Assembly: GCF_029338295.1 (NCBI RefSeq)
Contig: NZ_CP119792.1
Span: 62,001-126,000, forward strand
Direction: 5' to 3'
Length of the DNA: 64,000 nucleotides
Source: Haladaptatus sp. QDMS2
Lineage (GTDB): Archaea > Halobacteriota > Halobacteria > Halobacteriales > Halococcaceae
Notes under the pieces: generated by a model
What the model was told of the DNA's origin: nothing
The model's database searches: none
The model's input: the letters and a program-made list of their open reading frames with translations, nothing else
Shown here: piece after piece, positions 1 to 64,000 of the stretch
How positions within the stretch are numbered: the first letter of the stretch is position 1
Layout: each line of letters opens with the position of its first letter
Program-made: the position numbers and the translations under genes

Positions 1-876
1 GACGACATTCACGCGGTCAACGAGCGAGCGATTATGGTTCGGCTCTCTGGCTACGGGCAGACGGGGCCAAAGTCACAGAAACCTGGCTTCGGCACGGTTG
101 CCGAAGGCATCTCGGGATGGGCACACGCAAACGGCTTCCCTGACAGCGAACCCTTGCTCCCACCGATTAGTCTCGCAGACCTCACCGCAGCGCAATTCGC
201 GCTCCAGTCGACGCTGATGGCGGTCTACGAGCGCGATTTAGGCCGTAATCCGAGCGACAAAGGCCAGGTCATCGATGTCTCGCTCATCGAACCACTCTCT
301 CGGCTGTTCTTTGGCGAGGTTGAAGCCTACGACCGGATGGAATACGTTCGCGAACGGACGGGGAATCGTCATTCGAGCACTGCCCCACGGAACATCTACG
401 AGACGGCAGATGGCTATATGACGATGTCTGCGTCGAATCAGAAAATCTTCGAGCGGGTCGCTCGCGCAATCGACAAGCCAGAACTCATCGATGACCCACG
501 ATTCGCGGACAACGTCACGCGTGTCGAAAACGTCGACGCGCTCGATGCGGAAATCGAAGCCTGGACCAAACAGCACACAACCGACGAAGCAATCGACATT
601 CTCGAAGCCAACGATGCCATCGTCGGCCCGGTTTACGATATGGGAGATATCTTCGAAGACGAACAGTACCAGGCTCGCGACGCCATCATCGAAGTCGACG
701 ACCCGGACGTTGGCTCGCTGAAGACGTTTGCGCCGACACCCAAGTTCTCTCGGACGCCCGGGGAGGTAGAGTTCCTTGGCCCCGGGCATGGCGAGCACAA
801 CGAAGAGGTGTACCAGGGCGAACTCGGCATGTCGACCGAGGAGTTTGCACGCCTCGACGAAGCGGGTGTCATCTAG
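1..876 (+). CDS. CaiB/BaiF family CoA-transferase (class III), 5' end missing
   Basis: This is the C-terminal ~291 residues of a class III CoA-transferase, which moves CoA between acyl-CoA and a free carboxylate. The frame is open from base 1, so the true start lies before the window. Visible family features are the G-Y-G-Q-T-G-P loop near the 5' end, the alternating Gly/Ala central region, and the C-terminal R-x-P-G-x3-x-LG-P-G-H-G-x-HN segment near 755-800. The stop codon TAG is followed directly by the ATG of the next gene, so the two are almost certainly co-transcribed. The substrate cannot be read from sequence. The pairing with a LeuA-type enzyme suggests metabolism of a branched or dicarboxylic acyl-CoA (inference). 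Confidence 0.9.
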   Translation, partial: DDIHAVNERAIMVRLSGYGQTGPKSQKPGFGTVAEGISGWAHANGFPDSEPLLPPISLADLTAAQFALQSTLMAVYERDLGRNPSDKGQVIDVSLIEPLSRLFFGEVEAYDRMEYVRERTGNRHSSTAPRNIYETADGYMTMSASNQKIFERVARAIDKPELIDDPRFADNVTRVENVDALDAEIEAWTKQHTTDEAIDILEANDAIVGPVYDMGDIFEDEQYQARDAIIEVDDPDVGSLKTFAPTPKFSRTPGEVEFLGPGHGEHNEEVYQGELGMSTEEFARLDEAGVI

Positions 877-1968
877 ATGCAACTGAACGACGTCACGCTC
901 CGTGAGGGTGACCAGATGCCGGGTCGCGACTTTACCGCCTCTCAGAAGGTCGAGTGTGCCCACGCACTAGACGACGTGGGCGTTCCGTTCATTCAGCCGG
1001 CGTTTCCCGCAACGGGTGAGAAAGACCAGACGGTTGTCCGCGAACTTTCCGAGTCGACGTCAGCCGACATCATCGCGCTTGCTCGGGCGTTAGACCGTGA
1101 CATCGACCTGGCGATTGACGCGGGTGCAGACGTCGTCGAGACGTTCGTGTCTGTCTCCGATAGCCATCTCGAACACCTCCTCGGCAAGTCCCGAGACGAG
1201 ATGGAGACGCTCCTTCGCGATGCAGTAGACCACATCATCGAGCGAGGCGGAACGCCACACGTCACGCTCGCCGACGCCTTTCGGACGGACCCAGCCTATC
1301 TCGTCGATATCTTCGAGTTGCTCCCCGATGTGCCGATTCTCACGCTCGCAGACTCGGTGGGGGCGCGAACCCCACACACGGTTCAGCAATATTTCGACAC
1401 ACTCGGTGAGGACGTAGACCTCGCACGCGTTGGCGTCCACTTCCACGACGATATGGGCTGTGGGACGGCGAACGCACTCACTGCCTACCACGCTGGCGTG
1501 GCGAAGGCTGATGTGAGTATTGCCTCGCTTGGCGAACGGGCGGGAAACAGTTCGTTCGAAGAGGTTGCCGTCTCCTGTGCCGTCGATTACCAGGACGACC
1601 TGGGGCTCGACACGACGTCGCTCATCCCTGCCTGTCGCGACATCCTCGACACGCTCGGCGAGTCGTACGGTAGGCGGAAAGCGGTCCTGGGCGAAGAAAT
1701 CGCCAAACACGAATCGGGAATCCATACGGCTGCCATGCTCGCAGACCCGTCGACGCTCGAACCATTCGACCCTGCAACCTTTGGTGGCGAGCGGACACTC
1801 ATCTTCGGAAAGCCAACCGGTGAAGGTGGGACGACTCGCCTGCTCGAACGGGCGAACGTCGAGCCAACAGCCCAAGCGGTGAGTCGGTTCCAGGACCTAC
1901 TCGCGACCCACGGCCCACTCTCACTTGCGGAAGCGCTCAAGCTTGCTTCCCGTGAGTTTGGCGACTGA
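877..1968 (+). CDS. LeuA-family DRE-TIM metallolyase (acyl-CoA/2-oxoacid condensing or lyase enzyme)
   Basis: The protein is 363 aa. The DRE-TIM signature D-V-T-L-R-E-G-D-Q sits at residues 5-13, the metal-binding H-F-H-D-D near residue 190, the G-E-R-A-G-N loop after it, and the H-E-S-G-I-H motif typical of isopropylmalate/homocitrate synthases near residue 275. There is no C-terminal LeuA regulatory domain, and the length fits NifV/AksA-like enzymes or re-citrate synthases. The start is fixed by its contact with the upstream stop codon. In an operon with a CoA-transferase it could make or cleave a hydroxy-acyl compound. HMG-CoA-lyase-like activity is an alternative, but the HESGIH segment favours the LeuA branch. 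Confidence 0.85.
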   Translation: MQLNDVTLREGDQMPGRDFTASQKVECAHALDDVGVPFIQPAFPATGEKDQTVVRELSESTSADIIALARALDRDIDLAIDAGADVVETFVSVSDSHLEHLLGKSRDEMETLLRDAVDHIIERGGTPHVTLADAFRTDPAYLVDIFELLPDVPILTLADSVGARTPHTVQQYFDTLGEDVDLARVGVHFHDDMGCGTANALTAYHAGVAKADVSIASLGERAGNSSFEEVAVSCAVDYQDDLGLDTTSLIPACRDILDTLGESYGRRKAVLGEEIAKHESGIHTAAMLADPSTLEPFDPATFGGERTLIFGKPTGEGGTTRLLERANVEPTAQAVSRFQDLLATHGPLSLAEALKLASREFGD

Positions 1969-2070
1969 CGCCGTGTTAGGCGGTTTGTTTCACCCGGAAC
2001 GTGAAAGGAAACGCGAACGAACACTTATCGGATTGCTAGCGAACAACACACCACAGGGGATTCAGGACAC

Positions 2071-2721
2071 ATGTTTCAAGCCGAGGTTCACCTCCAACAG
2101 GACAAGTTTTGCGTGCTAGACGACTTCGCTGCCACATTCGACGCTGGCTTCGACATCGCAATCGAGGAGTTGCACGACCATTCGGTGACGTTCGTCATCG
2201 AGTTTGACGCGGCCGAAGACGCGTACTTTGACTTTTTCGAGCGGTCTACGCAAGTCCAGCATCTCGAACAGCTAAACGAGACCACCTATCTGGTCACGAA
2301 AACCTCCTGTGGTGCGTACGACGCCATCGACCGCAATCATGGAATTTTGCGACGGCGCAATCACATCTCGGAAGCACGCCGCGTGTACACGATTCTCTTC
2401 TTCCGTCGCGAAGATTTGCGTGCAATCATCACCGAGTTCAAGCAAATCGGAAAAGTCACGCTTGGAAAGGTCACCCATTTCAACGAACCGTCCGCACGGC
2501 TCACCGAACGCCAGTACGAAGCGGTTTCTGCCGCCCTCGAACATGGGTACTTCAAGTGGCCACGTGAGATGAAAAGCGAAGACCTCGCAGCCGAGTTGGG
2601 CATCAGTCGAGCGACGTTCTTAGAACACCTCCGGAAAGCGCAGGCGAAGCTCCTGGCCGATGCGATGGAGGGGACTGAACACCCCGCACGTGGAAACGCG
2701 CCTGAATCGAAGGCTCACTGA
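2071..2721 (+). CDS. Bat-like transcriptional regulator with HTH_10 domain
   Basis: This 216-aa protein has the C-terminal HTH of bacterio-opsin activator (Bat) regulators: L-T-x-R-Q-Y-E-A, then a G-Y-F-x-W-P-R turn, then the recognition helix E-L-G-I-S-R-A-T-F-x-E-H-L-R-K-A-x-x-K at about residues 150-195. The N-terminal ~140 residues resemble the ligand-sensing part of short Bat-like proteins and contain no PAS or GAF signature that I can recognise. It lies 100 bp after the CoA-transferase/LeuA-like pair on the same strand and may regulate it (inference). A potential start 12 codons further in is less likely because the family normally begins close to this Met. Confidence 0.85.
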   Translation: MFQAEVHLQQDKFCVLDDFAATFDAGFDIAIEELHDHSVTFVIEFDAAEDAYFDFFERSTQVQHLEQLNETTYLVTKTSCGAYDAIDRNHGILRRRNHISEARRVYTILFFRREDLRAIITEFKQIGKVTLGKVTHFNEPSARLTERQYEAVSAALEHGYFKWPREMKSEDLAAELGISRATFLEHLRKAQAKLLADAMEGTEHPARGNAPESKAH

Positions 2722-2778
2722 GTTCGATACACTCGTTGACTTGGAGGACGGAATGGGAATTTTGCCGCGTCGGTTCGG

Positions 2779-3228
2779 TTAGGAACGGGTTGGGCGTGGC
2801 ATCTGTTCAAGCCGCTTGTGTTCCTCAGTTTTCTCTAGCCGATCATAGAAGTGTTTGAGCGTGTCCTGGGCGTCGAATAACCCGGTTCCCGTCAAGACCT
2901 CGCGTCCTTCCGGGGTGAGGACGTAGAACGTGAACGTCATCCCGTCTTCGTTCTTCGTTTCCTCGTTGATGACGCGCTCGATGACGCCAACGTGGATGAG
3001 TTTTTCCAGGTGCTCATGGATTGTCGAACGCGAGAGCGTTGGGTTCATCAGGTCGAGTTCGCGGAGTGATGGGGCTTCGTGGACGTGACTCACGATGCCT
3101 TGAATCAAGGTGAATCGGGTCTTCTGGGTAGCCATGTCCAGCATTTCGCGACGTTTCTGGAGGTTCCCCATCAAGTCGCGGTCATTCCCGCTCGTTTTGG
3201 TTTTCCCGGGGAATTCTGGATGGCTCAT
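2779..3228 (-). CDS. Winged-helix transcriptional regulator (MarR/ArsR-like)
   Basis: This is a 149-aa protein if started at the Met in M-S-H-P-E-F-P-G. An upstream in-frame Met at 3318 would add a 30-residue segment of unconvincing composition, so I chose the inner start. The segment T-Q-K-T-R-F-T-L-I-Q-G-I-V through L-S-R-S-T-I-H-E-H-L-x-K-L is a winged-helix DNA-binding domain of the kind that senses segment end or state in haloarchaeal single-domain regulators. The wing follows (F-T-F-Y-V-L-T-P-E-G-R-E). A charged helical tail ends the protein. It stands alone between two plus-strand genes at the start of the accessory island, and its target is unknown. Confidence 0.8.
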   Translation of the reverse strand: MSHPEFPGKTKTSGNDRDLMGNLQKRREMLDMATQKTRFTLIQGIVSHVHEAPSLRELDLMNPTLSRSTIHEHLEKLIHVGVIERVINEETKNEDGMTFTFYVLTPEGREVLTGTGLFDAQDTLKHFYDRLEKTEEHKRLEQMPRPTRS

Positions 3229-3355
3229 ATCTAACACATTATTCCACACTCTGATAACCGTTTCGGCGATGACCGAATTGCTCCCAGTCACACGAAAACT
3301 CACGGAATAGCTAGTCAATCAAACTAAGTCATCGTACGAGAAATTCAGACTGAAC

Positions 3356-4284
3356 GTGCCCCCCGTTGCCGACGACATTAAACAAGAAATGATGGAGCAA
3401 GCCGAAGCCCATTATCGCGGCCTCTCTTTCTCCTACGACGAATTCGAATCAGTCCTCAACGTCACCAGCGACCTCACCGAAATCCACAGTTACGACACCA
3501 GCTACTTCGTTCTTGGCAGTTACACCGAAGACGCTCGTATGCGCCTCGAACAAGTAAGAGACCAACTGGACGCCCGCAGTGGGGCACGCGCCATACTCAT
3601 GAGCGATATCGCGAACGAATGGGAACATAGCTACCCGAAATTCCGATTAATCGCCGACTACACCACCTATCTCGTCGGTGTCGCTGAACACCGCTGTGGG
3701 GGATTCCTCGTCGAAATGGGATACTTCGCTGCCGTCGATCAATATTTTGAGAAAACCTACGTCCTCAAACTCGCCTACCGTTCCTATTTTCGGTAGCAAA
3801 CGGTACAACAGTGTACCGAGGGTGGCTGGGCCTCACCGGGTTACTACTCTCTATTTTCGTGCTTCTCGCGGGACGCACCTGGCGACCTTGGGGATGTCCT
3901 TCAATTTTCGTTCCCGGCACCAGCAACGTGCAGGACGCGTCATCAAAGCACGCACACCAGCGGAACGGCTGGCTAGTGTGTGTTTGGCCGTCACACGAAT
4001 CTCCTGAACGTCCGTATAGGCCGTGTTTGAAACTCATGTGACGCTTACAGGTTCGGCGTGAATCGTATTAATAATTCGGGGCAGAATTTGTACCGTTCAC
4101 ATCTATTTACTCCTGATTTTGGTAACAGTTCCGTAACCCCAACGAAAGCGTCCGCGAAACCGACCACGAATGGCCGTATAGCTGGATGCAAGAAGGCATC
4201 TTCGAACTTCTCGCCGCAGACCAACGCCTCTTCACTTGGAACACCGTTGAAAATCTCGAAATCTGCACTACAAAACTCCCTTGA
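3356..4284 (+). pseudogene. Interrupted hypothetical gene (Rossmann-like, nucleoside/TIR-like fold suspected)
   Basis: The first part (3356-3796, GTG start) encodes ~142 residues of a compact alpha/beta protein: Y-F-V-L-G-S-Y-T-E-D-A-R, then a segment with S-D-I-x-x-E-W-E-H, then G-G-F-L-V-E-M-G-Y ending V-L-K-L-A-Y. It then runs into unrelated sequence and a stop. The missing C-terminus reappears at 4132-4284, in a frame reading R-N-P-N-E-S-V-R-E-T-D-H-E-W followed by a helical F-E-L-L-A-A-D-Q-R-L-F-T-W stretch. Joining the two halves gives a plausible ~190-aa protein. The intervening ~350 bp therefore looks like an insertion. The biochemical role is unknown. The 'GSY' loop plus acidic residues recalls nucleotide-sensing Rossmann folds, but I cannot assign it. 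Confidence 0.65.
3782..4130. mobile_element. ~350-bp non-coding insertion splitting the preceding gene
   Basis: The segment separates two halves of one reading frame. Both junctions carry CCGT (3778-3781 and 4131-4134), compatible with a 4-bp target duplication. Similar direct copies of TCCT-ATTTT-GGTA-CA lie at the left end (from 3782) and right end (from 4111). Within it a perfect 10-bp inverted pair, AACGGTACAA at 3799-3808 and TTGTACCGTT at 4088-4097, could be the termini of a ~299-bp MITE. No transposase is encoded, and the small ORFs inside look random. The true boundaries are uncertain to about 20 bp. Confidence 0.5.
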
Positions 4285-4409
4285 CAAGGATTCACCGCAT
4301 TTTCCCGCAGCGACCCTGTAATCTCCTCAATTCTCTCTTCCACTTCGAAGTGACAGTATCCGTGTTTGTACATCAACGTACAACAAAAACCACTGAATCG
4401 CACCACTAG

Positions 4410-4551
4410 GACCGCATTAGCGATGGTGAGGTCCGATGTCTCGGCGCACTCAAACATTATGTCGAATAAAGCCAACTACGAATATCCCGGTAGCTACGTC
4501 GAACTACTCAGACGATTTCGACGTGAGGTGACTGAGCATGAACAAGACTAA
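4410..4551 (+). pseudogene. 3' remnant of the upstream partner (toxin-like) gene of the HVO_A0114-type regulator
   Basis: One frame from 4410 reads D-R-I-S-D-G-E-V-R-C-L-G-A-L-K-H-Y-V-E and stops at 4467. The frame that follows from 4474 reads N-Y-E-Y-P-G-S-Y-V-E-L-L-R-R-F-R-R-E-V and ends at 4551, overlapping the start of the next gene by 14 bp. The two pieces look like one C-terminus joined by a frameshift. HVO_A0114-type regulators are commonly preceded by a TumE/DUF6516-like toxin gene with overlapping ends, so I infer a decayed toxin. The N-terminal part is gone; an in-frame TAG precedes it. Confidence 0.5.
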
Positions 4552-4978
4552 TTCGACCGAGGACGCACCGCACGAACATCGAACGCTGACCATCAGAGTT
4601 GGCACGCCCGACGACGCCTTCGACAAGGTCGAAGCCCGTCTCGCTGCCCTTGACGCCGGAGACGACTCCGATCCACTCTATGAGGTCGTCCTCCAACGAG
4701 AAGCCGACCTCCAGCGCCTGCTGTCGGCGAATAACGTCCAGCTCCTTCAGACGATTGCGCGACGCGAACCACAGAGCATTCGCGAGTTGGCACGGTTCGT
4801 CGACCGCGACGTCCGAGGGGTGCATGATAACCTCTCGGAACTCGAGCGGCTGGGGTTGGTTGAATTCGTCCAGGAGGGCCGGGCGAAAAAGCCGACCGTA
4901 TGGTACGACGACATCACGATCGAGCTCCCGGTTGCCGTATCTGAATCCGACCCTGCAGACGACACCGCAGAGGCATGA
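4538..4978 (+). CDS. HVO_A0114-family putative DNA-binding protein (antitoxin-like)
   Basis: The protein is 146 aa. The N-terminal ~60 residues (T-L-T-I-R-V-G-T-P onward) are an acidic dimerisation-type segment. A winged helix follows: L-L-Q-T-I-A-R-R-E-P-Q-S-I-R-E-L-A with the recognition helix near V-R-G-V-H-D-N-L-S-E-L-E-R-L-G, ending in a W-Y-D-D-I wing. This matches the family (name from memory) that accompanies TumE-like toxins in haloarchaea and probably represses its own operon. Here the partner upstream is only a remnant, leaving an orphan antitoxin. The start overlaps the remnant's stop, as expected for a coupled pair. Confidence 0.8.
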   Translation: MNKTNSTEDAPHEHRTLTIRVGTPDDAFDKVEARLAALDAGDDSDPLYEVVLQREADLQRLLSANNVQLLQTIARREPQSIRELARFVDRDVRGVHDNLSELERLGLVEFVQEGRAKKPTVWYDDITIELPVAVSESDPADDTAEA

Positions 4979-5233
4979 GAGCACAGGGTATGAGGACAGA
5001 TTGAATAATTCTTGTATGCTGAAAGTGGTATATGTGAGCACCAGTCAGACGAACAACCTGAGTTCCGGTCGGTCATCGAGTCACTGTCCAAGTGCCTGTA
5101 ACTGGTGGTAACACCAGCCCTGTCAGTGGAAGTCGTTCGACTTGGATAAGGGCACGTGTACCGTTCGCTCTTCGTTTGTTTGACGGTCTTCTCTGATGAA
5201 TGGTTAAGGTGGTTCCTTTGAAACGCTGAAACA

Positions 5234-5632
5234 ATGACCTCGAGTGACCCTTCGGACAATACGCCCTCTGACCCGGCCAACCTCTTGCCCGAAGACAGCG
5301 TGTTGACCTTCGAGGAGTACCTCGACATGCAGCGGACGATTGGCCACCCGATTCGATTTCGCATTCTGTACGCGCTCAAACACGAACAGGACCTGAGTGC
5401 TCGCGACCTAGGAGAAAAGCTCGAGATTCCTGCCAACAAACTTCACTACCACTTGGACAAACTCGTCGACGTTGGCCTCGTGGAGAATCGCAAACGCAAT
5501 TCACCAGATAGGGACGGTCTCTATTCATATTATCGCGCGACGAGCCTCGGAACGGGTATCCTTGAGGAGGGTGTCGAAGCCCTGATGCGACGGGAATGGG
5601 AGTTCCACGACGCCTATAACTCGGATGTGTAA
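5234..5632 (+). CDS. Winged-helix (ArsR-like HTH_20) transcriptional regulator
   Basis: This 132-aa protein has a typical haloarchaeal winged helix. M-Q-R-T-I-G-H-P-I-R-F-R-I-L-Y-A-L opens the domain at about residue 38, L-S-A-R-D-L-G-E-K-L-E-I-P-A-N-K-L-H-Y-H-L-D-K-L is the helix-turn-helix, and the wing ends at L-Y-S-Y-Y-R-A-T. The N-terminal ~30 residues are an acidic, proline-rich linker. It is followed on the same strand by a Tat-exported lipase gene 45 bp away, which it might control (inference). A ~255-bp gene-free stretch before it probably holds its promoter. Confidence 0.85.
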   Translation: MTSSDPSDNTPSDPANLLPEDSVLTFEEYLDMQRTIGHPIRFRILYALKHEQDLSARDLGEKLEIPANKLHYHLDKLVDVGLVENRKRNSPDRDGLYSYYRATSLGTGILEEGVEALMRREWEFHDAYNSDV

Positions 5633-5677
5633 CTCGGCCCCACAATATATTATTCGCCCGATTAGAACCATCAATTA

Positions 5678-6502
5678 ATGGTCGGGGAACGAATTCGCCG
5701 TCGAGATGTCTTGCGGACGATTGGAGCCGTTGGTGCAATCCCATTTACGTCAACCTGCGTCTCGGGGGAACGCCCGTGTTCTGGACCGCGGACGAGCGAC
5801 ACGAACCTCCCATTCGACACTGGGGGACAGTACGGCGGCTGGGGCGGCCACGAGTTTCACGGAACGCAATCGGGACATACGCAAAATCCAGTGGTGTTCG
5901 TCCACGGGAACACTCGCGACGCCTGTGATTTCTCGAAACACGCAGGCGTGTTCCTGGAGCGTGGGTATCTCGGCGACGAACTCTGGTCGATTACGTTCCG
6001 CGAGGGGACCTCAACCCATTCGGAGATGCGCGACCAACTCGAAGCCTTCGTGAGCAACGTGCTCGCCTATACTGGCGCGTCCTCGGTGGACATCATCGCC
6101 CACTCCTTGGGCGTGACGGGAGCGCGATTCTGGCTCGCCGAGTTAGACCGCTATAGTTCGGTCGATACCTTCGTCGGGCTTGCAGGGGCGAATCACGGGA
6201 CGTCGACGTGCCCGACCTGTAGTGCGTACGCGGGCTGGGGCGAGCCGTGTCAGTTTATCTCGCCTGCGTGTGCCGACGAACCCGGTGAGCCACTGTACGA
6301 GCTGAATCATCCTGACGAGACGCCCGGGGCTGTCGAGTACTACACCATTCGCGGGTCGAACGACGCGTTCTATCCGGTGGACAAGGACAGCCCGATTCTC
6401 GACGGGGCACGTGAAAACGTCCTGCTCGATGGTGCCGACCACGACCAGGTGCGAGCCAGTGACCGGAGTATCGACTTGCAGTATGAGTGGATTACGGAGT
6501 GA
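5678..6502 (+). CDS. Tat-exported alpha/beta hydrolase (lipase class 2/EstA-like)
   Basis: The protein is 274 aa. The N-terminus R-R-R-D-V-L-R-T-I-G-A-V-G-A is a twin-arginine leader. The mature part is an alpha/beta hydrolase: V-V-F-V-H-G-N is the oxyanion strand near residue 72, A-H-S-L-G is the nucleophile elbow (Ser near residue 140), and acid and His candidates lie in the D-A-F-Y-P-V-D and D-G-A-D-H-D-Q-V segments towards the end. The protein is extracellular or surface-bound and probably hydrolyses ester lipids. Four to five cysteines in the T-C-P-T-C-S and P-C-Q-F region suggest a disulfide-stabilised lid. The gene is adjacent to a wHTH regulator. Confidence 0.85.
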   Translation: MVGERIRRRDVLRTIGAVGAIPFTSTCVSGERPCSGPRTSDTNLPFDTGGQYGGWGGHEFHGTQSGHTQNPVVFVHGNTRDACDFSKHAGVFLERGYLGDELWSITFREGTSTHSEMRDQLEAFVSNVLAYTGASSVDIIAHSLGVTGARFWLAELDRYSSVDTFVGLAGANHGTSTCPTCSAYAGWGEPCQFISPACADEPGEPLYELNHPDETPGAVEYYTIRGSNDAFYPVDKDSPILDGARENVLLDGADHDQVRASDRSIDLQYEWITE

Positions 6503-6537
6503 GCGCCTGTCGAATCAAATCACTCGCTATTACATTC

Positions 6538-6978
6538 TCATTGATATGTTGGTCGGACCTCAGCAAGGAGGTCTTCGATGATTTCCCAGAGAATCAGCGA
6601 CGGCGTTTCGTGTTCGAAGGTGGTGCCCCATCGATCTTCATCGTCGTCGGTCGAGTACTGGAAATGCGCTAGCCCGAGATCCGGATGGTCCTCATCCTGA
6701 TGCCAGCCAGCATGAAATCCAGTGTTTGGGTCGGTGTAGTTGACGCGAAACCAATCGTGCGGGTCTTTTCGATACCACTTAATGACGAGCACCGGTGAAT
6801 CCGGTCCTGTTGGCGGGTCGAGTCGGTTCGCATCGAAAAGTGCTCGCAGTTGCTTGGCTTCGATGTCGTCTGGAACGTACTCGGTCGTCGTGATTTGTGG
6901 AACGCGGTCGAGAACGTCTCGTTTCAACTGTGTATACAAATTCGCATTCGGATCGCCACCAGGATGCGGGACAGACAT
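6538..6978 (-). CDS. Small partner protein of the DUF7342-type regulator, copy A (TumE-like toxin candidate)
   Basis: The 146-aa protein is unnamed. Its core reads L-V-I-K-W-Y-R-K-D, then W-F-R-V-N-Y-x-D-P-N-T-G-F-H-A-G-W-H, then P-D-L-G-L-A-H-F-Q-Y, and a C-terminal helix W-E-I-I-E-D-L-L-A-E-V. This aromatic/His-rich beta arrangement recurs in the partner of copy D and, broken, in copy B. It recalls TumE/DUF6516 toxins, which have a W-D-N-x-P-H-H-P...H-H-K-H core. The start lies 3 bp after the regulator's stop, so translation is coupled. A toxin role is inference; the family resemblance is by eye. Confidence 0.7.
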   Translation of the reverse strand: MSVPHPGGDPNANLYTQLKRDVLDRVPQITTTEYVPDDIEAKQLRALFDANRLDPPTGPDSPVLVIKWYRKDPHDWFRVNYTDPNTGFHAGWHQDEDHPDLGLAHFQYSTDDDEDRWGTTFEHETPSLILWEIIEDLLAEVRPTYQ

Positions 6979-6981
6979 CTG

Positions 6982-7524
6982 TTAACTGCTGGCCCCAGCT
7001 GAGTCTGTTGTGGGGGCCAGGAAGTCCCACTCACGGATGGCAAACCCAACGATTTGGATGCGCCGCTGGAGGTGCTCCCACTCGCGTGCGATCTCTCGGC
7101 GACGATTTTCTTCGTCGGTATCGAGGTCGTCAGTGGCCAACGAACCGCGAAGCTGGTTCGGCGATTCGAGGTCGAATTCGTCTTCCCAGTCGCGAATCTG
7201 TGCCTTCATTCCGGTGAGGCGGTCCGTGAGCTCTTCTACCGTGTGCCCGCTATCTCGAAGGCGCATCGCCTCTTGCATCGCCTGACGGCGGTAGTCAGGG
7301 GAGTACGTCGTGTGGGTGCCGCTTTCATCACGATGAAGAATTCCGTCGTCTACGAGTCGTCCGAGAACGCGCTTGGTGGGTTCGTGTGACCAGCCTGCCT
7401 CGGAGGCAATCCAGTTGACCGTTCGTGGCTCTGACAGCTGCCGGGCGACCATCCGCACACGGTCTTCACCCGTGGTCTGGCGTTTCATGAGGCCTTCTTC
7501 AGAATGCGATTCGTCTTCGGTCAT
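6982..7524 (-). CDS. DUF7342-type wHTH/coiled-coil regulator, copy A
   Basis: The protein is 180 aa. A winged helix occupies residues ~20-75: D-R-V-R-M-V-A-R-Q-L-S-E-P-R-T-V-N-W-I-A-S-E-A with H-E-P-T-K-R-V-L-G-R-L-V-D-D-G-I-L. It is followed by a long amphipathic helix (M-R-L-R-D through I-R-D-W-E-D-E-F), a conserved E-S-P-N-Q-L-R segment, and a second helical pair near W-E-H-L-Q-R-R-I-Q-I-V. Three further proteins of the same architecture occur in this window. It is the first gene of a two-gene operon with the small partner and probably an autorepressor or antitoxin. The family name is from memory. Confidence 0.8.
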   Translation of the reverse strand: MTEDESHSEEGLMKRQTTGEDRVRMVARQLSEPRTVNWIASEAGWSHEPTKRVLGRLVDDGILHRDESGTHTTYSPDYRRQAMQEAMRLRDSGHTVEELTDRLTGMKAQIRDWEDEFDLESPNQLRGSLATDDLDTDEENRRREIAREWEHLQRRIQIVGFAIREWDFLAPTTDSAGASS

Positions 7525-7527
7525 ACG

Positions 7528-7554
7528 CTACAGTTTGTAGTATATCTTAATATA
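7528..7554 (-). promoter_or_regulatory. Promoter and operator-like palindrome of module copy A
   Basis: Just before the regulator's ATG lies the inverted repeat CTACA-GTT-TGTAG (7528-7540), followed by an AT-rich palindromic TATA-like stretch, TATAT-CTTA-ATATA (7541-7554). An operator overlapping the leaderless start would suit an autoregulated toxin-antitoxin operon. The binding protein is inferred. Confidence 0.5.
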
Positions 7555-7877
7555 GGTTGAGGTGGCTCATCCTATATCGAATAGTTGGTTCACCGCTCCT
7601 CTCACACCTATCTCTGATGCTTGAGTTGGGATAACAGCGGACTAACTCGGATGCCTTGCTATGGGGTCACGCGTAATCTGAATCCGCGCCCGCTGAATCA
7701 ACACGAGGAGTTCTACGTGTACACCGAAATTATTCCAACCACGTCATCGTAAACCCACGCATGGCTTCAAAGACCGACGACCAGGGCAGACTCTTTCTTA
7801 CGAAGCAAATTCGAGAACGGTACGGAACACGGTTTCATATTGTTCCATCTGAGGACCGAATTACAGAGATTCAAGGA

Positions 7878-8243
7878 GAAAGCCCACGACTTTAGTCGTG
7901 GGATGAATCCGACCAATCCCGTCAAAACCGCAATACTTAGGTTGAATGGGATCGGATGTTAACGCAACTCGCTCGGGAAACTTGGAGTTGGATTGGGGTC
8001 TCCGTCAACAAAAAGCAACCCTGCCCAAGTGAGGCTCGGACGCAAGTCCGAGTCGGGCCGATGGCACGGCCTGTAGGGTGTCAGCAGGGTAGTCCGAACG
8101 GACTGGCGTCACCACGCGCCCACCGCCCCGACGCACTACCTACAAACCGAGACCTCCCTCGGGAGGGAAGTTGCCTCCGTTGGTGTCGGAACGACCGACC
8201 CCAAGCGCGAGGAATCCCACGACTTCAGTCGTGTGGAGGATGT
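7878..8243 (+). mobile_element. PATE-like (palindrome-associated) IS200/IS605 derivative without transposase
   Basis: The left end carries the perfect hairpin CCCACGACT-TT-AGTCGTGGG (7883-7902). The right end carries a nearly identical palindrome, CCCACGACT-TC-AGTCGTGTGG, at about 8216-8235, followed by GAGGATGTCA. These ends are typical of haloarchaeal IS200/IS605 elements and their non-autonomous derivatives (PATEs). The ~365-bp interior has no credible protein; the 110-aa ORF from 7956 has unnatural composition. It interrupts an AbrB gene. Exact ends are uncertain by a few bases because this family leaves no target duplication. Confidence 0.7.
8018..8104 (+). ncRNA. Compact multi-stem RNA-like fold inside the PATE-like element
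   Basis: A closing stem, ACCCTGC (8018-8024) with GCAGGGT (8084-8090), encloses two hairpins. The first is CTCGGAC-GCAA-GTCCGAG (8035-8052), a 7-bp stem with a GNRA tetraloop. The second is GGCCG (8056-8060) with CGGCC (8067-8071). A fourth hairpin, AGTCC-GAAC-GGACT, follows at 8091-8104. That gives four perfect stems in 87 nt, one of them GNRA-capped. This suggests a functional RNA, perhaps related to the omega RNA of TnpB elements. Transcription and function are inferred. Confidence 0.5.
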
Positions 8244-8636
8244 CAAACTCATCCTAGTTGCAGACAATCCATTAGGGGCCGTTCGTGACGCAGCGGGTGA
8301 ACTTCGTGAAATTTCGATTGAGGAACTTCGAGAGGCTGCGGCCAGGCAAGCACGTGAATCGAGCGACGAGGGGTAGTCGGGACGAGTGTTCGCGTATTCA
8401 CTCTGTAATCTGATGATGGTATACGAATCTTTCGTCTCTAACTGACACTGCAAAGGCGGTAGCTGTAGACCAGATTCGTTCGCGAAAAATCGTCGATTCA
8501 CAGGAAGGGCTAGTTACGGCCAGGCGTTGCGCCGAGGGCGACACCGACGGCGGCACCGACTGCCGAGATACGCTGTAGATGGGAGCATGCGAGCAAACAA
8601 CGAGAGTTTCTTCACACAGGACGGCGGAGCGAGGGT

Positions 8637-8900
8637 ATGTCTGTTGAAAATCCCCCTGCTGTGGACGCTGACGTGACGGTTTACTATGTTTCAGAGCGCT
8701 CGGAATCTGTCGTCTCCCGGACGGGGCGGCTCGCCAAGGAAGCTGTGACCGCGAGCGACCACACCGTGGGCTTTCTCGTCGAACCCGACACCACCAGTCG
8801 CGTGACGCTCATCAACTACGACACGGGTGCGGTGTTCTCCCGTTCCCGGGGTCGAACGACGTATCTGGGGCAGGTCGAGCGCCTCGAAATCGCTGAATAG
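8637..8900 (+). CDS. Hypothetical acidic small protein (87 aa)
   Basis: I do not recognise this 87-residue protein. It has haloarchaeal composition (acidic, one Lys) and a beta-rich pattern: V-T-V-Y-Y-V-S, then T-V-G-F-L-V-E, then S-R-V-T-L-I-N-Y-D-T-G-A-V-F-S, then R-T-T-Y-L-G-Q-V-E-R-L. This fits a small single-domain beta protein. No signal peptide, membrane segment or Cys pair is present. It stands alone between the disrupted AbrB gene and a ~640-bp gene-free stretch. The preceding ~260 bp (8377-8636) shows no PIN toxin and nothing else I can name. Confidence 0.6.
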   Translation: MSVENPPAVDADVTVYYVSERSESVVSRTGRLAKEAVTASDHTVGFLVEPDTTSRVTLINYDTGAVFSRSRGRTTYLGQVERLEIAE

Positions 8901-9111
8901 TGGCGAAGGCTTGTACACGCTCGAGGCACTCCGAACTGCGAGGATGACTGACGAATTGAAATAATCAGATCGCGAGTACGCTATCGTGTCTGTTGGTATC
9001 CTTGCTTACTCTCTGTCTCGTCGATAGATGCCTGTCACGCTCGTCGTCTTCATCCTGATACCCGATGCTGTTCTCGAACCTGTGAAGGCCTCTTGGGACG
9101 TTTCAAGGTAA

Positions 9112-9182
9112 AATAATACTTCCAATAATCGTACTTCCAATAATCGTACTTCCAATAATCGTACTTCCAATAATCATACTTC
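9112..9182. repeat. 15-bp tandem repeat, about 4.7 units
   Basis: The unit AATAATCGTACTTCC occurs three times exactly (starting at 9124, 9139 and 9154). A fourth copy with one change (CAT for CGT) starts at 9169, and a shortened unit precedes them at about 9112. It is direct, without spacers, so it is a microsatellite-like repeat and not CRISPR. Because 15 is a multiple of three it creates a repetitive K-Y-D-Y-W ORF on the minus strand that I do not believe is a gene. The units are AT-rich compared with the surroundings. Confidence 0.9.
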
Positions 9183-9500
9183 AGAGTATCATTATTCGGA
9201 AACTCGATTGCGCTCTCGCGACTGTGGCCCTTGAGCCAGTCGACGGTACCACGCCGAACGCCCCCGGACGCTCGCGGTCGCTCAGACGACATATCGGCGA
9301 AGCCAATAAGGGTCACTGAGCCGACCAGACACGCGCGAGCGCCCGGCCTGGTTCACTCCCACCCATGGCGGTTGCGTAGTCACACTGTACGTGTCGGTGG
9401 TGTGCTCTAATCGAACGTCAATTCGATGGCAGTCGGGATGTCGATGCATTCTCTCCCGTCGTTTATGCACCAGTGACCCCATGATAACCTTCACCTTTAT

Positions 9501-9518
9501 TATATGTTGTTGCATATA
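9501..9518 (+). promoter_or_regulatory. Inverted repeat in the promoter of the nucleotidyltransferase/HEPN pair
   Basis: The perfect inverted repeat TATATG-N6-CATATA lies 21-38 bp upstream of the ATG at 9539, where the TATA box and transcription start of a leaderless haloarchaeal gene would be. The downstream protein has its own winged helix, so autoregulation through this site is plausible (inference). Confidence 0.5.
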
Positions 9519-9538
9519 TTCGGACAGTGTTTGATTAG

Positions 9539-10228
9539 ATGGAACAAGATATAAGAGTCTGTCTGCGTGTCACGCCAACTGCGGACACGAGGGTGTTCAG
9601 ATTGCAGGCGGCAGACGATGTGCTCCGAGTGCTGGTCGACGCGCACGACACAGAGTTCACACTGCGAGAGTTGGGTGAAGAAACAGAACACAGTCGTTCT
9701 ACCATCTGGCGAGCCGTCGAATTACTTGATGACGTCGGGCTCTTGCGGATTCGTGAGACTCCACAGCGAAAGTACGTTGCAATCGACCCTGCACACTTGC
9801 AGAAAGCCGACCCCATACTCGGTATCCAGCAAGTGGAGTATCACGACCCCATTCGAGCGTTCGTCACACGCGTGAATCGTCGTGTTGATACCTCCGATGA
9901 GATTGCCCAGCTTGTTGGCATCCTTGTGTTTGGGAGCGTTGCTCGCGGCGAAGCCGACCGAAAAAGCGACATCGACGTGTTCGTCCTCGTCGACGGTGAC
10001 CGGACGGTCGCACGCCGTCTCGTCTCGGCTGTCGCCGCAAACCTCGGAGACGAACGATTCAACGGGGACCGGTATACGTTCGAACCGTTCGTCGAATCTG
10101 TTGAAAGTGTTCGACGGGTGGGCGACAGACTCTCCGAGATTTTTAGTGAAGGTGTGACGGTTTACCGTAGCGACCGATTCCCTGAGATTCGAAAGGAGGT
10201 GCGACGCGATGAGCACGAATCGTATTGA
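9539..10228 (+). CDS. Winged-helix/MNT-type nucleotidyltransferase fusion (antitoxin candidate)
   Basis: The protein is 229 aa. The N-terminal winged helix (about 20-85) reads L-R-V-L-V-D-A-H through S-R-S-T-I-W-R-A-V-E-L-L-D-D-V-G-L-L. The middle carries the polymerase-beta nucleotidyltransferase motif V-F-G-S-V-A-R-G-E-A-D-R-K-S-D-I-D-V-F-V-L, with the G-S and D-x-D residues intact. In MNT/HEPN systems the nucleotidyltransferase adds AMP to the HEPN toxin and neutralises it. The added wHTH would repress the operon. The stop overlaps the next gene's start by 20 bp, giving coupled translation. I judge it an intact antitoxin. Confidence 0.85.
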   Translation: MEQDIRVCLRVTPTADTRVFRLQAADDVLRVLVDAHDTEFTLRELGEETEHSRSTIWRAVELLDDVGLLRIRETPQRKYVAIDPAHLQKADPILGIQQVEYHDPIRAFVTRVNRRVDTSDEIAQLVGILVFGSVARGEADRKSDIDVFVLVDGDRTVARRLVSAVAANLGDERFNGDRYTFEPFVESVESVRRVGDRLSEIFSEGVTVYRSDRFPEIRKEVRRDEHESY

Positions 10229-10691
10229 GTCGTTAATCGAGAAGGTGCAGGTTGCATTCGATCAGCATCCTGCCGAGATAGAGGCGGGGTTAAATACGAA
10301 CGAAGCTGACCTCTTGCAACTTCGGAAGTCGTGTCGTCTGCTTGCCGGTGCCGAGGTACTGCTTGACCACAGCTACTATACGCTCGTTATCGAGGCTTCG
10401 TTCGTTGCAATCGAACGCGTAATCGAGTTCAAACTGCTCGAAAGCGGCGTTGAACCACGCGACCTTCCCGGGACGCATCCGGGCGTCTATACGGAAGCGG
10501 CGAGACGTGGGCTCTTCTCTGAATACGTCGCCGAGAATCTCAAGGATTTGTGGCGGAATCACCGCGCCAAGACGTATTATCAAGACGGACTCGCGGCCAA
10601 AGAGCGCGCTGTGCTGGTTTTCGAACTCGCGATGGAAACACATGCATTCGTGGTGAATCTCTCGTCAAAGAAATTCGAGTGCCTGTGTTGA
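10209..10691 (+). CDS. HEPN-domain protein (toxin candidate)
   Basis: This is a 160-aa all-helical protein. The first half (S-C-R-L-L-A-G-A-E-V-L-L-D through S-Y-Y-T-L-V-I-E-A-S-F-V-A-I-E-R) is the HEPN helical hairpin. The expected active-site region is L-W-R-N-H-R-A-K-T-Y-Y-Q-D-G near residues 115-130. The classic R-x4-6-H RNase motif is not present in its usual form; instead there is R-N-H-R followed by a tyrosine pair that could be the AMPylation target. It overlaps the upstream nucleotidyltransferase gene, the standard MNT/HEPN arrangement. The role is a ribonuclease toxin by family analogy, and its activity is unproven. Confidence 0.8.
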   Translation: MSTNRIESLIEKVQVAFDQHPAEIEAGLNTNEADLLQLRKSCRLLAGAEVLLDHSYYTLVIEASFVAIERVIEFKLLESGVEPRDLPGTHPGVYTEAARRGLFSEYVAENLKDLWRNHRAKTYYQDGLAAKERAVLVFELAMETHAFVVNLSSKKFECLC

Positions 10692-11085
10692 ATCTTTGCG
10701 CTATCGGCGTTTGGCATACTGATTCGCGTTGCGTTGAGTGACCGACGCGTGTGGGCATCTCCCAATTAATGCTTTGGACAGGCCGTACCGGGCTTTCATA
10801 TTCGTTTCTGGCACGCCCCGCTCGCCGCGTTTCACCCGGACGCTGCTCACGGTTCGTTACACTCACCGTTCGCTTCGAGGCCCTCCCTTCGGTCGTCCCT
10901 CGTTCGCTCGGCACCGACCATTCCGGGCGTGCGGCTCACTTTGTTCGCCGTTCCGGGCGTCTGGTTTGCCGCCAGCACCAAGCGCGCTTTCGGTTGCGTC
11001 TGGCGACGGACGCGAAACCGGCTTGTGTGCTGGGCACTCGCGCCGGGTGACGCTGGCGCGCGGTGCTGGTTGGTTTCTCTCTGAG

Positions 11086-11138
11086 GCGCGCTCGCTTCGC
11101 TCCCGGGGGTCGCTTGCGAAGGCGCGAAGCGAGCGCGC
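11086..11138. repeat. Perfect 15-bp inverted repeat
   Basis: GCGCGCTCGCTTCGC (11086-11100) and its exact reverse complement (11124-11138) are separated by 23 bp. The stem would be very stable (13 G/C of 15). It sits ~105 bp upstream of the OB-fold protein's start and just before the short ORF. It could be an operator, an attenuator hairpin or a terminator of the upstream HEPN operon, but a terminator would normally have a T-run, which is missing. Confidence 0.85.
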
Positions 11139-11140
11139 GG

Positions 11141-11218
11141 ATGGTTGAGGCGTTTGAGAGCCACGGCTGGAGAGTTGTGGTTCAAAAGAAGACGCCGAGT
11201 GAGCGCCTTCTGCGGTAA
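11141..11218 (+). CDS. Short upstream ORF (25 aa), uncertain
   Basis: The ORF encodes M-V-E-A-F-E-S-H-G-W-R-V-V-V-Q-K-K-T-P-S followed by five more residues. It stops 23 bp before the OB-fold gene, starts directly after the 15-bp inverted repeat, and reads like natural protein sequence. It could be a leader peptide or the tail of a lost gene. It is too short to judge from one genome. Confidence 0.25.
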   Translation: MVEAFESHGWRVVVQKKTPSERLLR

Positions 11219-11241
11219 ATTCCCTATCAGGAGAACTACCA

Positions 11242-12090
11242 ATGAGTACTAAACACACTATCGATGAAGAAGCTTCGGTCGAACAGGCACACGAAAATGA
11301 GTTTGCGGCGGTTGAGGAGCGTCCTGAGCTGCGGCCCACGGTCGAGATGGAGATTCAGACGAAGGTGGATACGAATCATCCGGATGCGGGAGTGTCCGGA
11401 CTGACTTTGGCTGCAGAGGAGCGCTTGAGAGCACGTGAGTGGGAGATTGCGAGAACGCGGACGCGGTGGGACGATAGGCAAGAGTCAGACCGTGAAGCGC
11501 GGACGCGGCGGAAGGTGAGGGAGCAGAGCCGGGAACGGAGAGTTGAGTTCGAGAAGCGGGCGGCGAGCGTAGATTCGAGATTGGAGCCCGGACGCGAGGA
11601 CCCTCGTGAGCGGTTGAGCCGTGAGGAGTTGGCGGCAGTGAATCAGCAAGCGATGCGCATCCATCAGATGGTGAAAAGCAGTGTCTCTCGGGCGGTGCTC
11701 TCGAAGCAGGTGGCCGAACGGATGGTCGAAGGCGCGGAATTGGTGAGTGCAGCCGTCGCAGTCATTGAGAAGCAATGGACGCGACCGGGTGGGATTGTTC
11801 CCATTGCGAAAGTCGGGGACGTGGACAGAGGCGAAGTCACGGTCGAAGGAAAAATCGAGCGACTCTGGGAGCCATCCCATCCAGCGATTCAATCGGTTGG
11901 ACTCCTCGAAGATGAGAGTGGGAGAATCCGATTCACGGTCTGGAAGAAGTCAGGACAGGCGATGGTCAGCGAGGGAGAGCGGGTGCGATTCAGGGCGGCG
12001 GCGAAAAACTGGTACGAGGGTCGGTGTTCGATTGCGTTGACGCGGTGGTCGAATATAGAGTTCCCAGAGCGAGGCGAGTGGTGGACGTAG
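11242..12090 (+). CDS. OB-fold (RPA-like) nucleic-acid-binding protein with long coiled-coil region
   Basis: The protein is 282 aa. Residues ~50-125 are a highly charged Arg/Glu helical region (A-A-E-E-R-L-R-A-R-E-W-E-I through E-Q-S-R-E-R-R-V-E). The C-terminal ~85 residues, from I-V-P-I-A-K-V-G-D-V, are a single OB fold: E-V-T-V-E-G-K-I-E-R-L-W-E-P, then Q-S-V-G-L-L-E-D-E-S-G-R-I-R-F-T-V-W, ending in W-Y-E-G-R-C-S-I-A-L. This resembles RPA-type single-stranded-DNA-binding domains, although zinc-finger cysteines are absent. AGGAG precedes the start by about 10 bp. Single-strand DNA binding in replication or repair of mobile DNA is likely. Confidence 0.75.
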   Translation: MSTKHTIDEEASVEQAHENEFAAVEERPELRPTVEMEIQTKVDTNHPDAGVSGLTLAAEERLRAREWEIARTRTRWDDRQESDREARTRRKVREQSRERRVEFEKRAASVDSRLEPGREDPRERLSREELAAVNQQAMRIHQMVKSSVSRAVLSKQVAERMVEGAELVSAAVAVIEKQWTRPGGIVPIAKVGDVDRGEVTVEGKIERLWEPSHPAIQSVGLLEDESGRIRFTVWKKSGQAMVSEGERVRFRAAAKNWYEGRCSIALTRWSNIEFPERGEWWT

Positions 12091-12310
12091 ACTAACGGGC
12101 GGTCTTCTTTTTTTGTCGCCATCCTTGCTGGTCATCTCTCTTCGTCTATTAATGACCATCTCGCTCTCTGTCATCGATTTACAGATATACAACATGACTT
12201 CTGGAGACAATCCCCTCGAATGGGAATGAATTGGTAATCTGAGCGCAATCTGAAACGGAACGTGGAAGATTTTTCAGGGAATTTAGCGTACCGCACGGAG
12301 AACAACAACT

Positions 12311-13693
12311 TCAGGACGTCTCTTCGAACAGCGCCAACACATCTGCCGGCTCGAATAGATGGACATTCTCACGCTGTGTTGTACTCTCTACAAGCTCGTC
12401 TGTGAAGCCAGATCTCGAAAAGAGCCCGTACGCAACGTCCCGGTCAGAACCCTGCCAACGCACGTCCGGTTCAGTCGATTCGAGGTCGTCGAGGAGTGAC
12501 TGACCAACGGGATTAGTGGTCCACTTGCATTCTCCGAGGAAGAGCGTCTTGGTTTGTGGATTCAACCCAACCACATCAATTTCTTGCTCGCTGTACCACC
12601 AGCGGCCTACTCGGGAACTGGAAACTGGAAATGACGGCGCTCGGGCAGCCTGTCGACAGACTGCTTCAAACGCGAAGCTTGTGTGCGTTGGTAATGTTTC
12701 AGCAATCGATTCTCGGACGGGTTCGGTTCGGCCTTGTTCGAGGGTTCCTCGGTTCGGCGAGACGTAGCGAAACCAAAACCGGACGAACTGGTCAGTCAGT
12801 TTGTAGACACCGCGTCCATCGGGATCTGTGACCGGTGTTTCGCGCTCGACGAGCGCTAACTGCGTCAGGTTTTGGAGATATCGTGAGATGCCGCTTGCCT
12901 TCTTATCGATATGATTCGCGATATCGGTCACACGAGTTGCACCGTTGGCAATCGCTTCAAGAATCGCCATGTAGGTGGTCGGTTCCCGGAGTTCCTGTCG
13001 GAGGAGGAATTCAGGCTCTTCGTAGAGAAATGCACCCTTCGAGAGGATGTGCTGTTCGATGTTCGAAAGGAGATCTTCAGTCTCGTCAAATTGCTCGAGA
13101 TACGCTGGAACGCCACCGAGCACACCGTACGCCTGGATTGTGGTGTCAGCATCATATTGCGGGACAAATTTCGCCACGTCACCGATGGTGAGTGGTTCGA
13201 GTCGCCACTGTCCAGTTCGGCGTCCGTACAGCGGACTTTCGTAACTCAACACACCCTCTTCCATCATCGAGATCGACGAGCCCAGGAGGACAATCGAAAT
13301 CGCTGTGTCTGAGAGCACTTCGTCGACGATGGTCTGAAATACAGACGGGATGGTCTCATCCGCCTCTACGAGGTAGGAGAACTCGTCCAATGCGACGACG
13401 AACGGTCCTTCAACTCGTGCCTTGAGATACCGAAACGCGTCCACAAATGTGTCCACGTCGGGCGGCACATCGTTGAAGTGGTCCGCACACTGTCGTGCGA
13501 ATCGCGTTGCGTTGTGTTTCGGCCCTCGTTGGTCACAAAGATAGTATTGGGAGTCCTGTTCGAGTGAATCGAGTGCTGTCGTCACGAGCGTCGTTTTCCC
13601 GACTCGACGGCGACCATACACAACGAGAAACTGCCGGTCCTCTCGTCTGAGATGTGAGGTCAGCCACTCTAGTTCCCGCTCTCGATCAATCAT
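12311..13693 (-). CDS. DUF234-type archaeal AAA+ ATPase with PD-(D/E)XK-like C-terminus
   Basis: The protein is 460 aa from M-I-D-R-E-R-E-L-E-W, which sits at the usual R-E-x-E-L-x-x-L family start; the longer version from 13765 adds 24 unlikely residues. The Walker A is G-R-R-R-V-G-K-T-T-L (about 27-36), with Walker B F-V-V-A-L-D-E-F-S-Y-L near 103, a sensor segment V-L-L-G-S-S-I-S, and then a wHTH region (T-R-V-T-D-I-A-N-H-I). The C-terminal DUF234 part carries E-I-D-V-V-G-L...F-L-G-E-C-K-W, a nuclease-like D...E-x-K signature. These STAND/MNS-like ATPases are abundant accessory genes, and defence or element maintenance is suspected but not known. Confidence 0.85.
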   Translation of the reverse strand: MIDRERELEWLTSHLRREDRQFLVVYGRRRVGKTTLVTTALDSLEQDSQYYLCDQRGPKHNATRFARQCADHFNDVPPDVDTFVDAFRYLKARVEGPFVVALDEFSYLVEADETIPSVFQTIVDEVLSDTAISIVLLGSSISMMEEGVLSYESPLYGRRTGQWRLEPLTIGDVAKFVPQYDADTTIQAYGVLGGVPAYLEQFDETEDLLSNIEQHILSKGAFLYEEPEFLLRQELREPTTYMAILEAIANGATRVTDIANHIDKKASGISRYLQNLTQLALVERETPVTDPDGRGVYKLTDQFVRFWFRYVSPNRGTLEQGRTEPVRESIAETLPTHTSFAFEAVCRQAARAPSFPVSSSRVGRWWYSEQEIDVVGLNPQTKTLFLGECKWTTNPVGQSLLDDLESTEPDVRWQGSDRDVAYGLFSRSGFTDELVESTTQRENVHLFEPADVLALFEETS

Positions 13694-13857
13694 TATGCAG
13701 TAGATTATATTATCTTGTGCATAAGATTTGTGGTGGGACTCGGACACCACAGTCTCAGTGTCCACACCGTGTTGGAATTCGTGGGATGGTGCGAATGACA
13801 GAGGAACTGTTTCTCAAACAGAATGTTTATCTCGTCTAGATATGTTCTCTCAGCTGA

Positions 13858-14874
13858 ATGTATCGCTATCGCCCCGATGAAATCGACCGTGAGCGCGCCC
13901 ACCACCAGGCGGTGAAGCAAATCGGAAAGAAAGGCAAGCAGGCCATTGACGTCAAACGCATTGGCAACCTCGGCGAACTGGCCTTCGAAGCGTTCTGCAG
14001 AGAGTATCTCCCTGTCGAGATGTGGCACTGGGAAAATGACGAGGCGATGCGCCTGTGCAATCCAGAGAGTTTCTCCGGTCACGATTTCGAGGTGTTTGGT
14101 TACACCGTGGACGTGAAAACGTCGCGTGATGTCTCTGCGTTCTTGCCGAAAACACTGTATGAGAATGATCCAGACGACGACATCATCGTCATGGCGTGGC
14201 ATCGCGATAACGAAGATTCGCTCATGTTGCTCGGGTGGGTCAGGACGCGAACGCTGCAATCGAAGGTCGAGTCAGAGGAAGCTTACGAAGGCGACCGACC
14301 GAGCAAGCTCGACCACCTCGTTGTCCGACCGATGAACGAGCTCATGGACCTCGGTCCGAACACCGCGCATATGACCCAACGGCCGTCAAGCCCGTTCGTT
14401 CCGGGTGACCGAGTGGTCAAGGTCGCAGACGCAGACCCTGCGGTGGGTGTCGTCATCGACGTCCTGCCACCCGAACATGAAGCGAAAATCATGGGGCAGA
14501 CGATGGATGGCGAAGCGATTCAAGTGACTTTCCCTGCTCTGCTCGACGAGGGGCCGGGTGACTGGCGGACGATTCACCCTGCGAAACTCGCCTCGTACTG
14601 TCACGACCAACAAATCAAATGCTACACCTACAAGCACACGAATCTGGCGTTTGCGCCGAATCCCTACGTCGTGGGTGACCGCGTCATCAAAACGAGTCAC
14701 GACGAACCGGATGTCGCAATCGTCGTCGAACCGAGCGAGGATGGTGTGGCCGTTGCGTACGAAGGACAATTCGATGGCAAGTCGATTTCACCGGAAAAGC
14801 TACAATCGTACTGCGACGAACACGATATCTCGCTTTATTCGTATTCAACTGACGACGTTGCGTTTGCTGAATGA
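13858..14874 (+). CDS. PD-(D/E)XK nuclease-like protein with duplicated C-terminal beta domain
   Basis: The protein is 338 aa. The N-terminal ~125 residues carry G-N-L-G-E-L-A-F-E, then H-D-F-E-V-F-G-Y-T-V-D-V-K-T-S, matching the E...D-x(n)-D-x-K pattern of PD-(D/E)XK nucleases (E near 40, D near 78, D-V-K near 86). After an R-P-S-S-P-F linker the protein repeats a ~65-residue unit twice: G-D-R-V-V-K-V-A-D-A-D-P-A-V-G-V-V...L-A-S-Y-C-H-D-Q-Q-I-K-C-Y-T-Y, and G-D-R-V-I-K-T-S-H-D-E-P-D-V-A-I-V-V...L-Q-S-Y-C-D-E-H-D-I-S-L-Y-S-Y. It lies divergently from a DUF234 ATPase. Nuclease activity is inferred from the motif. Confidence 0.65.
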   Translation: MYRYRPDEIDRERAHHQAVKQIGKKGKQAIDVKRIGNLGELAFEAFCREYLPVEMWHWENDEAMRLCNPESFSGHDFEVFGYTVDVKTSRDVSAFLPKTLYENDPDDDIIVMAWHRDNEDSLMLLGWVRTRTLQSKVESEEAYEGDRPSKLDHLVVRPMNELMDLGPNTAHMTQRPSSPFVPGDRVVKVADADPAVGVVIDVLPPEHEAKIMGQTMDGEAIQVTFPALLDEGPGDWRTIHPAKLASYCHDQQIKCYTYKHTNLAFAPNPYVVGDRVIKTSHDEPDVAIVVEPSEDGVAVAYEGQFDGKSISPEKLQSYCDEHDISLYSYSTDDVAFAE

Positions 14875-15041
14875 CTGTATGGTTACGTCCCGTTTTCTCT
14901 AGCTTATCTGAAATTTTCTATTGAGGTGGTAGCTTAGAATCAAACTTTCTCATAAGATCCCCCGAGCCATTCTCACGTTAGCCATTCGTATCGACCCTAT
15001 GAGACAGGAGACTTTCGGGGGTGGTCGCAACAATTATACCG

Positions 15042-15062
15042 ATTCCCACTAGAGGTGGGAAT
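15042..15062 (+). promoter_or_regulatory. Operator-like palindrome abutting the AbrB start codon
   Basis: ATTCCCAC-TAGAG-GTGGGAAT is a perfect 8-bp inverted repeat with a 5-bp spacer, ending on the base before the ATG at 15063. A TATA-like AATTATACC lies just upstream (about 15031-15040), so the palindrome covers the expected transcription start of a leaderless mRNA. This is the position expected for autorepression by the AbrB protein or the AbrB-PIN complex. Confidence 0.65.
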
Positions 15063-15344
15063 ATGGCGAAAGTGGATTCAAAGGGCCGCATACTGCTGCC
15101 CAAGCACCTCCGTGAACGACTCGGCATCAATCCAGGTACAGAGGTTGAAATCACAGAACAAGACGGTACAGCCGTTGTCCAACCTGAAAAGGACCCAGAA
15201 CACATTATCAGCCGCATGAACGAGCTTATCGATGAGGCGGCGAGCAACCGCGAACTACGAACTTCCGAAGATTTCGACGAGTACGCCCAAGACCACGCCG
15301 AAATCATCCGCAGACAGGCCGCGAAACACGCTGACGATGAGTGA
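15063..15344 (+). CDS. AbrB/SpoVT-type antitoxin
   Basis: The protein is 93 aa from the ATG next to the palindrome; the longer version from 15021 would read through the operator. M-A-K-V-D-S-K-G-R-I-L-L-P-K-H-L-R-E-R-L-G is a textbook AbrB swapped-hairpin DNA-binding domain (1-48), followed by G-T-E-V-E-I and V-V-Q-P. The rest is an acidic helical tail that probably blocks the toxin active site. The stop overlaps the PIN gene's start by 8 bp. Together they form a VapBC-type pair, and the antitoxin is expected to repress transcription through the adjacent palindrome. Confidence 0.9.
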   Translation: MAKVDSKGRILLPKHLRERLGINPGTEVEITEQDGTAVVQPEKDPEHIISRMNELIDEAASNRELRTSEDFDEYAQDHAEIIRRQAAKHADDE

Positions 15345-15798
15345 CGGGCCATACCTCTTTGACGTAAGCGTGATTGCACTCGCACATGCTGGGACGCCCG
15401 TAAGTGAGCCAGCCCTTTCTCATCTCCAAGACGCAATTCAGGGCGACATTGAGGCAATCATCCCCTACACCACACTTATCGGAGCACATCACGTTCTCAC
15501 CTCGTTTTACGGATTCTCGAACGAACGGGCCGCAACGCTGATGCAGAACCTTATGGACGCCAAACGCATCCACTGGTACGATGGATTACCGGAACAGATC
15601 GTGCGCTCGGGCTTCTCACTCGCGGGAGACCTGAATATCGACGCCTGGGACGGATATTACGCACGGGTCGCTCAGGAAGAAGGGGTTGGCACGATTCTCA
15701 CACTCGACGATGACTTTGCGGCAGTCGATAACGTCGAAACCACGGTACTATTGTCTTCCGCAGAATTCGCCACACTCAACGAGTACCTCGGCTACTGA
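15337..15798 (+). CDS. PIN-domain ribonuclease toxin (VapC-like)
   Basis: The protein is 153 aa from M-S-D-G-P-Y-L-F-D-V-S-V-I-A-L-A-H, whose Asp near residue 9 is the first PIN metal ligand. Later acidic residues lie in L-N-I-D-A-W-D-G-Y-Y-A-R-V-A and the C-terminal L-T-L-D-D-D-F. The usual central Glu (in the a-E-v segment) is not obvious, since L-I-G-A-H-H-V-L stands there, so catalytic completeness is uncertain. PIN toxins cleave tRNA or rRNA sites. The overlapping AbrB gene is its cognate antitoxin, and the pair appears intact, unlike several neighbours. Confidence 0.85.
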   Translation: MSDGPYLFDVSVIALAHAGTPVSEPALSHLQDAIQGDIEAIIPYTTLIGAHHVLTSFYGFSNERAATLMQNLMDAKRIHWYDGLPEQIVRSGFSLAGDLNIDAWDGYYARVAQEEGVGTILTLDDDFAAVDNVETTVLLSSAEFATLNEYLGY

Positions 15799-16058
15799 CT
15801 CATATCGTTTGCCTTCGGAACAGGCTGTACCACGAAACTTGGATTCGTCGCAGCACGAATTTATCGTGCAATCGAGAATTGTCGCATCACATGAGGCTTG
15901 TGGCGCGCTTTTCGAGAGGTTTGGTGTGTATACGTCTACAGCTGATTCGTAGATGTGTTGAACCATTTTGCTACACAACAGGCAGAGACGCTTATCACGC
16001 CAGTTTATGCGCCCCCAAGGGGTGCGGGGCCACTCACAACTGGCCTCGCTATATCCCC

Positions 16059-16466
16059 ATGTCAGAACACATTCTGCAGCGATTGGACTACACGAATCGT
16101 TCACTGAAACGCGCCCAGTACGAAGCCTTCGAGTTCTCACTCACCGACCGAGGCGTCCTCGTCAGAAACGAGAGCTATGCCGACCCCGAAAATCACGAGT
16201 ATCTCGTGACGGTCAGGAACGGTGTTCCAACGACCTGCGAGTGCCCTGCCGATGCCCACTTCGAGGGTGCGTGTAAGCATCGGCTCGCCGTGGCAATTCG
16301 AGCACCCATTCTGCAGGCAGCACAGAAGGTCGAGCGGGTCGTCACTGATGGCGGCGTTGCACCTGCTACAGCACCGGAAGTGGACGAGCCTTCCTGTGAG
16401 GAGTGCTTTCCGGGCTTTACCTGCTGGGAATGCTACCTCTCGGAAAAAATGGGGTCGGTCGAATGA
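16059..16466 (+). CDS. SWIM zinc-finger protein
   Basis: The protein is 135 aa, starting at M-S-E-H-I-L-Q-R-L-D. The SWIM motif is C-E-C-P-A-D-A-H-F-E-G-A-C-K-H (CxC...CxH) at about residues 66-81. A second Cys cluster, C-E-E-C-F-P-G-F-T-C-W-E-C, near the C-terminus could hold another zinc. SWIM proteins of this length are frequent in haloarchaeal accessory regions and probably bind DNA or protein partners; some SWIM proteins act in recombination. The ~260 bp before it (15799-16058) contains nothing recognisable. It precedes the second regulator/partner module. Confidence 0.8.
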   Translation: MSEHILQRLDYTNRSLKRAQYEAFEFSLTDRGVLVRNESYADPENHEYLVTVRNGVPTTCECPADAHFEGACKHRLAVAIRAPILQAAQKVERVVTDGGVAPATAPEVDEPSCEECFPGFTCWECYLSEKMGSVE

Positions 16467-16524
16467 CTGAAACTTATTTTGAGGTATGAATAGAATTATT
16501 GATATGCGCCTCAAAGTAACTTCA

Positions 16525-17031
16525 ATGAGCGATACATGGCTTAAGCATACTTCAGCATTTGACCGCGTGAAAAGCGTCGCCCTTACCGTGTCGACCCCAC
16601 GCACTGCAGCGTGGATTGCAGACGAAGCACAGGTCTCAGAGAATACCGCTCGCAGCCATCTCTCGCGGCTTGCCGACCTCGGCGTTCTCGCAACGACCAC
16701 GACCGAGCGGGGGACTGGCTACGCACCCGACGCAATCTACACTCGATTCCAGGATATTCGCGAACTCATCCAGGAACACACAGAAGACCAGCTTGCCACG
16801 AGGGCGGTCGACCTACAAGAGGAACTCGCGGAGTTTACTTCCACGTACGAGGTTGAATCACCGACCGCGCTTCGGACGTCTATCGCCACTGGTGGCCTCA
16901 CGCCCGCAGAGGCGCGCGAACGTCTCGAAGCCGTCTCGGATTGGGAGTACGCCCGGTATCGACTGTCGATCGTTCGTGATGCGCTCGACCATTACGATAC
17001 GTACAGTTCGTCGCGTCCCGCGTCGGCATGA
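16525..17031 (+). CDS. DUF7342-type wHTH/coiled-coil regulator, copy B
   Basis: The protein is 168 aa from M-S-D-T-W-L-K-H-T-S. It has the same architecture as copy A: F-D-R-V-K-S-V-A-L-T-V-S-T-P-R-T-A-A-W-I-A-D-E-A, recognition helix N-T-A-R-S-H-L-S-R-L-A-D-L-G-V-L, a wing with T-G-Y-A-P-D, a long helix, the marker E-S-P-T-A-L-R, and a final helical pair (W-E-Y-A-R-Y-R-L). A weak inverted pair TTGAGG/CCTCAA flanks the ATG region. Its TGA overlaps the ATG of the broken partner (ATGA). With its partner dead, it may persist as an orphan antitoxin or regulator. Confidence 0.85.
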   Translation: MSDTWLKHTSAFDRVKSVALTVSTPRTAAWIADEAQVSENTARSHLSRLADLGVLATTTTERGTGYAPDAIYTRFQDIRELIQEHTEDQLATRAVDLQEELAEFTSTYEVESPTALRTSIATGGLTPAEARERLEAVSDWEYARYRLSIVRDALDHYDTYSSSRPASA

Positions 17032-17524
17032 CCGGTGGTCGTTCAGGCAGTGAGTCTGGGGCAGACCGCCACCGAATTCTCAGATAACTTCGCCAACAGC
17101 TTGAACACCATCCCGCAGTCTCTGCAGCGTGGGGTGAACCCAGCGGCGAGTACGCCGAAGTCGCAGCGACGATTTCTCCGCAATACTTTGGCAGGGACGC
17201 TGACACAGCAACACTCCGCCTCGTTTGGCACCCTTCTCCGACTCTCACTGAGGAGGATACTCGGGTAGCTTCCATTCATCCAGCAGCCCCACGGACGCAC
17301 TTTGAGGCGATGTTCAAGTTGCATTACGCGAGTCCAGTGGATACGATTGTGGCTTTCACAACGAACCAAACCCACACGTTGAGGGATGGTTCCATTTTCA
17401 GGAACGTACCTCACCAGAGTCAGAGTACGACTATTCTCCGTCTACGCTCGACGCTCGTTCACCAGTCGGTGCGCTCTGGGACCTGCTCGATTTGCTCGAA
17501 GCAAAACTCCAGGAAGCGACGTAG
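17028..17524 (+). pseudogene. Broken small partner gene of module copy B
   Basis: The start overlaps the regulator's stop. After 19 codons an in-frame TAA (17085-17087) interrupts it. The same frame then continues L-R-Q-Q-L-E-H-H-P-A-V and A-T-L-R-L-V-W-H-P to F-K-L-H-Y-A. Near 17330-17340 a frameshift moves the rest to another frame, G-Y-D-C-G-F-H-N-E-P-N-P-H-V-E-G-W-F-H-F, ending L-W-D-L-L-D-L-L-E-A-K and stopping at 17522-17524. The repaired protein (~165 aa) aligns by eye with the partners of copies A and D. Two independent disabling changes show the gene is dead. Confidence 0.75.
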
Positions 17525-17601
17525 CCTGCCAGTTTATCGGTCCCCGAGGGGCGCGGTTCACGCAACGACGGTCTTTTTCGTCGGCCACCCCACCATCCAG
17601 T

Positions 17602-18396
17602 ATGCCAAGCCGACGTGCGGTGTTAAAAACGACCGCATCGGGCGCCCTCGTCGCGGTCGCAGGGTGCGTTGACCAAGTCTCTGATTCCATCCCGGAGAAT
17701 GCCTCATCAGGGGAGCTGCTCCGTCAGGGCGACGAAACGCCACCAGAGCTAGACGACGAGGCCGTCGAGCGAGCAGGAGAGGTCGGCCAGCGGGTCAGAG
17801 AATCGGTCGTCTACCTGCAGACGAGTCTCGGCGGCGGCGTCCACGCCAGCGGGACCGGGTTCGTCTACGGCGACGGGTCACACGTCATTACCAACGCTCA
17901 CAACGTCCGCGGGTCGGAGACGTTCGACCTCTGGACCGTCGACGGGGAATCCTACGAAGCCGAAGTGGTCGACTACGTCGAGAACCGCCAGCCGGACGTG
18001 GCGCTGGTGCGAGCCGAGGGGCTGGACCTCGACCCGCTCGAGGCTGGGTCGTCGGACGACCTCGAGGCCGGCCAGCCCCTCCTCCAGGTCGGGCACCCCT
18101 CTATTATGGGCAACTGGGTCATCACCGCCGGCCCGATGGCCGAGCCAAGTAGTGTCGATCCGCGGCTCCGTACACACGTCCCCGGGGTGCAGGGCAACAG
18201 CGGGTCGCCACTCCTCACGCTGGACGGTGCGGTCGTTGGCCTGACGTATGGCGCAACACGACCGGGAAACAGGGGTCCAAACGACCCTCCGGAGGGCCCA
18301 CAATCTGACGACGCGCACACGCGAATCGTCGGGCGGTTGATGTCGCTGCACGAGACCATCGAGGACGTCGACGAGCAGTACGAGACGTGGGTCTGA
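17602..18396 (+). CDS. Tat-exported trypsin-like serine protease lipoprotein
   Basis: The protein is 264 aa. The N-terminus M-P-S-R-R-A-V-L-K-T-T-A-S-G-A-L is a twin-arginine leader ending in a lipobox (V-A-V-A-G-C), so the mature enzyme is probably lipid-anchored outside the cell. The catalytic triad is visible: His in V-I-T-N-A-H-N-V, Asp in Q-P-D-V-A-L-V-R, Ser in G-N-S-G-S-P-L. The fold corresponds to DegP/HtrA-type trypsins without a PDZ domain. The upstream in-frame extension to 17386 overlaps the partner pseudogene and is rejected. The higher GC third positions contrast with the AT-richer island before it and mark the return to normal sequence. Confidence 0.9.
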   Translation: MPSRRAVLKTTASGALVAVAGCVDQVSDSIPENASSGELLRQGDETPPELDDEAVERAGEVGQRVRESVVYLQTSLGGGVHASGTGFVYGDGSHVITNAHNVRGSETFDLWTVDGESYEAEVVDYVENRQPDVALVRAEGLDLDPLEAGSSDDLEAGQPLLQVGHPSIMGNWVITAGPMAEPSSVDPRLRTHVPGVQGNSGSPLLTLDGAVVGLTYGATRPGNRGPNDPPEGPQSDDAHTRIVGRLMSLHETIEDVDEQYETWV

Positions 18397-18445
18397 CGAC
18401 TGACGGTCCTCGTATCCGTTGTCACACGACTCACGTATCGCAGTG

Positions 18446-18515
18446 AACAACCCCGACCTCAAGGGTCGGGGTTCTCGCCCTGCTCCGCCTATAGAGCATA
18501 CGGTCGGCATCCGTC
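18446..18515 (-). mobile_element. Terminal hairpin remnant of an IS200/IS605-type element
   Basis: AACCCCGACC-TCAAG-GGTCGGGGTT (18449-18473) is the right-end hairpin typical of haloarchaeal IS1341-type TnpB elements, followed outward by the GTTCAC-type end (minus strand). About 40 bp further, CGTTGAC on the minus strand resembles the sequence preceding the left end of the intact element at ~22.99 kb. No transposase is left. The hairpin may also terminate transcription of the protease gene. Confidence 0.55.
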
Positions 18516-18634
18516 AACGATAATCCAGATTGTTGCCCCATCGACTTCGTGGCCGAATAACGGCTCTTCAGGGCGGACAATCTGAAGAATATCGCGTCAC
18601 CAAGGACGACTCGACGCGGGCTGAAATTGGCCAT
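18489..18634 (-). pseudogene. Possible frameshifted small gene
   Basis: On the minus strand, M-A-N-F-S-P-R-R-V-V-L-G-D-A-I starts at 18634. After a frame change near 18590 the other frame reads L-Q-I-V-R-P-E-E-P-L-F-G-H-E-V-D-G-A-T-I followed by W-I-I-V-D-G, then stops at about 18489. Both halves look like natural haloarchaeal protein, neither alone does. It ends inside the IS remnant. I do not recognise the family, and the call rests only on sequence appearance. Confidence 0.3.
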
Positions 18635-18694
18635 GGCAGTGATGTCCTTGCGTTTTATTAGCCGTTTTAACGTCGCCTGGTTTGCCGTTTGGGG

Positions 18695-19474
18695 CTAGTA
18701 CCCACCGATGGAGTACCCACCGTCAACGAGCAATTCGGCGCCGGTAATCCACTCGGCGTGGTCGCTCGCGAAAAACCGGACAACTTTCCCAACGTCTCCC
18801 GGTTCGCCGACACGCGGGAGCGGCGTTTTTTCTGCCTGACGGCGGCGCGTCGCCTCGTCGTTTTGGTCCTGCATCGGCGTTTTCACCACTCCAGGAAGAA
18901 CGGTGTTGACGGTCACGCCCTCGTCTGCGACTTCGAGCGCCAAGTCTCGGGTGAGGTTGACGATACCCGCTTTCGTCGCCGAGTACGGCGGGCCGCCCCC
19001 ACCCATGTAGGCGTTTACACTGCTGACGTTGACGATGCGGCCCTGCGATGAGTTGACCAGATGCGGGATGGCGTACTTCGCCGTGAGGAAGTAACTCGTC
19101 AGGTTCACGTCGACGACGTGGTGCCAGTCGTCTGCGGTGACGTCCTGTGAGGACCCAAGCACCTGGGTGCCCACGTTGTTTACGAGGATGTCGAGTCCAC
19201 CGAACTCGTCGACGGTTGTTTCGACTACCGCCTCGATGGCCGATTCGTCGGTGACGTCGGTCTTCGCGAAAACCGCGTTGACACCCGACTCCTGTTCGAC
19301 GAGTTCAGCCGTCGGGAGGGAGACGTCTGTCTGATAGTACTTGCCCTGTTTTGGCGTCTCTCGAATGTCCGCGACGACAATGTTCACGCCCGCATCTGCG
19401 AGTTCGCGAGCGATGCCACGACCGATGCCTGAGCTTGCGCCGGTTATCAACGCGGTTTTTCCTTCGAGCGACAT
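18695..19474 (-). CDS. Short-chain dehydrogenase/reductase (glucose-1-dehydrogenase-like)
   Basis: The protein is 259 aa. The Rossmann NAD(P)-binding motif T-G-A-S-S-G-I-G is at residues 11-18, N-N-V-G in the middle, and the catalytic Ser of V-N-V-S-S-V with Y-S-A-T-K. The C-terminal G-A-E-L-L-V-D-G-G-Y-S is the standard SDR end. An acidic Asp after strand 2 (V-V-A-D-I-R) favours NAD. It is divergently transcribed from an SMP-30/lactonase gene. A sugar dehydrogenase making a lactone that the neighbour hydrolyses is a reasonable reading, although the substrate cannot be fixed from sequence. Confidence 0.85.
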   Translation of the reverse strand: MSLEGKTALITGASSGIGRGIARELADAGVNIVVADIRETPKQGKYYQTDVSLPTAELVEQESGVNAVFAKTDVTDESAIEAVVETTVDEFGGLDILVNNVGTQVLGSSQDVTADDWHHVVDVNLTSYFLTAKYAIPHLVNSSQGRIVNVSSVNAYMGGGGPPYSATKAGIVNLTRDLALEVADEGVTVNTVLPGVVKTPMQDQNDEATRRRQAEKTPLPRVGEPGDVGKVVRFFASDHAEWITGAELLVDGGYSIGGY

Positions 19475-19612
19475 ACTTGTGAGCAGTATGTGGTTGACTC
19501 CACCACATTACTGTTCGGATGAAAGTCGACACAACAGCTGTACTCGAGTTTGTGCAGGTACACTGCCCGAATTATATTTGTTCGATGTTCACATCGTGTA
19601 GTATAGCTCACC

Positions 19613-20497
19613 ATGTTCGACGTATCTCCGAGGCGACTCGTCGACAGTAGCTGTCACACGGGGGAGGGACCGCTTTGGCACCCCGACGAGGAACGACTGT
19701 ACTGGGTCGACATCCCGGCTGGCGTCCTCTATCGGTACGACCCCGCGGTGGATGAACACGAACGCTGCTACGAGACGGACGTCATCGGCGGGTTCACCAT
19801 CCAAGCTGACGGTTCACTTCTTCTGTTCGAGGATGGGGGACGCGTCGAGCGGTGGCACGAGGGCATCACCGACGTCCTCATCGACGAACTCCCACGGGAA
19901 CGAAATTCTCGGTTCAACGACGTCGTGGCGGACCCACGAGGCCGCGTGTTCTGTGGGACGATGCCGACGGAGACTCGTCTCGGACGGCTCTATCGTCTCG
20001 ACACCGACGGAACTCTGTCGCAGGTGGTAGACGGCCTCGACATCCCGAACGGACTCGGCTTCTCACCTGACGGGGACGATCTCTATGTCACGGAGTCCCG
20101 CGCAAGTACGGTCTACCGATACGAGTACGACGAGGAAACCGGAGCACTCGCGAACCCCGACGTGTTCATCGACTGCTCAGACGAACCAGGTGTTCCAGAT
20201 GGTCTCGCCGTCGACGAGGAGGGGTACGTCTGGTCTGCGCGGTGGGACGGCGGGTGTCTCGTCCGGTACGCTCCAGATGGAACGGAAGTTCGACGAATCG
20301 AATTTCCCGCACGGAAGGTTTCGAGCGTCACGTTCGGCGGTGAAGACCGCACCAACGCCTACGTCACGACGGCACTCGGGCCGGGCGACGGGCCACCAGG
20401 TGACCGGGCAGACGAAGGTCCCGGTGCCGGAGCACTCTTCGGCTTTGAGATTGCTGTTCCCGGGCTGCCCGAAAACCGGTCGAAAATCGACTTCTGA
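19613..20497 (+). CDS. SMP-30/gluconolactonase-family lactonase
   Basis: This 294-aa six-bladed propeller has the SMP-30 signatures: G-E-G-P-L-W-H-P (metal-binding Glu near residue 18), R-F-N-D-V-V-A-D-P-R-G-R (Asn and Asp ligands near 100-105), I-P-N-G-L-G-F-S-P-D-G, and V-P-D-G-L-A-V-D-E-E-G (Asp near 200). All four expected metal ligands appear present. It hydrolyses aldonolactones and sits divergently from the SDR, so the two probably form one oxidative sugar pathway sharing the intergenic promoter region at 19475-19612. Confidence 0.9.
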   Translation: MFDVSPRRLVDSSCHTGEGPLWHPDEERLYWVDIPAGVLYRYDPAVDEHERCYETDVIGGFTIQADGSLLLFEDGGRVERWHEGITDVLIDELPRERNSRFNDVVADPRGRVFCGTMPTETRLGRLYRLDTDGTLSQVVDGLDIPNGLGFSPDGDDLYVTESRASTVYRYEYDEETGALANPDVFIDCSDEPGVPDGLAVDEEGYVWSARWDGGCLVRYAPDGTEVRRIEFPARKVSSVTFGGEDRTNAYVTTALGPGDGPPGDRADEGPGAGALFGFEIAVPGLPENRSKIDF

Positions 20498-20555
20498 CGC
20501 CCTGTATCCAATTCCCTCTCGTTTCTCTGTGCGCCAGTGACCCAGAACACACTGA

Positions 20556-20984
20556 TTATTCGTAATAACTGAGTCGCTCTACGACCTCTGCGAAGGCAAC
20601 GTTCTCTCGTACGTCGGTAATCTTGACGCGAACGCGTTCGCCCTGCTCTGTATCAGGAATGATGACGACGAAGCCGCGTTCGACGCGGGTGATGCCGTCT
20701 CCCTGGTCGCCGAGACTCTCGATTTCGACGGTGCGCTCTTCGCCCTCTGTGACCGGTTGTTCTGACTGTGCAGATGCAGACGAGGTGGACGATTTTGCTT
20801 GTTCGACCTCGTGGCGTTCTGCCTCTGACTCAGTCGGCTCCGCGACGATTGCCACGCGGTACGTTTTGCCCGCTTCGAGGCCGCCGAGACGCAGCTCCTG
20901 TTCTGGAACTTCGATGTGGTAGGATTCGCCGTGATTTTCGATTTGTGCAGAAAACAGACACTGAAATTGCTCTATAAACTCCAT
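20556..20984 (-). CDS. TRAM-domain protein
   Basis: The protein is 142 aa. The C-terminal ~60 residues are a TRAM domain, a predicted RNA-binding OB-like fold: E-I-E-S-L-G-D-Q-G-D-G-I-T-R-V-E-R-G-F-V-V-I-I-P-D-T, then G-E-R-V-R-V-K-I-T-D-V-R-E-N-V-A-F-A-E-V. The N-terminal part (Y-H-I-E-V-P-E-Q-E-L-R-L-G-G-L-E-A-G) is a small beta domain seen in haloarchaeal TRAM proteins, joined by a Ser/Glu linker. Archaeal TRAM proteins act as RNA chaperones, including cold-shock-like roles. It is a single gene with no operon partner. Confidence 0.85.
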   Translation of the reverse strand: MEFIEQFQCLFSAQIENHGESYHIEVPEQELRLGGLEAGKTYRVAIVAEPTESEAERHEVEQAKSSTSSASAQSEQPVTEGEERTVEIESLGDQGDGITRVERGFVVIIPDTEQGERVRVKITDVRENVAFAEVVERLSYYE

Positions 20985-21196
20985 TTAGGCTCTGACGGCA
21001 GAATTTCGACGGACGAACCTTGTAATTTCCGCTTAGATGTTACGAAAAACCGAGGCCATAGGCAAATGGGCAGACGGCTACCTCCCACAAGACGGCCCAA
21101 AAGCTTCTCACTCACCACCTGTATCTTTGCGTCAGCAACAGTGCCCGCACGTTCCAACACCTCGGTCCTCCCCTCACCCAAGATCTCCACCACGCA

Positions 21197-22156
21197 ATGA
21201 ACACAGCCCCCTCCATCGCGGTCATCGACATCGGCAGTACGCGCATTCGCTACGCGAGCGCCACGCCAGACGGACCCGGAAACATCCACACCGAACCGAC
21301 CCGTCCAGCACACCTGCTGTCCCAGCTCACCGAAATCGTCGAACGCCTCGCAGAGACTACTTCAATCGAAGCTGTCTCCATCTCGACGACCGGCCTGGTC
21401 GACGCAAAACGAGGAATCATCTCCGAGTTCGACACCCCGGACGGCGAGACGCTTCGAGACCTCCCCGTTGCAGAAACCATCGAATCACAGTTGAACCTCC
21501 CAACAAAAGTCGAAAACGACTGTACGGCCGCGGCACTCGGCGAGGACACCTTCGGTGCTGGTCACGAGTATTCGACCGTCGTGCACGTGACCTTCGGGAC
21601 GGGTATCGGTGCGGGCGTCGTCGTAGACGGCGAGCCAATCCGGGGCGAGCGCGGGTTCGCCGCAGAGGTCGGCCTCTTCCCAATCGTCGCAGACGGCGAC
21701 CTCTGGAGCACGGACGTCCGCGGCGCGTGGGAAGCCTACTGCTCGGGACGGGGAATCGCCCAGTTCGCAACCCACGAACTCGCCCTCGATGAGCGCGATT
21801 CGCTCCTTCGAGATAGTGACTCGCTCACCGCACCCGATGTTTTCGACGCCGCAGCTGAAGGCGACCCGCTCGCCCAGTCGTGCCTCGATCGAATCGCTCG
21901 CTACAACGCTGCGGGCATCGGCGCAATCGTGAACGCCTTCGACCCGGGCATCATCACCCTCGGTGGGTCAGTGGCGCTCAAGAATCCCGAGTGGATACTT
22001 GGAGGTATCCACGAGCACATCGACGACTACGTTCTTGCCGACCCACCCACCATCGAACTCACGGCACTGGGTGCGGACATCGAATTGTACGGCGCAACGG
22101 CGAATTACTTCGATGCGACGAAGACCCAACCAGTTCCAAAACCGCGAACAGACTGA
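21197..22156 (+). CDS. ROK-family sugar kinase
   Basis: The protein is 319 aa. The N-terminal I-D-I-G-S-T-R-I-R phosphate loop, V-E-N-D-C-T-A-A-A-L-G-E segment (catalytic Asp) and T-F-G-T-G-I-G-A-G-V-V-V-D-G are ROK signatures. The zinc-binding Cys cluster typical of many ROK glucokinases is not evident, and the second half carries N-A-F-D-P-G-I-I-T-L-G-G-S-V. It phosphorylates a hexose, hexosamine or similar; the exact sugar is unknown. It stands in the neighbourhood of the SDR and lactonase but on its own promoter. The family start is fixed by I-A-V-I-D-I-G near residue 7. Confidence 0.85.
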   Translation: MNTAPSIAVIDIGSTRIRYASATPDGPGNIHTEPTRPAHLLSQLTEIVERLAETTSIEAVSISTTGLVDAKRGIISEFDTPDGETLRDLPVAETIESQLNLPTKVENDCTAAALGEDTFGAGHEYSTVVHVTFGTGIGAGVVVDGEPIRGERGFAAEVGLFPIVADGDLWSTDVRGAWEAYCSGRGIAQFATHELALDERDSLLRDSDSLTAPDVFDAAAEGDPLAQSCLDRIARYNAAGIGAIVNAFDPGIITLGGSVALKNPEWILGGIHEHIDDYVLADPPTIELTALGADIELYGATANYFDATKTQPVPKPRTD

Positions 22157-22480
22157 AGAGTTCTTACGTGTCCACCAGTCTCATCTAGCTGTCAGTCGCC
22201 AAGCCTCACAACCGCACTCATCGCGCTCTCTCTATCCACTCAATTATCAAATATCTACACCCATCCCACTCTCTATTCTCTCACTTCTGTGTTCTCTCAA
22301 CCAACAAAACTCTGCTGAAAACCGTCGTATGGCGGCCATATTTGATAGACATCTAGCAAAAATCCAATAAATTTATTATTGATATTGGCACATATCAGGT
22401 CATGATGGTCGATCTAACCATCACGCACCGATCCCCCCACGGAAGTACGACCCCCCATAGAGAGGCACCGCGCGCGAGCT
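22157..22480. other. Gene-free stretch, 324 bp
   Basis: I see no coding region or RNA gene. The second half is AT-rich (runs of A/T near 22355-22385), probably the promoter of the following Cys-containing protein. Confidence 0.5.
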
Positions 22481-22981
22481 ATGTGTGAATCCTGCGTTTC
22501 GACAATCGACCTCTTCCCAGACGTCACCGTCCACGTCGGTTACGACGCGACGCTCGACGCAGAGAAAGACCGGCTCCTCGAAGGCGATATGGTCCTCGAA
22601 TCGGACACGAAATATCGCATCTCGCAGGCTGAGTGGTTCGAACTCTGGGATTCGCTCGCGAAGAAACTCCCCGACGAGGAAGCGATGGGAAAAGACCCGA
22701 GCGAAACGATGGAGTGTGCCTCCTGTAAGCGCCCACTCTTTCCCATCCCAGCTATCGACACGGACTGTCTCGTGTGTGAAAAATCGAAAGTCGAGACCAC
22801 GTCCCGAATCGCAGACGGCGCACCCCCCATCGAACGCGACGAATACGAGCAGGAGCTCGCAGACGACGATAGAGAAGACCCAATCACCTTGGCACTCAGG
22901 TCGGGGCTCATCTGTCCGGAGGGCCACTGGGTGTGCACGGATTGCCTGGTGCATAGACGCGCAGCGCTCGAACTTGTGTAG
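22481..22981 (+). CDS. Hypothetical protein with CxxC zinc-binding clusters (166 aa)
   Basis: I do not recognise this family. Four Cys pairs are visible: C-E-S-C at residues 2-5, C-A-S-C near 79, C-L-V-C near 96, and C-P-E-G-H-W-V-C-T-D-C near 150. The middle pairs could form one zinc ribbon and the last a C-x2-H-like finger. The central region is acidic and helical (E-W-F-E-L-W-D-S-L-A). It precedes the TnpB element by only 15 bp, with the element following its stop codon. No function can be assigned. Confidence 0.65.
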   Translation: MCESCVSTIDLFPDVTVHVGYDATLDAEKDRLLEGDMVLESDTKYRISQAEWFELWDSLAKKLPDEEAMGKDPSETMECASCKRPLFPIPAIDTDCLVCEKSKVETTSRIADGAPPIERDEYEQELADDDREDPITLALRSGLICPEGHWVCTDCLVHRRAALELV

Positions 22982-22993
22982 CCTGCATTCGTT

Positions 22994-24476
22994 GACATCC
23001 TCCCTGCCTTGAAGTCGGGGTTTTAGCTGAAAGAGAGGGCGCTAAGCCCCCTTCCTCAACGAGCGTCGAAGACGCGAGCGAGTAGGGCGGGGATACAGCG
23101 CCCGCACGAGTCACAGACACGCTAATCAGTATCCTTAATAAACCACATTACGTACGAGTTGACACGTCGTATGATGTACAGCCCACGCTTCCGATTGTTC
23201 CCGAATACGGAGCAACGCCAAGCGATGGACTGGACGCGAAACACCGTGCGACAACTCTACAACCACGCACTCAACGAATTCGAGCAAATCCCTGAAGACG
23301 CGGGCACCCTCCGCCAGCGCGTCTGGATGGTTCGAGACACACTCCCCGCTCTCAAAGACTGGTGGCCCGACCTCAAACAAGTCTACTCCACCGTCCTTCA
23401 GAAATCTGTCGAGCGCATCCGCGACAACATCCAGAACCTCGGAAAGCTCAAAGCGAAGGGGTACAACGTTGGGTCGTTGAATTGGAAGAAACCGCGTGAG
23501 TACAGGAGTTTCACGTACCGACAATCGGGCTTCGAACTCGACAAGAAGAGTGGTCCGAACAACCGGGGGCTCCTGATACTCAAGAAACTCAAAGGCGAAA
23601 CCCACGAAATCCCGATTCGCCTCCACCGTGACCTTCCAGCCCACGACTCGATTAAAGAAGTCACGCTCAAGAAAGAGCCAACGGGCGCGTGGTACGTCTC
23701 GTTCTGCATCAAGACTGAGACACCAGAGAAACCCACCGTCAAAGACATCAACCCCGAGGAAACCGTGGGTCTCGACCTCGGCGTACTCAACTTCGTCTAC
23801 GACTCCAAGGGCCGTTCGATAGGCCGACTTGACTTATCGGACGACCGGGAGCGCCTCGAACGCGAGCAACGCTCACTCTCCCGCAAAGACTACGAGTCGA
23901 ACAACTGGGAGAAACAACGCCTCAGGGTTGCGGAAGTTCACGCCCGGATGTCGAACAAAAAGCAGGACTTCAAGCACAAGCTCGCGCACTTCTACACGAC
24001 GGAGTACGACGCCGTGTTCGTTGAAAACCTGAACGTGAAAGGAATGCTCGAATCCTCTGAGAACGCTCGCAACAAGGCCGAAGTCGGGTGGCGTGACTTC
24101 ATCACGATTCTCGAACACCACGGCGACAAGAACGGTTGTTACGTGGTGCAAGTTAACCCGAGAGGGACGACTAAAGAATGCGCGTCGTGTGGTGTCTCAA
24201 CGTGGAATCCCCTCTGGGTACGAGAGCATTCGTGTCCGGCGTGTGGGTTCGAACTCGACCGAGACTGGAACGCGTCGTTGAACGTCCTCAATAGAGGACT
24301 CTCAAAACTAGGAGTGGTTCACTCCGAAGCAACGCCTGCGGAGACTGCAACCGCTGTGTCCACGGATGGGGGCAATTCTTCGTCCTTCGTCGTGGATGCA
24401 AGTCGCGTCGTGGAAACAGGAAGCCCCGCCCTCAAGGAAGCCGCGCCAGCGGCTGAGTAGGGCGGGGTAGTTCACG
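22994..24476 (+). mobile_element. IS1341-type (IS200/IS605 family) element encoding TnpB only
   Basis: The left end lies at about 22994-23050 (GTTGACATCC followed by a G/C-rich imperfect palindrome). The right end is the hairpin CCCCGCCCT (24424-24432) with AGGGCGGGG (24459-24467), containing an inner GCCGC-GCCA-GCGGC stem, then TAGTTCAC. No TnpA is present, so mobility would need one in trans. The right-end region overlapping the tnpB 3' end is where the omega RNA lies in known systems, and its guide would be the flanking sequence from about 24476. Ends are estimated. Confidence 0.75.
23171..24460 (+). CDS. tnpB: TnpB RNA-guided endonuclease (IS200/IS605 OrfB)
   Basis: The protein is 429 aa from the ATG at 23171; an upstream TTG at 23159 is less likely. 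The N-terminal HTH-like segment Y-S-P-R-F-R-L-F-P-N-T-E-Q is the family start. The RuvC-like triad is visible: Asp in V-G-L-D-L-G-V-L-N-F near residue 200, Glu in F-V-E-N-L-N-V-K-G near 285, Asp in F-E-L-D-R-D-W-N-A-S-L-N near 366. The zinc finger is C-A-S-C-G...C-P-A-C-G between the last two. All catalytic residues are intact, so it may be an active nuclease. The tail after N-R-G-L is the fast-evolving omega-RNA-overlapping part. Confidence 0.95.
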   Translation: MMYSPRFRLFPNTEQRQAMDWTRNTVRQLYNHALNEFEQIPEDAGTLRQRVWMVRDTLPALKDWWPDLKQVYSTVLQKSVERIRDNIQNLGKLKAKGYNVGSLNWKKPREYRSFTYRQSGFELDKKSGPNNRGLLILKKLKGETHEIPIRLHRDLPAHDSIKEVTLKKEPTGAWYVSFCIKTETPEKPTVKDINPEETVGLDLGVLNFVYDSKGRSIGRLDLSDDRERLEREQRSLSRKDYESNNWEKQRLRVAEVHARMSNKKQDFKHKLAHFYTTEYDAVFVENLNVKGMLESSENARNKAEVGWRDFITILEHHGDKNGCYVVQVNPRGTTKECASCGVSTWNPLWVREHSCPACGFELDRDWNASLNVLNRGLSKLGVVHSEATPAETATAVSTDGGNSSSFVVDASRVVETGSPALKEAAPAAE

Positions 24477-25005
24477 CGACCGCGATGTGGTCGTCGCCTT
24501 CGGAGAGGGTGGTCACGTCGTCGTAAAGCTGGAGGGCGTGCTTTATGAGACGGCTGTCTGTCTCGAGGGCGCTCCACGTGGATGCTGCGTTCTGGACGTT
24601 TCGCATCTCCCCAGCAGTGAGGTCTTCTTCGACGAGCAGTCCTCTGAGTTCGTCGTGGGTGTCGACATTAAATTCCGCCTGCAGTTCCTCGAGTTGCTGT
24701 GTGGCATTCACGAGGCTGTTCTCGAGTTCTTCACGGGAGTTCTCGTTGATGAGGTCGAGGATTTCGTCGAGAAACAGTTTGACGGGGTTGGTGTCGTAGC
24801 GGGTGGTCCCGTCCTGGGTGTATTTCTTGACGTTGTTTTCTGCGAGCAGTGCCTCCAATTCACTGTCTGCTGTGGCCCAGGCGACGGCTGCTTCGTCGGC
24901 GATGTCTTTGATAGTCGCAGGTTCAGTGAGCGTTTCTACGACGAGGCGGACGCGTTCTCGGGCGCTATAGTGGTCTTTCCACGTTTCTGGGTCCGGGTCG
25001 CTCAT
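24472..25005 (-). CDS. DUF7342-type wHTH/coiled-coil regulator, copy C, ending in the TnpB element
   Basis: The protein is 177 aa: R-V-R-L-V-V-E-T-L-T-E-P-A-T-I-K-D-I-A-D-E-A winged helix, a weaker recognition helix (T-A-D-S-E-L-E-A-L-L), a long acidic coiled coil (E-E-L-E-N-S-L-V-N-A-T-Q-Q-L-E-E-L), D-T-H-D-E-L-R, and a final helical pair. The stop TGA lies in the TTCAC end of the TnpB element, so the insertion trims or supplies the C-terminus. The small partner gene that follows copies A, B and D is missing here and was presumably displaced. It may be a defunct or orphaned antitoxin/regulator. Confidence 0.8.
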   Translation of the reverse strand: MSDPDPETWKDHYSARERVRLVVETLTEPATIKDIADEAAVAWATADSELEALLAENNVKKYTQDGTTRYDTNPVKLFLDEILDLINENSREELENSLVNATQQLEELQAEFNVDTHDELRGLLVEEDLTAGEMRNVQNAASTWSALETDSRLIKHALQLYDDVTTLSEGDDHIAVA

Positions 25006-25120
25006 GTCTCACCCTACGCAAATCCATCTCAAATAATTACCGATAACTCAACTATTTCGAATAAGGTGTTTCGGAAGTAGAGTCTGTGCAATTTTTCCCA
25101 ACGTTTTCCGACGACGTAAC

Positions 25121-26530
25121 TTACCGCTTGCCGCCGATGACCTTCGCGGCCGTCAACACCGGGTCCCACGTCGTGTTGAACGGCGGGGCGTACGCCAGGT
25201 CGTAGTCCGCGAGGTCATCGACGCTGATACCCTCGGTGACCGCCCCCACGAGCGCGTGACTGCGATGGACTGCGCCTTCGCCGTACTCGGAGACGAGACT
25301 TCCACCGAGCACTCGTCCCGAGGGCCGGTCGATGGTGAGCGTCACCTGTACGGTTCCACCTTCGGGATAGTAGCCAGCACGAGACTTCGCTTCGATGGTT
25401 TCGGTCAGTGGCTCGAAGCCAGCATCGCGAGCCACATCATGGTCAAGTACGCCGGTCCGAGCAGCCTCCACGTCGAACGCTTTGACGGCTGCAGTTCCCG
25501 CGACGCCACCCCCTGTTGTCGGCGTGCCTGCAACCGTCTGCCCTACGGCCCGTCCGTGTCGGTTGGCCGTCAACGCCAGCGGCACGTAGGCTGGTTTCTC
25601 GGTGACGACGTGCATCGCTTCCGCGCAGTCGCCTGCGGCGTACACGTCGGGAACGTTCGTCTCGCGGTAGGCGTCGGTTGCAATCGCGCCCGTCTCGCCG
25701 AGTTCGATACCCGCATCCTCTGCAAGTTCTGTCCGGGGACGGACGCCTGTCCCGACGAGCACCATCTCGACGGGAACGCTCGCTGAAGCGGTTTCGACAG
25801 CTTCGATGCCCTCGCCTCCCGTGAATGCCTCCACCTCTGCATCGAGATAGACGGCTACGTTCTGGTCGCGGAGGTGGTAGAGGACGGCTTCGCTCGTGGC
25901 CTCGCTGAACTCCTTGAGGATACGGTCACCGCGTTGAAAGAGGTGCACTTCGAAACCGTTTGCTGCGAGTGCTTCTGCCATCTCGATGCCGATGTACCCC
26001 CCGCCGACGATGGCCACTGGCCCCGTACACGATTCGAGAAACTGGCACGCTGGCCCACGGTCTGGTTGATGGAGTTCGTCCTCCGCACGCGCTCGGGTCA
26101 CGAATTCTCGGAGGTCCTTTCCGTCGGCCATCGATCCGAGCGTGAAAACGCCTTTTTTCTCAAATCCCTCGATGGATGGCGTCACAGCCTCCGCCCCGGT
26201 CGCGATGAGGAGGTGGTCGAAGTCCTGGACGACCTCACCGCCGTCGTGACGTGCGGTGACCGTCTGGTTATCGGGGTCGATTTCGACGACTTCGTGGCCG
26301 GTCCGGAGGTCGATATCTCGCTCCGTGCGAAACTCCTCGGGAGTAATCGACACGAGGTCCTCGAGAGACTGGATTTCGCCCTTGATGTAATACGGCAGGC
26401 CACAGGCTCCGTAGGAAACCCACTTTCCCATCTCGAAAACGATGACCTCCAGGTCGGGATTGTCGCGCTTTGCCTTGCTGGCGGCCGACATCCCCGCAGC
26501 ATCGCCCCCGATGATAACGAACCTCGCCAT
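25121..26530 (-). CDS. CoA-disulfide reductase / NADH oxidase-like flavoprotein
   Basis: The protein is 469 aa from M-A-R-F-V-I-I-G-G-D-A-A-G-M-S, the FAD-binding G-x-G-x2-G-like start; the longer version from 26548 adds six residues. The redox-active cysteine lies in S-Y-G-A-C-G-L-P-Y-Y-I, as in CoA-disulfide reductases of this family. The NAD(P)H-binding motif V-G-G-G-Y-I-G-I-E-M-A is near residue 165 and the second FAD motif D-V-Y-A-A-G-D-C-A-E near 290. It likely keeps CoA or a similar thiol reduced or consumes oxygen. A haloarchaeal alternative substrate is bis-gamma-glutamylcystine, but its reductase has a different motif. Confidence 0.9.
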   Translation of the reverse strand: MARFVIIGGDAAGMSAASKAKRDNPDLEVIVFEMGKWVSYGACGLPYYIKGEIQSLEDLVSITPEEFRTERDIDLRTGHEVVEIDPDNQTVTARHDGGEVVQDFDHLLIATGAEAVTPSIEGFEKKGVFTLGSMADGKDLREFVTRARAEDELHQPDRGPACQFLESCTGPVAIVGGGYIGIEMAEALAANGFEVHLFQRGDRILKEFSEATSEAVLYHLRDQNVAVYLDAEVEAFTGGEGIEAVETASASVPVEMVLVGTGVRPRTELAEDAGIELGETGAIATDAYRETNVPDVYAAGDCAEAMHVVTEKPAYVPLALTANRHGRAVGQTVAGTPTTGGGVAGTAAVKAFDVEAARTGVLDHDVARDAGFEPLTETIEAKSRAGYYPEGGTVQVTLTIDRPSGRVLGGSLVSEYGEGAVHRSHALVGAVTEGISVDDLADYDLAYAPPFNTTWDPVLTAAKVIGGKR

Positions 26531-26588
26531 AGCTTCATCTTCGGCCACGCGAGGTATAAATTCAGGCCGCGTTGGCGATTCGAGAACC

Positions 26589-27053
26589 TTACCAACCGAA
26601 GTCCTCGTGAAGCTGCCTCCCTTCCTCGTTCAGAACCGGTCCCACCACGTCGCTGACGCCAGCTAGAATTTCTGCCGAGCGGACGGCTGGTTCGTGCCCG
26701 GTGAAGTCTCCTATCTCGTCGCCTCCGACGCTGTAGACCACGCGCCCGAATCCGGCTGTCGCCATTCCACCCGCGCACATCGGACAGGGTTCGGTGCTCG
26801 TGTACATCACCATCTCCGCGCGTTCGTCGGCGTCGTACTCCCGGCATGCACGGTAGGCGAGGTGGAGTTCTGGATGGCGTCGAATGTCGTCTTGCGTGTG
26901 GACGCGATTCGAATCGCGCAGGATAATCTGGTCGTCGCGGACGAGGACGGACCCGAACGGATTGTCGCCCCGGGCGATGGCCTCACGCGCCAACTCAAAT
27001 GCCGCCCGTATGTGCGATTCGTGGTCGAACTCATCGAACTTCGATGAAGGCAT
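26589..27053 (-). CDS. Cytidine/deoxycytidylate-type nucleoside deaminase
   Basis: The protein is 154 aa. The zinc-binding motifs of the deaminase family are present: H-P-E-L-H-L-A (H-x-E) near residue 61 and P-C-P-M-C-A-G-G near 91, with S-T-E preceding. The domain start S-H-I-R-A-A-F-E-L-A-R-E-A-I and G-D-N-P-F-G-S-V-L-V are standard for guanine/adenosine-like deaminases. The residue after the H is Pro rather than the common Ala, which is seen in some guanine and nucleoside deaminases. It is an isolated gene next to the flavoprotein. The substrate (guanine, cytosine or adenosine) cannot be decided here. Confidence 0.9.
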   Translation of the reverse strand: MPSSKFDEFDHESHIRAAFELAREAIARGDNPFGSVLVRDDQIILRDSNRVHTQDDIRRHPELHLAYRACREYDADERAEMVMYTSTEPCPMCAGGMATAGFGRVVYSVGGDEIGDFTGHEPAVRSAEILAGVSDVVGPVLNEEGRQLHEDFGW

Positions 27054-27281
27054 AGCTGTAAACAGGTACGAAGAGGGGAGTCTTAATTTCGTGTCTAAGT
27101 GCAGGCTACTGGTGAATCCAGTTTACAAGCAACAGATGCCTGCTTCCGAACCCTTCTTATCTCGTGGGACCTCAAACCCGGCCGTGACATTTACTCACAT
27201 TCCCCTCTCACTGCAAACGAGTGCGAACGGCCGTCCTGTATCGTCCTCAACTACTGGTCGCTCGCGGTCGGAGGGTCGCTG

Positions 27282-27668
27282 ATGGCTCCCTCTCGACTCG
27301 GGCGGCTGCTGTACGGCGGCGTCCTCGCCTACACTGCAATCGAGAACCTTCGCAATCTCGAGGGGCGTACCGCATATGCTGACGCAAAAGACGTCCCGCT
27401 TCCGGACGTCCTTGTTCCCGCATCGAGTGCGATGTTGCTGGTCGCGAGCATCGGAATAATGCTCTGGCGCGCGCCGAAACTCGCTGCCGCGGCACTCGTC
27501 GGGTGGTTCCTCGCGATTACGCCCACGATGCACGATTTCTGGAATCACGAGGAAGAAAACCGACAGTCTGAACGGATTCAGTTCCTGAAGAATACGGCGA
27601 TGCTTGGCGCAGCAGTCATGCTCTTTTCGCGGGCTCGGTCTTCGACCGACTCAGACCAGGTGAAATAA
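27282..27668 (+). CDS. DoxX-family membrane protein
   Basis: The protein is 128 aa from M-A-P-S-R-L-G-R-L-L-Y-G-G; the long upstream extension to 27099 has no coding character. Three to four hydrophobic segments are visible (L-L-Y-G-G-V-L-A-Y-T-A, V-L-V-P-A-S-S-A-M-L-L-V-A-S-I-G-I-M-L, A-A-A-A-L-V-G-W-F-L-A-I-T-P), followed by the N-H-E-E-E-N-R-Q and N-T-A-M-L-G-A-A-V-M segments typical of DoxX proteins. The family is found with oxidoreductases and quinone or thiosulfate metabolism; here no partner is obvious. Confidence 0.8.
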   Translation: MAPSRLGRLLYGGVLAYTAIENLRNLEGRTAYADAKDVPLPDVLVPASSAMLLVASIGIMLWRAPKLAAAALVGWFLAITPTMHDFWNHEEENRQSERIQFLKNTAMLGAAVMLFSRARSSTDSDQVK

Positions 27669-27774
27669 CCGCCTAATCGAAGCTTTTGTCCTGCAATTTA
27701 CAACGGAAAAACGGTGTGCAGTTCGACGTTACTGGATGTAAACCGATATAACGAGCCTGCACCGATTCGAAATT

Positions 27775-29133
27775 GTGACTACTCCTACCGCCGACGAACG
27801 CCCCGCACGCACGGTCGGCCTGCGCGACCTCTTACTCTTGAGTGTCGGGGGCATGATTGGGTCGTCGGTGTTCTTCTTTCCCGCCTTCACCGGGCTTTGG
27901 GTGGGGCCAGCCGCGATTCTCGCCTGGTTGCTCGCGGGCCTCGGCATGGTGAGCATCGCGCTTTGCTACACCGAACTCGCCACTGCCTTCCCGAAGTCTG
28001 GTGGACCGGCCATTTTCCCCGCAAAGACACTCGGAGCAAATGCGTTCGTCCGTCAGTTCACATCCTACCTCGCAGGCACGTCCTACGCCCTTGGGTGGGT
28101 GTTCGGCGTCGCCGTCTCGGCGTGGTACGTGGCGAACTACCTCGGCACCATCCCCGAATTCACGGGTGCGAGCGGCCAACCCGTGTTGTTCGGACTGCTC
28201 GCAATCGGCGCGAGCCTCGCCGTCACCCTCGCGGGCATCGACGTGACCAAACGAACGAATCTCGTGCTCACTGCGTTCATCCTCGCCGTTCTCACGCTGG
28301 TCGCCGGTGTCGGCTTGACGAACGGTGACCCTGCGAACGCCACGCCGTTCATCACTGGAACAGGAATGCAGTTTCTCGCCGCAATCGGCGTCGCCATCAC
28401 GGGCTATGGTGCGTGGACCGTCGTTCCTGCGGCGGCCGGGGAAGTTAAAAATCCGAATCGGACGATTCCCCGCGCCATCGTCGGCAGTCTCCTCCTCACC
28501 ACTGTCTTCTACACGGCAATCGTCGTCGCCATCCACCTCACCGTCCCTCCGAGCGCGTTCCAGCAAGGGGAACTCGTGATGGTCGCCCCGCTTTCTGCTG
28601 TCGTCGTCGGTGCAGGTATCCCGCTGTTCGCGAACTACTTGCTCCCGGTCGCCGCGCTCATCGCCATCTTCACCACCATGCTCGTGGGCATGACGAGCGC
28701 GTCTCGCGTCCTCGCCGCGCTTGCAGACCAGGGTCTCTTCCCGCGTGTTTTTGCTGCGACGAGCACACGAACGAACGCCCCCTATCTCGCACTCTGTGTC
28801 ATCGCCGTCGCCGCGAGCGCTGTCGTCGTTGGGAAACAGGTCATCGGCGGCATCGTCCTTGCTGCTCTCGTCGGGACGGTGCTTCCCTACACAATCAACG
28901 TCGCAGCGTTCGTCGGCCTGCGCGTATTTCGCACCGACATTTCCGCGCCGTTCCGCGCACCGGGCGGCCTCTTGACTGCCGTCGTCGCTCTCTGTTTCCT
29001 CGGGTTACTCGCGATGGGCCTCTCGGTCGACCACCCCTTCGCCGCGCTCCTCACGCTTGGCGTACTGGTTTCAGGATTCGTCCTGCAGTATGCGTTCGGT
29101 GCGATGTCGGCGACAGACGACGTTCCCACGTAG
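27775..29133 (+). CDS. APC-superfamily amino acid permease
   Basis: The protein is 452 aa with a GTG start, followed directly by L-R-D-L-L-L-L-S-V-G-G-M-I-G-S-S-V-F, the transmembrane-1 motif (G-x-x-G-S/T) of amino acid/polyamine/organocation transporters. About 12 hydrophobic segments follow. G-Y-G-A-W-T-V-V-P-A-A-A-G-E-V-K-N-P-N-R-T-I-P-R-A-I is the usual loop before TM7. Its stop abuts the stop of the convergent CoA-binding protein gene with no gap. The substrate is an amino acid or polyamine; specificity is unknown. Confidence 0.9.
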   Translation: MTTPTADERPARTVGLRDLLLLSVGGMIGSSVFFFPAFTGLWVGPAAILAWLLAGLGMVSIALCYTELATAFPKSGGPAIFPAKTLGANAFVRQFTSYLAGTSYALGWVFGVAVSAWYVANYLGTIPEFTGASGQPVLFGLLAIGASLAVTLAGIDVTKRTNLVLTAFILAVLTLVAGVGLTNGDPANATPFITGTGMQFLAAIGVAITGYGAWTVVPAAAGEVKNPNRTIPRAIVGSLLLTTVFYTAIVVAIHLTVPPSAFQQGELVMVAPLSAVVVGAGIPLFANYLLPVAALIAIFTTMLVGMTSASRVLAALADQGLFPRVFAATSTRTNAPYLALCVIAVAASAVVVGKQVIGGIVLAALVGTVLPYTINVAAFVGLRVFRTDISAPFRAPGGLLTAVVALCFLGLLAMGLSVDHPFAALLTLGVLVSGFVLQYAFGAMSATDDVPT

Positions 29134-29556
29134 TCAGTCCATCGGGTGGCGAATGAGCCGTCCGTGCTCGACCTTCATGCAGTGGTCCTGGACGACGTCC
29201 AATCCCGCGTCCTCGGCCATCTTGGCCGCCTCGTAATTTTTAATCTCGAGTTGCATCCAGATCGCCTTCACGTCGCCACGGGCGATTGCCTCTTCTACAA
29301 TTCCGGGAACTTCCTCTGCGGGGCGGAAAATCTGCACCACGTCGACGGTTCCTGGCACGTCGGCGAGTGAGTCGTAGGCGGGTTCGCCAAAAATCTCGTC
29401 TGCCGTCGGATTGACCGGGATGATTTCGTAGCCGTGGCGCTGGAGGTACGCGGGCACGATGTGGGCGTCCTTCTCGAAAGACGTAGATGCGCCGACGACA
29501 GCGATTCGCTTGTAGCCGAGAATCCGGCGAAGCCCGTCGTTGTCTTCGATTGGCAT
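29134..29556 (-). CDS. CoA-binding domain protein (YccU-like)
   Basis: The protein is 140 aa. The CoA-binding Rossmann domain is recognisable from I-A-V-V-G-A-S-T-S-F-E-K near residue 17, H-G-Y-E-I-I-P-V-N-P-T near 40, D-V-V-Q-I-F-R-P-A-E-E-V-P near 75 and W-M-Q-L-E-I-K-N near 98, ending D-x-C-M-K-V-E-H. These are the conserved features of single-domain CoA_binding_2 proteins. No catalytic residues are known for this family. It converges tightly with the permease gene, with zero bases between stops. Confidence 0.9.
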   Translation of the reverse strand: MPIEDNDGLRRILGYKRIAVVGASTSFEKDAHIVPAYLQRHGYEIIPVNPTADEIFGEPAYDSLADVPGTVDVVQIFRPAEEVPGIVEEAIARGDVKAIWMQLEIKNYEAAKMAEDAGLDVVQDHCMKVEHGRLIRHPMD

Positions 29557-29625
29557 ACCAAACGTACTGTGAGCAAACAGATGAGCCTATTGCCGGGAAA
29601 TCCTCACCACGCCAATCTCGGCGCC

Positions 29626-30285
29626 TCAGACGAGTTGTTCGACGAGCGAATCGACCATCTGCACTTCGTCATCGTTGATTTCGTGACCAAGGTCGTCGTA
29701 CAGCCGGGCTGTTACTGCTGCGTCGAGTGCTTCAAAGACCACTGCCGAGTCGCGAAACCGGTCTACGCTCACGTACGAATCGTCGGTACTGCAGCCAAGG
29801 AAGACGGGCGTGCCATCGAGGGAGCCCTCAACGTCCCGGCTCGCCTCTGGTCCAAGCAGACTTCCCGAGAGCACGGCGAGACCCCCGTAGCGACGTGGAT
29901 TCCTGACGACAAACTCGCTTGCAATCCCGCCTCCCTGAGAAAAGCCCATGAGCAGGGTTCGTTTGGGGGGAACACCAGCATCCGCGGCGACATCGAGTGC
30001 TTCAGAGATACGGTCGAGCGCCGAGGTGAACCACGGTTCGTTGGCCGCAAACGGCCCGTATCCTGAACGCGGATACCACGTTCTGCGTGCAGCCTGCGGA
30101 GCGAGGTACATCACACCGTGATGGTGAAATTCGTCTATCAAGGTGAGCATATGATTCCCCGTCGAACCGCGCCCGTGGAGCAAGATGACCGCGGCCTCGG
30201 CTGCCTGCGGGGGTGCACCTGCAACTTCGAGGGGCTGACCCCGGTGTGGGTCGTCTTCGAATTCGACGGTGAACGGGTCGCTCAT
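29626..30285 (-). CDS. Phospholipase/carboxylesterase (alpha/beta hydrolase)
   Basis: The protein is 219 aa. V-I-L-L-H-G-R-G-S-T-G is the oxyanion-hole strand (about 33-43), M-G-F-S-Q-G-G-G carries the nucleophile Ser near 118, the acid is in C-S-T-D-D-S-Y near 170, and the His lies in D-L-G-H-E near 203. It belongs to the phospholipase/carboxylesterase (acyl-protein thioesterase-like) family. The start codon overlaps the stop of the dioxygenase gene upstream by 4 bp, so both form one operon. It may cleave the ester produced by ring opening (inference). Confidence 0.9.
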   Translation of the reverse strand: MSDPFTVEFEDDPHRGQPLEVAGAPPQAAEAAVILLHGRGSTGNHMLTLIDEFHHHGVMYLAPQAARRTWYPRSGYGPFAANEPWFTSALDRISEALDVAADAGVPPKRTLLMGFSQGGGIASEFVVRNPRRYGGLAVLSGSLLGPEASRDVEGSLDGTPVFLGCSTDDSYVSVDRFRDSAVVFEALDAAVTARLYDDLGHEINDDEVQMVDSLVEQLV

Positions 30286-31229
30286 TCACTCGCTCCAGGT
30301 ACCCCGGAAACATCGAGTGGGGTGAGTTGTCCCTCTATCATCTCGCGGTCCTCTTCGAGCCACGGCGGGAGAAACAGCGATTGACCGAGCGTCTCGAGGT
30401 CCAGCTCGGCAGTCAGCCCGGGCGCTTCAGTCGCGAGTTCGAACAGGATGCCGCCCGGTTCGCGGACGTACAGCGAGTAAAAGAAGTGCCGGTCCTTCAC
30501 GCGCGAGACGTTGTATCCCCGCTCTCTGAACAGGTCGTACCACTCGTATAGTTGCTCCTCATCTTCAACACGGACGGCGACGTGGTGGATGGAACCCGCG
30601 CCTTCTCGTCCGTAGTCTGCGTCTCTATCGAGGAGGTCGACGACAGTCGCCCGGTCGCCCGGAGCCTGATACCGGACGCGGTCGCCTTCTTGATTGACGA
30701 GTTCGAAGCCGAGCGTGTCCAGCACACTCGCGGTCACGAACACGTTCGTCGAAAGGAGGGTGACGCCGTGGATGCCGCGAATCGCGTGTTCGGCCGGAAC
30801 TGCCCCGTCTGCCCAGGGTTCGACTGGGGAATCACCGGTGACGAGTTCGAGGTGCGTGCCGTCCGGGTCAGCAAAGCGTAGTACCGTCTCGTCGAACCGC
30901 TCGAACGGTCCTTCGACGGTGATGTCGCGGTCTGCGAGTCGGGCTTCCCAGTAAGACACCGAATTCTCGGGGATGGTGAGCGCGGCTGTCGTAATCTGGG
31001 GTTTCCCCTCTCGTCCGTCGTCCTCTGCGGGATAGGGAAAGAACGTCAGCGCGGTTCCGGGCGACCCGGTTTCGTCGCCGTAGAAGAGGTGGCGTGTGAA
31101 CTTCTCGTTGAAGTTCACCGTCTGCTTGACCAGACGCAGGCCGAGGACGCCTGTGTAGAAGTCGAAATTCTGCTGGGCATCGCGGACGATGCCGGTGATG
31201 TGGTGGATGCCGGGAGTGTCTGTGAGCAT
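30282..31229 (-). CDS. Ring-cleaving dioxygenase (glyoxalase/extradiol fold)
   Basis: The protein is 315 aa with two vicinal-oxygen-chelate modules. The first, G-I-H-H-I-T-G-I-V-R-D-A-Q-Q-N-F-D-F-Y, opens the protein with a metal-ligand His near residue 9. The second is H-H-V-A-V-R-V-E-D-E near 213 with its ligand His, and the Glu is in E-P-G-G-I-L-F-E-L-A-T. The family is PcpA/LinE-like hydroquinone or extradiol dioxygenases. It is the first gene of a two-gene operon with the esterase. Aromatic ring degradation is implied; the exact substrate is not. Confidence 0.9.
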   Translation of the reverse strand: MLTDTPGIHHITGIVRDAQQNFDFYTGVLGLRLVKQTVNFNEKFTRHLFYGDETGSPGTALTFFPYPAEDDGREGKPQITTAALTIPENSVSYWEARLADRDITVEGPFERFDETVLRFADPDGTHLELVTGDSPVEPWADGAVPAEHAIRGIHGVTLLSTNVFVTASVLDTLGFELVNQEGDRVRYQAPGDRATVVDLLDRDADYGREGAGSIHHVAVRVEDEEQLYEWYDLFRERGYNVSRVKDRHFFYSLYVREPGGILFELATEAPGLTAELDLETLGQSLFLPPWLEEDREMIEGQLTPLDVSGVPGASE

Positions 31230-31353
31230 GGACGAAGCGTACCGTGAGTAGCGGTGGGTGGCGAATGAGTGTTCGGTTGGGGGTGACAGTGTTCAGGCAC
31301 GTCACCGAGATTCGAACGCCCGTTTCATTCGCAAAGCGTGACCGCTGCGGTCC

Positions 31354-31791
31354 TTAGGAACGAGGTGCCGACCGTCTGGGCGCTTTTGGAGGGTGCATTT
31401 CCCCAAGCCAGAACCCTGCCAGCGCCAACAGCAGTGCTGCTGGCGCGACCAACAAGCCAATGCTGGCCAGTCCGAAAAGCGTCAGTAAAAGGAGGGGAAC
31501 GGCAGCCACCCACACGAGTGCGCGGCGCTCAGTCCACGCACCGTAGCCTCCGACTAGGGCGAACACGAGGATGAACACCGACCAGAAAAAGAGCGCTGGA
31601 TCGGCTCCCTCTACCCCAAGGAGATAGTCGATTCCAACCGGCCCACGCACGGGGGTGCACACGCCGCTACTCGTGCATACTTCGCCCGTTCCGAGTGGAA
31701 GGAACAAGATGACCAACCCGAGGAGTACTCCCAGCCCCGACCCGAGAAGCCCTGCGGTGGCACCCTTCGAAAAACTAGCCTCGCGTTCCAT
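31354..31791 (-). CDS. Hypothetical membrane protein (145 aa)
   Basis: I do not recognise a named family. Four hydrophobic segments are clear: L-L-G-S-G-L-G-V-L-L-G-L-V-I-L-F-L near residue 15, F-F-W-S-V-F-I-L-V-F-A-L-V-G near 70, V-A-A-V-P-L-L-L-L-T-L-F-G-L near 95, and L-L-V-A-P-A-A-L-L-L-A-L-A-G-F-W near 113. A short extracellular loop holds two Cys (V-C-T-S-S-G-V-C) that could form a disulfide, and the C-terminus is basic. It is a single gene with its own promoter and no informative neighbours. Confidence 0.7.
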   Translation of the reverse strand: MEREASFSKGATAGLLGSGLGVLLGLVILFLPLGTGEVCTSSGVCTPVRGPVGIDYLLGVEGADPALFFWSVFILVFALVGGYGAWTERRALVWVAAVPLLLLTLFGLASIGLLVAPAALLLALAGFWLGEMHPPKAPRRSAPRS

Positions 31792-31947
31792 GCTACGTGT
31801 AGGCGATGCGAAATCTTAACGATTCGTCAGGGTCAGAGAGTGGCCTTTCACCGAGCGAGCACCCGTTCCGGCCACATTTTCACCTGTTGTAGCTTCCAGT
31901 GGACCCGAACAATCGGTAGCTACAACTGCTATCCGTCAACCCTCACT

Positions 31948-32769
31948 TCAGGTTGCAATCGTCGCTGGCTCTTCGTCAAGATTGATTCGACGCCCGTAGA
32001 TGAGCAGCCAGAGAATCAGCAGGACTTCACCGACGAATGTGAACGCAGCGACCTCGAACGAGTAGTTCGCGAGGAGCACACGGCCAAAGCTATCGATAAC
32101 GTAGCCCGCGCCGGCGATGACCAGGAGGACGCCGAGCACCTTCGGGATGTATCCAGATTTGTACGAGGGGACGGCACTGGACTGGTACATCAGATAGCCA
32201 AGTAACACCAGATGGAGGCCAACCAGAATCAGTGCTGCGTCCCAGATTTCGTAGAAGGCGTTGACGCCGAGGAGTGCCTGGGCGTATTGTTGCTCTGTGG
32301 TAAACACCGCACCCACATCGCCAGCATTCAAAATCGAGAGCACACCCGTGAGCTGGGCGATGGCGACCATGAAAATACCGGCGAACACCATCCTGAACCA
32401 CGCGGTGAGCAGCGCGACGCCGCGGTTTACCGGCCTGAACACAGCATACAGTGCCCAGGCGACGATGAGGTCGAGGACAGCGACGGTCAAGAGACTCGCG
32501 ATACCGAGGCGGAACGCCCCTTCAGCGTTGAGAATCGCGGTTGCGGTTGCCGTGGCATCGCCCGGTGTGATGAGTCCCCCTAGGATGACGAAATTCGCGT
32601 AGGCAGCGAGGGGAGTCATCGCCAGAAGCGCGATTCCAGCGAGTATACTTCCCCGTCGCACGGATCGGTTCGCGATAGCCGACCGCTCGATATCTGTAGG
32701 GTGGCCATCAGGCGCTCTGAACGTAGCTCCAGCCATTCGTCTTTGATGGGCACGAGGCAGCATATCCAT
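31948..32769 (-). CDS. DUF4386-type membrane protein
   Basis: The protein is 273 aa (or 262 from the second Met, M-A-G-A-T-F). After an N-terminal cytoplasmic stretch with many polar residues come six to seven hydrophobic segments: I-L-A-G-I-A-L-L-A-M-T-P-L-A-A-Y-A, then A-F-R-L-G-I-A-S-L-L-T-V-A-V-L-D-L-I-V-A-W-A-L-Y, V-F-A-G-I-F-M-V-A, I-W-D-A-A-L-I-L-V-G-L-H-L-V-L-L-G, and a final V-G-E-V-L-L-I-L-W-L-L-I-Y-G. The order and the N-x-x-F-E-I-W-D-A-L-like segment match DUF4386. The function is unknown. Confidence 0.75.
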   Translation of the reverse strand: MDMLPRAHQRRMAGATFRAPDGHPTDIERSAIANRSVRRGSILAGIALLAMTPLAAYANFVILGGLITPGDATATATAILNAEGAFRLGIASLLTVAVLDLIVAWALYAVFRPVNRGVALLTAWFRMVFAGIFMVAIAQLTGVLSILNAGDVGAVFTTEQQYAQALLGVNAFYEIWDAALILVGLHLVLLGYLMYQSSAVPSYKSGYIPKVLGVLLVIAGAGYVIDSFGRVLLANYSFEVAAFTFVGEVLLILWLLIYGRRINLDEEPATIAT

Positions 32770-33017
32770 GTCGCCTCGATAACCTGATACGGGTGTCTGA
32801 GCGCCAGTGGACGGAAAAATACGGAATGTCCGTCCTCCCGGAGCTTCGCGTGTGAATTTCCCCTGACGGCAGAATCTCCTGAGATTGCACTACTTTGACG
32901 GTCGATTCACGCTCCCACTTCCCATCGGAGTGCATCCACTGTTGCGGCGACACCCTCGACCGCTCTTACCACCGGGCGAAAGGCTATATCACACGTCCAG
33001 CAATGCACTGACAAGTG

Positions 33018-34274
33018 ATGACAACTATCAATCGGGTGCACGCGAGAGAGATTCTCGACTGTCGGCTCGAACCGACGCTCAGAGTGATGGTCGAGACGGA
33101 GGGTGCAAGCGGGCAGGCCGACGTTCCCTGCGGTCGTTCGCGGGGCAAACACGAAGCCGTCGACCTTCGTGATGGTGGCGACAGGTACGCCGGTCGCGGG
33201 GTGCAAACGGCGGTCGAAAACGTCAACGAACGCATCGCGCCACAACTCGTCGGGCGTGAGGTCCTCGCCCAGCGGGCCATCGACGAGGTGCTGCTCGAAC
33301 TCGATGGTACGGACCAGAAGTCGAATCTGGGCGGAAACGCGACTACGGGCGTCTCACTCGCCGTTGCGAAGTGCGCCGCGAACAGCCGGAAACTCCCCCT
33401 GTATCGCTATTTGGGCGACGTGGGGGCGCGCACCCTCCCGGTTCCGTTTTTCGACCTCATCGAGGGCGGAGAACTCGCGGCGGGCACACTGGATTTCCAG
33501 GAACACCAGGTGGTCCCCACCGGCGCGGAGTCGTTCTCACAGGCGATTCAAATGTGCGCCGAGGTGTACTACGAACTCGGTGACCAACTGGCGCGTGACT
33601 ACGGCGACCGCTCTCGAAACGTCGGCGTCGAGGGGGGCTACACACCGGGCGGCATGAACGACCCACGAGACGCCTTCGAAGCGGAATTGCAGGCCATCGA
33701 GGAATTGGGCTACGGGGACGAATTCGTCCTCGCCGCAGACGTCGCTGCCTCGCACTTCTACGACGAGAATTCGGGAACTTACGCGCTGATGGACGAGCAG
33801 TACACGCGTGGAGAACTCCTCGATTTCTACGCCGAGTTGACCGAGACGTATCCGGTGGTTTCGCTCGAAGACCCGCTTGAGGAAGACGATTTCGAGGGCT
33901 ACAGGGAACTCGCCGACACGCTCGACATTCAGATTATCGGTGACGACCTCTTCGTCACGAATCCGAAGCGACTCCAGCGCGGTATCGACGAAGGCGCGGC
34001 GAACGCGCTTCTCTTGAAGGTAAACCAGGTCGGAACCCTCTCGGAGGCGCTCGACGCCGCCTCGCTCGCTGTAGAAAACGGGTACGCGGTGCAGGTTTCG
34101 GAACGCTCGGGACAGACGCCGGACACTTGGCTCGCGGACCTCGCCGTCGGTCTCGACGCCGGGCAAATCAAGACTGGCGTGAGTCGCGGCGAACGGACCG
34201 AACAGTACAACCGACTCCTCGAAATCGAAGCGGAACAGGAACGAACCGCGTACGCTGGCCCGTTCTGGGACTGA
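33018..34274 (+). CDS. Enolase-superfamily paralogue lacking canonical catalytic residues
   Basis: The protein is 418 aa and full enolase length; GTG at 33015 is an alternative start. Kept residues are the metal ligands (Asp in L-A-A-D-V-A-A-S, Glu in S-L-E-D-P-L, Asp in I-G-D-D-L-F-V-T-N), the base Lys (L-L-L-K-V-N-Q) and Glu of V-E-G-G-Y. Changed are S-H-R-S-G-E to S-E-R-S-G-Q, the G-G-x-H-A His segment (now E-G-G-E-L-A), the G-A-S-T-G loop (G-R-S-R-G) and the E-I-L-D-S-R-G-N-P start (E-I-L-D-C-R-L-E-P). It is probably not the housekeeping enolase. The next gene is a glycerate kinase. Confidence 0.85.
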   Translation: MTTINRVHAREILDCRLEPTLRVMVETEGASGQADVPCGRSRGKHEAVDLRDGGDRYAGRGVQTAVENVNERIAPQLVGREVLAQRAIDEVLLELDGTDQKSNLGGNATTGVSLAVAKCAANSRKLPLYRYLGDVGARTLPVPFFDLIEGGELAAGTLDFQEHQVVPTGAESFSQAIQMCAEVYYELGDQLARDYGDRSRNVGVEGGYTPGGMNDPRDAFEAELQAIEELGYGDEFVLAADVAASHFYDENSGTYALMDEQYTRGELLDFYAELTETYPVVSLEDPLEEDDFEGYRELADTLDIQIIGDDLFVTNPKRLQRGIDEGAANALLLKVNQVGTLSEALDAASLAVENGYAVQVSERSGQTPDTWLADLAVGLDAGQIKTGVSRGERTEQYNRLLEIEAEQERTAYAGPFWD

Positions 34275-34312
34275 TTCATGACGTACGTTGTCATCATCAA
34301 AGCGGGTCAGCG

Positions 34313-35680
34313 ATGATTCAAAACAAATCGGAACTCACCGACCACGGGGAACGGGACGCCCGCGTATCGTTGCTCGACATCGGTGAGCATTCCTTAGCCC
34401 ACATTCACCCACAGCAGCTCATCGACGACCACCTGACGGTTGACGGAAGCGTGCTGGCGGTGGACGGCGAACGATACGACCTGTCGACAGCCGGGGACGT
34501 GTTCATCGTCGGTGCGGGGAAGGGCTCTTCGGCTCTCGCGGGAGCCCTCCGCGAACGTCTCGGTGACCGCGTAACCGACGGCGTCGTCGTCGAAAAACAC
34601 GGGCAGGGCGATTCTGTTCCCGGTATCGACGTGTACGAAGCGGGCCACCCGATACCGGACGACGACGGACGGCGTGCAACGCAGGCACTCCTGGAGCTGG
34701 TCGAAGCAGCCGGTGCGGACGACCTGGTGTTCGTCTGCATCACGGGTGGTGCGTCGGCACAGCTGGTCGCGCCTCCCTCGGACGTTTCGGTCGCGGACCT
34801 TGCGTCGATGACCGAACTCCTCCTGCATGGAGGCCTCCCCATCGAGGAAATCAACACCGTCCGAAAACACGTTTCCACCATCAAGGGCGGACGACTCACC
34901 GAGCGAATCGCGCCAGCAACCTGCGTCTCGCTCATCATTGTCGACGAAGTCGCGGGTGACCCCTGGGGGCCGACCGTCCCGGACATGACGACGTACGACG
35001 ACGCGATTGGCGTGCTCGCTCGGCGTAACCTCTGGGAGCGGGTTCCAGCGTCGATACGCTCGCATCTCGAAGCCAGGCACCGGGGCGAGGTTGCTGAGAC
35101 GCCGCCGCCGGAATCCTTGACGGGAGTTCCCGGCCAGACGGTCGTCCTCGCAAACGCCACCGATCTGTGCGAAGCGGCGGTCGCCGGTGCGAAGAAGCGC
35201 GGATTCAATTCGATGCTCCTTTCGAGCGTCATTGAGGGCGAAAGCCGCACGGTCGGGACGGTGCTCGCTTCGATTGCGAAGGAGATTCGCCACCACGATC
35301 GCCCCATCGAACCGCCGTGCGTCGTCGTCTCAGGTGGCGAAACGACGGTGACGATTTCCGACGAGGCTGGCACGGGCGGGCCGAATCAAGAACTCGCCCT
35401 ACAGTTCGCGGTAGACGCAGCCGAGTTACCGGGGGTGGCATTGCTCGCGCTCGGGACCGACGGAACGGATGGCCCAACCGACATCGCGGGCGGCCTCGTC
35501 GACGGAACGACGGCGCGTCGCGCTCGCGAGAACGATATCGACCTCTTTTCGCACCTGACGGGTCACGACACCTCGCCTGCGTTGGCCGAACTCGGTGACG
35601 CAGTCCTGACCGGTGCGACCGGAACGAACGTGATGGACCTTCGGCTCTTGCTCGTCACTCGTGAGTCACAGAAGGGCTAA
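34313..35680 (+). CDS. Glycerate 2-kinase (DUF4147/MOFRL family)
   Basis: The protein is 455 aa from M-I-Q-N-K-S-E-L-T, 38 bp after the enolase-like gene on the same strand. The N-terminal half has the family's D-V-F-I-V-G-A-G-K-G-S-S-A-L-A and D-V-Y-E-A-G-H-P-I-P-D-D segments, then I-T-G-G-A-S-A-Q-L-V and H-V-S-T-I-K-G-G-R-L. The C-terminal MOFRL half carries S-G-G-E-T-T-V and G-P-N-Q-E-L-A-L-Q, ending G-T-D-G-T-D-G-P-T-D and G-T-N-V-M-D-L-R. These kinases make 2-phosphoglycerate, the enolase substrate, which gives the pair a metabolic logic. Confidence 0.9.
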   Translation: MIQNKSELTDHGERDARVSLLDIGEHSLAHIHPQQLIDDHLTVDGSVLAVDGERYDLSTAGDVFIVGAGKGSSALAGALRERLGDRVTDGVVVEKHGQGDSVPGIDVYEAGHPIPDDDGRRATQALLELVEAAGADDLVFVCITGGASAQLVAPPSDVSVADLASMTELLLHGGLPIEEINTVRKHVSTIKGGRLTERIAPATCVSLIIVDEVAGDPWGPTVPDMTTYDDAIGVLARRNLWERVPASIRSHLEARHRGEVAETPPPESLTGVPGQTVVLANATDLCEAAVAGAKKRGFNSMLLSSVIEGESRTVGTVLASIAKEIRHHDRPIEPPCVVVSGGETTVTISDEAGTGGPNQELALQFAVDAAELPGVALLALGTDGTDGPTDIAGGLVDGTTARRARENDIDLFSHLTGHDTSPALAELGDAVLTGATGTNVMDLRLLLVTRESQKG

Positions 35681-35705
35681 TGTCGTCTCTGCCCGAGTAG
35701 AGGGT

Positions 35706-35921
35706 ATGGGAGCGTACACCGGGACGACGGCGCTTATCGAGGCCCTCCGCGACCCGCGACGCAACGTGGCCGCGCTGCTCGTCGTCGCCGCTGCGCTCTT
35801 TGGCGCAATGCAAATCGGGTCCAGGGAGGCGTACTACACCGCCTCGCTGGTCATCTTTACCGTCTGGATGGCCTGGTTCATCCTGACGGCCATCGAGTGG
35901 CTCAAGCGGGCGGACTTTTAG
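35706..35921 (+). CDS. Small two-helix membrane protein (71 aa)
   Basis: The protein is 71 aa from M-G-A-Y-T-G-T-T; the longer version from 35661 overlaps the preceding gene's end. A hydrophobic helix (V-A-A-L-L-V-V-A-A-A-L-F-G-A-M) at about residues 21-36 and a second (A-S-L-V-I-F-T-V-W-M-A-W-F-I-L-T-A) at about 45-62 are separated by a short polar loop. The C-terminus is cationic. Function unknown. It is co-directional with the glycerate kinase but separated by 25 bp, so it may be co-transcribed. Confidence 0.65.
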   Translation: MGAYTGTTALIEALRDPRRNVAALLVVAAALFGAMQIGSREAYYTASLVIFTVWMAWFILTAIEWLKRADF

Positions 35922-35978
35922 CTGGTTGTACGGTCTGACGCCGTCGTCGCGCTCGATTCAAATCGAATACTGCGCCCC

Positions 35979-36443
35979 CTATCCGACGAGTTTGGCCAAT
36001 TTCTCGAGCGAGTCGTTCCAGCCTGCGGTGGCGTCCTCGGAGGGGATGGCCACAGGGATGCCTGCCTGGTGGACTGTCACTTTCGTCCCATCGGGGACTT
36101 CCTCGAAGGTGATGGTGACCGTCATCTCGCCGGCCATGGCCGGGTCGTCGGTTTCGAACTCGTCAGTGTGGACGATGCGCTCTCCGGGCACGAGTTCGAG
36201 GTACGTCCCCCCGAAGGAGTGGTCGTACGCGGCGAATTCCTCTGTCTCTCCCGTGAACGTAATACGGAACGTCCCTCCTTCTTTGGGTTCTAGGTGGTGT
36301 ACCGTGGCGCTGAATCCGGTCGGCGGGAGCCACGCAGCGAGCTGGTCGGGGTCGAGAAACGCCTCGTAAACCCGTTCCGGTGGCGCCTTGATGACGCGAC
36401 TCACCGTAATGCTCCCGCGCTCTCTCGTTTCAGTGTCGGTCAT
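35979..36443 (-). CDS. SRPBCC/AHSA1-type protein, second of the operon
   Basis: The protein is 154 aa from M-T-D-T-E-T-R-E-R-G. The START/AHSA1 fold is recognisable: I-K-A-P-P-E-R-V-Y-E-A-F-L-D-P-D-Q-L-A-A-W near residue 18, G-G-T-F-R-I-T-F near 61, E-R-I-V-H-T-D-E-F-E near 87, and W-N-D-S-L-E-K-L-A at the end. Such proteins bind small hydrophobic ligands in a cavity. Its ATG overlaps the stop of the paralogous gene before it by 4 bp. Three genes form an ArsR-SRPBCC-SRPBCC operon. Confidence 0.9.
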   Translation of the reverse strand: MTDTETRERGSITVSRVIKAPPERVYEAFLDPDQLAAWLPPTGFSATVHHLEPKEGGTFRITFTGETEEFAAYDHSFGGTYLELVPGERIVHTDEFETDDPAMAGEMTVTITFEEVPDGTKVTVHQAGIPVAIPSEDATAGWNDSLEKLAKLVG

Positions 36444-36985
36444 GCGTCCACCTCCTCGTGTGCAGTCGCTTTCCCTTCGACCAGTTCTGCGAGTCGGTCC
36501 CAGGTTTCGCGGGCACCCGCTTCCATCCCTGAAGCGACGCTTGCGTCGCGGTCTGCGACGCTCTGGAAGACGGACCTGACCGTCAACAAGGTCATTCCGT
36601 CCACCTCCTCGAAGGTCGCCGTCTCCATCGATACGTGTCCGGGTGCGCCTTCGTATTCGAACGTCTGGACGATGCGCTCTGCGGGGACGACATCGTGATA
36701 GACGCCGTGGAAGGCGTGCTCGTTTCCGTCGGCGTCGATGTTGAGAAAGCGCCACGACCCACCGGGCCGGGCGTCCATCGTCTCAACCTCGGTCGTGTAC
36801 CGCCTCGGTCCCCACCACTTGGGGATGTGCTCGGGATTCACGTTCGCCTCGAAGACACGGTCTCGTGGCGCGTCGAAGTGCCGTGAGATGCTGAGTTCGT
36901 GCGTTCCCGCTTCGACGGTCAGGTTCGTCTCACCTGGTCGTTGCGCGTTCGATTCTACCCCACCATTCGTTTCGTCAGTAGTCAT
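36440..36985 (-). CDS. SRPBCC/AHSA1-type protein, first of the operon
   Basis: The protein is 181 aa from M-T-T-D-E-T-N-G-G; the longer ORF to 37060 would run back into the regulator gene. The AHSA1 fold is present: I-S-R-H-F-D-A-P-R-D-R-V-F-E-A-N-V-N-P-E-H-I-P-K-W-W near residue 34, G-G-S-W-R-F-L near 74, and W-D-R-L-A-E-L-V near the end. The F-D-A-P-x2-x-V-F x ~ P-x2-x-x-W-W-G-P signature is that of AHSA1 proteins often encoded beside ArsR regulators. Both its start and stop overlap neighbouring genes by 4 bp. Confidence 0.9.
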   Translation of the reverse strand: MTTDETNGGVESNAQRPGETNLTVEAGTHELSISRHFDAPRDRVFEANVNPEHIPKWWGPRRYTTEVETMDARPGGSWRFLNIDADGNEHAFHGVYHDVVPAERIVQTFEYEGAPGHVSMETATFEEVDGMTLLTVRSVFQSVADRDASVASGMEAGARETWDRLAELVEGKATAHEEVDA

Positions 36986-37332
36986 GGGTCTTGGTTCTCC
37001 AGATGGTCTGCGAGTGCGTCGAACCGGTCTTCCCAGAAGACACGGTAGCGGGTCAACCACCCGAACGCTGCTGACAGCGGTGCGGCGTGGAGGTGTGCTC
37101 TGCGAACGCGGCCGTCTTGTTCGAATTCGATGAGGTCGGCGTCTTCGAGTACTTGCAGATGTTTTGACACTGCCGCGAGCGAGACGTCGTGAGGCGCTGC
37201 GAGCGCCCCGACACTCTCTGGACCGTCCGCAATCTCCTCGAGAATCGCTCGTCGAATCGGGTGGGCGAGCGCCTGAAAGATTGCGTCGAGGTCTGGTTCG
37301 TTCGGCACTTGTTCAACCATCTGGTTAAACAT
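36982..37332 (-). CDS. ArsR-family transcriptional regulator
   Basis: The protein is 116 aa. The winged helix reads I-F-Q-A-L-A-H-P-I-R-R-A-I-L-E-E-I near residue 19, V-G-A-L-A-A-P-H-D-V-S-L-A-A-V-S-K-H-L-Q-V-L as the HTH, and L-I-E-F-E-Q-D-G-R-V-R-R-A-H-L as the wing. Metal-binding Cys of ArsR/SmtB are missing, as in the group that pairs with SRPBCC (AHSA1) proteins. It leads the operon, and its stop overlaps the SRPBCC start (ATGA). Autoregulation of this operon is the family expectation. The ATG is preceded by AT-rich sequence with a possible TATA element. Confidence 0.9.
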   Translation of the reverse strand: MFNQMVEQVPNEPDLDAIFQALAHPIRRAILEEIADGPESVGALAAPHDVSLAAVSKHLQVLEDADLIEFEQDGRVRRAHLHAAPLSAAFGWLTRYRVFWEDRFDALADHLENQDP

Positions 37333-37449
37333 AGGCTGCCCCTATATTTAACCATTTAGTTGAATGTGAAAGTGTGTCGAATTTGCCGACGAGACCGGTG
37401 CTGCCGACCACCACACCTTCAACGGCGTCGTCTGTGACCTCTCGCTGGA

Positions 37450-38199
37450 CTATCGCGAGTTAACTCGTTCGACGGCGTTCACGAGTCGGGACGCCCCGTT
37501 CTCCAACTCGACCACTGGGTCTGCAGGTTCGTCGTGTTCGAAAATCGCCCACTCGACGCCTTGGGCTTGAGCGATTCGCATGGCCTGGGAAGCGTCGAGG
37601 TCACCATCGCCGAGACTTGCGAATTCGCCGGTCGCAAAGTACATGTCCTTGACGTGGATGGAGGGGACGCGGTCGCCGAGTGCTTCAAGGCGTGCGTAGG
37701 GGTCTTCGCCCGCAGTTCCGACCCATCCGAGGTCGAGTTCGAACTCGACACGGTCGTCTACACGGTCGAGCAATACGTCGAAGGCGACCTCGCCATCAAC
37801 GTCGGCGAATTCGTGGGCGTGGTTGTGGTAGAGAAAACGAAGCCCGTGCGAATCGAGCGTTCGAGCAAAGCCTGAGAGGAGGTCGGCGGTCGCTTCGACA
37901 CGGTCGCGTGAATCGAAATATGAAGGGTCGAGGTAGGGAAGGACTACCGTCTCACAGTCAAGCGTCTCACAGGCCTCAGCGAGTGCGGCCTCGTCGGTTT
38001 CGAGGGTTTCGACGCTCGCCGAGAGATTCGCCAGTTCGAGGTCGTGGGAGGCGAGGGTGGAAGCAACGTCCGTCGGTGAGTTCATCGATTCGTATGCAAA
38101 TTCGACACCATCGAGGGGCGTAGAAGCCACGCGGGCGACCAACTGGTCGAGCGACTCGTCGAGGGCACGCAGGGTGTAGAGTTGAATCGCAGTTCGCAT
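37450..38199 (-). CDS. Sugar phosphate isomerase/epimerase (xylose isomerase-like TIM barrel)
   Basis: The protein is 249 aa. I-Q-L-Y-T-L-R-A-L at the start, G-V-E-F-A-Y-E-S near residue 31, L-R-F-L-Y-H-N-H-A-H-E-F near 124, E-L-D-L-G-W-V near 152 and I-H-V-K-D-M-Y near 178 give the metal-binding Glu, His and Asp ligands of the AP-endonuclease/xylose-isomerase-like family. The final E-H-D-E-P is the common F-x-E-x-D/E position. A ketose-aldose isomerase or hydroxypyruvate-isomerase-like role is likely, but the substrate is unknown. No operon partner is present. Confidence 0.85.
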   Translation of the reverse strand: MRTAIQLYTLRALDESLDQLVARVASTPLDGVEFAYESMNSPTDVASTLASHDLELANLSASVETLETDEAALAEACETLDCETVVLPYLDPSYFDSRDRVEATADLLSGFARTLDSHGLRFLYHNHAHEFADVDGEVAFDVLLDRVDDRVEFELDLGWVGTAGEDPYARLEALGDRVPSIHVKDMYFATGEFASLGDGDLDASQAMRIAQAQGVEWAIFEHDEPADPVVELENGASRLVNAVERVNSR

Positions 38200-38348
38200 A
38201 GCTGACCCACTGAGGTGAGCCCCTTAGTGATTCCCCCGAGCAACGTTCGTAGGAACACCAACTGCTGTTCGTGATACGTGACTTGATGGTAATAATTCTG
38301 GGAAAGTACGATAAAATAGAATATTTGAAGTAGGTAATGTTAATCTGA

Positions 38349-39167
38349 TTGAATGTGGCTAAAAAGACTACTCGGCCGGGCTCTTTTCGTTCACGCCGTC
38401 GATTCCTCAAATCCGCGGCTGGCGGTCTGAGCCTCGCGGCGCTAGGAACGTACGGTGTGGCGGCGAACGAGGATATCCCGGGTGTCCGGCGACGGTACCG
38501 AATTTGTCCGAACGAACCGGACGAGACGTGGGTTCACAAGTACGAGGCGGTACGCCCCGGACCGACCACGATGATCGTCGCTGGGCTTCATGGTGATGAG
38601 GAGTCGGGCTGGCGTGCCGCAGACAAGATGATCGACTGGCGCGTCGAAACCGGTCGTATCGTGGTCATCCCGCGTGCGAGTGCCCGAGCAGTCGAAAAGC
38701 GAGTAAGAGGACTCGACAGTGACCCGAATCGTGACTATCCACCGACCGGGGAGTGTTACACCGAGATTGCGCGAGAAATTTGGGGTGAGGTCGAACGGTA
38801 CGACCCGGATTTACTCCTCAGCTTGCACTCGAGTTACGGCATCTACAAGAGTGGCGACGGTGGCGTGGGACAGGCGATTTTCCCGACCCAGCACGGCGAT
38901 GCTCGCGAGATGAGCCAGAAAACGTGTGAAGCGCTCAACCGTGGATACGGACTCGATGGAAAGTGGCGGTACCGACTCGGAAACACGCTGAGCGAGCGCC
39001 ACACCAAACTCATGCATCGGGCGGGTGCGCAACTGAATACCCGGGGTGTAATTGCAGAAACCACTGAGAAGTGGCCGTCACTCGAAGACCAGATGACGTG
39101 GCAGCGTTTTACGGTCAGACACCTCATGCAGCAGATTGGTCACAGAAAAGGCCTGTATTCTGAGTGA
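38349..39167 (+). CDS. Tat-exported M14/aspartoacylase-like zinc hydrolase
   Basis: The protein is 272 aa with a TTG start (a GTG two codons later is an alternative). The leader S-R-R-R-F-L-K-S-A-A-G-G-L-S-L-A-A-L-G is a twin-arginine signal. The mature part has V-A-G-L-H-G-D-E-E-S-G (H-x2-E zinc pair, near residue 77), D-S-D-P-N-R-D-Y-P-P near 120 and L-L-L-S-L-H-S-S-Y near 155 with a second His ligand. This is the aspartoacylase/carboxypeptidase M14 pattern, here lacking an intracellular partner. A secreted peptidase or amidohydrolase is the most likely role. Confidence 0.8.
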   Translation: MNVAKKTTRPGSFRSRRRFLKSAAGGLSLAALGTYGVAANEDIPGVRRRYRICPNEPDETWVHKYEAVRPGPTTMIVAGLHGDEESGWRAADKMIDWRVETGRIVVIPRASARAVEKRVRGLDSDPNRDYPPTGECYTEIAREIWGEVERYDPDLLLSLHSSYGIYKSGDGGVGQAIFPTQHGDAREMSQKTCEALNRGYGLDGKWRYRLGNTLSERHTKLMHRAGAQLNTRGVIAETTEKWPSLEDQMTWQRFTVRHLMQQIGHRKGLYSE

Positions 39168-39380
39168 GTGTTCGAGGGAGTAACGATACCTTAGACACAC
39201 TACTGACAAACTGAACCGCGGGTAGTGGTTACCGGAGTTACAAGGAGACCTGCTCTACGGGGCTCGCATCGTGGCCGGCGAAAGGTGAGCGGGGGTTTTG
39301 AGCGTACGAGCGTCCCGTATCGGGTTGTGGTCGGCGGTGGCCGATACAGTTCTCCGGATTTACCCGCTCTAGGTTGGTTG

Positions 39381-40445
39381 TTAGCTGAACTCGTTGCAGA
39401 CCGGAATTCCCATCGTGTCATAATCGCTCATCGAAGCGAGCGTTTCGGGTACCTCGTCAAGTGAAATCGTGGACGAGACGAGTTTCGTTGGGTCGAGCTT
39501 TCCGGTCTTGATCATGTCGAGCATCTCTGTGTAACGTGATGGTTGTAAGCCGAGCGACCCCCGAAAGTCGATTTCTTTCGCAACGAACTCGTCTGTGGGA
39601 AGCGGAACCTTCCCCTTCTCCTCTGAGGTGGTCAACCCAATTTGGACGTGGCGACCCCCTTTTCTGAGAGAATTTACTGCGTTCAGACAGGTCGTCTTGA
39701 TGCCGAGCGCATCGACCGAACAGTCTGCACCTCCGTTGGTTATCGCGCGAACCTCCTTCGCCGGGTCGTCGACGTCGCTCGCATTTATCGTCTCGACCGC
39801 GCCGAGGCTCTTTGCTTTCTCGAGTTTGTTGTCGAAGAGGTCGACGCCGATGACGTTCGCGCCGAGCGCATCGGCAATATGGACTGCGGAGAGACCGATA
39901 CCACCGAGGCCGTGGACCACGACGTCCTCGCCGTTTCCAACGTTACCACGGTGGGCCATCGCGTGGAACGATGTCATAAACCGACAGCCGATTCCTGCTG
40001 CTGTATCTGCGTCGATGCTGTCGGGCAGCGGGACGGCGTTGATATCAGCGTTCGGAATGTGGACCTCCTCTGCGAACGCACCGGGTGCTTCGTTCATGAA
40101 GCCGAGCCCGATGTGGTTTTCACAAATGTTCTCGTGACCATTGCGACAGAGGTCACATTTCCCGCACGCGAAATTAAACGGAATCGCGATGTGGTCGCCT
40201 TCAGAGACGCTTTCTACGTCTTCGCCGACTTCGACGACCGTTCCACAGGGCTCGTGACCGAGGACGTGCGGTGGGTCTGGCCGGTATCCGAACCAATCCC
40301 AGTCACCCTGCCAGCAGTGCCAGTCACTTCGACAGACCCCACAGCCGTCGACTTTGGCGACGACGCCGTGTGGTTCTGGTTCTGGTCGTTCGACTTCCTG
40401 TACTTCGAGCGGTTCTTGGAATTCCTCCAGTACTACAGCGCGCAT
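39381..40445 (-). CDS. Zinc-dependent alcohol dehydrogenase (MDR family)
   Basis: The protein is 354 aa. The catalytic zinc site is C-G-V-C-R-S-D-W-H near residue 35 and G-H-E-P near 62. The structural zinc is C-G-K-C-D-L-C-R-N-G-H-E-N-I-C near 95. The NAD-binding motif V-H-G-L-G-G-I-G-L-S is near 177. It starts with the usual M-R-A-V-V-L family motif. It is divergent from an aldehyde dehydrogenase gene; with two aldehyde dehydrogenases and a regulator it forms an alcohol-to-acid oxidation cluster. The intergenic 40446-40592 is AT-rich and must hold both promoters. Confidence 0.95.
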   Translation of the reverse strand: MRAVVLEEFQEPLEVQEVERPEPEPHGVVAKVDGCGVCRSDWHCWQGDWDWFGYRPDPPHVLGHEPCGTVVEVGEDVESVSEGDHIAIPFNFACGKCDLCRNGHENICENHIGLGFMNEAPGAFAEEVHIPNADINAVPLPDSIDADTAAGIGCRFMTSFHAMAHRGNVGNGEDVVVHGLGGIGLSAVHIADALGANVIGVDLFDNKLEKAKSLGAVETINASDVDDPAKEVRAITNGGADCSVDALGIKTTCLNAVNSLRKGGRHVQIGLTTSEEKGKVPLPTDEFVAKEIDFRGSLGLQPSRYTEMLDMIKTGKLDPTKLVSSTISLDEVPETLASMSDYDTMGIPVCNEFS

Positions 40446-40592
40446 TGCAATCCATGAACTATCATGATATATTAAAAATTTACCGGTTTGTGCAAATAGC
40501 AGTAATTTGTAATCGCAAAATACGAAATCGGGTTTTATAATAATGCATAATTAGAAACAATTAAGGGGGCGTGCGATACACTCCCTAACGCG

Positions 40593-42116
40593 ATGTCGAC
40601 TGATTCACCCCCCTCAACGAAATCGAATGGAACGGTCAAACAGCGTCACCGAGATGCGGCAGAAGAGTTGATTCCACGCGAACCAGGCAAGCTGTTCATC
40701 GGCGGCGAGTGGGTCGAGAGTGCCTCTGGACAGACGTTCGAGACGCACGACCCGACGACCGGGGAGTCACTCGCGTCGGTCCAAGCGGGGACCAGTGCAG
40801 ATATTGACCGAGCGGTCGAGGCTGCTTGGGACGCCTACGAAAACCGCTGGTCGAGTTTTTCTGCGGCCGATCGACAGGCTGTGCTCACAGAGATTGCTGA
40901 CCGTATCGAGGCGCGAACGGAGGACTTCGCCCGCCTCGAAACGCTCGACAACGGGAAACCGGTCACCGAAGCCCGTCTGGATATCGGCCTGGTTATCGAC
41001 CACTTTCGCTACTTCGCGGGTGCTGCTCGCGTAAACGAAGGGAGAACGGTTCCAACCGATACGGAAAATCACGTCCAGACGATTCGCGAGCCATACGGAG
41101 TGGTGGGGCAGATCATTCCGTGGAACTTCCCGCTGTTGATGGCCACCTGGAAACTCGCTCCAGCTCTCGCAGCCGGCAATACAGTTGTGCTGAAACCAGC
41201 GGAGGAGACGCCGCTTTCGATTCTCGAACTTATGCGCGAGGTCGAAGACGTCCTTCCAGCGGGCGTGGTGAACGTCGTCACCGGCTTCGGTGCTGAAGCG
41301 GGCGAACCGCTCTCGAAGCACGACAACATCCGAAAACTGGCGTTCACGGGTTCGACAGAGGTGGGCCGAGGCGTGATGAAAAACGCCGCCGACTCCATCA
41401 CGGATATCACGCTCGAACTCGGCGGCAAGAGTCCGGTAATCATCTACCCGGACGCCGATGTCGAGAAGGCAGCAGCCATCGCGAGAGTGGGGATGTTCCA
41501 CAACACCGGCGAGTGTTGCTGTGCGGGAACCCGACTCTTCGTCCACGAAGACATCGAGACAGAGTTCCTTGACGCGTTCGTCGACGAAATCGAGAATCTT
41601 CGCGTGGGTGATCCGCTGCTCGAAGACACGACCCTCGGACCAAAGGTCTCTCGTGAACAGGCCAACCGAACCATGGACTACATTACTGAAGCGCGGAACG
41701 TCGGTGGTGAGGTCCTCTCTGGTGGCGACGCCCCAGACGACGAGGAACTCGCCGAGGGCTGTTTCATCACTCCCACCGTCCTCACGAATCTCGACCACGA
41801 GAGTCGCCCGGTACAGGAGGAAATCTTCGGCCCCGTTGAGACCGTCTTTTCATGGTCGTCGTACGAGGAGATGATCGAGTTGGCCAACGACGTCGATTAC
41901 GGTCTGGCCGCCGGCGTCATCACCGACGACCTCTCACAGGCGTATCAGACAGCCCGTGACATCGAAGCTGGAAACATCTGGGTGAACACGTACAACGAGT
42001 TCCCGGCCGGCCAGCCCTTCGGCGGCTACAAACAGTCGGGTATCGGACGAGAAACCGCCTTCGAGGCGATAGAGCACTACACGCAGACGAAGACCATCAA
42101 CATCAGTCTGCAGTAA
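40593..42116 (+). CDS. NAD(P)-dependent aldehyde dehydrogenase, copy 1
   Basis: The protein is 507 aa. F-I-G-G-E-W-V-E-S-A-S-G near residue 34, W-N-F-P-L-L-M-A-T-W near 179, K-P-A-E-E-T-P-L-S near 200, F-T-G-S-T-E-V-G-R-G near 252, L-E-L-G-G-K-S-P with the general-base Glu near 276, and the nucleophile region G-E-C-C-C-A-G-T-R near 312 match the ALDH superfamily. It shares several long identical DNA blocks with the second copy 2.5 kb downstream. It is probably co-regulated with the divergent alcohol dehydrogenase and oxidises its aldehyde product. Confidence 0.95.
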   Translation: MSTDSPPSTKSNGTVKQRHRDAAEELIPREPGKLFIGGEWVESASGQTFETHDPTTGESLASVQAGTSADIDRAVEAAWDAYENRWSSFSAADRQAVLTEIADRIEARTEDFARLETLDNGKPVTEARLDIGLVIDHFRYFAGAARVNEGRTVPTDTENHVQTIREPYGVVGQIIPWNFPLLMATWKLAPALAAGNTVVLKPAEETPLSILELMREVEDVLPAGVVNVVTGFGAEAGEPLSKHDNIRKLAFTGSTEVGRGVMKNAADSITDITLELGGKSPVIIYPDADVEKAAAIARVGMFHNTGECCCAGTRLFVHEDIETEFLDAFVDEIENLRVGDPLLEDTTLGPKVSREQANRTMDYITEARNVGGEVLSGGDAPDDEELAEGCFITPTVLTNLDHESRPVQEEIFGPVETVFSWSSYEEMIELANDVDYGLAAGVITDDLSQAYQTARDIEAGNIWVNTYNEFPAGQPFGGYKQSGIGRETAFEAIEHYTQTKTINISLQ

Positions 42117-42308
42117 CCAATCGCCTACACCAGCCGTTCGATATGCGGTGGACGCCAGCAGAATTCACTCGACTTGACTGGGCGGCTCGCCGGTTGGTAT
42201 CTGGGAGGTGAGCCCGTGCTTTCGGGTGAGAACGTCACGGCAATTTCGCGTCTCCACTAAAAATAGTAAAAAGACATTTGGTTGGAACAGCATAATCAGC
42301 GATAACGC

Positions 42309-42920
42309 ATGAGTTCACCCATCGACGAAATCGACGAAATCTCTCCCCGGGATGTCGTCATCCTCAAAGTTCGGCTCGAACATCCGACCGCATCTGTTCG
42401 AGCGCTGAAAGATATTCTCGATGAGGAGTACGGGATTTCGCTATCGCACAATCGCGTGAACGACATCCTGCGAGAGCTCGGTGAGAAGGACGTGTTTCGT
42501 GAAGCCGCGCTCTTGAACGAGCAATTCTTCGAGTACCACCTCTTTCAAATTGCGTTTCATTACCCGAGTTTCGAAGAGCGCTGGGAGGACTGCTACAACG
42601 ACCTGATGGAGGACTCACACGTTATGATGTTCTTCAACGCAGACGACTACCACCAGTGGCAGTTCATCGCTCGCTTCCGTAAGAGCGAGAACAAGGAGGA
42701 GTGGAAGCGAAATTTCTTCAAGAAACACGGCGACCTCATCGCCCAGTTCGACTCCAGTTCTCTCCCAGAGGTCCACAAGTTCCGCAGCGACATGGATGTA
42801 CTCGAACACCTTCTCTCGGAGACGGAGGAGGGCGCAGAATACCTGGAATCGAAACGGACGAACGATACGACGACTGACGAAGACGACACCTCCCTCCTCG
42901 TCGACGGCAGAGACGATTAG
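42309..42920 (+). CDS. Winged-helix regulator between the two aldehyde dehydrogenase genes
   Basis: The protein is 203 aa. The N-terminal domain (S-P-R-D-V-V-I-L-K-V-R-L-E-H-P, then S-V-R-A-L-K-D-I-L-D-E-E-Y-G-I-S-L-S-H-N-R-V-N-D-I) is a winged helix with Lrp-like arrangement. The following ~100 residues (F-E-Y-H-L-F-Q-I-A-F-H-Y and W-E-D-C-Y-N-D-L-M-E) are an alpha/beta domain rich in aromatic residues with a M-M-F-F-N-A-D-D segment, and the end is an acidic tail. Located between two aldehyde dehydrogenases on the same strand, it is a likely activator or sensor of aldehydes (inference). Confidence 0.8.
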   Translation: MSSPIDEIDEISPRDVVILKVRLEHPTASVRALKDILDEEYGISLSHNRVNDILRELGEKDVFREAALLNEQFFEYHLFQIAFHYPSFEERWEDCYNDLMEDSHVMMFFNADDYHQWQFIARFRKSENKEEWKRNFFKKHGDLIAQFDSSSLPEVHKFRSDMDVLEHLLSETEEGAEYLESKRTNDTTTDEDDTSLLVDGRDD

Positions 42921-43075
42921 TTTCGAACCTCGCTCGTCGAGCAGGCGTACCTCTGCATTGTTCTGTTCGCTAAGCATTGTGTAGCGGGCGTTTTGTAACG
43001 CGACGGATACGGTTGCTACTGTACCAAACACCTATGTAGAATCCTGTAAAAGTGTGCGATTAGCAATCGTGGACC

Positions 43076-44596
43076 ATGCCACATAATTCGTCGACTTCGA
43101 AGCAACAGCGCACAATCAGAAGCCGTCACCGAGACGCGGCAGCGGAATTGATTCCGTCCGGTGTAGGACGACTTCACATTGGCGGCGAGTGGATCGAGAG
43201 CGCCGGCGGCCAGACGTTCGAGACCCACGACCCGACGACTGGAGAGTCGCTCGCGGTAGTGCAGGCCGGTACTGCACTCGATATCGACCGAGCGGTCGAG
43301 GCTGCCTGGAACGCCTACAATGACTGTTGGGCTGGCCACACCGTAGCTGAGCGCCAGGCGGTGCTCACGACAATCGCAGATCGTGTGGAGGCGCGAAAGG
43401 AGGACTTCGCCCGACTCGAGACCCTCGACAACGGTAAACCGATTACAGAATCACGACACGACGTCAAGTTAGTCGCCGACCACTTTCGCTACTTCGCAGG
43501 TGCGATTCGCGTCAGAGAAGGCAAGGCGATCCCGTCTGATGAGAACCGTGCCATCCAGACGATTCGCGAGCCATACGGAGTGGTGGGGCAGATCATTCCG
43601 TGGAACTTCCCGCTGTTGATGGCCGCCTGGAAACTCGCTCCAGCTCTCGCCGCAGGAAACGCGGTCGTGTTGAAGCCGGCCGAAGAGACGCCGCTTTCGA
43701 TTCTCGAACTTATGCGCGAGGTCGAAGACGTCCTTCCAGCGGGCGTGGTGAACGTCGTCACCGGCTTCGGTGCAGAGGCCGGGGCCCCACTCGTAAACCA
43801 CGAAGACGTCAAAAAACTCGCGTTCACGGGGTCGACAGAGGTAGGCCGGGGCGTGATGAAAAACGCCGCCGACTCCATCACGGATATCACGCTCGAACTC
43901 GGCGGCAAGAGTCCTGTAATCGTTCACTCTGACGCCGATATCGACCACGCAACTGACGTGGCTGTGAACGCACTCTTTTTCAATTCTGGCGAGTGTTGCT
44001 GTGCAGGAACGAGACTCTTCGTTCACGAAGCGATTCGCGAAGAGTTCGTTGACGCGCTGGTAGCAAAAACAATGCAGCTATCGATTGGGGACCCACTCCT
44101 CGACGACACTGACATCGGTCCGGAAATCTCACAGACAGAGGTCGCGCGAACGAATCGATACATTCGATGGGCCCGTGAATCGGGTGCGTATCTTCTGACC
44201 AGCGGTGAAACACCGGCAGTGGGGTACTTCGTCGCCCCGACTATCGTTGGTGACCTCGAACACGAACGACGGGCGGCTCAAGAGGAAATTTTCGGACCAG
44301 TGGGAATTCTGTTCTCGTGGTCGTCGTACGAGGAGATGATCGAGTTGGCCAACGACGTCGACTACGGCTTGGCCGCAGGCGTCATCACCGACGATCTCTC
44401 ACAGGCGTACCGCACGGCACGCGATTTGGAGGCTGGAAACGTCTGGGTGAACACGTACAACGAGTTCCCGGCTGGCCAGCCCTTCGGCGGCTACAAACAA
44501 TCTGGAACGGGACGGGAGACAGCGTTCGAGACGCTCGACGAGTATCTCCAGAGCAAGACGATTACGATTGCGTTGACGTCTCCGCTCGACGGCTGA
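43076..44596 (+). CDS. NAD(P)-dependent aldehyde dehydrogenase, copy 2
   Basis: The protein is 506 aa and paralogous to the copy at 40593. Active-site segments match (L-E-L-G-G-K-S-P, G-E-C-C-C-A-G-T-R, E-I-F-G-P-V). The nucleotide sequence is identical to copy 1 in blocks of 71, 89 and 65 bp (43554-43624, 43685-43773, 43850-43914) with diverged sequence between, a mosaic suggesting gene conversion. A ~140-residue stretch after the active-site Cys is distinctly different, so substrate preference may differ. It is co-directional with the winged-helix regulator before it. Confidence 0.95.
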   Translation: MPHNSSTSKQQRTIRSRHRDAAAELIPSGVGRLHIGGEWIESAGGQTFETHDPTTGESLAVVQAGTALDIDRAVEAAWNAYNDCWAGHTVAERQAVLTTIADRVEARKEDFARLETLDNGKPITESRHDVKLVADHFRYFAGAIRVREGKAIPSDENRAIQTIREPYGVVGQIIPWNFPLLMAAWKLAPALAAGNAVVLKPAEETPLSILELMREVEDVLPAGVVNVVTGFGAEAGAPLVNHEDVKKLAFTGSTEVGRGVMKNAADSITDITLELGGKSPVIVHSDADIDHATDVAVNALFFNSGECCCAGTRLFVHEAIREEFVDALVAKTMQLSIGDPLLDDTDIGPEISQTEVARTNRYIRWARESGAYLLTSGETPAVGYFVAPTIVGDLEHERRAAQEEIFGPVGILFSWSSYEEMIELANDVDYGLAAGVITDDLSQAYRTARDLEAGNVWVNTYNEFPAGQPFGGYKQSGTGRETAFETLDEYLQSKTITIALTSPLDG

Positions 44597-45177
44597 ATCC
44601 TTGGTAGATTCAATTCTCGTATTTACATTAACCCTTAATCGAATGGCTTGCCAGTGGCGGCAGTTGTTAGCATCAATTAAATCTCAGTAACTTACAGGAT
44701 GTGCCCATTCGTGACCAACGACAGTCGAATTACGAGTACCGTGTCGCCAGTCCATCCCATTCAATGCTCGCTGCTCGAACGCTCGAAAGGTTGAATCGGA
44801 GGAATCGAGTTCCTCACCAGCCATACAACGCACTGCGAGGTGCTTGCCTCGCGGCATCGCGGTTCGCCGTGATGGAGATACACGGCAGAATATTGTTGGT
44901 TTACTAAGATGATAGTTTTGCCGTGACACAGGCCGGTGCCCATTGCTTGCTAAGAACAGTGCGTTTCAGCTGGATGTCGAGTGGCCTCGACCGTTCGTGT
45001 TCGTTCTTTTGTGGGCTGAATGCCGGTAAGTCAGGCTTTACGTCCTATAGAAGCCGATATACCCGCTCCGATGATTTTCACGCGTTCCTAACTGTTTCAC
45101 TCGTGGAACGCAATGGAACACAACGCCGTCTCTCGAAATCACCTCCTAACAAAATGTCGTCATAACCAAAGGGTTGC
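44597..45177. other. ~580-bp stretch without a convincing gene
   Basis: The best minus-strand ORF (44684-44929) has mixed composition and no family I recognise. There is no inverted-repeat pair and no IS end. The last ~60 bp are the promoter of the following PadR-like gene. The stretch may contain a decayed gene. Confidence 0.4.
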
Positions 45178-45477
45178 ATGGTACGTATGCACACCCTAAC
45201 CGGGTTCCAGCGCGATCTCCTCACGGTCATCGCGGGCCACGACAAGCCCTCGGGTCAAGACATCAAGAGCGAACTCGAATCCCAGGTCGGCGACATCAAC
45301 CACGGGCGGCTGTATCCCAACCTCGACGCGCTGGTCGAGGCGAACCTCGTTGACAAAGGCGAAATCGACCGTCGGACGAACTACTACGCGCTCTCTGACG
45401 CTGGGCGAGAAGCGCTGGTCGAATACGACGAGTGGCGAGAGAACTACGCGACACCGGTTTCGTCGCCCGCGTTTTGA
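45178..45477 (+). CDS. PadR-family transcriptional regulator
   Basis: The protein is 99 aa, or 96 from the second Met. L-T-G-F-Q-R-D-L-L-T-V-I-A-G, then P-S-G-Q-D-I-K-S-E-L-E, H-G-R-L-Y-P-N-L-D-A-L-V-E-A-N-L-V and the wing Y-Y-A-L-S-D-A-G-R-E-A-L are the PadR winged-helix pattern (Y-P-x-L-x-x-L). These small haloarchaeal PadR proteins lack the C-terminal dimerisation domain of longer members. It is followed after ~120 bp by a CPBP-protease-like gene on the same strand, which it might control (inference). Confidence 0.85.
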   Translation: MVRMHTLTGFQRDLLTVIAGHDKPSGQDIKSELESQVGDINHGRLYPNLDALVEANLVDKGEIDRRTNYYALSDAGREALVEYDEWRENYATPVSSPAF

Positions 45478-45599
45478 TTTTTCTTCGGGTCCAGAGCTAT
45501 CTCTGATCGTCCGCGGGCTGGTGTCTTCTGACCAAGTAGCGTCATGAAGCTGTCGCGTGTGACACAACGGTTTTTTCGCTAGCGGGAGTCGAATTCTCC

Positions 45600-46409
45600 A
45601 TGGTCACCCCCGCACACGAGTCCCCGCTCCGTCGCCGATTCGGCGTGACGCTGCTCGCAGGTCTCCCTGGAATCCTCGCGCTCGCCGGCTACATCTATCT
45701 CACGACACCACAGTCTGCCATTCCAGCAGGCCTCTCCCGCCCACTCCTCGCCGTGCTTTCGGGGGTCAACTCCCTGCTGTTTCTCGCCGTCGCCTGTCTG
45801 GTCGGCGCGTTCGCCGCGCCGCGGGTCGGCCTGCGCTCGTATCTCGTAGACCGGGCCGGGACCGGCGACCGAATCTGGCCCCGACTCCGTGACGAGGTCC
45901 GTCTCGCCGTCTCCGTCGGCATCCTCGGAGGCCTGTTGGTCCTCGTCCTCGATGTCGCGCTCGCGCCGTTCGTCGCCCAGGACATCCCCCAGCCGGGAGC
46001 CGGAGCGGTTCAGCCCACGGTGTTCGACGTGCTCGCCTACGCGCCGGTTCGATTCCTCTACGGTGGCATTACGGAGGAACTCATGTTTCGATTCGGGCTC
46101 ATGTCCGCACTCGTGTTCGTCGGGTGGTTCGTCTCCGGTCGGCGGGCGGGTGGCCCGCGGTCGGGCGTGATGTGGGTGGCTATCGTGGTGTCGGCGGTGC
46201 TGTTCGGCGTCGGGCACCTGCCCGCGCTCGCCCAGTCGGTCAGCCTCACGCCCCTCCTGATTGCCCGAACGATTCTCCTGAACACGGTCGCTGGCGTCCT
46301 GTTCGGCTGGTTGTACTGGCGGCGAAGCCTCGAAGCGGCGATGGTCGCCCACGCCTCGTTTCACGTTCCGCTCGTGGTGGTGTCGCTCGTTCAGGTCGCG
46401 CTGCTCTGA
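45600..46409 (+). CDS. CPBP-type intramembrane metalloprotease
   Basis: The protein is 269 aa. About 6-7 hydrophobic segments are present. The family motifs are E-E-L-M-F-R-F-G (E-E-x3-R) near residue 160, F-G-V-G-H-L-P near 204 and V-A-H-A-S-F-H near 253, the Glu and His residues forming the zinc site. CPBP (Abi/CAAX-processing-like) enzymes cleave or process membrane substrates. Not in an operon. A signal-peptide-like first segment is a transmembrane helix, not a cleavable leader. Confidence 0.9.
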   Translation: MVTPAHESPLRRRFGVTLLAGLPGILALAGYIYLTTPQSAIPAGLSRPLLAVLSGVNSLLFLAVACLVGAFAAPRVGLRSYLVDRAGTGDRIWPRLRDEVRLAVSVGILGGLLVLVLDVALAPFVAQDIPQPGAGAVQPTVFDVLAYAPVRFLYGGITEELMFRFGLMSALVFVGWFVSGRRAGGPRSGVMWVAIVVSAVLFGVGHLPALAQSVSLTPLLIARTILLNTVAGVLFGWLYWRRSLEAAMVAHASFHVPLVVVSLVQVALL

Positions 46410-46476
46410 CGGTTCTCTTCGGCGACGGGGCCCTCTATTGACAGTACCCCCACGATGACGATATCGCGTAGCTCCC

Positions 46477-46953
46477 TTACTCGACGGCAATCGTCAGTCG
46501 CACTTCGAACTCTTGGTCGTCCATCCCCACTCGGTCGCGAGCCGTGTACGTCCCCTTCGGATAACCATCCTCAGAGGGGGTATACGTCAGAACGGCGTAC
46601 TCCTCACAGACGTGGTCCCCTGCCGTTACTTTTCTCAGGCGTCCCACCTCGCTTTCGAGATATCCCTGCTCCAGTGGCCAACTCTTCCCGACTGGCTGGT
46701 CCGGAATCACATGCTGTTGCTCGTTTAACCGGGGCGGGAAGATAATCAGCCGCTTTGTCTGCTCGTCGTTCCACGCAGAATACCGAGTGAATGGAGCCGT
46801 GATGCCAAAGTCCAGCGTCGTGGGAACATCCCCGCGGTAGGTCAAGCAGATCGTGACGAGTGGTGGACTCGTTGCTGTGGGGGCGCTCGACGCTTCGACG
46901 GTGAGTTCGAGGTCATTCGTAGGCGGGTGTATCTCCGTCGAATAGGTTAGCAT
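46477..46953 (-). CDS. Hypothetical protein (158 aa)
   Basis: I do not recognise the family. The sequence is beta-rich without hydrophobic segments longer than ten residues (L-E-L-T-V-E-A-S-S, V-T-I-C-L-T-Y-R-G-D-V, T-L-D-F-G-I-T, H-V-C-E-E-Y-A-V-L-T-Y-T-P, then G-T-Y-T-A-R-D-R-V). The pattern recalls immunoglobulin-like beta sandwiches, for example intracellular proteinase inhibitor BsuPI-type proteins, which have a comparable Y-x-W-S/D and P-x-G-x-Y arrangement. Cytoplasmic. The tail extends towards the TATCGGAA-bearing orc1 promoter on the other strand. Confidence 0.6.
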   Translation of the reverse strand: MLTYSTEIHPPTNDLELTVEASSAPTATSPPLVTICLTYRGDVPTTLDFGITAPFTRYSAWNDEQTKRLIIFPPRLNEQQHVIPDQPVGKSWPLEQGYLESEVGRLRKVTAGDHVCEEYAVLTYTPSEDGYPKGTYTARDRVGMDDQEFEVRLTIAVE

Positions 46954-47030
46954 ACAGTCAATTCGCGTTCACTCAATAGGACTCTATCGCCGAAATCGAT
47001 AGGAGAGCCGCGAGAACTCAGTCACAGAGC

Positions 47031-47047
47031 TATCGGAAGTATCGGAA
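47031..47047 (+). promoter_or_regulatory. Tandem TATCGGAA sites upstream of orc1
   Basis: TATCGGAA occurs at 47031-47038 and again at 47040-47047 (9-bp period), 45-61 bp before the orc1 start. A related palindrome, CTATCG-N7-CGATAG, is at 46984-47002. A third intergenic copy (48101-48108) precedes the RecA-like gene, and two copies lie inside orc1 (47690, 47703). I found no copy elsewhere in the window by eye. Candidate binding sites for the encoded Orc1/Cdc6 protein. Confidence 0.55.
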
Positions 47048-47091
47048 CCCACCCCATTCCGCTTATCACACTCCCGGTAGACTGGTCTGTC

Positions 47092-48093
47092 ATGATACGG
47101 GATGCGAGAGTGTTGCAGGACGATTTCTTGCCCCAGGAGGTCCAGCACCGCGAGGCAGAAGTCACCCAGCTTTCCACCACGCTCGCAGCCCTCACGCGCG
47201 GTGAAGCCCCCGAAACGGCCTTCCTCTCCGGCCCCAGTGGCGTCGGCAAGACCTGCATCGCGAAGTTCACCGTCGACCGCCTGCGCGAGGAACTCATCGA
47301 CGTGAACCACCAGTACATCAACTGCTGGGAGGACTACAACCGCTATCGCACGCTCTATCGCATTCTCGAAGGCATCGGCCAGACGCTGGACGTGCATCGC
47401 CAATCGACGCCCCTAGACGAACTGCTCGAACGGGTGCGGTCGTACGACGGCCCGCCCTACGTCGTCATCCTCGACGAGGTAGACCAACTCGAAGACACCT
47501 CCGTGCTCTACGACCTGTACAACACCCCGCGGATTCACATGGTCCTCATCGCGAACGAGGAGGACGACCTGTTCGCAGAACTCGAAGAACGGGTGCGCAG
47601 TCGCCTGCTGAGCAGCGTTCGCGTCCGGTTCGAACGCTACCACCTGGAGGAACTCGTCACCATCCTCGAAGACAGAGCGCGGTGGGGATTATCGGAAGGC
47701 GCTATCGGAAAGCAGCAATTGGCCCTCATCGGGGACGCCGCAGCGGGCGATGCGCGGGTCGCAATCGGCATTCTTCGGAACGCCGCGCGACGCGCCCAGC
47801 AGGCGAACGCAGACACTATCTCGTTCGAGATGGTCCACGAATCGATTCCTCGAGGGAAGGCGGAAGTCAGGCGCAAAGCCGTCGATAAACTCCACCCCCA
47901 CCAGCACGCCCTCTACGAGATTCTGCGCGAAGCGGGCGAACTCTCGCCGGGTGAGTTGTACGAACGCTACACGGAGAACGTGGAGAATCCAAAGACCAAG
48001 CGCACGGTCAGAAATTATCTGACGAAGATGGACCATTACGGTCTCGTCATCGCCGAGGGGACGAACCGTGGCCGGACCTATCGCCCACAATGA
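47092..48093 (+). CDS. Orc1/Cdc6-family initiator or regulator
   Basis: The protein is 333 aa, shorter than typical initiators (~400). Walker A is G-P-S-G-V-G-K-T near residue 46, Walker B V-V-I-L-D-E-V-D-Q-L near 124, sensor I L-I-A-N-E-E-D-D near 149, and the arginine-rich sensor-II region D-A-R-V-A-I-G-I-L-R-N-A near 225. A C-terminal winged helix ends the protein (S-P-G-E-L-Y-E-R-Y...K-R-T-V-R-N-Y-L-T-K-M). Paralogues in haloarchaea can start replication or act as regulators. It leads the locus with a RecA-like protein and PolB2, and TATCGGAA sites flank it. Confidence 0.9.
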   Translation: MIRDARVLQDDFLPQEVQHREAEVTQLSTTLAALTRGEAPETAFLSGPSGVGKTCIAKFTVDRLREELIDVNHQYINCWEDYNRYRTLYRILEGIGQTLDVHRQSTPLDELLERVRSYDGPPYVVILDEVDQLEDTSVLYDLYNTPRIHMVLIANEEDDLFAELEERVRSRLLSSVRVRFERYHLEELVTILEDRARWGLSEGAIGKQQLALIGDAAAGDARVAIGILRNAARRAQQANADTISFEMVHESIPRGKAEVRRKAVDKLHPHQHALYEILREAGELSPGELYERYTENVENPKTKRTVRNYLTKMDHYGLVIAEGTNRGRTYRPQ

Positions 48094-48100
48094 ATTAGCA

Positions 48101-48108
48101 TATCGGAA
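48101..48108 (+). promoter_or_regulatory. TATCGGAA site between orc1 and the RecA-like gene
   Basis: A single copy of the octamer lies 8 bp after the orc1 stop and 54 bp before the next ATG, with a similar ACCGGAAG 4 bp further on. It is the same octamer as the tandem pair upstream of orc1, suggesting joint control of both transcription units. Confidence 0.5.
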
Positions 48109-48161
48109 CGACCGGAAGCCACACGCTTTGGGTTATCTCACTGTCTCGCGAATTTTCTGAT

Positions 48162-48836
48162 ATGAAGCCGACGACCGGTGACCCGCCCGCACTGCCGACG
48201 CTCGGGCCAGGAGTCACCAGACTCGAAGCAGACGAAAGAATCACTGGCGCACTACAGTCGCTCGTCTTAGACCACGTCCTCATGAGCAAGGGCGACGCCC
48301 TGTGGGTCGACAGTCGCGCCAACGGAACCACCCAGCCACTCGCCCGGCTCGCCCCGAGTCGTCGGGCGCTCGACCGGATTCACATCGCCCGCGGGTTCAC
48401 GCCGTGGCAACACTACAGCCTGCTTCAGGACCTGCCCGCGGCCGTCACCGAGTCCACGTCGCTCGTCGTCCTGCCTGCTATCGACTGGTTCTACCGGAGT
48501 GACGAGGTTCGGGCGTCGATGGGCAAACGCATGTTCGAGCGCGCGGTCGAGCAGGTCGAAGCCATCGCCACAGACTTTGACGTGCCCGTGCTCGTGACGA
48601 CCCACGAGCAGGATGCGTTCACCGACCCGCTCGTTTCCGTCAGTGCGCCGCTCGAATGCACGCTCACGAAGTTCGGGCCGCGCTTTTCCGGCCAGGAGTT
48701 CGAGACGCTCGTCTACCCCGTCGAATACGGCCTGCTCCAGACGACGCTCGCCTACTGGTGTCAGGTGCTCTCTGCGCGTCACCCGGCGATTACCACGCCG
48801 TCCTCGCGGGAGGTGGCCGCGGGTGGGGCGCACTAA
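48162..48836 (+). CDS. RecA-superfamily protein without Walker A
   Basis: The protein is 224 aa. Segment order follows Rad55/RadB-like RecA folds: G-V-T-R-L-E-A-D near residue 18, L-W-V-D-S-R-A-N near 47, H-I-A-R-G-F-T-P-W-Q-H-Y near 73, then L-V-V-L-P-A-I-D-W-F-Y-R near 100 (Walker B position), ending in a V-L-V-T-T-H-E strand. No G-x4-G-K-S/T is present anywhere, so ATP hydrolysis is unlikely. Bacterial ImuA shows the same loss and works with an error-prone polymerase. Its 3' end overlaps the small gene next to it by 14 bp. Confidence 0.7.
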   Translation: MKPTTGDPPALPTLGPGVTRLEADERITGALQSLVLDHVLMSKGDALWVDSRANGTTQPLARLAPSRRALDRIHIARGFTPWQHYSLLQDLPAAVTESTSLVVLPAIDWFYRSDEVRASMGKRMFERAVEQVEAIATDFDVPVLVTTHEQDAFTDPLVSVSAPLECTLTKFGPRFSGQEFETLVYPVEYGLLQTTLAYWCQVLSARHPAITTPSSREVAAGGAH

Positions 48837-49083
48837 TCCGACCTACCGCGACCTCGTCCGCGGGACCGAGACGCGCTGGCAGGACTATCGGCGGGCGCTG
48901 CGCCGTGACGACCAGCCACACTTCGACCGCCTGTTCGAGCACGCTCGCGCCCACGCCGACGCGGGTGGCTTCCTCAACCACCAGTTCGTCGAACTACCCA
49001 TCTTACTCTCCATCGCGCTCGAACAGGAGAAGGAACTCGCCCGCCTGCGCGAACGCCTCGACCAACTCACGGAGGAGTCGTGA
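48823..49083 (+). CDS. Small coiled-coil protein in the PolB2 operon (86 aa)
   Basis: The protein starts with GTG at 48823 (14-bp overlap with the RecA-like gene) and ends 6 bp before polB. It is not recognised by name. It reads T-Y-R-D-L-V-R-G-T-E-T-R-W-Q-D-Y-R-R-A-L-R-R near residue 7, F-D-R-L-F-E-H-A-R-A-H-A-D-A near 35, and a C-terminal leucine-spaced helix (E-Q-E-K-E-L-A-R-L-R-E-R-L-D-Q-L). The acid/base heptads suggest a coiled coil for protein contacts. Position between RecA-like and polymerase genes argues for an adaptor in one complex. Confidence 0.7.
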   Translation: MGRTNPTYRDLVRGTETRWQDYRRALRRDDQPHFDRLFEHARAHADAGGFLNHQFVELPILLSIALEQEKELARLRERLDQLTEES

Positions 49084-49089
49084 CTACCC

Positions 49090-51186
49090 ATGCCCTTCAC
49101 GTTCGACTACCGCGACGGCGACGTGCTCGCGTGGTCGCTCACCGACGAGGGCGCGACTTACACGCGCGATGAATCCTATACGCCCACCATCTACGTGTCG
49201 GCGCACGGTGCGGGCCATCTCGCTGACGCTGCGGACGTGCTTCGCGGTCATCCCGCTGTGTCGCACGTTCGCGAGGTGAGCGAGCGCGTCAGTTTTCGCC
49301 ACGACACAGAACCCGTCCTCGAAGTCGGCGTCACCGAACTCGACGCGGTGACCATGCTCGCCCACACCATCGCCGGGTGGGGGTCGCCGGGGACGTACCG
49401 CCCCTACAACGTGGACCTCTCGCGGGAGTATCGCTACTGCCTCGAAAACGACATCATGCCCCTGCCCGAGCGCGAGTTGCGCGTCCTGTCACTTTCCACG
49501 CCCGAGTCGAACCTCAGTCGGGGGCGCATCACGACGCTCAAACTCGACGACGAGACGGTCGAGGGCACGCCCGCGGAGGTTCTCGACGTGCTCTCCGTAC
49601 GCCTCGACGCACAGGACCCGGACGTGTTCTTGCTCTCGACGAGCGAACTCGTTCCCGCCCTCTACGAGCAGGCGCGACAGGTCGGCAACGACGAGTTCTA
49701 CCTCGGACGACTGCCCGGCTGGGAGCGTCTCGCCGGGAAATCGACGTACACGAGCTACGGCCGGGTGGGCCATTCGCCTGCTCGCTACAACCTTCCAGGA
49801 CGAGTCATCATCGACCGCAGCAACACGTTCATGTGGAATCAGACGAACCTCGACGGCTGTCTGGACCTCGTGAAGCGTTCGGGGAAACCACTTCAGGAAC
49901 TCGCGTGGGCGTCGATTGGCAACATCCTGACGGCCATCGAAATCAAGGAAGCCCGCAGACGCGGGGTGCTCGTCCCGTGGCACTCGTGGCGTCACGAGCA
50001 ATTCAAGACGATGAACCAGCTTCACGAGGCAGACCGCGGCGGGTTCACCTTCGCGCCGAAGGTGGGCCTCCACGAGGACGTCCACGAACTCGACTTCTCC
50101 TCGCTGTATCCGAACATCATCGTGACGCGGAACGTGAGTCCCGAGAAGATTCGGTGTGACTGCCACGCCGGCCGCGAGGACGTGCCCGGTCTTGGTTACG
50201 CTATCTGCGACGAGCGCGGGTATCTCCCGAACGTGCTCGAACCGCTCATCGCAGACCGGGATGCGTACAAGCGCGAACTCGCAGAGACGGATGACCCAGC
50301 GCGGCGAGCCGTCCTCGAAGGCCGGTCGAACGCGCTCAAGTGGATTCTCGTCTCCTCCTTTGGCTACCAGGGGTTTTCGAACGCGAAGTTCGGGCGCATC
50401 GAGTGCCACGAAGCAATCAACGCCTTCGCACGCCAGATTCTCCTCGACGCGAAGGATGTGTTCGAGGCGAACGGCTGGCGCGTCGTCCACGGCATCGTGG
50501 ATAGTCTCTGGGTGACGGCCGTCGAGGACGAGGAGCAGACGCCGCTCGACGAGTTGGCGAAGGAGATTACCGACGCGGTGGGCATTCGACTGGAGTACGA
50601 GACGGCCTACGACTGGATTGCCTTCGTTCCCCTGCGGTCGAGCAACGCCGGGGCGCTCACCAAGTACTTCGGGAAGAAAGCGAGTGGCGAATACAAATAC
50701 CGGGGCATCGAGGTTCGCCAGCGCAGCACGCCTCCGTTCGTCAAAGAAGCGCAGAAAGACCTCATCGAGACGCTCGACACCCACCGGACGCCCGAGGCGG
50801 TGTGCGACCGTCTGCAGGTGTGGCTTGGAAAACTCCGATCAGGGAAGGTAGACACCGCCGAACTGGTCGTCACGAATCGCGTCTCGAAGTCTCTGGAAGA
50901 GTATTCGCAATCGACGCGGAACGTGGCCGCACTCGAACGGGCGGCGAAACTTGGACGGTCCCGTGGCCCGGGGCAGAAGGTGCAGTACGTCGTAGTCGAC
51001 GACGCCGCGGACGACATCGACCGAGTTGCACTTGCAAGCGAGCACCCGAGTGAGTACGACGTCGAGTTCTACTGTGACCTTTTGCTCCGAGCGGCCGAGA
51101 GCGTGGTGTCACCACTCGGGTGGCGTCGGTCGCGGATATCGTCGTATCTGGCAGAGCGCGTGGATGCGTCGTTGAGTGCGTATTGA
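49090..51186 (+). CDS. polB2: Family B DNA polymerase, PolB2 type
   Basis: The protein is 698 aa. Motif A is E-L-D-F-S-S-L-Y-P-N-I near residue 335 with the Asp kept. Motif B is L-K-W-I-L-V-S-S-F-G-Y near 415, with a Lys and a Tyr kept. Motif C, normally Y-G-D-T-D-S, is H-G-I-V-D-S near 470: the first catalytic Asp is replaced by Ile. The 3'-5' exonuclease motifs are not recognisable. This pattern fits archaeal PolB2, for which degenerate catalytic centres and damage-linked roles have been reported in other archaea. It ends an operon with the RecA-like and coiled-coil genes. Confidence 0.85.
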   Translation: MPFTFDYRDGDVLAWSLTDEGATYTRDESYTPTIYVSAHGAGHLADAADVLRGHPAVSHVREVSERVSFRHDTEPVLEVGVTELDAVTMLAHTIAGWGSPGTYRPYNVDLSREYRYCLENDIMPLPERELRVLSLSTPESNLSRGRITTLKLDDETVEGTPAEVLDVLSVRLDAQDPDVFLLSTSELVPALYEQARQVGNDEFYLGRLPGWERLAGKSTYTSYGRVGHSPARYNLPGRVIIDRSNTFMWNQTNLDGCLDLVKRSGKPLQELAWASIGNILTAIEIKEARRRGVLVPWHSWRHEQFKTMNQLHEADRGGFTFAPKVGLHEDVHELDFSSLYPNIIVTRNVSPEKIRCDCHAGREDVPGLGYAICDERGYLPNVLEPLIADRDAYKRELAETDDPARRAVLEGRSNALKWILVSSFGYQGFSNAKFGRIECHEAINAFARQILLDAKDVFEANGWRVVHGIVDSLWVTAVEDEEQTPLDELAKEITDAVGIRLEYETAYDWIAFVPLRSSNAGALTKYFGKKASGEYKYRGIEVRQRSTPPFVKEAQKDLIETLDTHRTPEAVCDRLQVWLGKLRSGKVDTAELVVTNRVSKSLEEYSQSTRNVAALERAAKLGRSRGPGQKVQYVVVDDAADDIDRVALASEHPSEYDVEFYCDLLLRAAESVVSPLGWRRSRISSYLAERVDASLSAY

Positions 51187-51281
51187 GTGAAACACCAGAA
51201 CTTAAGATATCTCCTGCGCCACCAATACGAGAAATTATTCCTCGAAGTAAGAATTATATCCTTCACTCTGCAACTCCGAGT

Positions 51282-51812
51282 ATGGTCGAGACAGACGCGA
51301 ATGGACCACCTCCCTTCGAAGATGCGTTCGCCGGCGACGACGTCGAACAACGCATCTACGGCACCATCCTCCAGACCCGAGAACCGACGACAGCGAGTGC
51401 AATTGCCGACACCGCCGACTGTGACCCGAAGACTGCCCGGAAGTATCTGAACTGGTTCGACAATCTGGGAATCGTCACCCGACACGACGGCCATCCAGCC
51501 ACCTACGAACGGAATGACGCGTACTTCGAGTGGCGGCGCATCAACCAGCTCGCAGCCGACCACGCTGTCGAGGACCTCCAGACCCGCGTTCGCGAGCTGA
51601 CGACGCGCATCACTGAGTACGAAGACACGTACGATGCCGTCTCACCGGCCGCCGTGGATGCCGTCGCCGTCGCAGAAGTCAGCGATGACCAAACCATCGA
51701 CGACGTGTACAGCGACCTCGCTGACTGGGCGACCACCCGTGAGGAACGAGAACGCTACGAACGCGCCCGCCAGCAACGCATGGGCAGCGAACGCGAGCAG
51801 GCATCCGGGTAG
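51282..51812 (+). CDS. DUF7342-type wHTH/coiled-coil regulator, copy D
   Basis: The protein is 176 aa from M-V-E-T-D-A-N-G; the ORF start at 51120 overlaps polB and is rejected. Winged helix: I-L-Q-T-R-E-P-T-T-A-S-A-I-A-D-T-A with K-T-A-R-K-Y-L-N-W-F-D-N-L-G-I-V. The long helix (L-Q-T-R-V-R-E-L-T-T-R-I-T-E-Y-E-D) and S-P-A-A-V-D segment follow, but the L-R marker of other copies is absent. The final helix is R-E-E-R-E-R-Y-E-R-A-R. It lies 95 bp after polB2 and 8 bp before its partner gene. This is the most diverged of the four copies. Confidence 0.75.
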   Translation: MVETDANGPPPFEDAFAGDDVEQRIYGTILQTREPTTASAIADTADCDPKTARKYLNWFDNLGIVTRHDGHPATYERNDAYFEWRRINQLAADHAVEDLQTRVRELTTRITEYEDTYDAVSPAAVDAVAVAEVSDDQTIDDVYSDLADWATTREERERYERARQQRMGSEREQASG

Positions 51813-51820
51813 TCCGCTCG

Positions 51821-52264
51821 ATGGTGCCACCGACAGGCGATGGCGGGAGCCCTGCCCCCATCGACCGACCACTCCTCGAGTTTCTTCAAACGCGGCTCGC
51901 AGCAACGAGACAAGTCTCCCGAGCGACTGTCACGGACGCAAGCGGCCACCTCGAACTTCGCGTCCGGTTCGCGTCGCCGTACTATCCAGCGACCCTCGAC
52001 GAGGCGACGCTGACGGTTCGCTGGTACACGAACGACGACTTCAAACTCCACTATCGAGAGACGCACGCGGACCACGCATGGGAGTGCCGGTGGGACCGTC
52101 ACTCGAATCCCCATAATACACGAGCCCACTTCCACCCCCCACCCACCGCCTCGACACCTGGCCAGGACGCGTCGTGGCCGGACGATCATCGTGACGTCGT
52201 TGCACTTGTCCTCGACGAGATCGAAGACCGAATCGCGGCTCTGTGGGACGAGTACCGAGGATAG
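51821..52264 (+). CDS. Small partner protein of the DUF7342-type regulator, copy D (TumE-like toxin candidate)
   Basis: The protein is 147 aa. Core: A-T-L-T-V-R-W-Y-T-N-D-D near residue 66, F-K-L-H-Y-R-E-T-H-A-D-H near 78, C-R-W-D-R-H-S-N-P-H-N near 94, then H-F-H-P-P near 108 and a C-terminal helix D-V-V-A-L-V-L-D-E-I-E. The W-D-R-H-x-N-P-H...H-F-H arrangement is close to the W-D-N-x-P-H-H core of TumE toxins. It starts 8 bp after its regulator's stop. The match to the copy A partner (W-Y...F-R-V-N-Y...H-F-Q-Y) supports one family. Confidence 0.7.
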   Translation: MVPPTGDGGSPAPIDRPLLEFLQTRLAATRQVSRATVTDASGHLELRVRFASPYYPATLDEATLTVRWYTNDDFKLHYRETHADHAWECRWDRHSNPHNTRAHFHPPPTASTPGQDASWPDDHRDVVALVLDEIEDRIAALWDEYRG

Positions 52265-52433
52265 CTCGACGACGAACCGGGTCAGCCGTAAACCTTCGTC
52301 AGGCAAGGGGGTGAATCGACGGGGGATTCCCACCCGCTGGGAATCCGCCATTCGCTCTTTGTCCGTCCCCGAGTGGGTGTTGCTAGAGACCGTCACACGA
52401 GTCGGTCGGCGTCCCGAGCGTGCACCCACGACC

Positions 52434-53405
52434 ATGACACGAACGAAACTCTCCCGGAGGGAAGCCCCGTCGAGCGAACGAACCGCGACGACAGATGCGC
52501 GAGCGAAAACTCAGTGCCCAGAGTGCAACGGGCGAATCGTCCAAGACGGCGGCCGCGGCGAATCGACGTGCGAGGATTGTGGCCTAGTGGTCGACGAAGA
52601 CGACCTCGACCACGGCCCCGAGTGGCGGGCGTACACCGCCGGCGAACGAGACGACAAGAGCCGCGTCGGCGCACCGACGACGCAACTCATCCACGATAAG
52701 GGCCTCAGTTCGACGATTAGCTGGCAGGACAAAGACGCCTACGGCAAGCCCGTCTCGGAACGCAAACGCAGTCGGCTGAAGCGCCTTCGCACGTGGGACG
52801 AACGCTACCGGACGAAAGATTCTCACGAGCGGAATCTCAGGCAGGCACTCGGCGAAATCAGCCGCATGGCCTCTGCTCTCGGACTCGGCGAACCGATTCG
52901 CGAGACGGCGGGGGTCATCTACCGACGCGCCCTCTCTGAAAATCTGCTTCCGGGTCGGTCCATCGAAGGGATGGCGACAGCATCGCTGTACGCTGCCGCG
53001 CGCCAGCAGGGCGTCCCGCGCCCGCTCTCCGAGTTCACCGAGGTTAGCCGGGTAGACGAGACGCGCATTCAGCGGGCGTATCGCTACCTCTCGCGGGAAC
53101 TCGCCCTCGAAATCGAACCGGAGAATCCGGCGCAGTACCTCCCGCAGTTCGCCTCCGCCCTCGAGGTTGACGACGAGGTAGAACGACAGGCTCGCGAGCT
53201 GCTGTCCGTCTCGAAGGGAACGGGGGCGCACGTCGGCAAGAGTCCGGTTGGACTGGCCGCCGCGGCACTCTACGCTGCGACCCAACTCACGAACAGGAAG
53301 GTGACACAGGAGCGCGTCGGCGACGTGGCCCGCGTCAGCGTCGTCACCATCCGCAATCGCTATCAGGACCTGCTCACCGAATACGAGACCCAGCGAGATG
53401 TGTGA
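52434..53405 (+). CDS. tfb: Transcription initiation factor TFB
   Basis: The protein is 323 aa from M-T-R-T-K-L-S-R-R; the ORF to 52191 overlaps the partner gene and has low-complexity content. The zinc ribbon is C-P-E-C-N near residue 28 and C-E-D-C-G-L-V-V near 48. D-H-G-P-E-W-R-A-Y begins the B-finger/reader region. Two cyclin-like repeats follow (L-P-G-R-S-I-E-G-M-A-T-A-S-L-Y-A-A-A-R near 178, G-K-S-P-V-G-L-A-A-A-A-L-Y-A-A near 270). Haloarchaea carry many TFB paralogues with specialised promoters. It overlaps the wHTH gene after it by 8 bp. Confidence 0.95.
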   Translation: MTRTKLSRREAPSSERTATTDARAKTQCPECNGRIVQDGGRGESTCEDCGLVVDEDDLDHGPEWRAYTAGERDDKSRVGAPTTQLIHDKGLSSTISWQDKDAYGKPVSERKRSRLKRLRTWDERYRTKDSHERNLRQALGEISRMASALGLGEPIRETAGVIYRRALSENLLPGRSIEGMATASLYAAARQQGVPRPLSEFTEVSRVDETRIQRAYRYLSRELALEIEPENPAQYLPQFASALEVDDEVERQARELLSVSKGTGAHVGKSPVGLAAAALYAATQLTNRKVTQERVGDVARVSVVTIRNRYQDLLTEYETQRDV

Positions 53406-53655
53406 CTCCCGAGGCGACCCCGCGAGTGAGTACGAAACGGGCGTCGAGCGTGCGGTTCTCCAGACGCTGGCCGACAGCACCCCGCGCCACGCCATGGAAA
53501 TCGCAGACGCCGTCTCACATCACCCGATTACGGTCGAACGAGCCTGTGCGCGCCTCGTCGAACGGGGGCACATCCGCTCGCTGACTGGCGGGTACTTCGA
53601 ACGCACCGAACGCGGCGAACGACTGCTCGACGCGCGAGCGGAGGTTCGAATCTGA
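53398..53655 (+). CDS. Small winged-helix protein (85 aa)
   Basis: The protein is 85 aa. G-V-E-R-A-V-L-Q-T-L-A-D-S-T-P-R-H-A-M-E-I-A-D-A-V is the N-terminal part of a winged helix near residue 15, and V-E-R-A-C-A-R-L-V-E-R-G-H-I with G-G-Y-F-E-R-T-E-R-G-E-R-L-L is the HTH and wing. Its start overlaps the TFB stop by 8 bp, so the two are co-translated, and it may modulate that TFB or its targets (inference). No family name recalled. Confidence 0.75.
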   Translation: MCDSRGDPASEYETGVERAVLQTLADSTPRHAMEIADAVSHHPITVERACARLVERGHIRSLTGGYFERTERGERLLDARAEVRI

Positions 53656-53746
53656 CCGCATTTCCCGGGTCGCCGGTGCCTGTGCCAGCCATCGGCCGTC
53701 GTCAGCAACCGGATAGCCTTTGCAGGGCCACCTGTAACGTCACCTA

Positions 53747-54124
53747 ATGGTGTTCGACGCCAGCGAATCTGCGGACACGCCGGGCCTGCAGGCTGTCCTC
53801 GAAGCGCTGGACGATACCGACTGCCGGGCCATCCTTCGCGAAACAGCCGAACCTATGACTGCAACCGACCTCATCGACGCCTGTGACATTCCCCGGTCTA
53901 CCCTGTACCGGAAACTCGAACTGCTCAGTACCGCCTCGCTCGTCCGTGAACGAGACGTCATCAACCCCGAGGGCGGTCGAACGACGCGCTACGAACGCGA
54001 CTTCGACGCCGTGACGATAGCCGTGACCGACGACGACACGTTCTCTGTGTCCGTCGAGCGACCACCCCAGAACGCCGGCGAGCGCCTCGCCGACATCTGG
54101 TCGAAGATGGGTGAAGAACTATGA
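53747..54124 (+). CDS. Winged-helix (ArsR-like) regulator paired with a small membrane protein
   Basis: The protein is 125 aa. L-E-A-L-D-D-T-D-C-R-A-I-L-R-E-T-A near residue 20, M-T-A-T-D-L-I-D-A-C-D-I-P-R-S-T-L-Y-R-K-L-E-L-L as the HTH, and G-G-R-T-T-R-Y-E-R-D-F as the wing. The C-terminal ~40 residues are acidic, ending L-A-D-I-W-S-K-M-G. Its stop overlaps the ATG of the next gene (4 bp). Haloarchaeal genomes often carry this wHTH plus DUF7521-type pair (name from memory). Confidence 0.85.
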   Translation: MVFDASESADTPGLQAVLEALDDTDCRAILRETAEPMTATDLIDACDIPRSTLYRKLELLSTASLVRERDVINPEGGRTTRYERDFDAVTIAVTDDDTFSVSVERPPQNAGERLADIWSKMGEEL

Positions 54125-54402
54125 CGATGACCGGAACCGCCATCGTGGTCGTCAAGACTGTGATTCTGCTGCTCGGCAGCGGCGTCACGTACATCGCCTT
54201 CAGCGCGTATCGCCGGACTGGTGCGCGTTCGCTCCGTGCGCTCGGTATCGGCTTCGGCGTCATCACCTTTGGCGCGTTGCTCGCGGGTGTCGCCAATCAG
54301 TTACTTTCGGTGTCGCTCGAACTGGGCGTTCTGATAAACAGCGTCCTCGTCGCCATCGGCTTCGCCATCATCATGTACTCGCTGATTATCGAACGCGGGT
54401 GA
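54121..54402 (+). CDS. DUF7521-type small membrane protein
   Basis: The protein is 93 aa with three hydrophobic helices: I-V-V-V-K-T-V-I-L-L-L-G-S-G-V-T-Y-I-A near residue 8, L-G-I-G-F-G-V-I-T-F-G-A-L-L-A-G-V near 40, and I-N-S-V-L-V-A-I-G-F-A-I-I-M-Y-S near 70. A short basic loop (Y-R-R-T-G-A-R-S-L-R-A) separates the first two. It is translationally coupled to the wHTH gene. The role is unknown; the pairing suggests a membrane sensor that sequesters or signals to the wHTH protein (inference). Confidence 0.75.
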   Translation: MTMTGTAIVVVKTVILLLGSGVTYIAFSAYRRTGARSLRALGIGFGVITFGALLAGVANQLLSVSLELGVLINSVLVAIGFAIIMYSLIIERG

Positions 54403-54435
54403 GGAGAAAGTCATCGGCTGTTTCTGCGGGCTGAA

Positions 54436-55464
54436 TTACCGGACGACGTGGGCGGGCGTCTCGCCGTCGAGGTAGGCTTCGAGTTGCGAGGCGATGATGC
54501 GCGGGCCGCCGAGAACGGCGTCACGGGTCGAGCCAGCGACGTGGGGCGTCAGGATGACGCCGTCGAGGTCGAACAGCGGGTGGCCTTCGGGAATCGGCTC
54601 GTCTTCGAACACGTCGAGGGCTGCGCCGGCGATGGCTCCCTCGGAGACGGCGTCGACGAGCGCGTCGGTATCGACGAGGCCGCCGCGGGCGGTGTTGACG
54701 AGGTAGCCCTCGTCGTTCATCTGGTCGAACTCCTCGCGGCCAATCATCCGTTTCGTGTCCTCTGAGAGGCGAACGTGAAGCGTCACGGCGTCGGCCTCGG
54801 CGAGCAGCGTTTCGAGGTCGGCGGGTTGCGCTCCCGCCCCCTCGATGTCGTCGTCGGGGACGAACGGGTCGTAGACCAGCAGTTCGGGATTGAAGCCAGC
54901 AAGGCGGCGGGCGACGCCGCGGCCGATGTGCCCGAAACCGACGATGCCGATGGTCGTCGTTCGCACGTCTGGGGGCAACTGGTCGGGGTCGAACACCTGG
55001 CTCCACTCGCCGGTCGAGAGTTCGGCGTGGTTGAACGGAATCTCGCGCAGGCGCGAGAGCAGCATCGAGACGGCGTAGTCGGCGACTGCGTCGCGATTTC
55101 GTCCCGGTGCGTGCAGGACGGTCACATCGTTTTCTGTGGCGGCTTCGATGTCCACGTTCTCGGTCCCGCCCCGGGCCGCGCCGACAATCGAGAGGTCGGC
55201 TCCCTCGATGAGTTCGCGCGAAACCGGCGCTTTGTGGACGACGAGCACGTCGATGCCCTCGAGATTCGCCGCGATGTCGTCGGTGTCGTAGCTACCCGGC
55301 CCGAGCGACTCCATGTCCATCGTCACGTCGCGAAATTCGGTCGGGGACGCCTCGCCCAACCAATCCATTCGCTCGAACGTCACGCCCTGGTCTTCGAGTC
55401 CACAGAGTGCCTCGTACATGTATTCGCTCGGCTGCTGTGGATCTCCGCAGAGAAGTACCCTCAT
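54436..55464 (-). CDS. D-2-hydroxyacid dehydrogenase
   Basis: The protein is 342 aa. The NAD-binding motif I-G-I-V-G-F-G-H-I-G-R-G is near residue 175 and the catalytic Arg, Glu and His are in N-T-A-R-G-G-L-V, D-V-F-E-D-E-P and T-P-H-V-A-G-S-T. It is of phosphoglycerate-dehydrogenase type without a C-terminal regulatory domain. Its start overlaps the kinase gene by 4 bp. Third gene of a three-gene operon; it would oxidise or reduce a 2-hydroxy acid linked to the pathway of the kinase and aldolase. Confidence 0.9.
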   Translation of the reverse strand: MRVLLCGDPQQPSEYMYEALCGLEDQGVTFERMDWLGEASPTEFRDVTMDMESLGPGSYDTDDIAANLEGIDVLVVHKAPVSRELIEGADLSIVGAARGGTENVDIEAATENDVTVLHAPGRNRDAVADYAVSMLLSRLREIPFNHAELSTGEWSQVFDPDQLPPDVRTTTIGIVGFGHIGRGVARRLAGFNPELLVYDPFVPDDDIEGAGAQPADLETLLAEADAVTLHVRLSEDTKRMIGREEFDQMNDEGYLVNTARGGLVDTDALVDAVSEGAIAGAALDVFEDEPIPEGHPLFDLDGVILTPHVAGSTRDAVLGGPRIIASQLEAYLDGETPAHVVR

Positions 55465-56984
55465 TCGACTCTACGCTCTGTGGCCAGCGACTTGAGCGTT
55501 TCCCACGGCCGTTCCATCGCATCTTTTGCCTCGAAAAACGCTTCACTCACGGTTCGATACTGGGCGTTCGTCTGAGGGTCGGGGTCGTACCGGCGGGCAG
55601 TCCCGACTGTGCGCTCGACCGCCGTTCCGGCGTTCGGATAGACGCCGGCGGCCACGCCACCACACAGCGCCGCGCCGAGCGCGCCCGTCTCGCGTTCTGC
55701 GGGAACCTTCACGGGGAGTGCCGAGATATCGGCGAACAACTGGGTCCACGTCTCGCTCTGTGCGCCGCCTCCCGTCAGGCGAATCGCGTCGAGATTAGCG
55801 TCGATGGAATCGAGTGCGCTCGTCTGCGTGATTGCGACGCCCTCGTAAATCGCCCGGAGCATGTGCGCCGTCGTGTGTTCGAGGCGAAGGCCGTAGAAGC
55901 CGCCGGCGCTGTTCGGGTCGTCGGTCGAACCCTTGAGAAACGGGTGGAACACGAGGCCATTCGCGCCGGAGGCGACGCCTGCGACTGCCTCCTCGTAAAC
56001 GTCGTAGGGCGAACAGCCGCGTTCTGTGGCCTCCTGTCGCCAGTCGCCCCCGCAGTTCTCGACGAACCACTCGACGCAGGCCGCCCCGGACCGGATTCCC
56101 TTGTAGCGAAGCCACCCGTCGAGATAGCGTCGGGGGAGGCCTTCGTCGCCGTCTCCTGGTTTGTCGAGGACGGCGACGCTCTGGCCCCACGTCCCGAGGA
56201 TGATGAGACCGTCGCCCTGGCTCACGATGCCCGCGCCGAGGGTGCAGGCGGCGACGTCTTGGAGGCCCGTGGCGACGGGCGTTCCCTCCGGAAGTCCGGT
56301 CTGCGCCGCGGCCGCTTTTGTGACCGTCCCGACGGGCTCCGTGCTCGCCACCACGGGTGGCAGCGCGTCGTATGCTTCCTCGATGTCGAGCGCGTCGAAC
56401 ACCCGTTCGTCGTACTCGGCGTCCGGGCCGTAGAACACGCTCCCCTCGGAGGGGTCGGTCGCGCATTCGCCCGTGAGTCGGTGGGTGAGCACGTCCTTCG
56501 AGAACAGCACTGTCTCCAACCGGTCGTAGGTGGCCGGGTCGTGCTCCCGAAGCCAGACGAGCAGGCTGAGTGGGTCTGCGCCGAACGGCTCCCAGCCGAG
56601 GCGTTCGACGACCTCCTCACGGGCGTCCGGACGATGCTGCTCGATGGCGTCGATGCCGCGGTTGTCGGTCGATTTGATGCCACAGACCGGCGTGCCGTCG
56701 GCGTCGAGTCCGTAGAGGCCGTGGCCGTGGCCCGCGACGCCGACGCCCGCGATGTCGGCAGGGGGGAGTGCGTCGTCGTCGAGGACCGCGGCGACCGTTT
56801 CGCACACCGTCGCCCACAGGCGGTCGTGGTCCTGCTCGTCGCGATCGGGAGCCGTCTCGACCGCGGGCGTCGCGCGGGAGGCACTCGCGAGCTCGGTGCC
56901 CTCGGCGTCGAAGGCCGTCACCGTGACGTTCGTGAGGCCGGCGTCGATGCCGACGAGGACCGGGGCTGATTCAGCGCCACTCAT
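55461..56984 (-). CDS. FGGY-family carbohydrate kinase (xylulose kinase-like)
   Basis: The protein is 507 aa. The N-terminal phosphate loop V-G-I-D-A-G-L-T-N is at residues 11-19. G-V-G-V-A-G-H-G-H-G-L-Y near 83, P-N-S-A-G-G-F-Y-G-L near 350, and R-L-T-G-G-G-A-Q-S-E-T-W near 405 resemble L-xylulose kinase/xylulokinases. The C-terminal part ends in an alpha-helical segment. It overlaps both neighbours by 4 bp. It would phosphorylate a ketose, pentulose or sugar acid made from the imported substrate. The exact sugar is unknown. Confidence 0.85.
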   Translation of the reverse strand: MSGAESAPVLVGIDAGLTNVTVTAFDAEGTELASASRATPAVETAPDRDEQDHDRLWATVCETVAAVLDDDALPPADIAGVGVAGHGHGLYGLDADGTPVCGIKSTDNRGIDAIEQHRPDAREEVVERLGWEPFGADPLSLLVWLREHDPATYDRLETVLFSKDVLTHRLTGECATDPSEGSVFYGPDAEYDERVFDALDIEEAYDALPPVVASTEPVGTVTKAAAAQTGLPEGTPVATGLQDVAACTLGAGIVSQGDGLIILGTWGQSVAVLDKPGDGDEGLPRRYLDGWLRYKGIRSGAACVEWFVENCGGDWRQEATERGCSPYDVYEEAVAGVASGANGLVFHPFLKGSTDDPNSAGGFYGLRLEHTTAHMLRAIYEGVAITQTSALDSIDANLDAIRLTGGGAQSETWTQLFADISALPVKVPAERETGALGAALCGGVAAGVYPNAGTAVERTVGTARRYDPDPQTNAQYRTVSEAFFEAKDAMERPWETLKSLATERRVE

Positions 56985-57985
56985 TTCTCTACGTACACCG
57001 ACTCCCCGGCGCTGCCGGTCAGTTCACAGAGATCAGCCATCACGTCGGCGATGCGGTCGCGGACGGCTTCAGAGACGACGTGCGGGTGGAAGTGGGTCTT
57101 CTGTGGTTCCCAGTCGCTGTCGGCGAAGAAGCCCGCCCGGTCGTCTGCGACGCCTTCGGGCGGTCGAATCGCGTCAGCGTGCTCGTGGTAGAAGTCCGCG
57201 GCGGTCCGAGCGTACTCGTACTGATACCGTGTGTTCTTGTTGAACTTGCAGACGCCAGCGTCGAGCAGTTCTTCGATGCGTTCGTCCGCGACTCCGGAGG
57301 CCCCGTGGACGACGAGCGGGGTGTCCAGTCCGGCGTCGGCGAGTGCGTCGTTGATTTCGACGGCGAGGTCCGGGCGCACGTCGAGGTCGCGCCCCGAGGC
57401 GACGCCGTGTTGGGTTCCGATGGACACCGCGAGGAGGTCACAGCCCGTCCGCTCGACGAATTCGACGGCGTCTGCGGGGTCGGTGTAGAACGCCTCGTCG
57501 TCGGGCGTCTCGGTGCTCCCCTCGATGCCAGCGATACGCCCGAGTTCCGCCTCCACGAGCACGTCGTCACCGACCCGTTCTACGGCTTCTGCGGTCAGTT
57601 CGACGTTCTGCTCGAACGGTTCCGAAGAGGCATCGACCATCACGGAGTCAGGGACGCCCGACTCGACGGCTGCTTCGAGGAAGTCGAAGTTGTCGGGAAC
57701 GTGAACGTGGTCGATATTGCAGTACGCCGCGACCCCGTACCGTTCTGCGAGCGTTTCGAGACACGCGCCGAAGACCTGGACGCCGACGGCCGGGTCACCT
57801 CCGCCGAAGAACACCGCTTCATCGTAGCCCAGTTGCACGACGAGGTCCGAGTCTGCGGCCGCACTTCCCTGTAAGAGCCCGACGAGAATGTCGAAATGCG
57901 TGACGTTGCTCGCAAAGAATCCGTACCGCCCCTCCCGAGCGCGGTCGTAACACTCGCGGAGCGAAATAGTGCCAGTGGCTGTCAT
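56981..57985 (-). CDS. Class II (zinc) ketose-bisphosphate aldolase-like protein
   Basis: The protein is 334 aa. Typical class II aldolase segments are visible: F-A-S-N-V-T-H near residue 25, Y-C-N-I-D-H-V-H-V near 88 (zinc His pair and Asp), V-E-A-E-L-G-R-I near 145, A-V-S-I-G-T-Q-H-G near 186 (third zinc His) and L-V-V-H-G-A-S-G near 222. The length and pattern fit fructose/tagatose-bisphosphate aldolases with some divergence. First gene of the operon, in a 4-bp overlap with the kinase gene. It splits the sugar phosphate made by the kinase. Confidence 0.85.
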   Translation of the reverse strand: MTATGTISLRECYDRAREGRYGFFASNVTHFDILVGLLQGSAAADSDLVVQLGYDEAVFFGGGDPAVGVQVFGACLETLAERYGVAAYCNIDHVHVPDNFDFLEAAVESGVPDSVMVDASSEPFEQNVELTAEAVERVGDDVLVEAELGRIAGIEGSTETPDDEAFYTDPADAVEFVERTGCDLLAVSIGTQHGVASGRDLDVRPDLAVEINDALADAGLDTPLVVHGASGVADERIEELLDAGVCKFNKNTRYQYEYARTAADFYHEHADAIRPPEGVADDRAGFFADSDWEPQKTHFHPHVVSEAVRDRIADVMADLCELTGSAGESVYVEK

Positions 57986-58126
57986 AGCGGGTAGAAACTG
58001 GCAATACAGATTATACTTACGTCATCCACCGATTTTGCGCTCGGTGGAGAGCAAGGTTACTCGCACCGATGGCTACGAGATCGACAGCGAGAACGTCTAA
58101 TGGAAATGGAACAAAATTTACCGTTT

Positions 58127-59455
58127 TCAGACCCCCGGCGAGGGGGCGACGAACTGTCCCTCTTCGAACTCAATTGCCATTGGCTCAGCAACGACTCGGA
58201 GGTCATCGCGCGCTCGCGCTTCTTCGACGAGTGCCTCCGAAGCGTAGACGCGGTGCAGGTGCATCGTGTCCGAGGCGCGGACGACGCGGACCGTCTCCGG
58301 TTCGACGACGCCGATGGTCGAGAGTGCCGCGACGAGGCCCGCTCTGTCAGTTTCGACCGCTGGCGGGATTCTGACGCCGCGAATCGTGCTCGCCGTGATG
58401 GCGTTGATGAGCGTCGTCGAGGCTTCGATTTCGGCGAGCATGTCGCCGTGGATGAAATCAGCGGAGCCGATACCCATGGCGTTGCCGTGAGTCGCGTCGG
58501 TGAGGCCGCGAACGAAGATGCGCTTTATCGTCGGCTGGTCGGGTTCGGGTTCGTTGATGGCGAAGGGACGACGCCCAATCACGTTCGTGTCCATGCCCTG
58601 TCCACTGATGTTCTTTCCCACCTCGTCCAGGACGAGCACGTCGATGTCGTCGAACGGCAGGGTGGGCATGCTATCGTAAGCGAGTTCGAGCAGTTCGCGC
58701 TCCCGGTCGAGGAAGCCCTCCGGGCGGACGCCCTCGACGATGGCGGTGTCGTCGTGCTGGTCTTCGACGAGGGCGACCCCGCCCACCACGGGGAGGGTGG
58801 CGAGCAACTGCTCGGTAATTTCCGGAATCATGTTCCGAAAACTCCAGTCGATGGCCCACTCGTGGGCGATTTTCGCGCCGCGTTGTTTGCCCATGCCGAT
58901 GACGAGCATCTTCGAGAGCCCGCTCTCGACCGGGCCATCGAAGTCGGTGTGGGGTTTCACGCGATTTACGGGGAGGATGGCATCGGCGGCGACGGCGTTC
59001 GCGTCGGCTACCACAGGTACGTCGCGGTCTGCGGTTCGCCCCACTTCGACGACGTCCATGTCGGAGCGAATCTCACAGCCAATCGCCTCGGACGTCACGC
59101 CCAGCGTCGCGAGCATCTCGCGTTGGCCCGCTGCGGTCGCGCCGCCGTGGCTCCCCATCGCCGGAAAGACGAATGGCTCGTAACCCAGTTCAGCGACGGT
59201 TTCGACGACCGTGGCGACGATGAGCGCGAGGTTGGCGATGCCGCGACTTCCAGCGCCGACCGCCACCTCGCCGCCGTTCGGAACGCCGTCCCAGTCGAGC
59301 GCCCGAACCGCCTCGGCGGTCTGTGTCCGCAGTTCGGATTCGGTGAGCGGGTTCGTTTCCCACACCTGTTCGATGCGTCCCATTCGCGGCAGTGCCCGGT
59401 CGCCACAGGCGTCGAGTACGGTTGCCTCTGGGACGGTGAGCCCTCGTTGCGTCAT
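58127..59455 (-). CDS. LarA-like (lactate racemase domain, DUF2088) protein
   Basis: The protein is 442 aa from M-T-Q-R-G-L-T-V-P; the ORF to 59857 extends through a frame-antisense region of the next gene and is rejected. G-S-R-G-I-A-N near residue 70, P-A-M-G-S-H-G-G-A-T near 96 and R-V-K-P-H-T-D-F-D-G-P-V-E-S-G-L-S-K-M are the typical DUF2088 signature with the conserved His and Lys. Canonical LarA needs a nickel-pincer cofactor (LarB/C/E genes), and none is in this window. It lies between the sugar operon and a cyclodeaminase-type gene, so it may act on a hydroxy acid of that pathway. Confidence 0.85.
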   Translation of the reverse strand: MTQRGLTVPEATVLDACGDRALPRMGRIEQVWETNPLTESELRTQTAEAVRALDWDGVPNGGEVAVGAGSRGIANLALIVATVVETVAELGYEPFVFPAMGSHGGATAAGQREMLATLGVTSEAIGCEIRSDMDVVEVGRTADRDVPVVADANAVAADAILPVNRVKPHTDFDGPVESGLSKMLVIGMGKQRGAKIAHEWAIDWSFRNMIPEITEQLLATLPVVGGVALVEDQHDDTAIVEGVRPEGFLDRERELLELAYDSMPTLPFDDIDVLVLDEVGKNISGQGMDTNVIGRRPFAINEPEPDQPTIKRIFVRGLTDATHGNAMGIGSADFIHGDMLAEIEASTTLINAITASTIRGVRIPPAVETDRAGLVAALSTIGVVEPETVRVVRASDTMHLHRVYASEALVEEARARDDLRVVAEPMAIEFEEGQFVAPSPGV

Positions 59456-59595
59456 GTCTACCTGCAACCACCGAATTCGCGGAGTTAAACGTATGGGAAC
59501 TGACAGCGGTTCGCACGCGAGAGGGGTAATCCGTCGTCGAACCTTCGCGGAGGGGAACGATTTAGGAGGCCGGCCCCGGTCTGTAGTGACAGGAA

Positions 59596-60582
59596 ATGAC
59601 ACGCATACTCTCCGGGGATGAGGTTCGCTCGCTGCTCGACCTCGATGCCGTCCTCGACGTGGTGGCCGACGCACTCCAGAAGCAGGGTCGCGGCGACGTC
59701 GAACGCCCCGCACGCCCGCACTTTCCAATCGGTCGGGGCCTCGACGCCGACCGGCCAGATGAGTCGCTCGGGACGGGCCTCGTGATGCCTGCGTACATCC
59801 ACGGGAGCCAGTACGTCGCGACGAAACTCGTGACCGTCCACCCCGAGAACAAAACACGCGACCATCCGACGATTCACGCCCAGATTGCGGTGACTGACGC
59901 GGAGACCGGCGTGCCGGTGGCCTACATGGACGGGTCGCACATCACTGCGGCACGGACGAGCGCCATCGGCGGCCTCGCTGCCCGCGAACTCACCGAGGGA
60001 CCAATCTCAGTCGCGGTCATCGGCGGGGGCACGCAGGCGCGCTGGCAGGTTCGGGCGATTGCCACCGCGGGGAACGTCGAATCGGTCACGATGTTCGACC
60101 ACACCGACGACACGCTCGCGGACGCAGTGGCGGAACTCGAAGACGAGCTCGATGTGCCCATCAGCGCCGCCGAATCCCCCGAAGACGCCGTGTCCGGGGC
60201 GTCGGTGGTCGTCACCGCGACGACGAGTGTGGAACCGGTGTTCCCCGGTGACGCCCTCGCCCCGGGAACTGTGGTCGTCGCAATCGGCGCGTACACCGCC
60301 GAAATGCAGGAACTCGACGCGGAGACCTTCTCCCGGGCGAGTAGGGTCTTCGCTGACGTGCCCGAGGAGGTTGCGGAAATCGGTGACATCCTCGCGACCG
60401 ACCTCGACGAATCGGCGCTCGTCCCCTTCTCGGCTCTGCTGAATGGCGAGGTGGCTCGCGAATCTGCGGCCGACATCGTCGTGGTCGAAAGCGTGGGCTC
60501 TGCGGTGATGGACGCAGCAGTCGCCGGCCACGTCTTCGACCGATCGAAAGCCGAGAACGTCGGGCTCGATACGCGTCTCTGA
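59596..60582 (+). CDS. Ornithine cyclodeaminase-family enzyme
   Basis: The protein is 328 aa, the usual length. L-V-M-P-A-Y-I-H-G near residue 62, K-L-V-T-V-H-P-E-N near 76 with the catalytic-site Lys, M-D-G-S-H-I-T-A-A-R-T near 112, and the NAD-binding loop V-A-V-I-G-G-G-T-Q-A-R-W near 140 match the mu-crystallin/OCD superfamily. The Gly-rich loop has G-G-G-T-Q instead of the common G-x-G-x-Q. Members include ornithine cyclodeaminase, alanine dehydrogenase and ketimine reductase, and sequence alone does not decide. It has its own promoter and is divergent from the LarA-like gene. Confidence 0.9.
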   Translation: MTRILSGDEVRSLLDLDAVLDVVADALQKQGRGDVERPARPHFPIGRGLDADRPDESLGTGLVMPAYIHGSQYVATKLVTVHPENKTRDHPTIHAQIAVTDAETGVPVAYMDGSHITAARTSAIGGLAARELTEGPISVAVIGGGTQARWQVRAIATAGNVESVTMFDHTDDTLADAVAELEDELDVPISAAESPEDAVSGASVVVTATTSVEPVFPGDALAPGTVVVAIGAYTAEMQELDAETFSRASRVFADVPEEVAEIGDILATDLDESALVPFSALLNGEVARESAADIVVVESVGSAVMDAAVAGHVFDRSKAENVGLDTRL

Positions 60583-60647
60583 GTGTCACTCCGTGTGGCT
60601 CTCCGCTTGGCGCGATTTTATTAGCACCGTGGTACGACATCACGTAC

Positions 60648-61127
60648 ATGAGCAGTGACGGACGGGTCGTCCACATCTTCACGGCTCCGGACACGGGCGA
60701 CGACATGGTCGAACAGGCGTCGGTGAACGCAGTGGAGAATCGTGGTATCGAGGGCGACCGCTACTACAAAGGAAAGGGCATCTGGAACGAGTGGGAAGAA
60801 GACGAGAACAACGAGGCCAGCGAGATCACCTTCATCGAGGCCGAGGCCATCGAGGCTTGCCGCGAGGACTACGACATCGACCTCGAACCGAGCGACGCTC
60901 GCCGGAACGTCGTGACTCGCGGCGTCCCGCTCAACCACCTGGTCGGAAAACAGTTCACGGTCGGGGAGGCAGTCTGTGAGGGTCTCAACCTCTGTGAGCC
61001 CTGTGGATACATGCAGGGGCTCGTCGGGAAGGGGAAGGTCGCAGAAGCGCTGAAACACCGCGGTGGACTGGACGCTCGCATCGTGAAATCCGGTGAAATC
61101 TCGCGCGACGACGCGATTTCCCTGTGA
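60648..61127 (+). CDS. MOSC-domain protein
   Basis: The protein is 159 aa. G-I-E-G-D-R-Y-Y near residue 33, S-E-I-T-F-I-E-A-E-A near 57, R-R-N-V-V-T-R-G-V-P-L-N near 85, and L-C-E-P-C-G-Y-M near 120 (two Cys, one of which would bind the cofactor sulfur) match the MOSC family (molybdenum cofactor sulfurase C-terminal, pyrazinamide-like). It occurs 65 bp after the cyclodeaminase gene and ~10 bp before the DUF7113-type gene, so an operon is possible. It may deliver sulfur to a molybdoenzyme or sense metal-sulfur species. Confidence 0.9.
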   Translation: MSSDGRVVHIFTAPDTGDDMVEQASVNAVENRGIEGDRYYKGKGIWNEWEEDENNEASEITFIEAEAIEACREDYDIDLEPSDARRNVVTRGVPLNHLVGKQFTVGEAVCEGLNLCEPCGYMQGLVGKGKVAEALKHRGGLDARIVKSGEISRDDAISL

Positions 61128-61137
61128 GGAAGCACCG

Positions 61138-61443
61138 ATGACAGACGCAACCATTCTCGACGTCGCCATGGACGACACCCTCACCCTCCGCGTGCGAACC
61201 GGCCCCGACTATCCAGACGGCGGCAACCACCTCTGCTACGTCGACATCGTTGACGACGGCGAGGAACTCGCGAGCATCAACTCCCCCTCAAAACCGTGGG
61301 AGAACTTCACCCGCGCGATGGTGAGCCAAATCGTCGCAAAGCGCGTCTCTGGCTACGATTCTGCGGACGCGGTCAGCGAGCGGATGCTCGCCGCGTTCGA
61401 CGCGAGAAGAGACGAGTTCGACGAGATTTACGGCTGGGACTGA
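61138..61443 (+). CDS. DUF7113-type small protein (101 aa)
   Basis: The protein is 101 aa from M-T-D-A-T-I-L-D-V-A-M; the ORF to 61093 overlaps the MOSC gene. T-L-R-V-R-T-G-P-D-Y-P-D-G-G-N-H-L-C-Y-V-D-I near residue 14, W-E-N-F-T-R-A-M-V near 54, and F-D-E-I-Y-G-W-D at the C-terminus are strongly conserved in haloarchaea (family name from memory). It is predicted to be a small alpha/beta protein with no known role. 10 bp after the MOSC stop, so probably co-transcribed. Confidence 0.75.
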   Translation: MTDATILDVAMDDTLTLRVRTGPDYPDGGNHLCYVDIVDDGEELASINSPSKPWENFTRAMVSQIVAKRVSGYDSADAVSERMLAAFDARRDEFDEIYGWD

Positions 61444-61465
61444 CTCCGGAGCTAACGCTCGGAGT

Positions 61466-62914
61466 TCAATCGTCGGCGTGGAACTCCTCCGGAGTGAAGG
61501 TGACGCCGTTGATTTCGAGTTCCTCTGGAACTCGCGCTGTGTCGTGAGTGCCGACTGGTGGGACGTTCACGTCGGCGGCCGCCGAGATGGTGAGGTCTGT
61601 CTCGTCATCGAGAGCGGTCATCTCACCGTCCGCGTCACGAGCGTCCTGGTCGATTCGCATCGAGCAGAACTCGACGCCGCACATCGAGCAGAACCGAGCT
61701 TCTTTGTAGTTGTCACCGGGCAGCGTCTGGTCGTGGAACTCCTGTGCCCGGGCGGGGTCGAGCGCGAGTTCGAACTGTCGACGCCAGTCGAAGTCGTATC
61801 GCGCCTCGGAGAGCGCGTCGTCCCAGTCACGAGCGCCGGGTAAGTCGTTCGCCACATCCGCAGCGTGGGCCGCGATGCGATAGGCGGCGAGGCCTTCTCG
61901 CACGTCGTCCTCGTCCGGTAGGCCGAGGTGTTCTTTCGGCGTGACGTAGCATAGCATCGCGGCACCGGAGCGAGCGGCTTCGGTCGCCCCGATTGCGCTC
62001 GTGATGTGGTCGTAGCCAGGTGCGATGTCGGTGACTAGCGGTCCGAGAACGTAGAACGGAGCGCCGTCACAGACGGCCTGTTGGCGTTCGACGTTGTTCG
62101 CAATCTGGTCCATCGGAACGTGACCGGGGCCTTCGACCATCACTTGGACGCCGTGGTCCCACGCGGTCCGGGTGAGTTCCCCGAGCGTGTCGAGTTCGGC
62201 GAACTGGGCTTCGTCGCTTGCGTCGGCGAGACATCCCGGTCGGAGGCCGTCACCGAGGGAAAACGTCACGTCGTGGCTGGCGAAGGTTTCACAGATCTCT
62301 TCGAACTTCGCGTACAGTGGGTTTTGCATCCCGTTTTCTTCCATCCACTGAGCCAGAATCGACCCGCCCCGCGAGACGACGCCGGTCTTTCTGCCGTCGG
62401 TCAGGGGGAGGTGTTCCAGCAGAACGCCTGCGTGAATCGTCATGTAATCGACCCCCTGTTTCGCCTGCTTCTCGATGACCGAAAGGAGAAGTTCGTGAGT
62501 GAGGTCAGCGGGTCCGTCGGCGTGTTTGACCGCCTCGTAGATGGGAACTGTGCCGACGGGCACGGGGGAAAATTCGACGTTCCGACGACGAATGTCGTCC
62601 AGGTCGGTTCCCGTAGAGAGGTCCATCACTGTATCTGCGCCGTAGTGGACCGCGCTGTGGAGTTTTCTGAGCTCCCCTTCGACGCTGCTCGTCGTCTCGC
62701 TGTTTCCGATGTTCGCGTTGACCTTCGTCGCGAACTCCTGCCCGATGATCATCGGGTCGAGCGCGTCGTGGGCGTGGTTGTTCGGGATGACTGCCTGACC
62801 GTCCGCGACCTGTCGGCGCACGAACGCCGGGTCGCGGTTCTCTCTGTCTGCGATTCGTTCCATCGCGGGCGTTATCTTACCGGACCTCGCACGCTGAAGC
62901 TGGGTTCGCGCCAT
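61466..62914 (-). CDS. thiC: Phosphomethylpyrimidine synthase ThiC
   Basis: The protein is 482 aa. Typical ThiC segments are A-N-I-G-N-S near residue 68, D-L-S-T-G near 98, T-I-H-A-G-V near 161, [10 protein letters not shown] near 183, and E-G-P-G-H-V-P near 260. The C-terminal radical-SAM/Fe-S cluster is [11 protein letters not shown] (C-x2-C-x4-C) near 415. It converts aminoimidazole ribotide to the thiamine pyrimidine. No other thi gene is in the window. A perfect palindrome lies directly before the start codon. Confidence 0.95.
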
Positions 62915-62917
62915 TAA

Positions 62918-62941
62918 TTACTCAGTTGTATTACTGAGTAA
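62918..62941 (-). promoter_or_regulatory. Perfect palindrome upstream of thiC
   Basis: TTACTCAGT-N6-ACTGAGTAA is a perfect 9-bp inverted repeat with a 6-bp spacer, 3 bp before the thiC start codon. It overlaps the region where the transcription start of a leaderless gene would be. Many archaea regulate thiamine genes by a ThiR-type repressor; I cannot confirm that this is its site, and no TPP riboswitch is seen. Confidence 0.65.
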
Positions 62942-63069
62942 TATATCTGCGGGTGTACAGCGCGCCGGTCGGAGACCATCGCCATGGGGCCGCGCCATGC
63001 ACTGGATGTACGAGTCCATCTTGACATCGGCCTGAACGCTTACCAGTGAGGCTCCTGAACCCACCGACA

Positions 63070-64000
63070 ATGACTGACAGCGAACGCTCGGTCTCGAACG
63101 AACTCGACCGGGACATCGGTCTCGTCGGCGCGATAGCCCTGGGGGTGGGCACGATGATCGCGGCCGGCATCTTCGTGCTCTCGGGGCTCGCGGTGAGCAA
63201 CGTCGGCGCCGCAGCCATTATCTCGTTCCTCCTCGCCGGGGTGGTCGCAGGATTCACCGCGTTGGCCTACGCAGAATTCGCCTCGCTGTATCCGGAAAGC
63301 GGCGGTGGGTACGCCTACGTCGCGAACGTCTTCGACAGCGACCTCACCTACATCGTCGGGTGGTCCATCATTCTCGGCTATCCGGCGAGTGCGGCCTTCT
63401 ACTTGGCCTCCTTCGCGAGTTGGTTCGAGCGGTTCATCTACCCCGCTTTGCACATCCCGCAGGCCGTCCCGTACTGGCTTTCGGGGGTACTCGTCCTCTC
63501 GCTCCTCGTCGGGGTCAACTTGAAGGGGACAGAGGAGACAGGGATGTTCCAGGTCGTCGTTACCGGCCTCAAGGTGGCACTCATCGTGTTGTTCCTGTTC
63601 GGCGGGTTGCAGGCCCTCGATATGTCCGTGGTCCGTGAGTCCTTCACCGGGAACATCACGCAGTTCGCCCAGCTTGGGGTGACCACGACGCTCGTGTTCA
63701 TCACGTTCTTCGGCTTCGAGGCCATCGCAACCAACGCTGAAGAAATCGAAGACCCGGGCCGGACGATACCGCGGGCCATCTTCATCTCGATGGGATTCGT
63801 CTCGGTCGTCTACGCGCTCGTCGTCCTCGTCATCGTCCTCGCCATCAACGACCAGACGTTCCTCGCCCGTCTCGCAGAGCAAGTCGGGCAGGTGTCCGGC
63901 ATCGAAGCGGCGCGAGAGTACGTCGCGACTCACGGCGAAGTGTCGATGGCCTACGCCTCCCAGTACTACCTCGGCGACATCGGCTTCTACGTCATCATCG
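63070..64000 (+). CDS. APC-superfamily amino acid permease, 3' end beyond window
   Basis: The first ~310 residues are visible; the gene runs off the end. R-D-I-G-L-V-G-A-I-A-L-G-V-G-T-M-I-A-A-G-I-F-V is the TM1 motif near residue 15, and a long set of hydrophobic segments follows. F-F-G-F-E-A-I-A-T-N-A-E-E-I-E-D-P-G-R-T-I-P-R-A-I near 215 is the highly conserved loop in cationic amino acid transporter-like members, which in haloarchaea usually carry C-terminal universal-stress domains. Distinct from the 27.8-kb permease. Divergent from thiC with 155 bp between. Confidence 0.9.
   Translation, partial: MTDSERSVSNELDRDIGLVGAIALGVGTMIAAGIFVLSGLAVSNVGAAAIISFLLAGVVAGFTALAYAEFASLYPESGGGYAYVANVFDSDLTYIVGWSIILGYPASAAFYLASFASWFERFIYPALHIPQAVPYWLSGVLVLSLLVGVNLKGTEETGMFQVVVTGLKVALIVLFLFGGLQALDMSVVRESFTGNITQFAQLGVTTTLVFITFFGFEAIATNAEEIEDPGRTIPRAIFISMGFVSVVYALVVLVIVLAINDQTFLARLAEQVGQVSGIEAAREYVATHGEVSMAYASQYYLGDIGFYVII

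Follow-up and report, generated by a model that had tools for sequence, protein, structure and literature searches.

Paired boxes at an orc gene and a PolB2 operon of Haladaptatus: a predicted operator for an Orc1/Cdc6-family protein

An octamer, TATCGGAA, occurs five times in the same orientation within 1.1 kb in and around an orc gene of Haladaptatus sp. QDMS2, raising the question of what element these copies belong to and which protein reads it. The window, by which we mean the whole stretch of 64 kb analysed here, is part of contig C2 of its genome. It contains exactly five copies, all on the + strand (47031, 47040, 47690, 47703 and 48101), so that an earlier note on this DNA was right both about the five copies and about the lack of any other exact copy in the window. 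Their density is far above chance: when the window was shuffled 100 times with dinucleotides preserved, a single shuffle reached five copies, and at the genome rate 0.016 copies are expected per 1.1 kb, which gives P(>=5) of about 9e-12 for a stretch that was picked post hoc. Across the 3.88 Mb of the genome there are 58 copies, versus 22 for the reversed control, and the bare octamer is therefore not rare.

The cassette and its composite promoter elements

The octamers are half-sites of composite elements and not isolated octamers. The features of the cassette are as follows.

47031..47038, + strand: distal box TATCGGAA of the putative orc operator, conserved in 31 orthologous orc promoters
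47040..47047, + strand: proximal box TATCGGAA, in 9-bp register and followed by conserved C positions
47057..47061, - strand: reversed half-box TTCCG directly 5' of the TATA-like element
47062..47067, + strand: TATA-like element CTTATC of orc, with conserved spacing
47092..48093, + strand: orc, Orc1/Cdc6-family AAA+ protein of 333 aa (Walker A/B, Cdc6 lid, C-terminal winged helix with wing NRGR)
47690..47710, + strand: in-gene pair TATCGGAA-N5-TATCGGAA in 13-bp register, showing a synonymous-codon excess (qualified below)
48101..48117, + strand: putative operator of the iRadA operon, TATCGGAA-CG-ACCGGAA, the second-best match genome-wide
48133..48136, + strand: TATA-like TTAT of the iRadA operon
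48162..48836, + strand: iRadA, RadA-like; it matches Rad51/RadB weakly, and no Walker A motif could be seen (synteny as in PMC11791011)
48823..49083, + strand: PPB2 (arCOG07300-like), a small protein with a GTG start and then an N-terminal GRT as in the MGRT motif
49090..51186, + strand: PolB2, family-B DNA polymerase (NF004418, 1040 bits; motif C HGIVDS)

The Orc protein has the features of the Orc1/Cdc6 family, namely an AAA+ domain with Walker A/B motifs, a Cdc6 lid and a C-terminal winged helix. It matches profile TIGR02928 with 184 bits (cut-off 181), its Cdc6_C match falls under the cut-off of that profile, and its nearest PDB sequences are crenarchaeal Orc1 chains (2qby, 2v1u), the wing motif NRGR included. 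Judged from gene order, the GRT N-terminus of PPB2 (the MGRT motif is described in PMC11791011), the degenerate RadA and a polymerase of the PolB2 subfamily in which the first Asp of DxD in motif C is replaced, the three genes after orc are the known iRadA–PPB2–PolB2 translesion (error-prone) polymerase operon. Plasmids of Haladaptatus sp. YSMS36 and DYSN1 encode Orc and PolB2 proteins that are 99.7-100% identical to those of the window.

The orc promoter reads TATCGGAA-G-TATCGGAA-CCCACCCCA-TTCCG-CTTATC, and the ATG follows after about 25 nt, a TATA-ATG distance that suggests a leaderless transcript. Its putative operator consists of two direct boxes in 9-bp register (TATCGGAA-N-TATCGGAA), then CCC, then the reversed half-box abutting the TATA-like element. 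The iRadA promoter reads TATCGGAA-CG-ACCGGAA-GCCACACGCTTTGGG-TTATC and also contains a 9-bp tandem pair (TATCGGAACGACCGGAA), with a degenerate second box. The layout described earlier, a tandem pair before orc and a tandem-like pair inside it, stands, apart from the supposedly lone copy before the RecA-like gene, which is one half of a pair. At both promoters a TATA-like TTAT lies 14-15 nt downstream of the box pair, and the distances to the TATA-like element and to the start codon are nearly equal. An imperfect inverted repeat, CTATCGccgaaatCGATAG, was also seen at 46984-47003, about 30 bp upstream of the orc operator.

When the composite motif is searched in the genome, the orc site is the best match (0 mismatches) and the iRadA site the next (2), while the third-best has 3 mismatches and no TTAT; matches with up to two mismatches occur only at these two promoters. 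The earlier note had counted a genome-wide abundance of the octamer against its reading: the bare octamer, with its 58 copies, is indeed common, but the composite is confined to two promoters.

Conservation of the element in haloarchaea

Among the relatives' loci used for comparison (80 in number), the box pair lies 57-64 nt before the ATG in 31 orc promoters, that of the window included. Across these promoters most positions of the boxes and of the TATA element hold 1-2 bits of information, and upstream positions about 0-0.2. The iRadA promoters of close relatives also carry the box pair.

We then used a search pattern that is blind to the proteins, TCGGAANNNTCGGAAN{13,15}YTTAT, on 391 haloarchaeal genomes. 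It gave 49 listed sites in 43 of the 391 genomes, and its reversed control gave none. By reading of the loci, 46 of the 49 sites were assigned to the promoter of orc (35, a count that takes in three decayed genes, at L161, L164 and L185, and one site that was not read, a second identical one in G057) or of iRadA (11), and in the loci examined the gene about 60 nt downstream of the composite is nearly always one of these two. The decayed orc genes at L161, L164 and L185 retain an intact operator. The three remaining sites lie at neither gene: one runs into a TFB gene (L147), one has no gene (L156) and one has no recognisable orc (L179). At L147 the composite, at about position 1500, falls inside the 5' part of the TFB reading frame, as though recombination had placed an orc promoter there. 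An orc gene lies just upstream in seven of eight checked iRadA loci with the composite, L182 and L183 showing only its end, and the eighth, L172, has no orc within 6 kb. On Halobacterium pNRC200, orc1 has the operator but sits beside ParA, and polB2 is found elsewhere, beside orc4.

Less specific patterns, the bare 8-mer and loose pairs, were uninformative across the class. Most of the WTCGGAA-N2-WTCGGAA loci that were read lacked the promoter arrangement, a problem solved by adding the spacing to TATA.

Since conservation is continuous from the boxes to the TATA element and the reversed half-box abuts the latter, the whole might be a promoter-core element, in effect an extended BRE that one specific TFB recognises, perhaps that encoded within the window at 52434-53405. 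We consider this very unlikely, as the boxes reach about 30 bp upstream of TATA, past a BRE, the element is used by only two promoters in its own genome, and most relatives lack linkage to the TFB gene (of the 80 loci, L008 alone matched). Downstream of PolB2 and co-oriented with it are this TFB gene and a DUF7342/TrmB-like winged-helix gene (51282-53405), and the operator was looked for before both genes and not seen.

The pair inside orc is in a different register, and its copies could merely be a by-product of the coding sequence for LSEGAIG, a reading that is quite possible, though not the one we favour, and that is compatible with an Orc operator at the promoters. The peptide is shared among orthologues, and in a wider set of 15 orthologues, differing peptides included, the synonymous-codon excess at the pair is not significant. 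Against this reading, in nine orthologues chosen for having the same peptide, none of the other windows, 327 in all, exceeds codons 201-207 in surplus synonymous identity (z 3.57), so that the signal depends on restricting the orthologues by peptide, although not by codon. In the same nine orthologues the codon of Leu199 is TTA, CTA, CTT or TTG and never the dominant CTC, which also argues against a coding by-product. From this codon usage, the in-gene pair is probably an auxiliary site.

The predicted binder of the operator

We propose, with a probability of about 0.68 and from sequence comparison, that the octamers make up the halves of an operator read by the neighboring Orc, which would control both orc and the PolB2 operon, probably in response to DNA damage. 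In this scheme a protein of the Orc1/Cdc6 family would now be, or would double as, a dedicated transcription regulator. It would occupy the tandem boxes that immediately precede BRE/TATA, both in front of its own gene and in front of iRadA–PPB2–PolB2, and, probably alongside the transcription machinery, would activate the operon of the damage-tolerance polymerase, and the in-gene pair could serve as an auxiliary site, perhaps for feedback. We infer the identity of the binder, the activating sign and DNA damage as the signal.

Several observations point to Orc as the binder, short of proof. A comparison of orc promoters indicates that the promoter of the window orc carries the conserved element of this Orc family, and the operator types (the WTCGGAA pair, TTTCCGGAA and the TTCTGGAA pair) cluster on the Orc tree and not by host: 13 changes are needed, versus 41.5 in shuffled data, and a value as low was obtained in 0 of 200 shuffles, a contrast inflated by near-copies. 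A common tree is expected even without direct contact when Orc and operator lie on one piece of DNA. However, strains with two Orc proteins of this kind have a different operator type at each orc (L029/L066, L032/L059, L023/L056 and L030/L050), which speaks for a factor linked to the individual orc and so weakens this objection without removing it. Finally, CGGAAAC is common to the proximal box and to haloarchaeal ORB-like repeats (PMC3528665; present in this genome at the orc at 424 kb of C2).

It is unlikely that the boxes are instead bound by an unlinked regulator that co-controls orc and the PolB2 operon. By pattern, the operator is present at six of the 32 iRadA operons that have no orc in the roughly 6 kb before them, as such a regulator would allow, though in these cases an orc may sit elsewhere; a global regulator, in turn, is hard to reconcile with an element found at only two promoters of its own genome, and the operator type tracks the Orc tree and differs between the two Orcs of one strain.

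Orc genes often flank origins, and this, together with the CGGAAAC shared with ORB-like repeats, could be taken to indicate a small replication origin beside orc. An origin at the window orc is nevertheless unlikely, indeed extremely so. Multiple ORBs with a G-string were not found within 2.5 kb of this orc, and the cumulative GC skew of C2, which is weak and of limited power, has no turning point there (its minimum is at 241 kb). Moreover, the matching element at iRadA is locked to a TATA box, the ORB-like repeats are found instead at the orc at 424 kb, and haloarchaeal orc regions without ORBs have served as no-origin controls (PMC3528665). With elements locked to TATA boxes and start codons, no ORB and no skew turn, the origin reading is unsupported, and we rejected it on the skew and the ORB search. 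While the haloarchaeal ORB has the same CGGAAAC core as the proximal box, the element described here has no G-string, no AT-rich unwinding stretch was seen with it, and it is tied to TATA. The earlier suggestion of Orc1 sites acting as an autoregulatory element or a small origin can accordingly be kept in its regulatory part, given the conservation at the orc and PolB2 promoters and variants that track the Orc tree, and given up for the origin.

Other orc regions differ in this respect. Upstream of another orc gene (G000:C2:423330-424160) we observed ACAGCGGAAAC repeats, one of them followed by GGTGGGG, which are a candidate origin of the C2 replicon. In a second Orc clade (L034, L046, L051 and L081) an extra TTTCCGGAAGTTTCCGGAAG and a similar stretch of 90 bp lie about 150 bp upstream of orc, and by its sequence this upstream region is more origin-like than that of the clade of the window. 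There are three other orc matches on C2. The two ends of this contig, G000:C2:1-29046 and the final 29 kb, match each other at 99.9% identity, probably because a circular overlap was left untrimmed, and the orc matches at 3891 and 573059 are thus likely one gene.

DNA damage and comparison with known systems

The UV box, TTTCACTTTCA, is found upstream of TATA in promoters of Halobacterium induced by UV-B (PMC2556686). Like the operator described here, it is a short repeated box upstream of TATA, but its sequence differs and at PolB2 operons it is found where an adjacent orc is lacking. The survey for TTYCACTTTCA, with one mismatch allowed, covered 56 PolB2 operons in which the iRadA promoter could be read. 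Of the 32 whose upstream 6 kb or so contains no orc, 14 have the box, and of the 24 with an orc there none has it (Fisher p 9.5e-5). This association is strong, but the statistic ignores kinship of the operons, many of the UV-box cases being from one genus. The 14 promoters are those of L252-L254, L256, L259-L262, L264, L265, L267, L268, L270 and L277, of which L264 (G070) belongs to the genus of the window organism itself. None of the 56 iRadA promoters contains both the UV box and the CGGAA operator, and the background of either pattern in shuffled sequence is below 0.2%. The operator pattern was not recognised at iRadA in 13 of the 24 operons with a divergent or nearby orc, and its association with the presence of orc is weak (p 0.04 for the 56 operons, kinship ignored). 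A distant orc can have the UV box in its own promoter, as an exact copy in L247 and L249 and with one mismatch in L251 and L263. The box was looked for in the window and not seen; the own genome has eight copies of TTYCACTTTCA, all on C1, one of them before radA.

We suggest, tentatively, that in haloarchaea the PolB2 operon may be tied to damage in two interchangeable ways, either by the UV box of the host or by a self-contained cassette whose Orc protein would work locally, much as LexA does, through paired operators at the promoters and a further one concealed within the gene by the choice of synonymous codons. The text of papers on the Halobacterium UV transcriptome mentions neither orc nor polB2, which counts against the reading as a damage switch.

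Orc-family damage regulation in Sulfolobus and the orc–PolB2 neighborhood are both known. The PolB2–iRadA–PPB2 neighborhood with orc (arORC2) has been reported and tied to the damage response (PMC4104785, PMC11791011), and its genes and their order, with an orc1/cdc6 neighbor, are the same as in the window. A term search of these two papers found no orc-operon cis element, in-gene copy or UV-box exchange, and the open-access literature searched, subscription papers being outside its scope, held no report of the operator.

A precedent is Orc1-2 of Sulfolobus, which binds the promoter of its own gene and drives genes of the damage response (PMC9738581). Like the Orc of the window, Orc1-2 of Sulfolobus/Saccharolobus is an Orc1/Cdc6-family protein with AAA+ and winged-helix domains. 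It has its element in its own promoter (PMC9738581), the counterpart at the window orc being a conserved, putative operator, and PolB2 (Dpo2) is damage-inducible in organisms of this group that have Orc1-2 (PMC9738581, PMC7390963, PMC11791011). The elements themselves differ: the box in the window is longer than the Sulfolobus DDRE (ANTTTC) and of another design (tandem WTCGGAA, CCC and TTCCG), and reading of both strands found no ANTTTC in it, nor is there a fixed ANTTTC in the conserved consensus. The scale also differs, since Orc1-2 has a global regulon while the element described here has two predicted target promoters in its genome and a cassette linked in cis.

Outside Sulfolobus, how DNA-damage genes are controlled in archaea is still mostly an open question. 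With an operator that is defined, and with its binder and two target promoters predicted, the long-noted orc–PolB2 neighborhood becomes directly testable in haloarchaea. These findings suggest that the use of Orc proteins in damage regulation has not been confined to a single archaeal phylum. They also warn that an orc gene with repeated boxes need not equal an origin. In bacteria, lexA is found beside the PolB2 operon (SOS), so that a regulator is encoded next to the polymerase operon just as in the window (PMC4104785, PMC11791011), the difference being that the regulator there is LexA and here a member of the AAA+ Orc family.

Follow-up and report, generated by a model that had tools for sequence, protein, structure and literature searches.

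A tandem GGAA box common to orc1 and a PolB2 mutasome operon suggests a dedicated Orc switch in a haloarchaeon

How mutagenic polymerases are switched on in archaea, without LexA, is outside the Sulfolobales a largely unsettled question. One such setting is the operon that joins PolB2 to an inactivated RadA and an arCOG07300 protein, described by Makarova, Krupovic and Koonin in 2014, with an arORC2 gene often nearby in euryarchaea (PMC4104785). Work by Timinskas and colleagues in 2025 gave the two accessory proteins their names – iRadA and PPB2, the latter marked by an N-terminal MGRT arm – modelled a five-chain complex, PolB2:iRadA:PPB2(3), and found orc1/cdc6 genes to be enriched near polB2 (PMC11791011); both studies link lexA to the bacterial PolB2 operons (PMC11791011; PMC4104785). 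Two archaeal regulatory circuits are also relevant here. Orc1-2 of Sulfolobales regulates globally through ANTTTC sites; it occupies the promoter of its own gene and switches on Dpo2, whose induction requires it (PMC9738581). In Halobacterium, the UV-induced genes radA1 and top6B carry the UV-B motif TTTCACTTTCA (Boubriak 2008, PMC2556686).

The locus considered here lies in a 64,000-nucleotide stretch of Haladaptatus sp. QDMS2 DNA (the window), on the 598-kb contig (C2) of a 3.88-Mb genome in three contigs. All four genes of the original prediction are present as claimed on the forward strand, between 47092 and 51186 (Table 1). That the last three overlap or nearly touch and form one unit also holds – the PPB2 gene overlaps iRadA by 14 nt and stops 6 nt upstream of polB2, in a conserved order – with the start of the predicted coiled-coil gene corrected to the GTG at 48823. 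Because a 68-nt gap separates orc1 from iRadA and each is preceded by its own promoter-like element, orc1 is probably transcribed by itself, next to the three-gene operon.

Table 1. Genes and promoter features of the locus, in window coordinates
Feature	Position	Strand	Description
Tandem GGAA box, orc1 promoter (TATCGGAA-G-TATCGGAA)	47031..47047	+	Candidate Orc-binding operator
TATA-like CTTAT of orc1	47062..47066	+	TTAT starts 15 nt past the box, about 26 nt before the ATG
orc1	47092..48093	+	333 aa, Orc1/Cdc6-family AAA+ ATPase with winged helix, PolB2-operon-linked subfamily
Second tandem GGAA box, iRadA promoter (TATCGGAA-C-GACCGGAA)	48101..48117	+	Read in the promoter sequence
TATA-like TTAT of the iRadA–PPB2–polB2 operon	48133..48136	+	15 nt past the box, some 26 nt upstream of the start codon
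iRadA	48162..48836	+	224 aa, RadA/Rad51 fold, without Walker A and without N-terminal domain
PPB2 (arCOG07300-type)	48823..49083	+	Small, presumably helical partner, N-terminal MGRT arm, GTG start
PolB2	49090..51186	+	698 aa, B-family polymerase

For comparison, loci were gathered in three rounds: 29 from relatives, then 80 named loci and finally 40 more. The order iRadA–PPB2–PolB2 recurs across haloarchaea, so the four-gene arrangement is not a product of chance; an orc gene is present in 66 of the 124 usable loci, and more than 100 haloarchaeal loci keep both the operon order and the MGRT, IVD and D(K/R) motifs. A conserved downstream partner, either TFB or DUF7342, was considered as well; since the two occur together near polB2 in one locus only (L207), with weaker or isolated matches elsewhere, they were kept out of the core cassette.

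Orc1 matches the Pfam families Cdc6 lid (5e-13) and AAA_22 (1.2e-11) and, above the cut-off, the NCBIfam family orc1/cdc6 (TIGR02928, 3e-54); it combines the AAA+ and winged-helix domains of an Orc1-2-type protein and has both Walker motifs intact (A, GPSGVGKTC; B, VVILDEVDQL). The similarity of iRadA to Pfam Rad51 is weak (8.4e-4, under the curated cut-off), and its structure was therefore predicted with AlphaFold from an alignment of the window protein with 31 homologues from named genomes. The resulting model (pLDDT 85.9, pTM 0.82) finds its best solved-structure matches in RadA, Rad51 and DMC1 (E 2e-10, probability 1.00), by which iRadA is related to RecA and RadA. The predicted kinship could have failed at this step, had the fold proved foreign to RecA; it stood, as did the claimed loss of the ATP site, with the P-loop replaced or missing in 26 aligned homologues.

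PPB2 starts with the GTG at 48823 (MGRTNPTYRDLV...) and has the N-terminus MGRTNPTYRD, whose M1, G2 and R3 are invariant and whose T4 is nearly so among 31 homologues. PolB2 matches Pfam DNA_pol_B (5.8e-30) and NCBIfam NF004418 (1040 bits); its motif A (DFSSLYP) is intact, whereas motif C reads HGIVDS in place of xxDTDS, so that the first Asp of DxD is lost. I469, V470 and D471 are invariant in 14 homologues, and the D(K/R) motif is present as IIDRSN. Read by eye, which could let weak motifs escape, the C-termini of iRadA (...SREVAAGGAH) and PolB2 (...ISSYLAERVDASLSAY) display no obvious clamp-binding QxxLxxFF, a motif that some members of the family possess. The locus is a haloarchaeal member of the published PolB2 mutasome family, and neither the machine nor its linkage to orc is new, both having been described before (PMC4104785, PMC11791011). 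iRadA, PPB2 and PolB2 would be translated from one mRNA and, by homology, should assemble into the published complex, which would extend DNA past lesions in an error-prone manner.

What the locus adds lies in its promoters. A tandem GGAA box precedes orc1 and a second precedes iRadA, each at the same distance from its TATA-like element, and an alignment that includes 32 orc promoters gives the consensus T[AT][TC]CGGAA-N-T[AT][TC]CGGAA-(A)CGACCC...TTTAT, with constant box–TATA spacing in both promoters. Counted as [CT]GGAA-N4-[CT]GGAA and compared with shuffled sequences, the box occurs upstream of orc in 32 of the 66 orc-linked loci (shuffle mean 0.085, maximum 1) and upstream of iRadA likewise in 32 of 66 (shuffle mean 0.27, maximum 3); all 32 orc boxes begin 58 to 64 nt before the orc start (-58 to -64). 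Halorubrum- and Haloarcula-type operons have a variant, TTTCCGGAAACGACCC at orc and CTGAAACGCGGAAGCGACACGCCG at iRadA. By the patterns used, 44 of the 66 orc-linked iRadA upstream regions hold some form of box and about a third hold none; some Orc clades are without any box. Between the window and its nearest relative, G001, the region upstream of orc is identical at 51 of 61 positions from the box to the ATG, and similarity falls to chance level further out. Such a locus-restricted box, common to orc and the mutasome, appears to be undescribed in the literature that we searched, which did not extend to subscription journals.

Repeats beside an orc gene could also be ORB elements, in which case orc1 and its boxes would form a replication origin for this replicon of roughly 598 kb, with the mutasome as a passenger. 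Haloarchaeal orc genes do often adjoin origins, each Orc family with its own ORB type (PMC3528665), and this replicon encodes several of them. Yet around orc1 there are no long repeats that form an inverted pair and carry a G-string, and no AT-rich stretch for such ORBs to flank; the gap upstream of the gene is merely about 140 bp; and the boxes are direct repeats at a fixed promoter spacing, the second of them in front of iRadA. We consider an origin here highly improbable and reject it: Orc1, although a member of the initiator family, would most likely not start replication at this place.

The box is also rare. With up to two mismatches allowed, the 17-mer has three sites in the whole window genome, two of them at this locus, and a looser pattern has exactly two sites in G001, both again at this locus. 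As that looser pattern matches many unrelated places in other genomes, a stricter one was used for an unbiased scan of 118 genomes, which returned 14 matches, ten of them adjoining this orc subfamily, against none for the reversed-pattern control. In the tree, the window Orc1 and its counterparts form one clade, to which none of the window genome's seven other included Orcs belongs. Mapped on this tree, box class requires 18 changes compared with 42.7 after shuffling, a degree of clustering that near-copies inflate.

The boxes might nonetheless be bound by another, unlinked regulator of both orc1 and the mutasome, with Orc1 co-regulated and acting perhaps with PolB2 at stalled forks. Many operons keep a box without a linked orc, and in other genomes a few boxes precede unrelated genes (L346, L350, L354), as such a regulator would allow. 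But ten out of ten genomes with a GGAA-type operon and no linked subfamily member encode one elsewhere or just outside the fetched stretch, at 53–67% identity (an eleventh, G053, has only a sister Orc, at 38%); most of these unlinked orc genes carry a box of their own, which accompanies the Orc subfamily even away from polB2; the type of box tracks the Orc tree; and a two-site regulon, as in G001, leaves a general regulator with no obvious role. We hold an unlinked regulator to be unlikely. Taken together, the rarity of the box, the homology that starts at it, the unlinked orc genes, the 118-genome scan and the tracking of the Orc tree point to the Orc as the putative binder of the tandem boxes.

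We therefore think it probable that a dedicated switch governs this PolB2 mutasome cassette: Orc1 would bind the box upstream of the BRE/TATA of its own gene, as well as the identically arranged box in front of iRadA, and would in this way control itself and the mutasome jointly, through a regulon of about two sites. Damage would be the signal, and the response would be activation with positive feedback, as for Orc1-2 of Sulfolobales. Archaeal activators commonly sit upstream of BRE/TATA, and because the box, too, lies upstream of the TATA element, activation is favoured over repression.

Within the Orc model, repression is the lesser candidate, doubtful though far from negligible: Orc1 would then hold the cassette down until damage released it. 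Autoregulation through two like operators would suit a LexA-like repressor, and lexA is the gene linked to PolB2 operons in bacteria (PMC11791011; PMC4104785); against this, the whole box lies ahead of BRE/TATA and ends 15 nt short of the TATA element, and Dpo2 induction in Sulfolobales needs Orc1-2 (PMC9738581). Activation by Orc1 thus remains the preferred mode. Since the box is short, nearly unique in the genome and common to orc and the mutasome, the suspected control becomes a two-site question in a genetically tractable group.

Operons of the same family that lack an orc gene often look different at their promoters. The published UV box TTTCACTTTCAC stands upstream of iRadA in 15 of 58 orc-less operons, as against none of the 66 that are orc-linked (Fisher 3.7e-6). 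Among tree-independent pairs the direction is the same, at 0 versus 3–5, in an underpowered comparison that falls short of significance (p about 0.125); the exclusion of the UV box from orc-linked operons is for this reason called a pattern, not a proof. Across 60 relatives the UV box clearly outnumbers its reversed control. It lies upstream of radA at eight of the sites read, the window genome's own radA (L108) included, and also upstream of top6B, of helicases of the Hef and Lhr types and of an RPA-like protein (a name of our own reading, with no Pfam match). At E 1e-30, this Orc subfamily has no member in four UV-box genomes (G002, G041, G045, G136). In the window operon itself, control by the UV box was considered and discarded, TTTCACTTTCA being absent at iRadA and not seen upstream of orc1. 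A division into orc-linked plasmid copies and UV-box chromosomal copies is seen in the genomes that have both (G001, G042, G083); it is not claimed, because contigs of chromosome size carry orc-linked copies too. The pattern suggests two alternative circuits, the Orc box and the UV box of 2008, by which related species would run one and the same machine.

More tentatively, and at odds that we would put slightly on the unfavourable side, the haloarchaeal loci may form a class of damage-tolerance cassettes complete in themselves: an origin-binding protein, probably a former initiator, would have been turned into the dedicated, self-regulating switch of a single polymerase complex. With its two-promoter regulon carried inside the cassette, the mutasome could then pass between plasmids and chromosomes without depending on the UV-box circuit of its host.

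How, then, does this arrangement compare with the systems already described? With Orc1-2 of Sulfolobales it has in common an Orc1/Cdc6-family protein and sites at that protein's own promoter and, presumably, at that of the PolB2 operon; the sites differ, ANTTTC being global there, whereas the tandem GGAA repeat is nearly confined to one locus here. Orc control, as originally predicted, thus gains from the box common to the orc1 and iRadA promoters, but its mode looks different from that in Sulfolobales: between 46954 and 47091, the orc1 promoter read by eye has no ANTTTC and has the tandem GGAA box instead, and a global Orc regulon in the window genome is not supported, given a box restricted almost entirely to the two sites of the locus. 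The UV-B motif (PMC2556686) resembles the box in its place just upstream of TATA and differs from it in sequence and repeat period.

As to the machine, the original prediction likened it to ImuA–ImuB–DnaE2. The mutasome idea agrees with the published PolB2 work and with the RadA-fold model of iRadA; that particular likeness is not the closest, since DnaE2, which acts with ImuB, is a C-family polymerase and the one here belongs to the B family, and the system as such is not new. Both ImuA–ImuB–DnaE2 and Pol V (UmuC–UmuD'2–RecA) pair a RecA-fold partner with a specialised polymerase and work in a mutasome-like way; their polymerases are of the C and Y families, their accessory proteins are others, and the systems as a whole are not homologous to this one. 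The closest parallels are Pol V, rather than ImuA–ImuB–DnaE2, and the PolB2–iRadA–PPB2 mutasome itself, with which the locus shares the gene order, the MGRT arm, the lost first Asp of DxD, an inactive RadA without N-terminal domain and a neighbouring orc/cdc6 gene. The account of that mutasome in PMC11791011 analyses no promoter element (the words 'promoter' and 'operator' are absent from its text), and to it the present comparison adds the box common to orc and iRadA.

The UV box TTTCACTTTCAC, whose earlier known targets are radA1/top6B (PMC2556686), apparently serves a wider regulon in haloarchaea, to judge from where the motif stands. Within the set of loci L104–L163, from several haloarchaea, it lies upstream of Hef-type helicase/ERCC4 genes and Lhr-type helicase genes, of genes for an RPA-like protein, an M29 peptidase and small cysteine-rich proteins, and, at a distance of about 175 nt, of an ilvA-like gene.

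The circuits of the UV box and of the Orc-linked GGAA box may possibly engage in cross-talk, as suggested by sequence. At a locus from another genome (L354), both boxes precede the gene for a small CPNGHTNWEPTNNH protein, and at L152 a UV box stands upstream of a member of the same family. Among sister Orc subfamilies, one (40–42% identity; L333, L335, L342) has a CGGAA-N5-CGGAA box upstream, with a period of 10 nt, and another (37–38%; L053, L057, L336) carries the UV box.

The orc-linked copy is the only polB2 of the window genome, and the chromosomal UV-box copy the only one of G002, a second genome. The nearest relative, G001, has two polB2 operons (L073 and L045), chromosomal and orc-linked: the former has a degenerate UV box and a split polB2 without its middle part (residues 474–564 unmatched), while the orc-linked copy, on a 404-kb contig, is intact. 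All five TATCGGAA copies of the window fall inside 1.1 kb, and orc1 holds such repeats both here and at L045.

Six Haladaptatus-type polB2 loci (L167, L169, L170, L171, L199 and L295) encode a PPB2-like protein without the MGRT arm (MSQTSHIEAGWDEYRRALRP...), with no iRadA detectable near polB2. At L198, the PPB2 frame runs on to 481 aa, possibly representing a fusion or extension.

Coordinates of the features discussed
Sequence	Position	Feature
Window	47690–47710	two extra TATCGGAA copies within orc1, 13 nt apart
L045	5601 and 5614	TATCGGAA pair inside orc1
L354	~1500	GGAA box, then directly TTTCACTTTCAC box
Window	51120–53405	DUF7342/HTH protein and full-length TFB, downstream of polB2

A DUF7342/HTH protein (50% identity) and a TFB (56%) also adjoin polB2 in Halobacterium sp. 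CBA1126 (L207), an arrangement shared by these two loci rather than general. In Sulfolobales, TFB3 is a damage coactivator.
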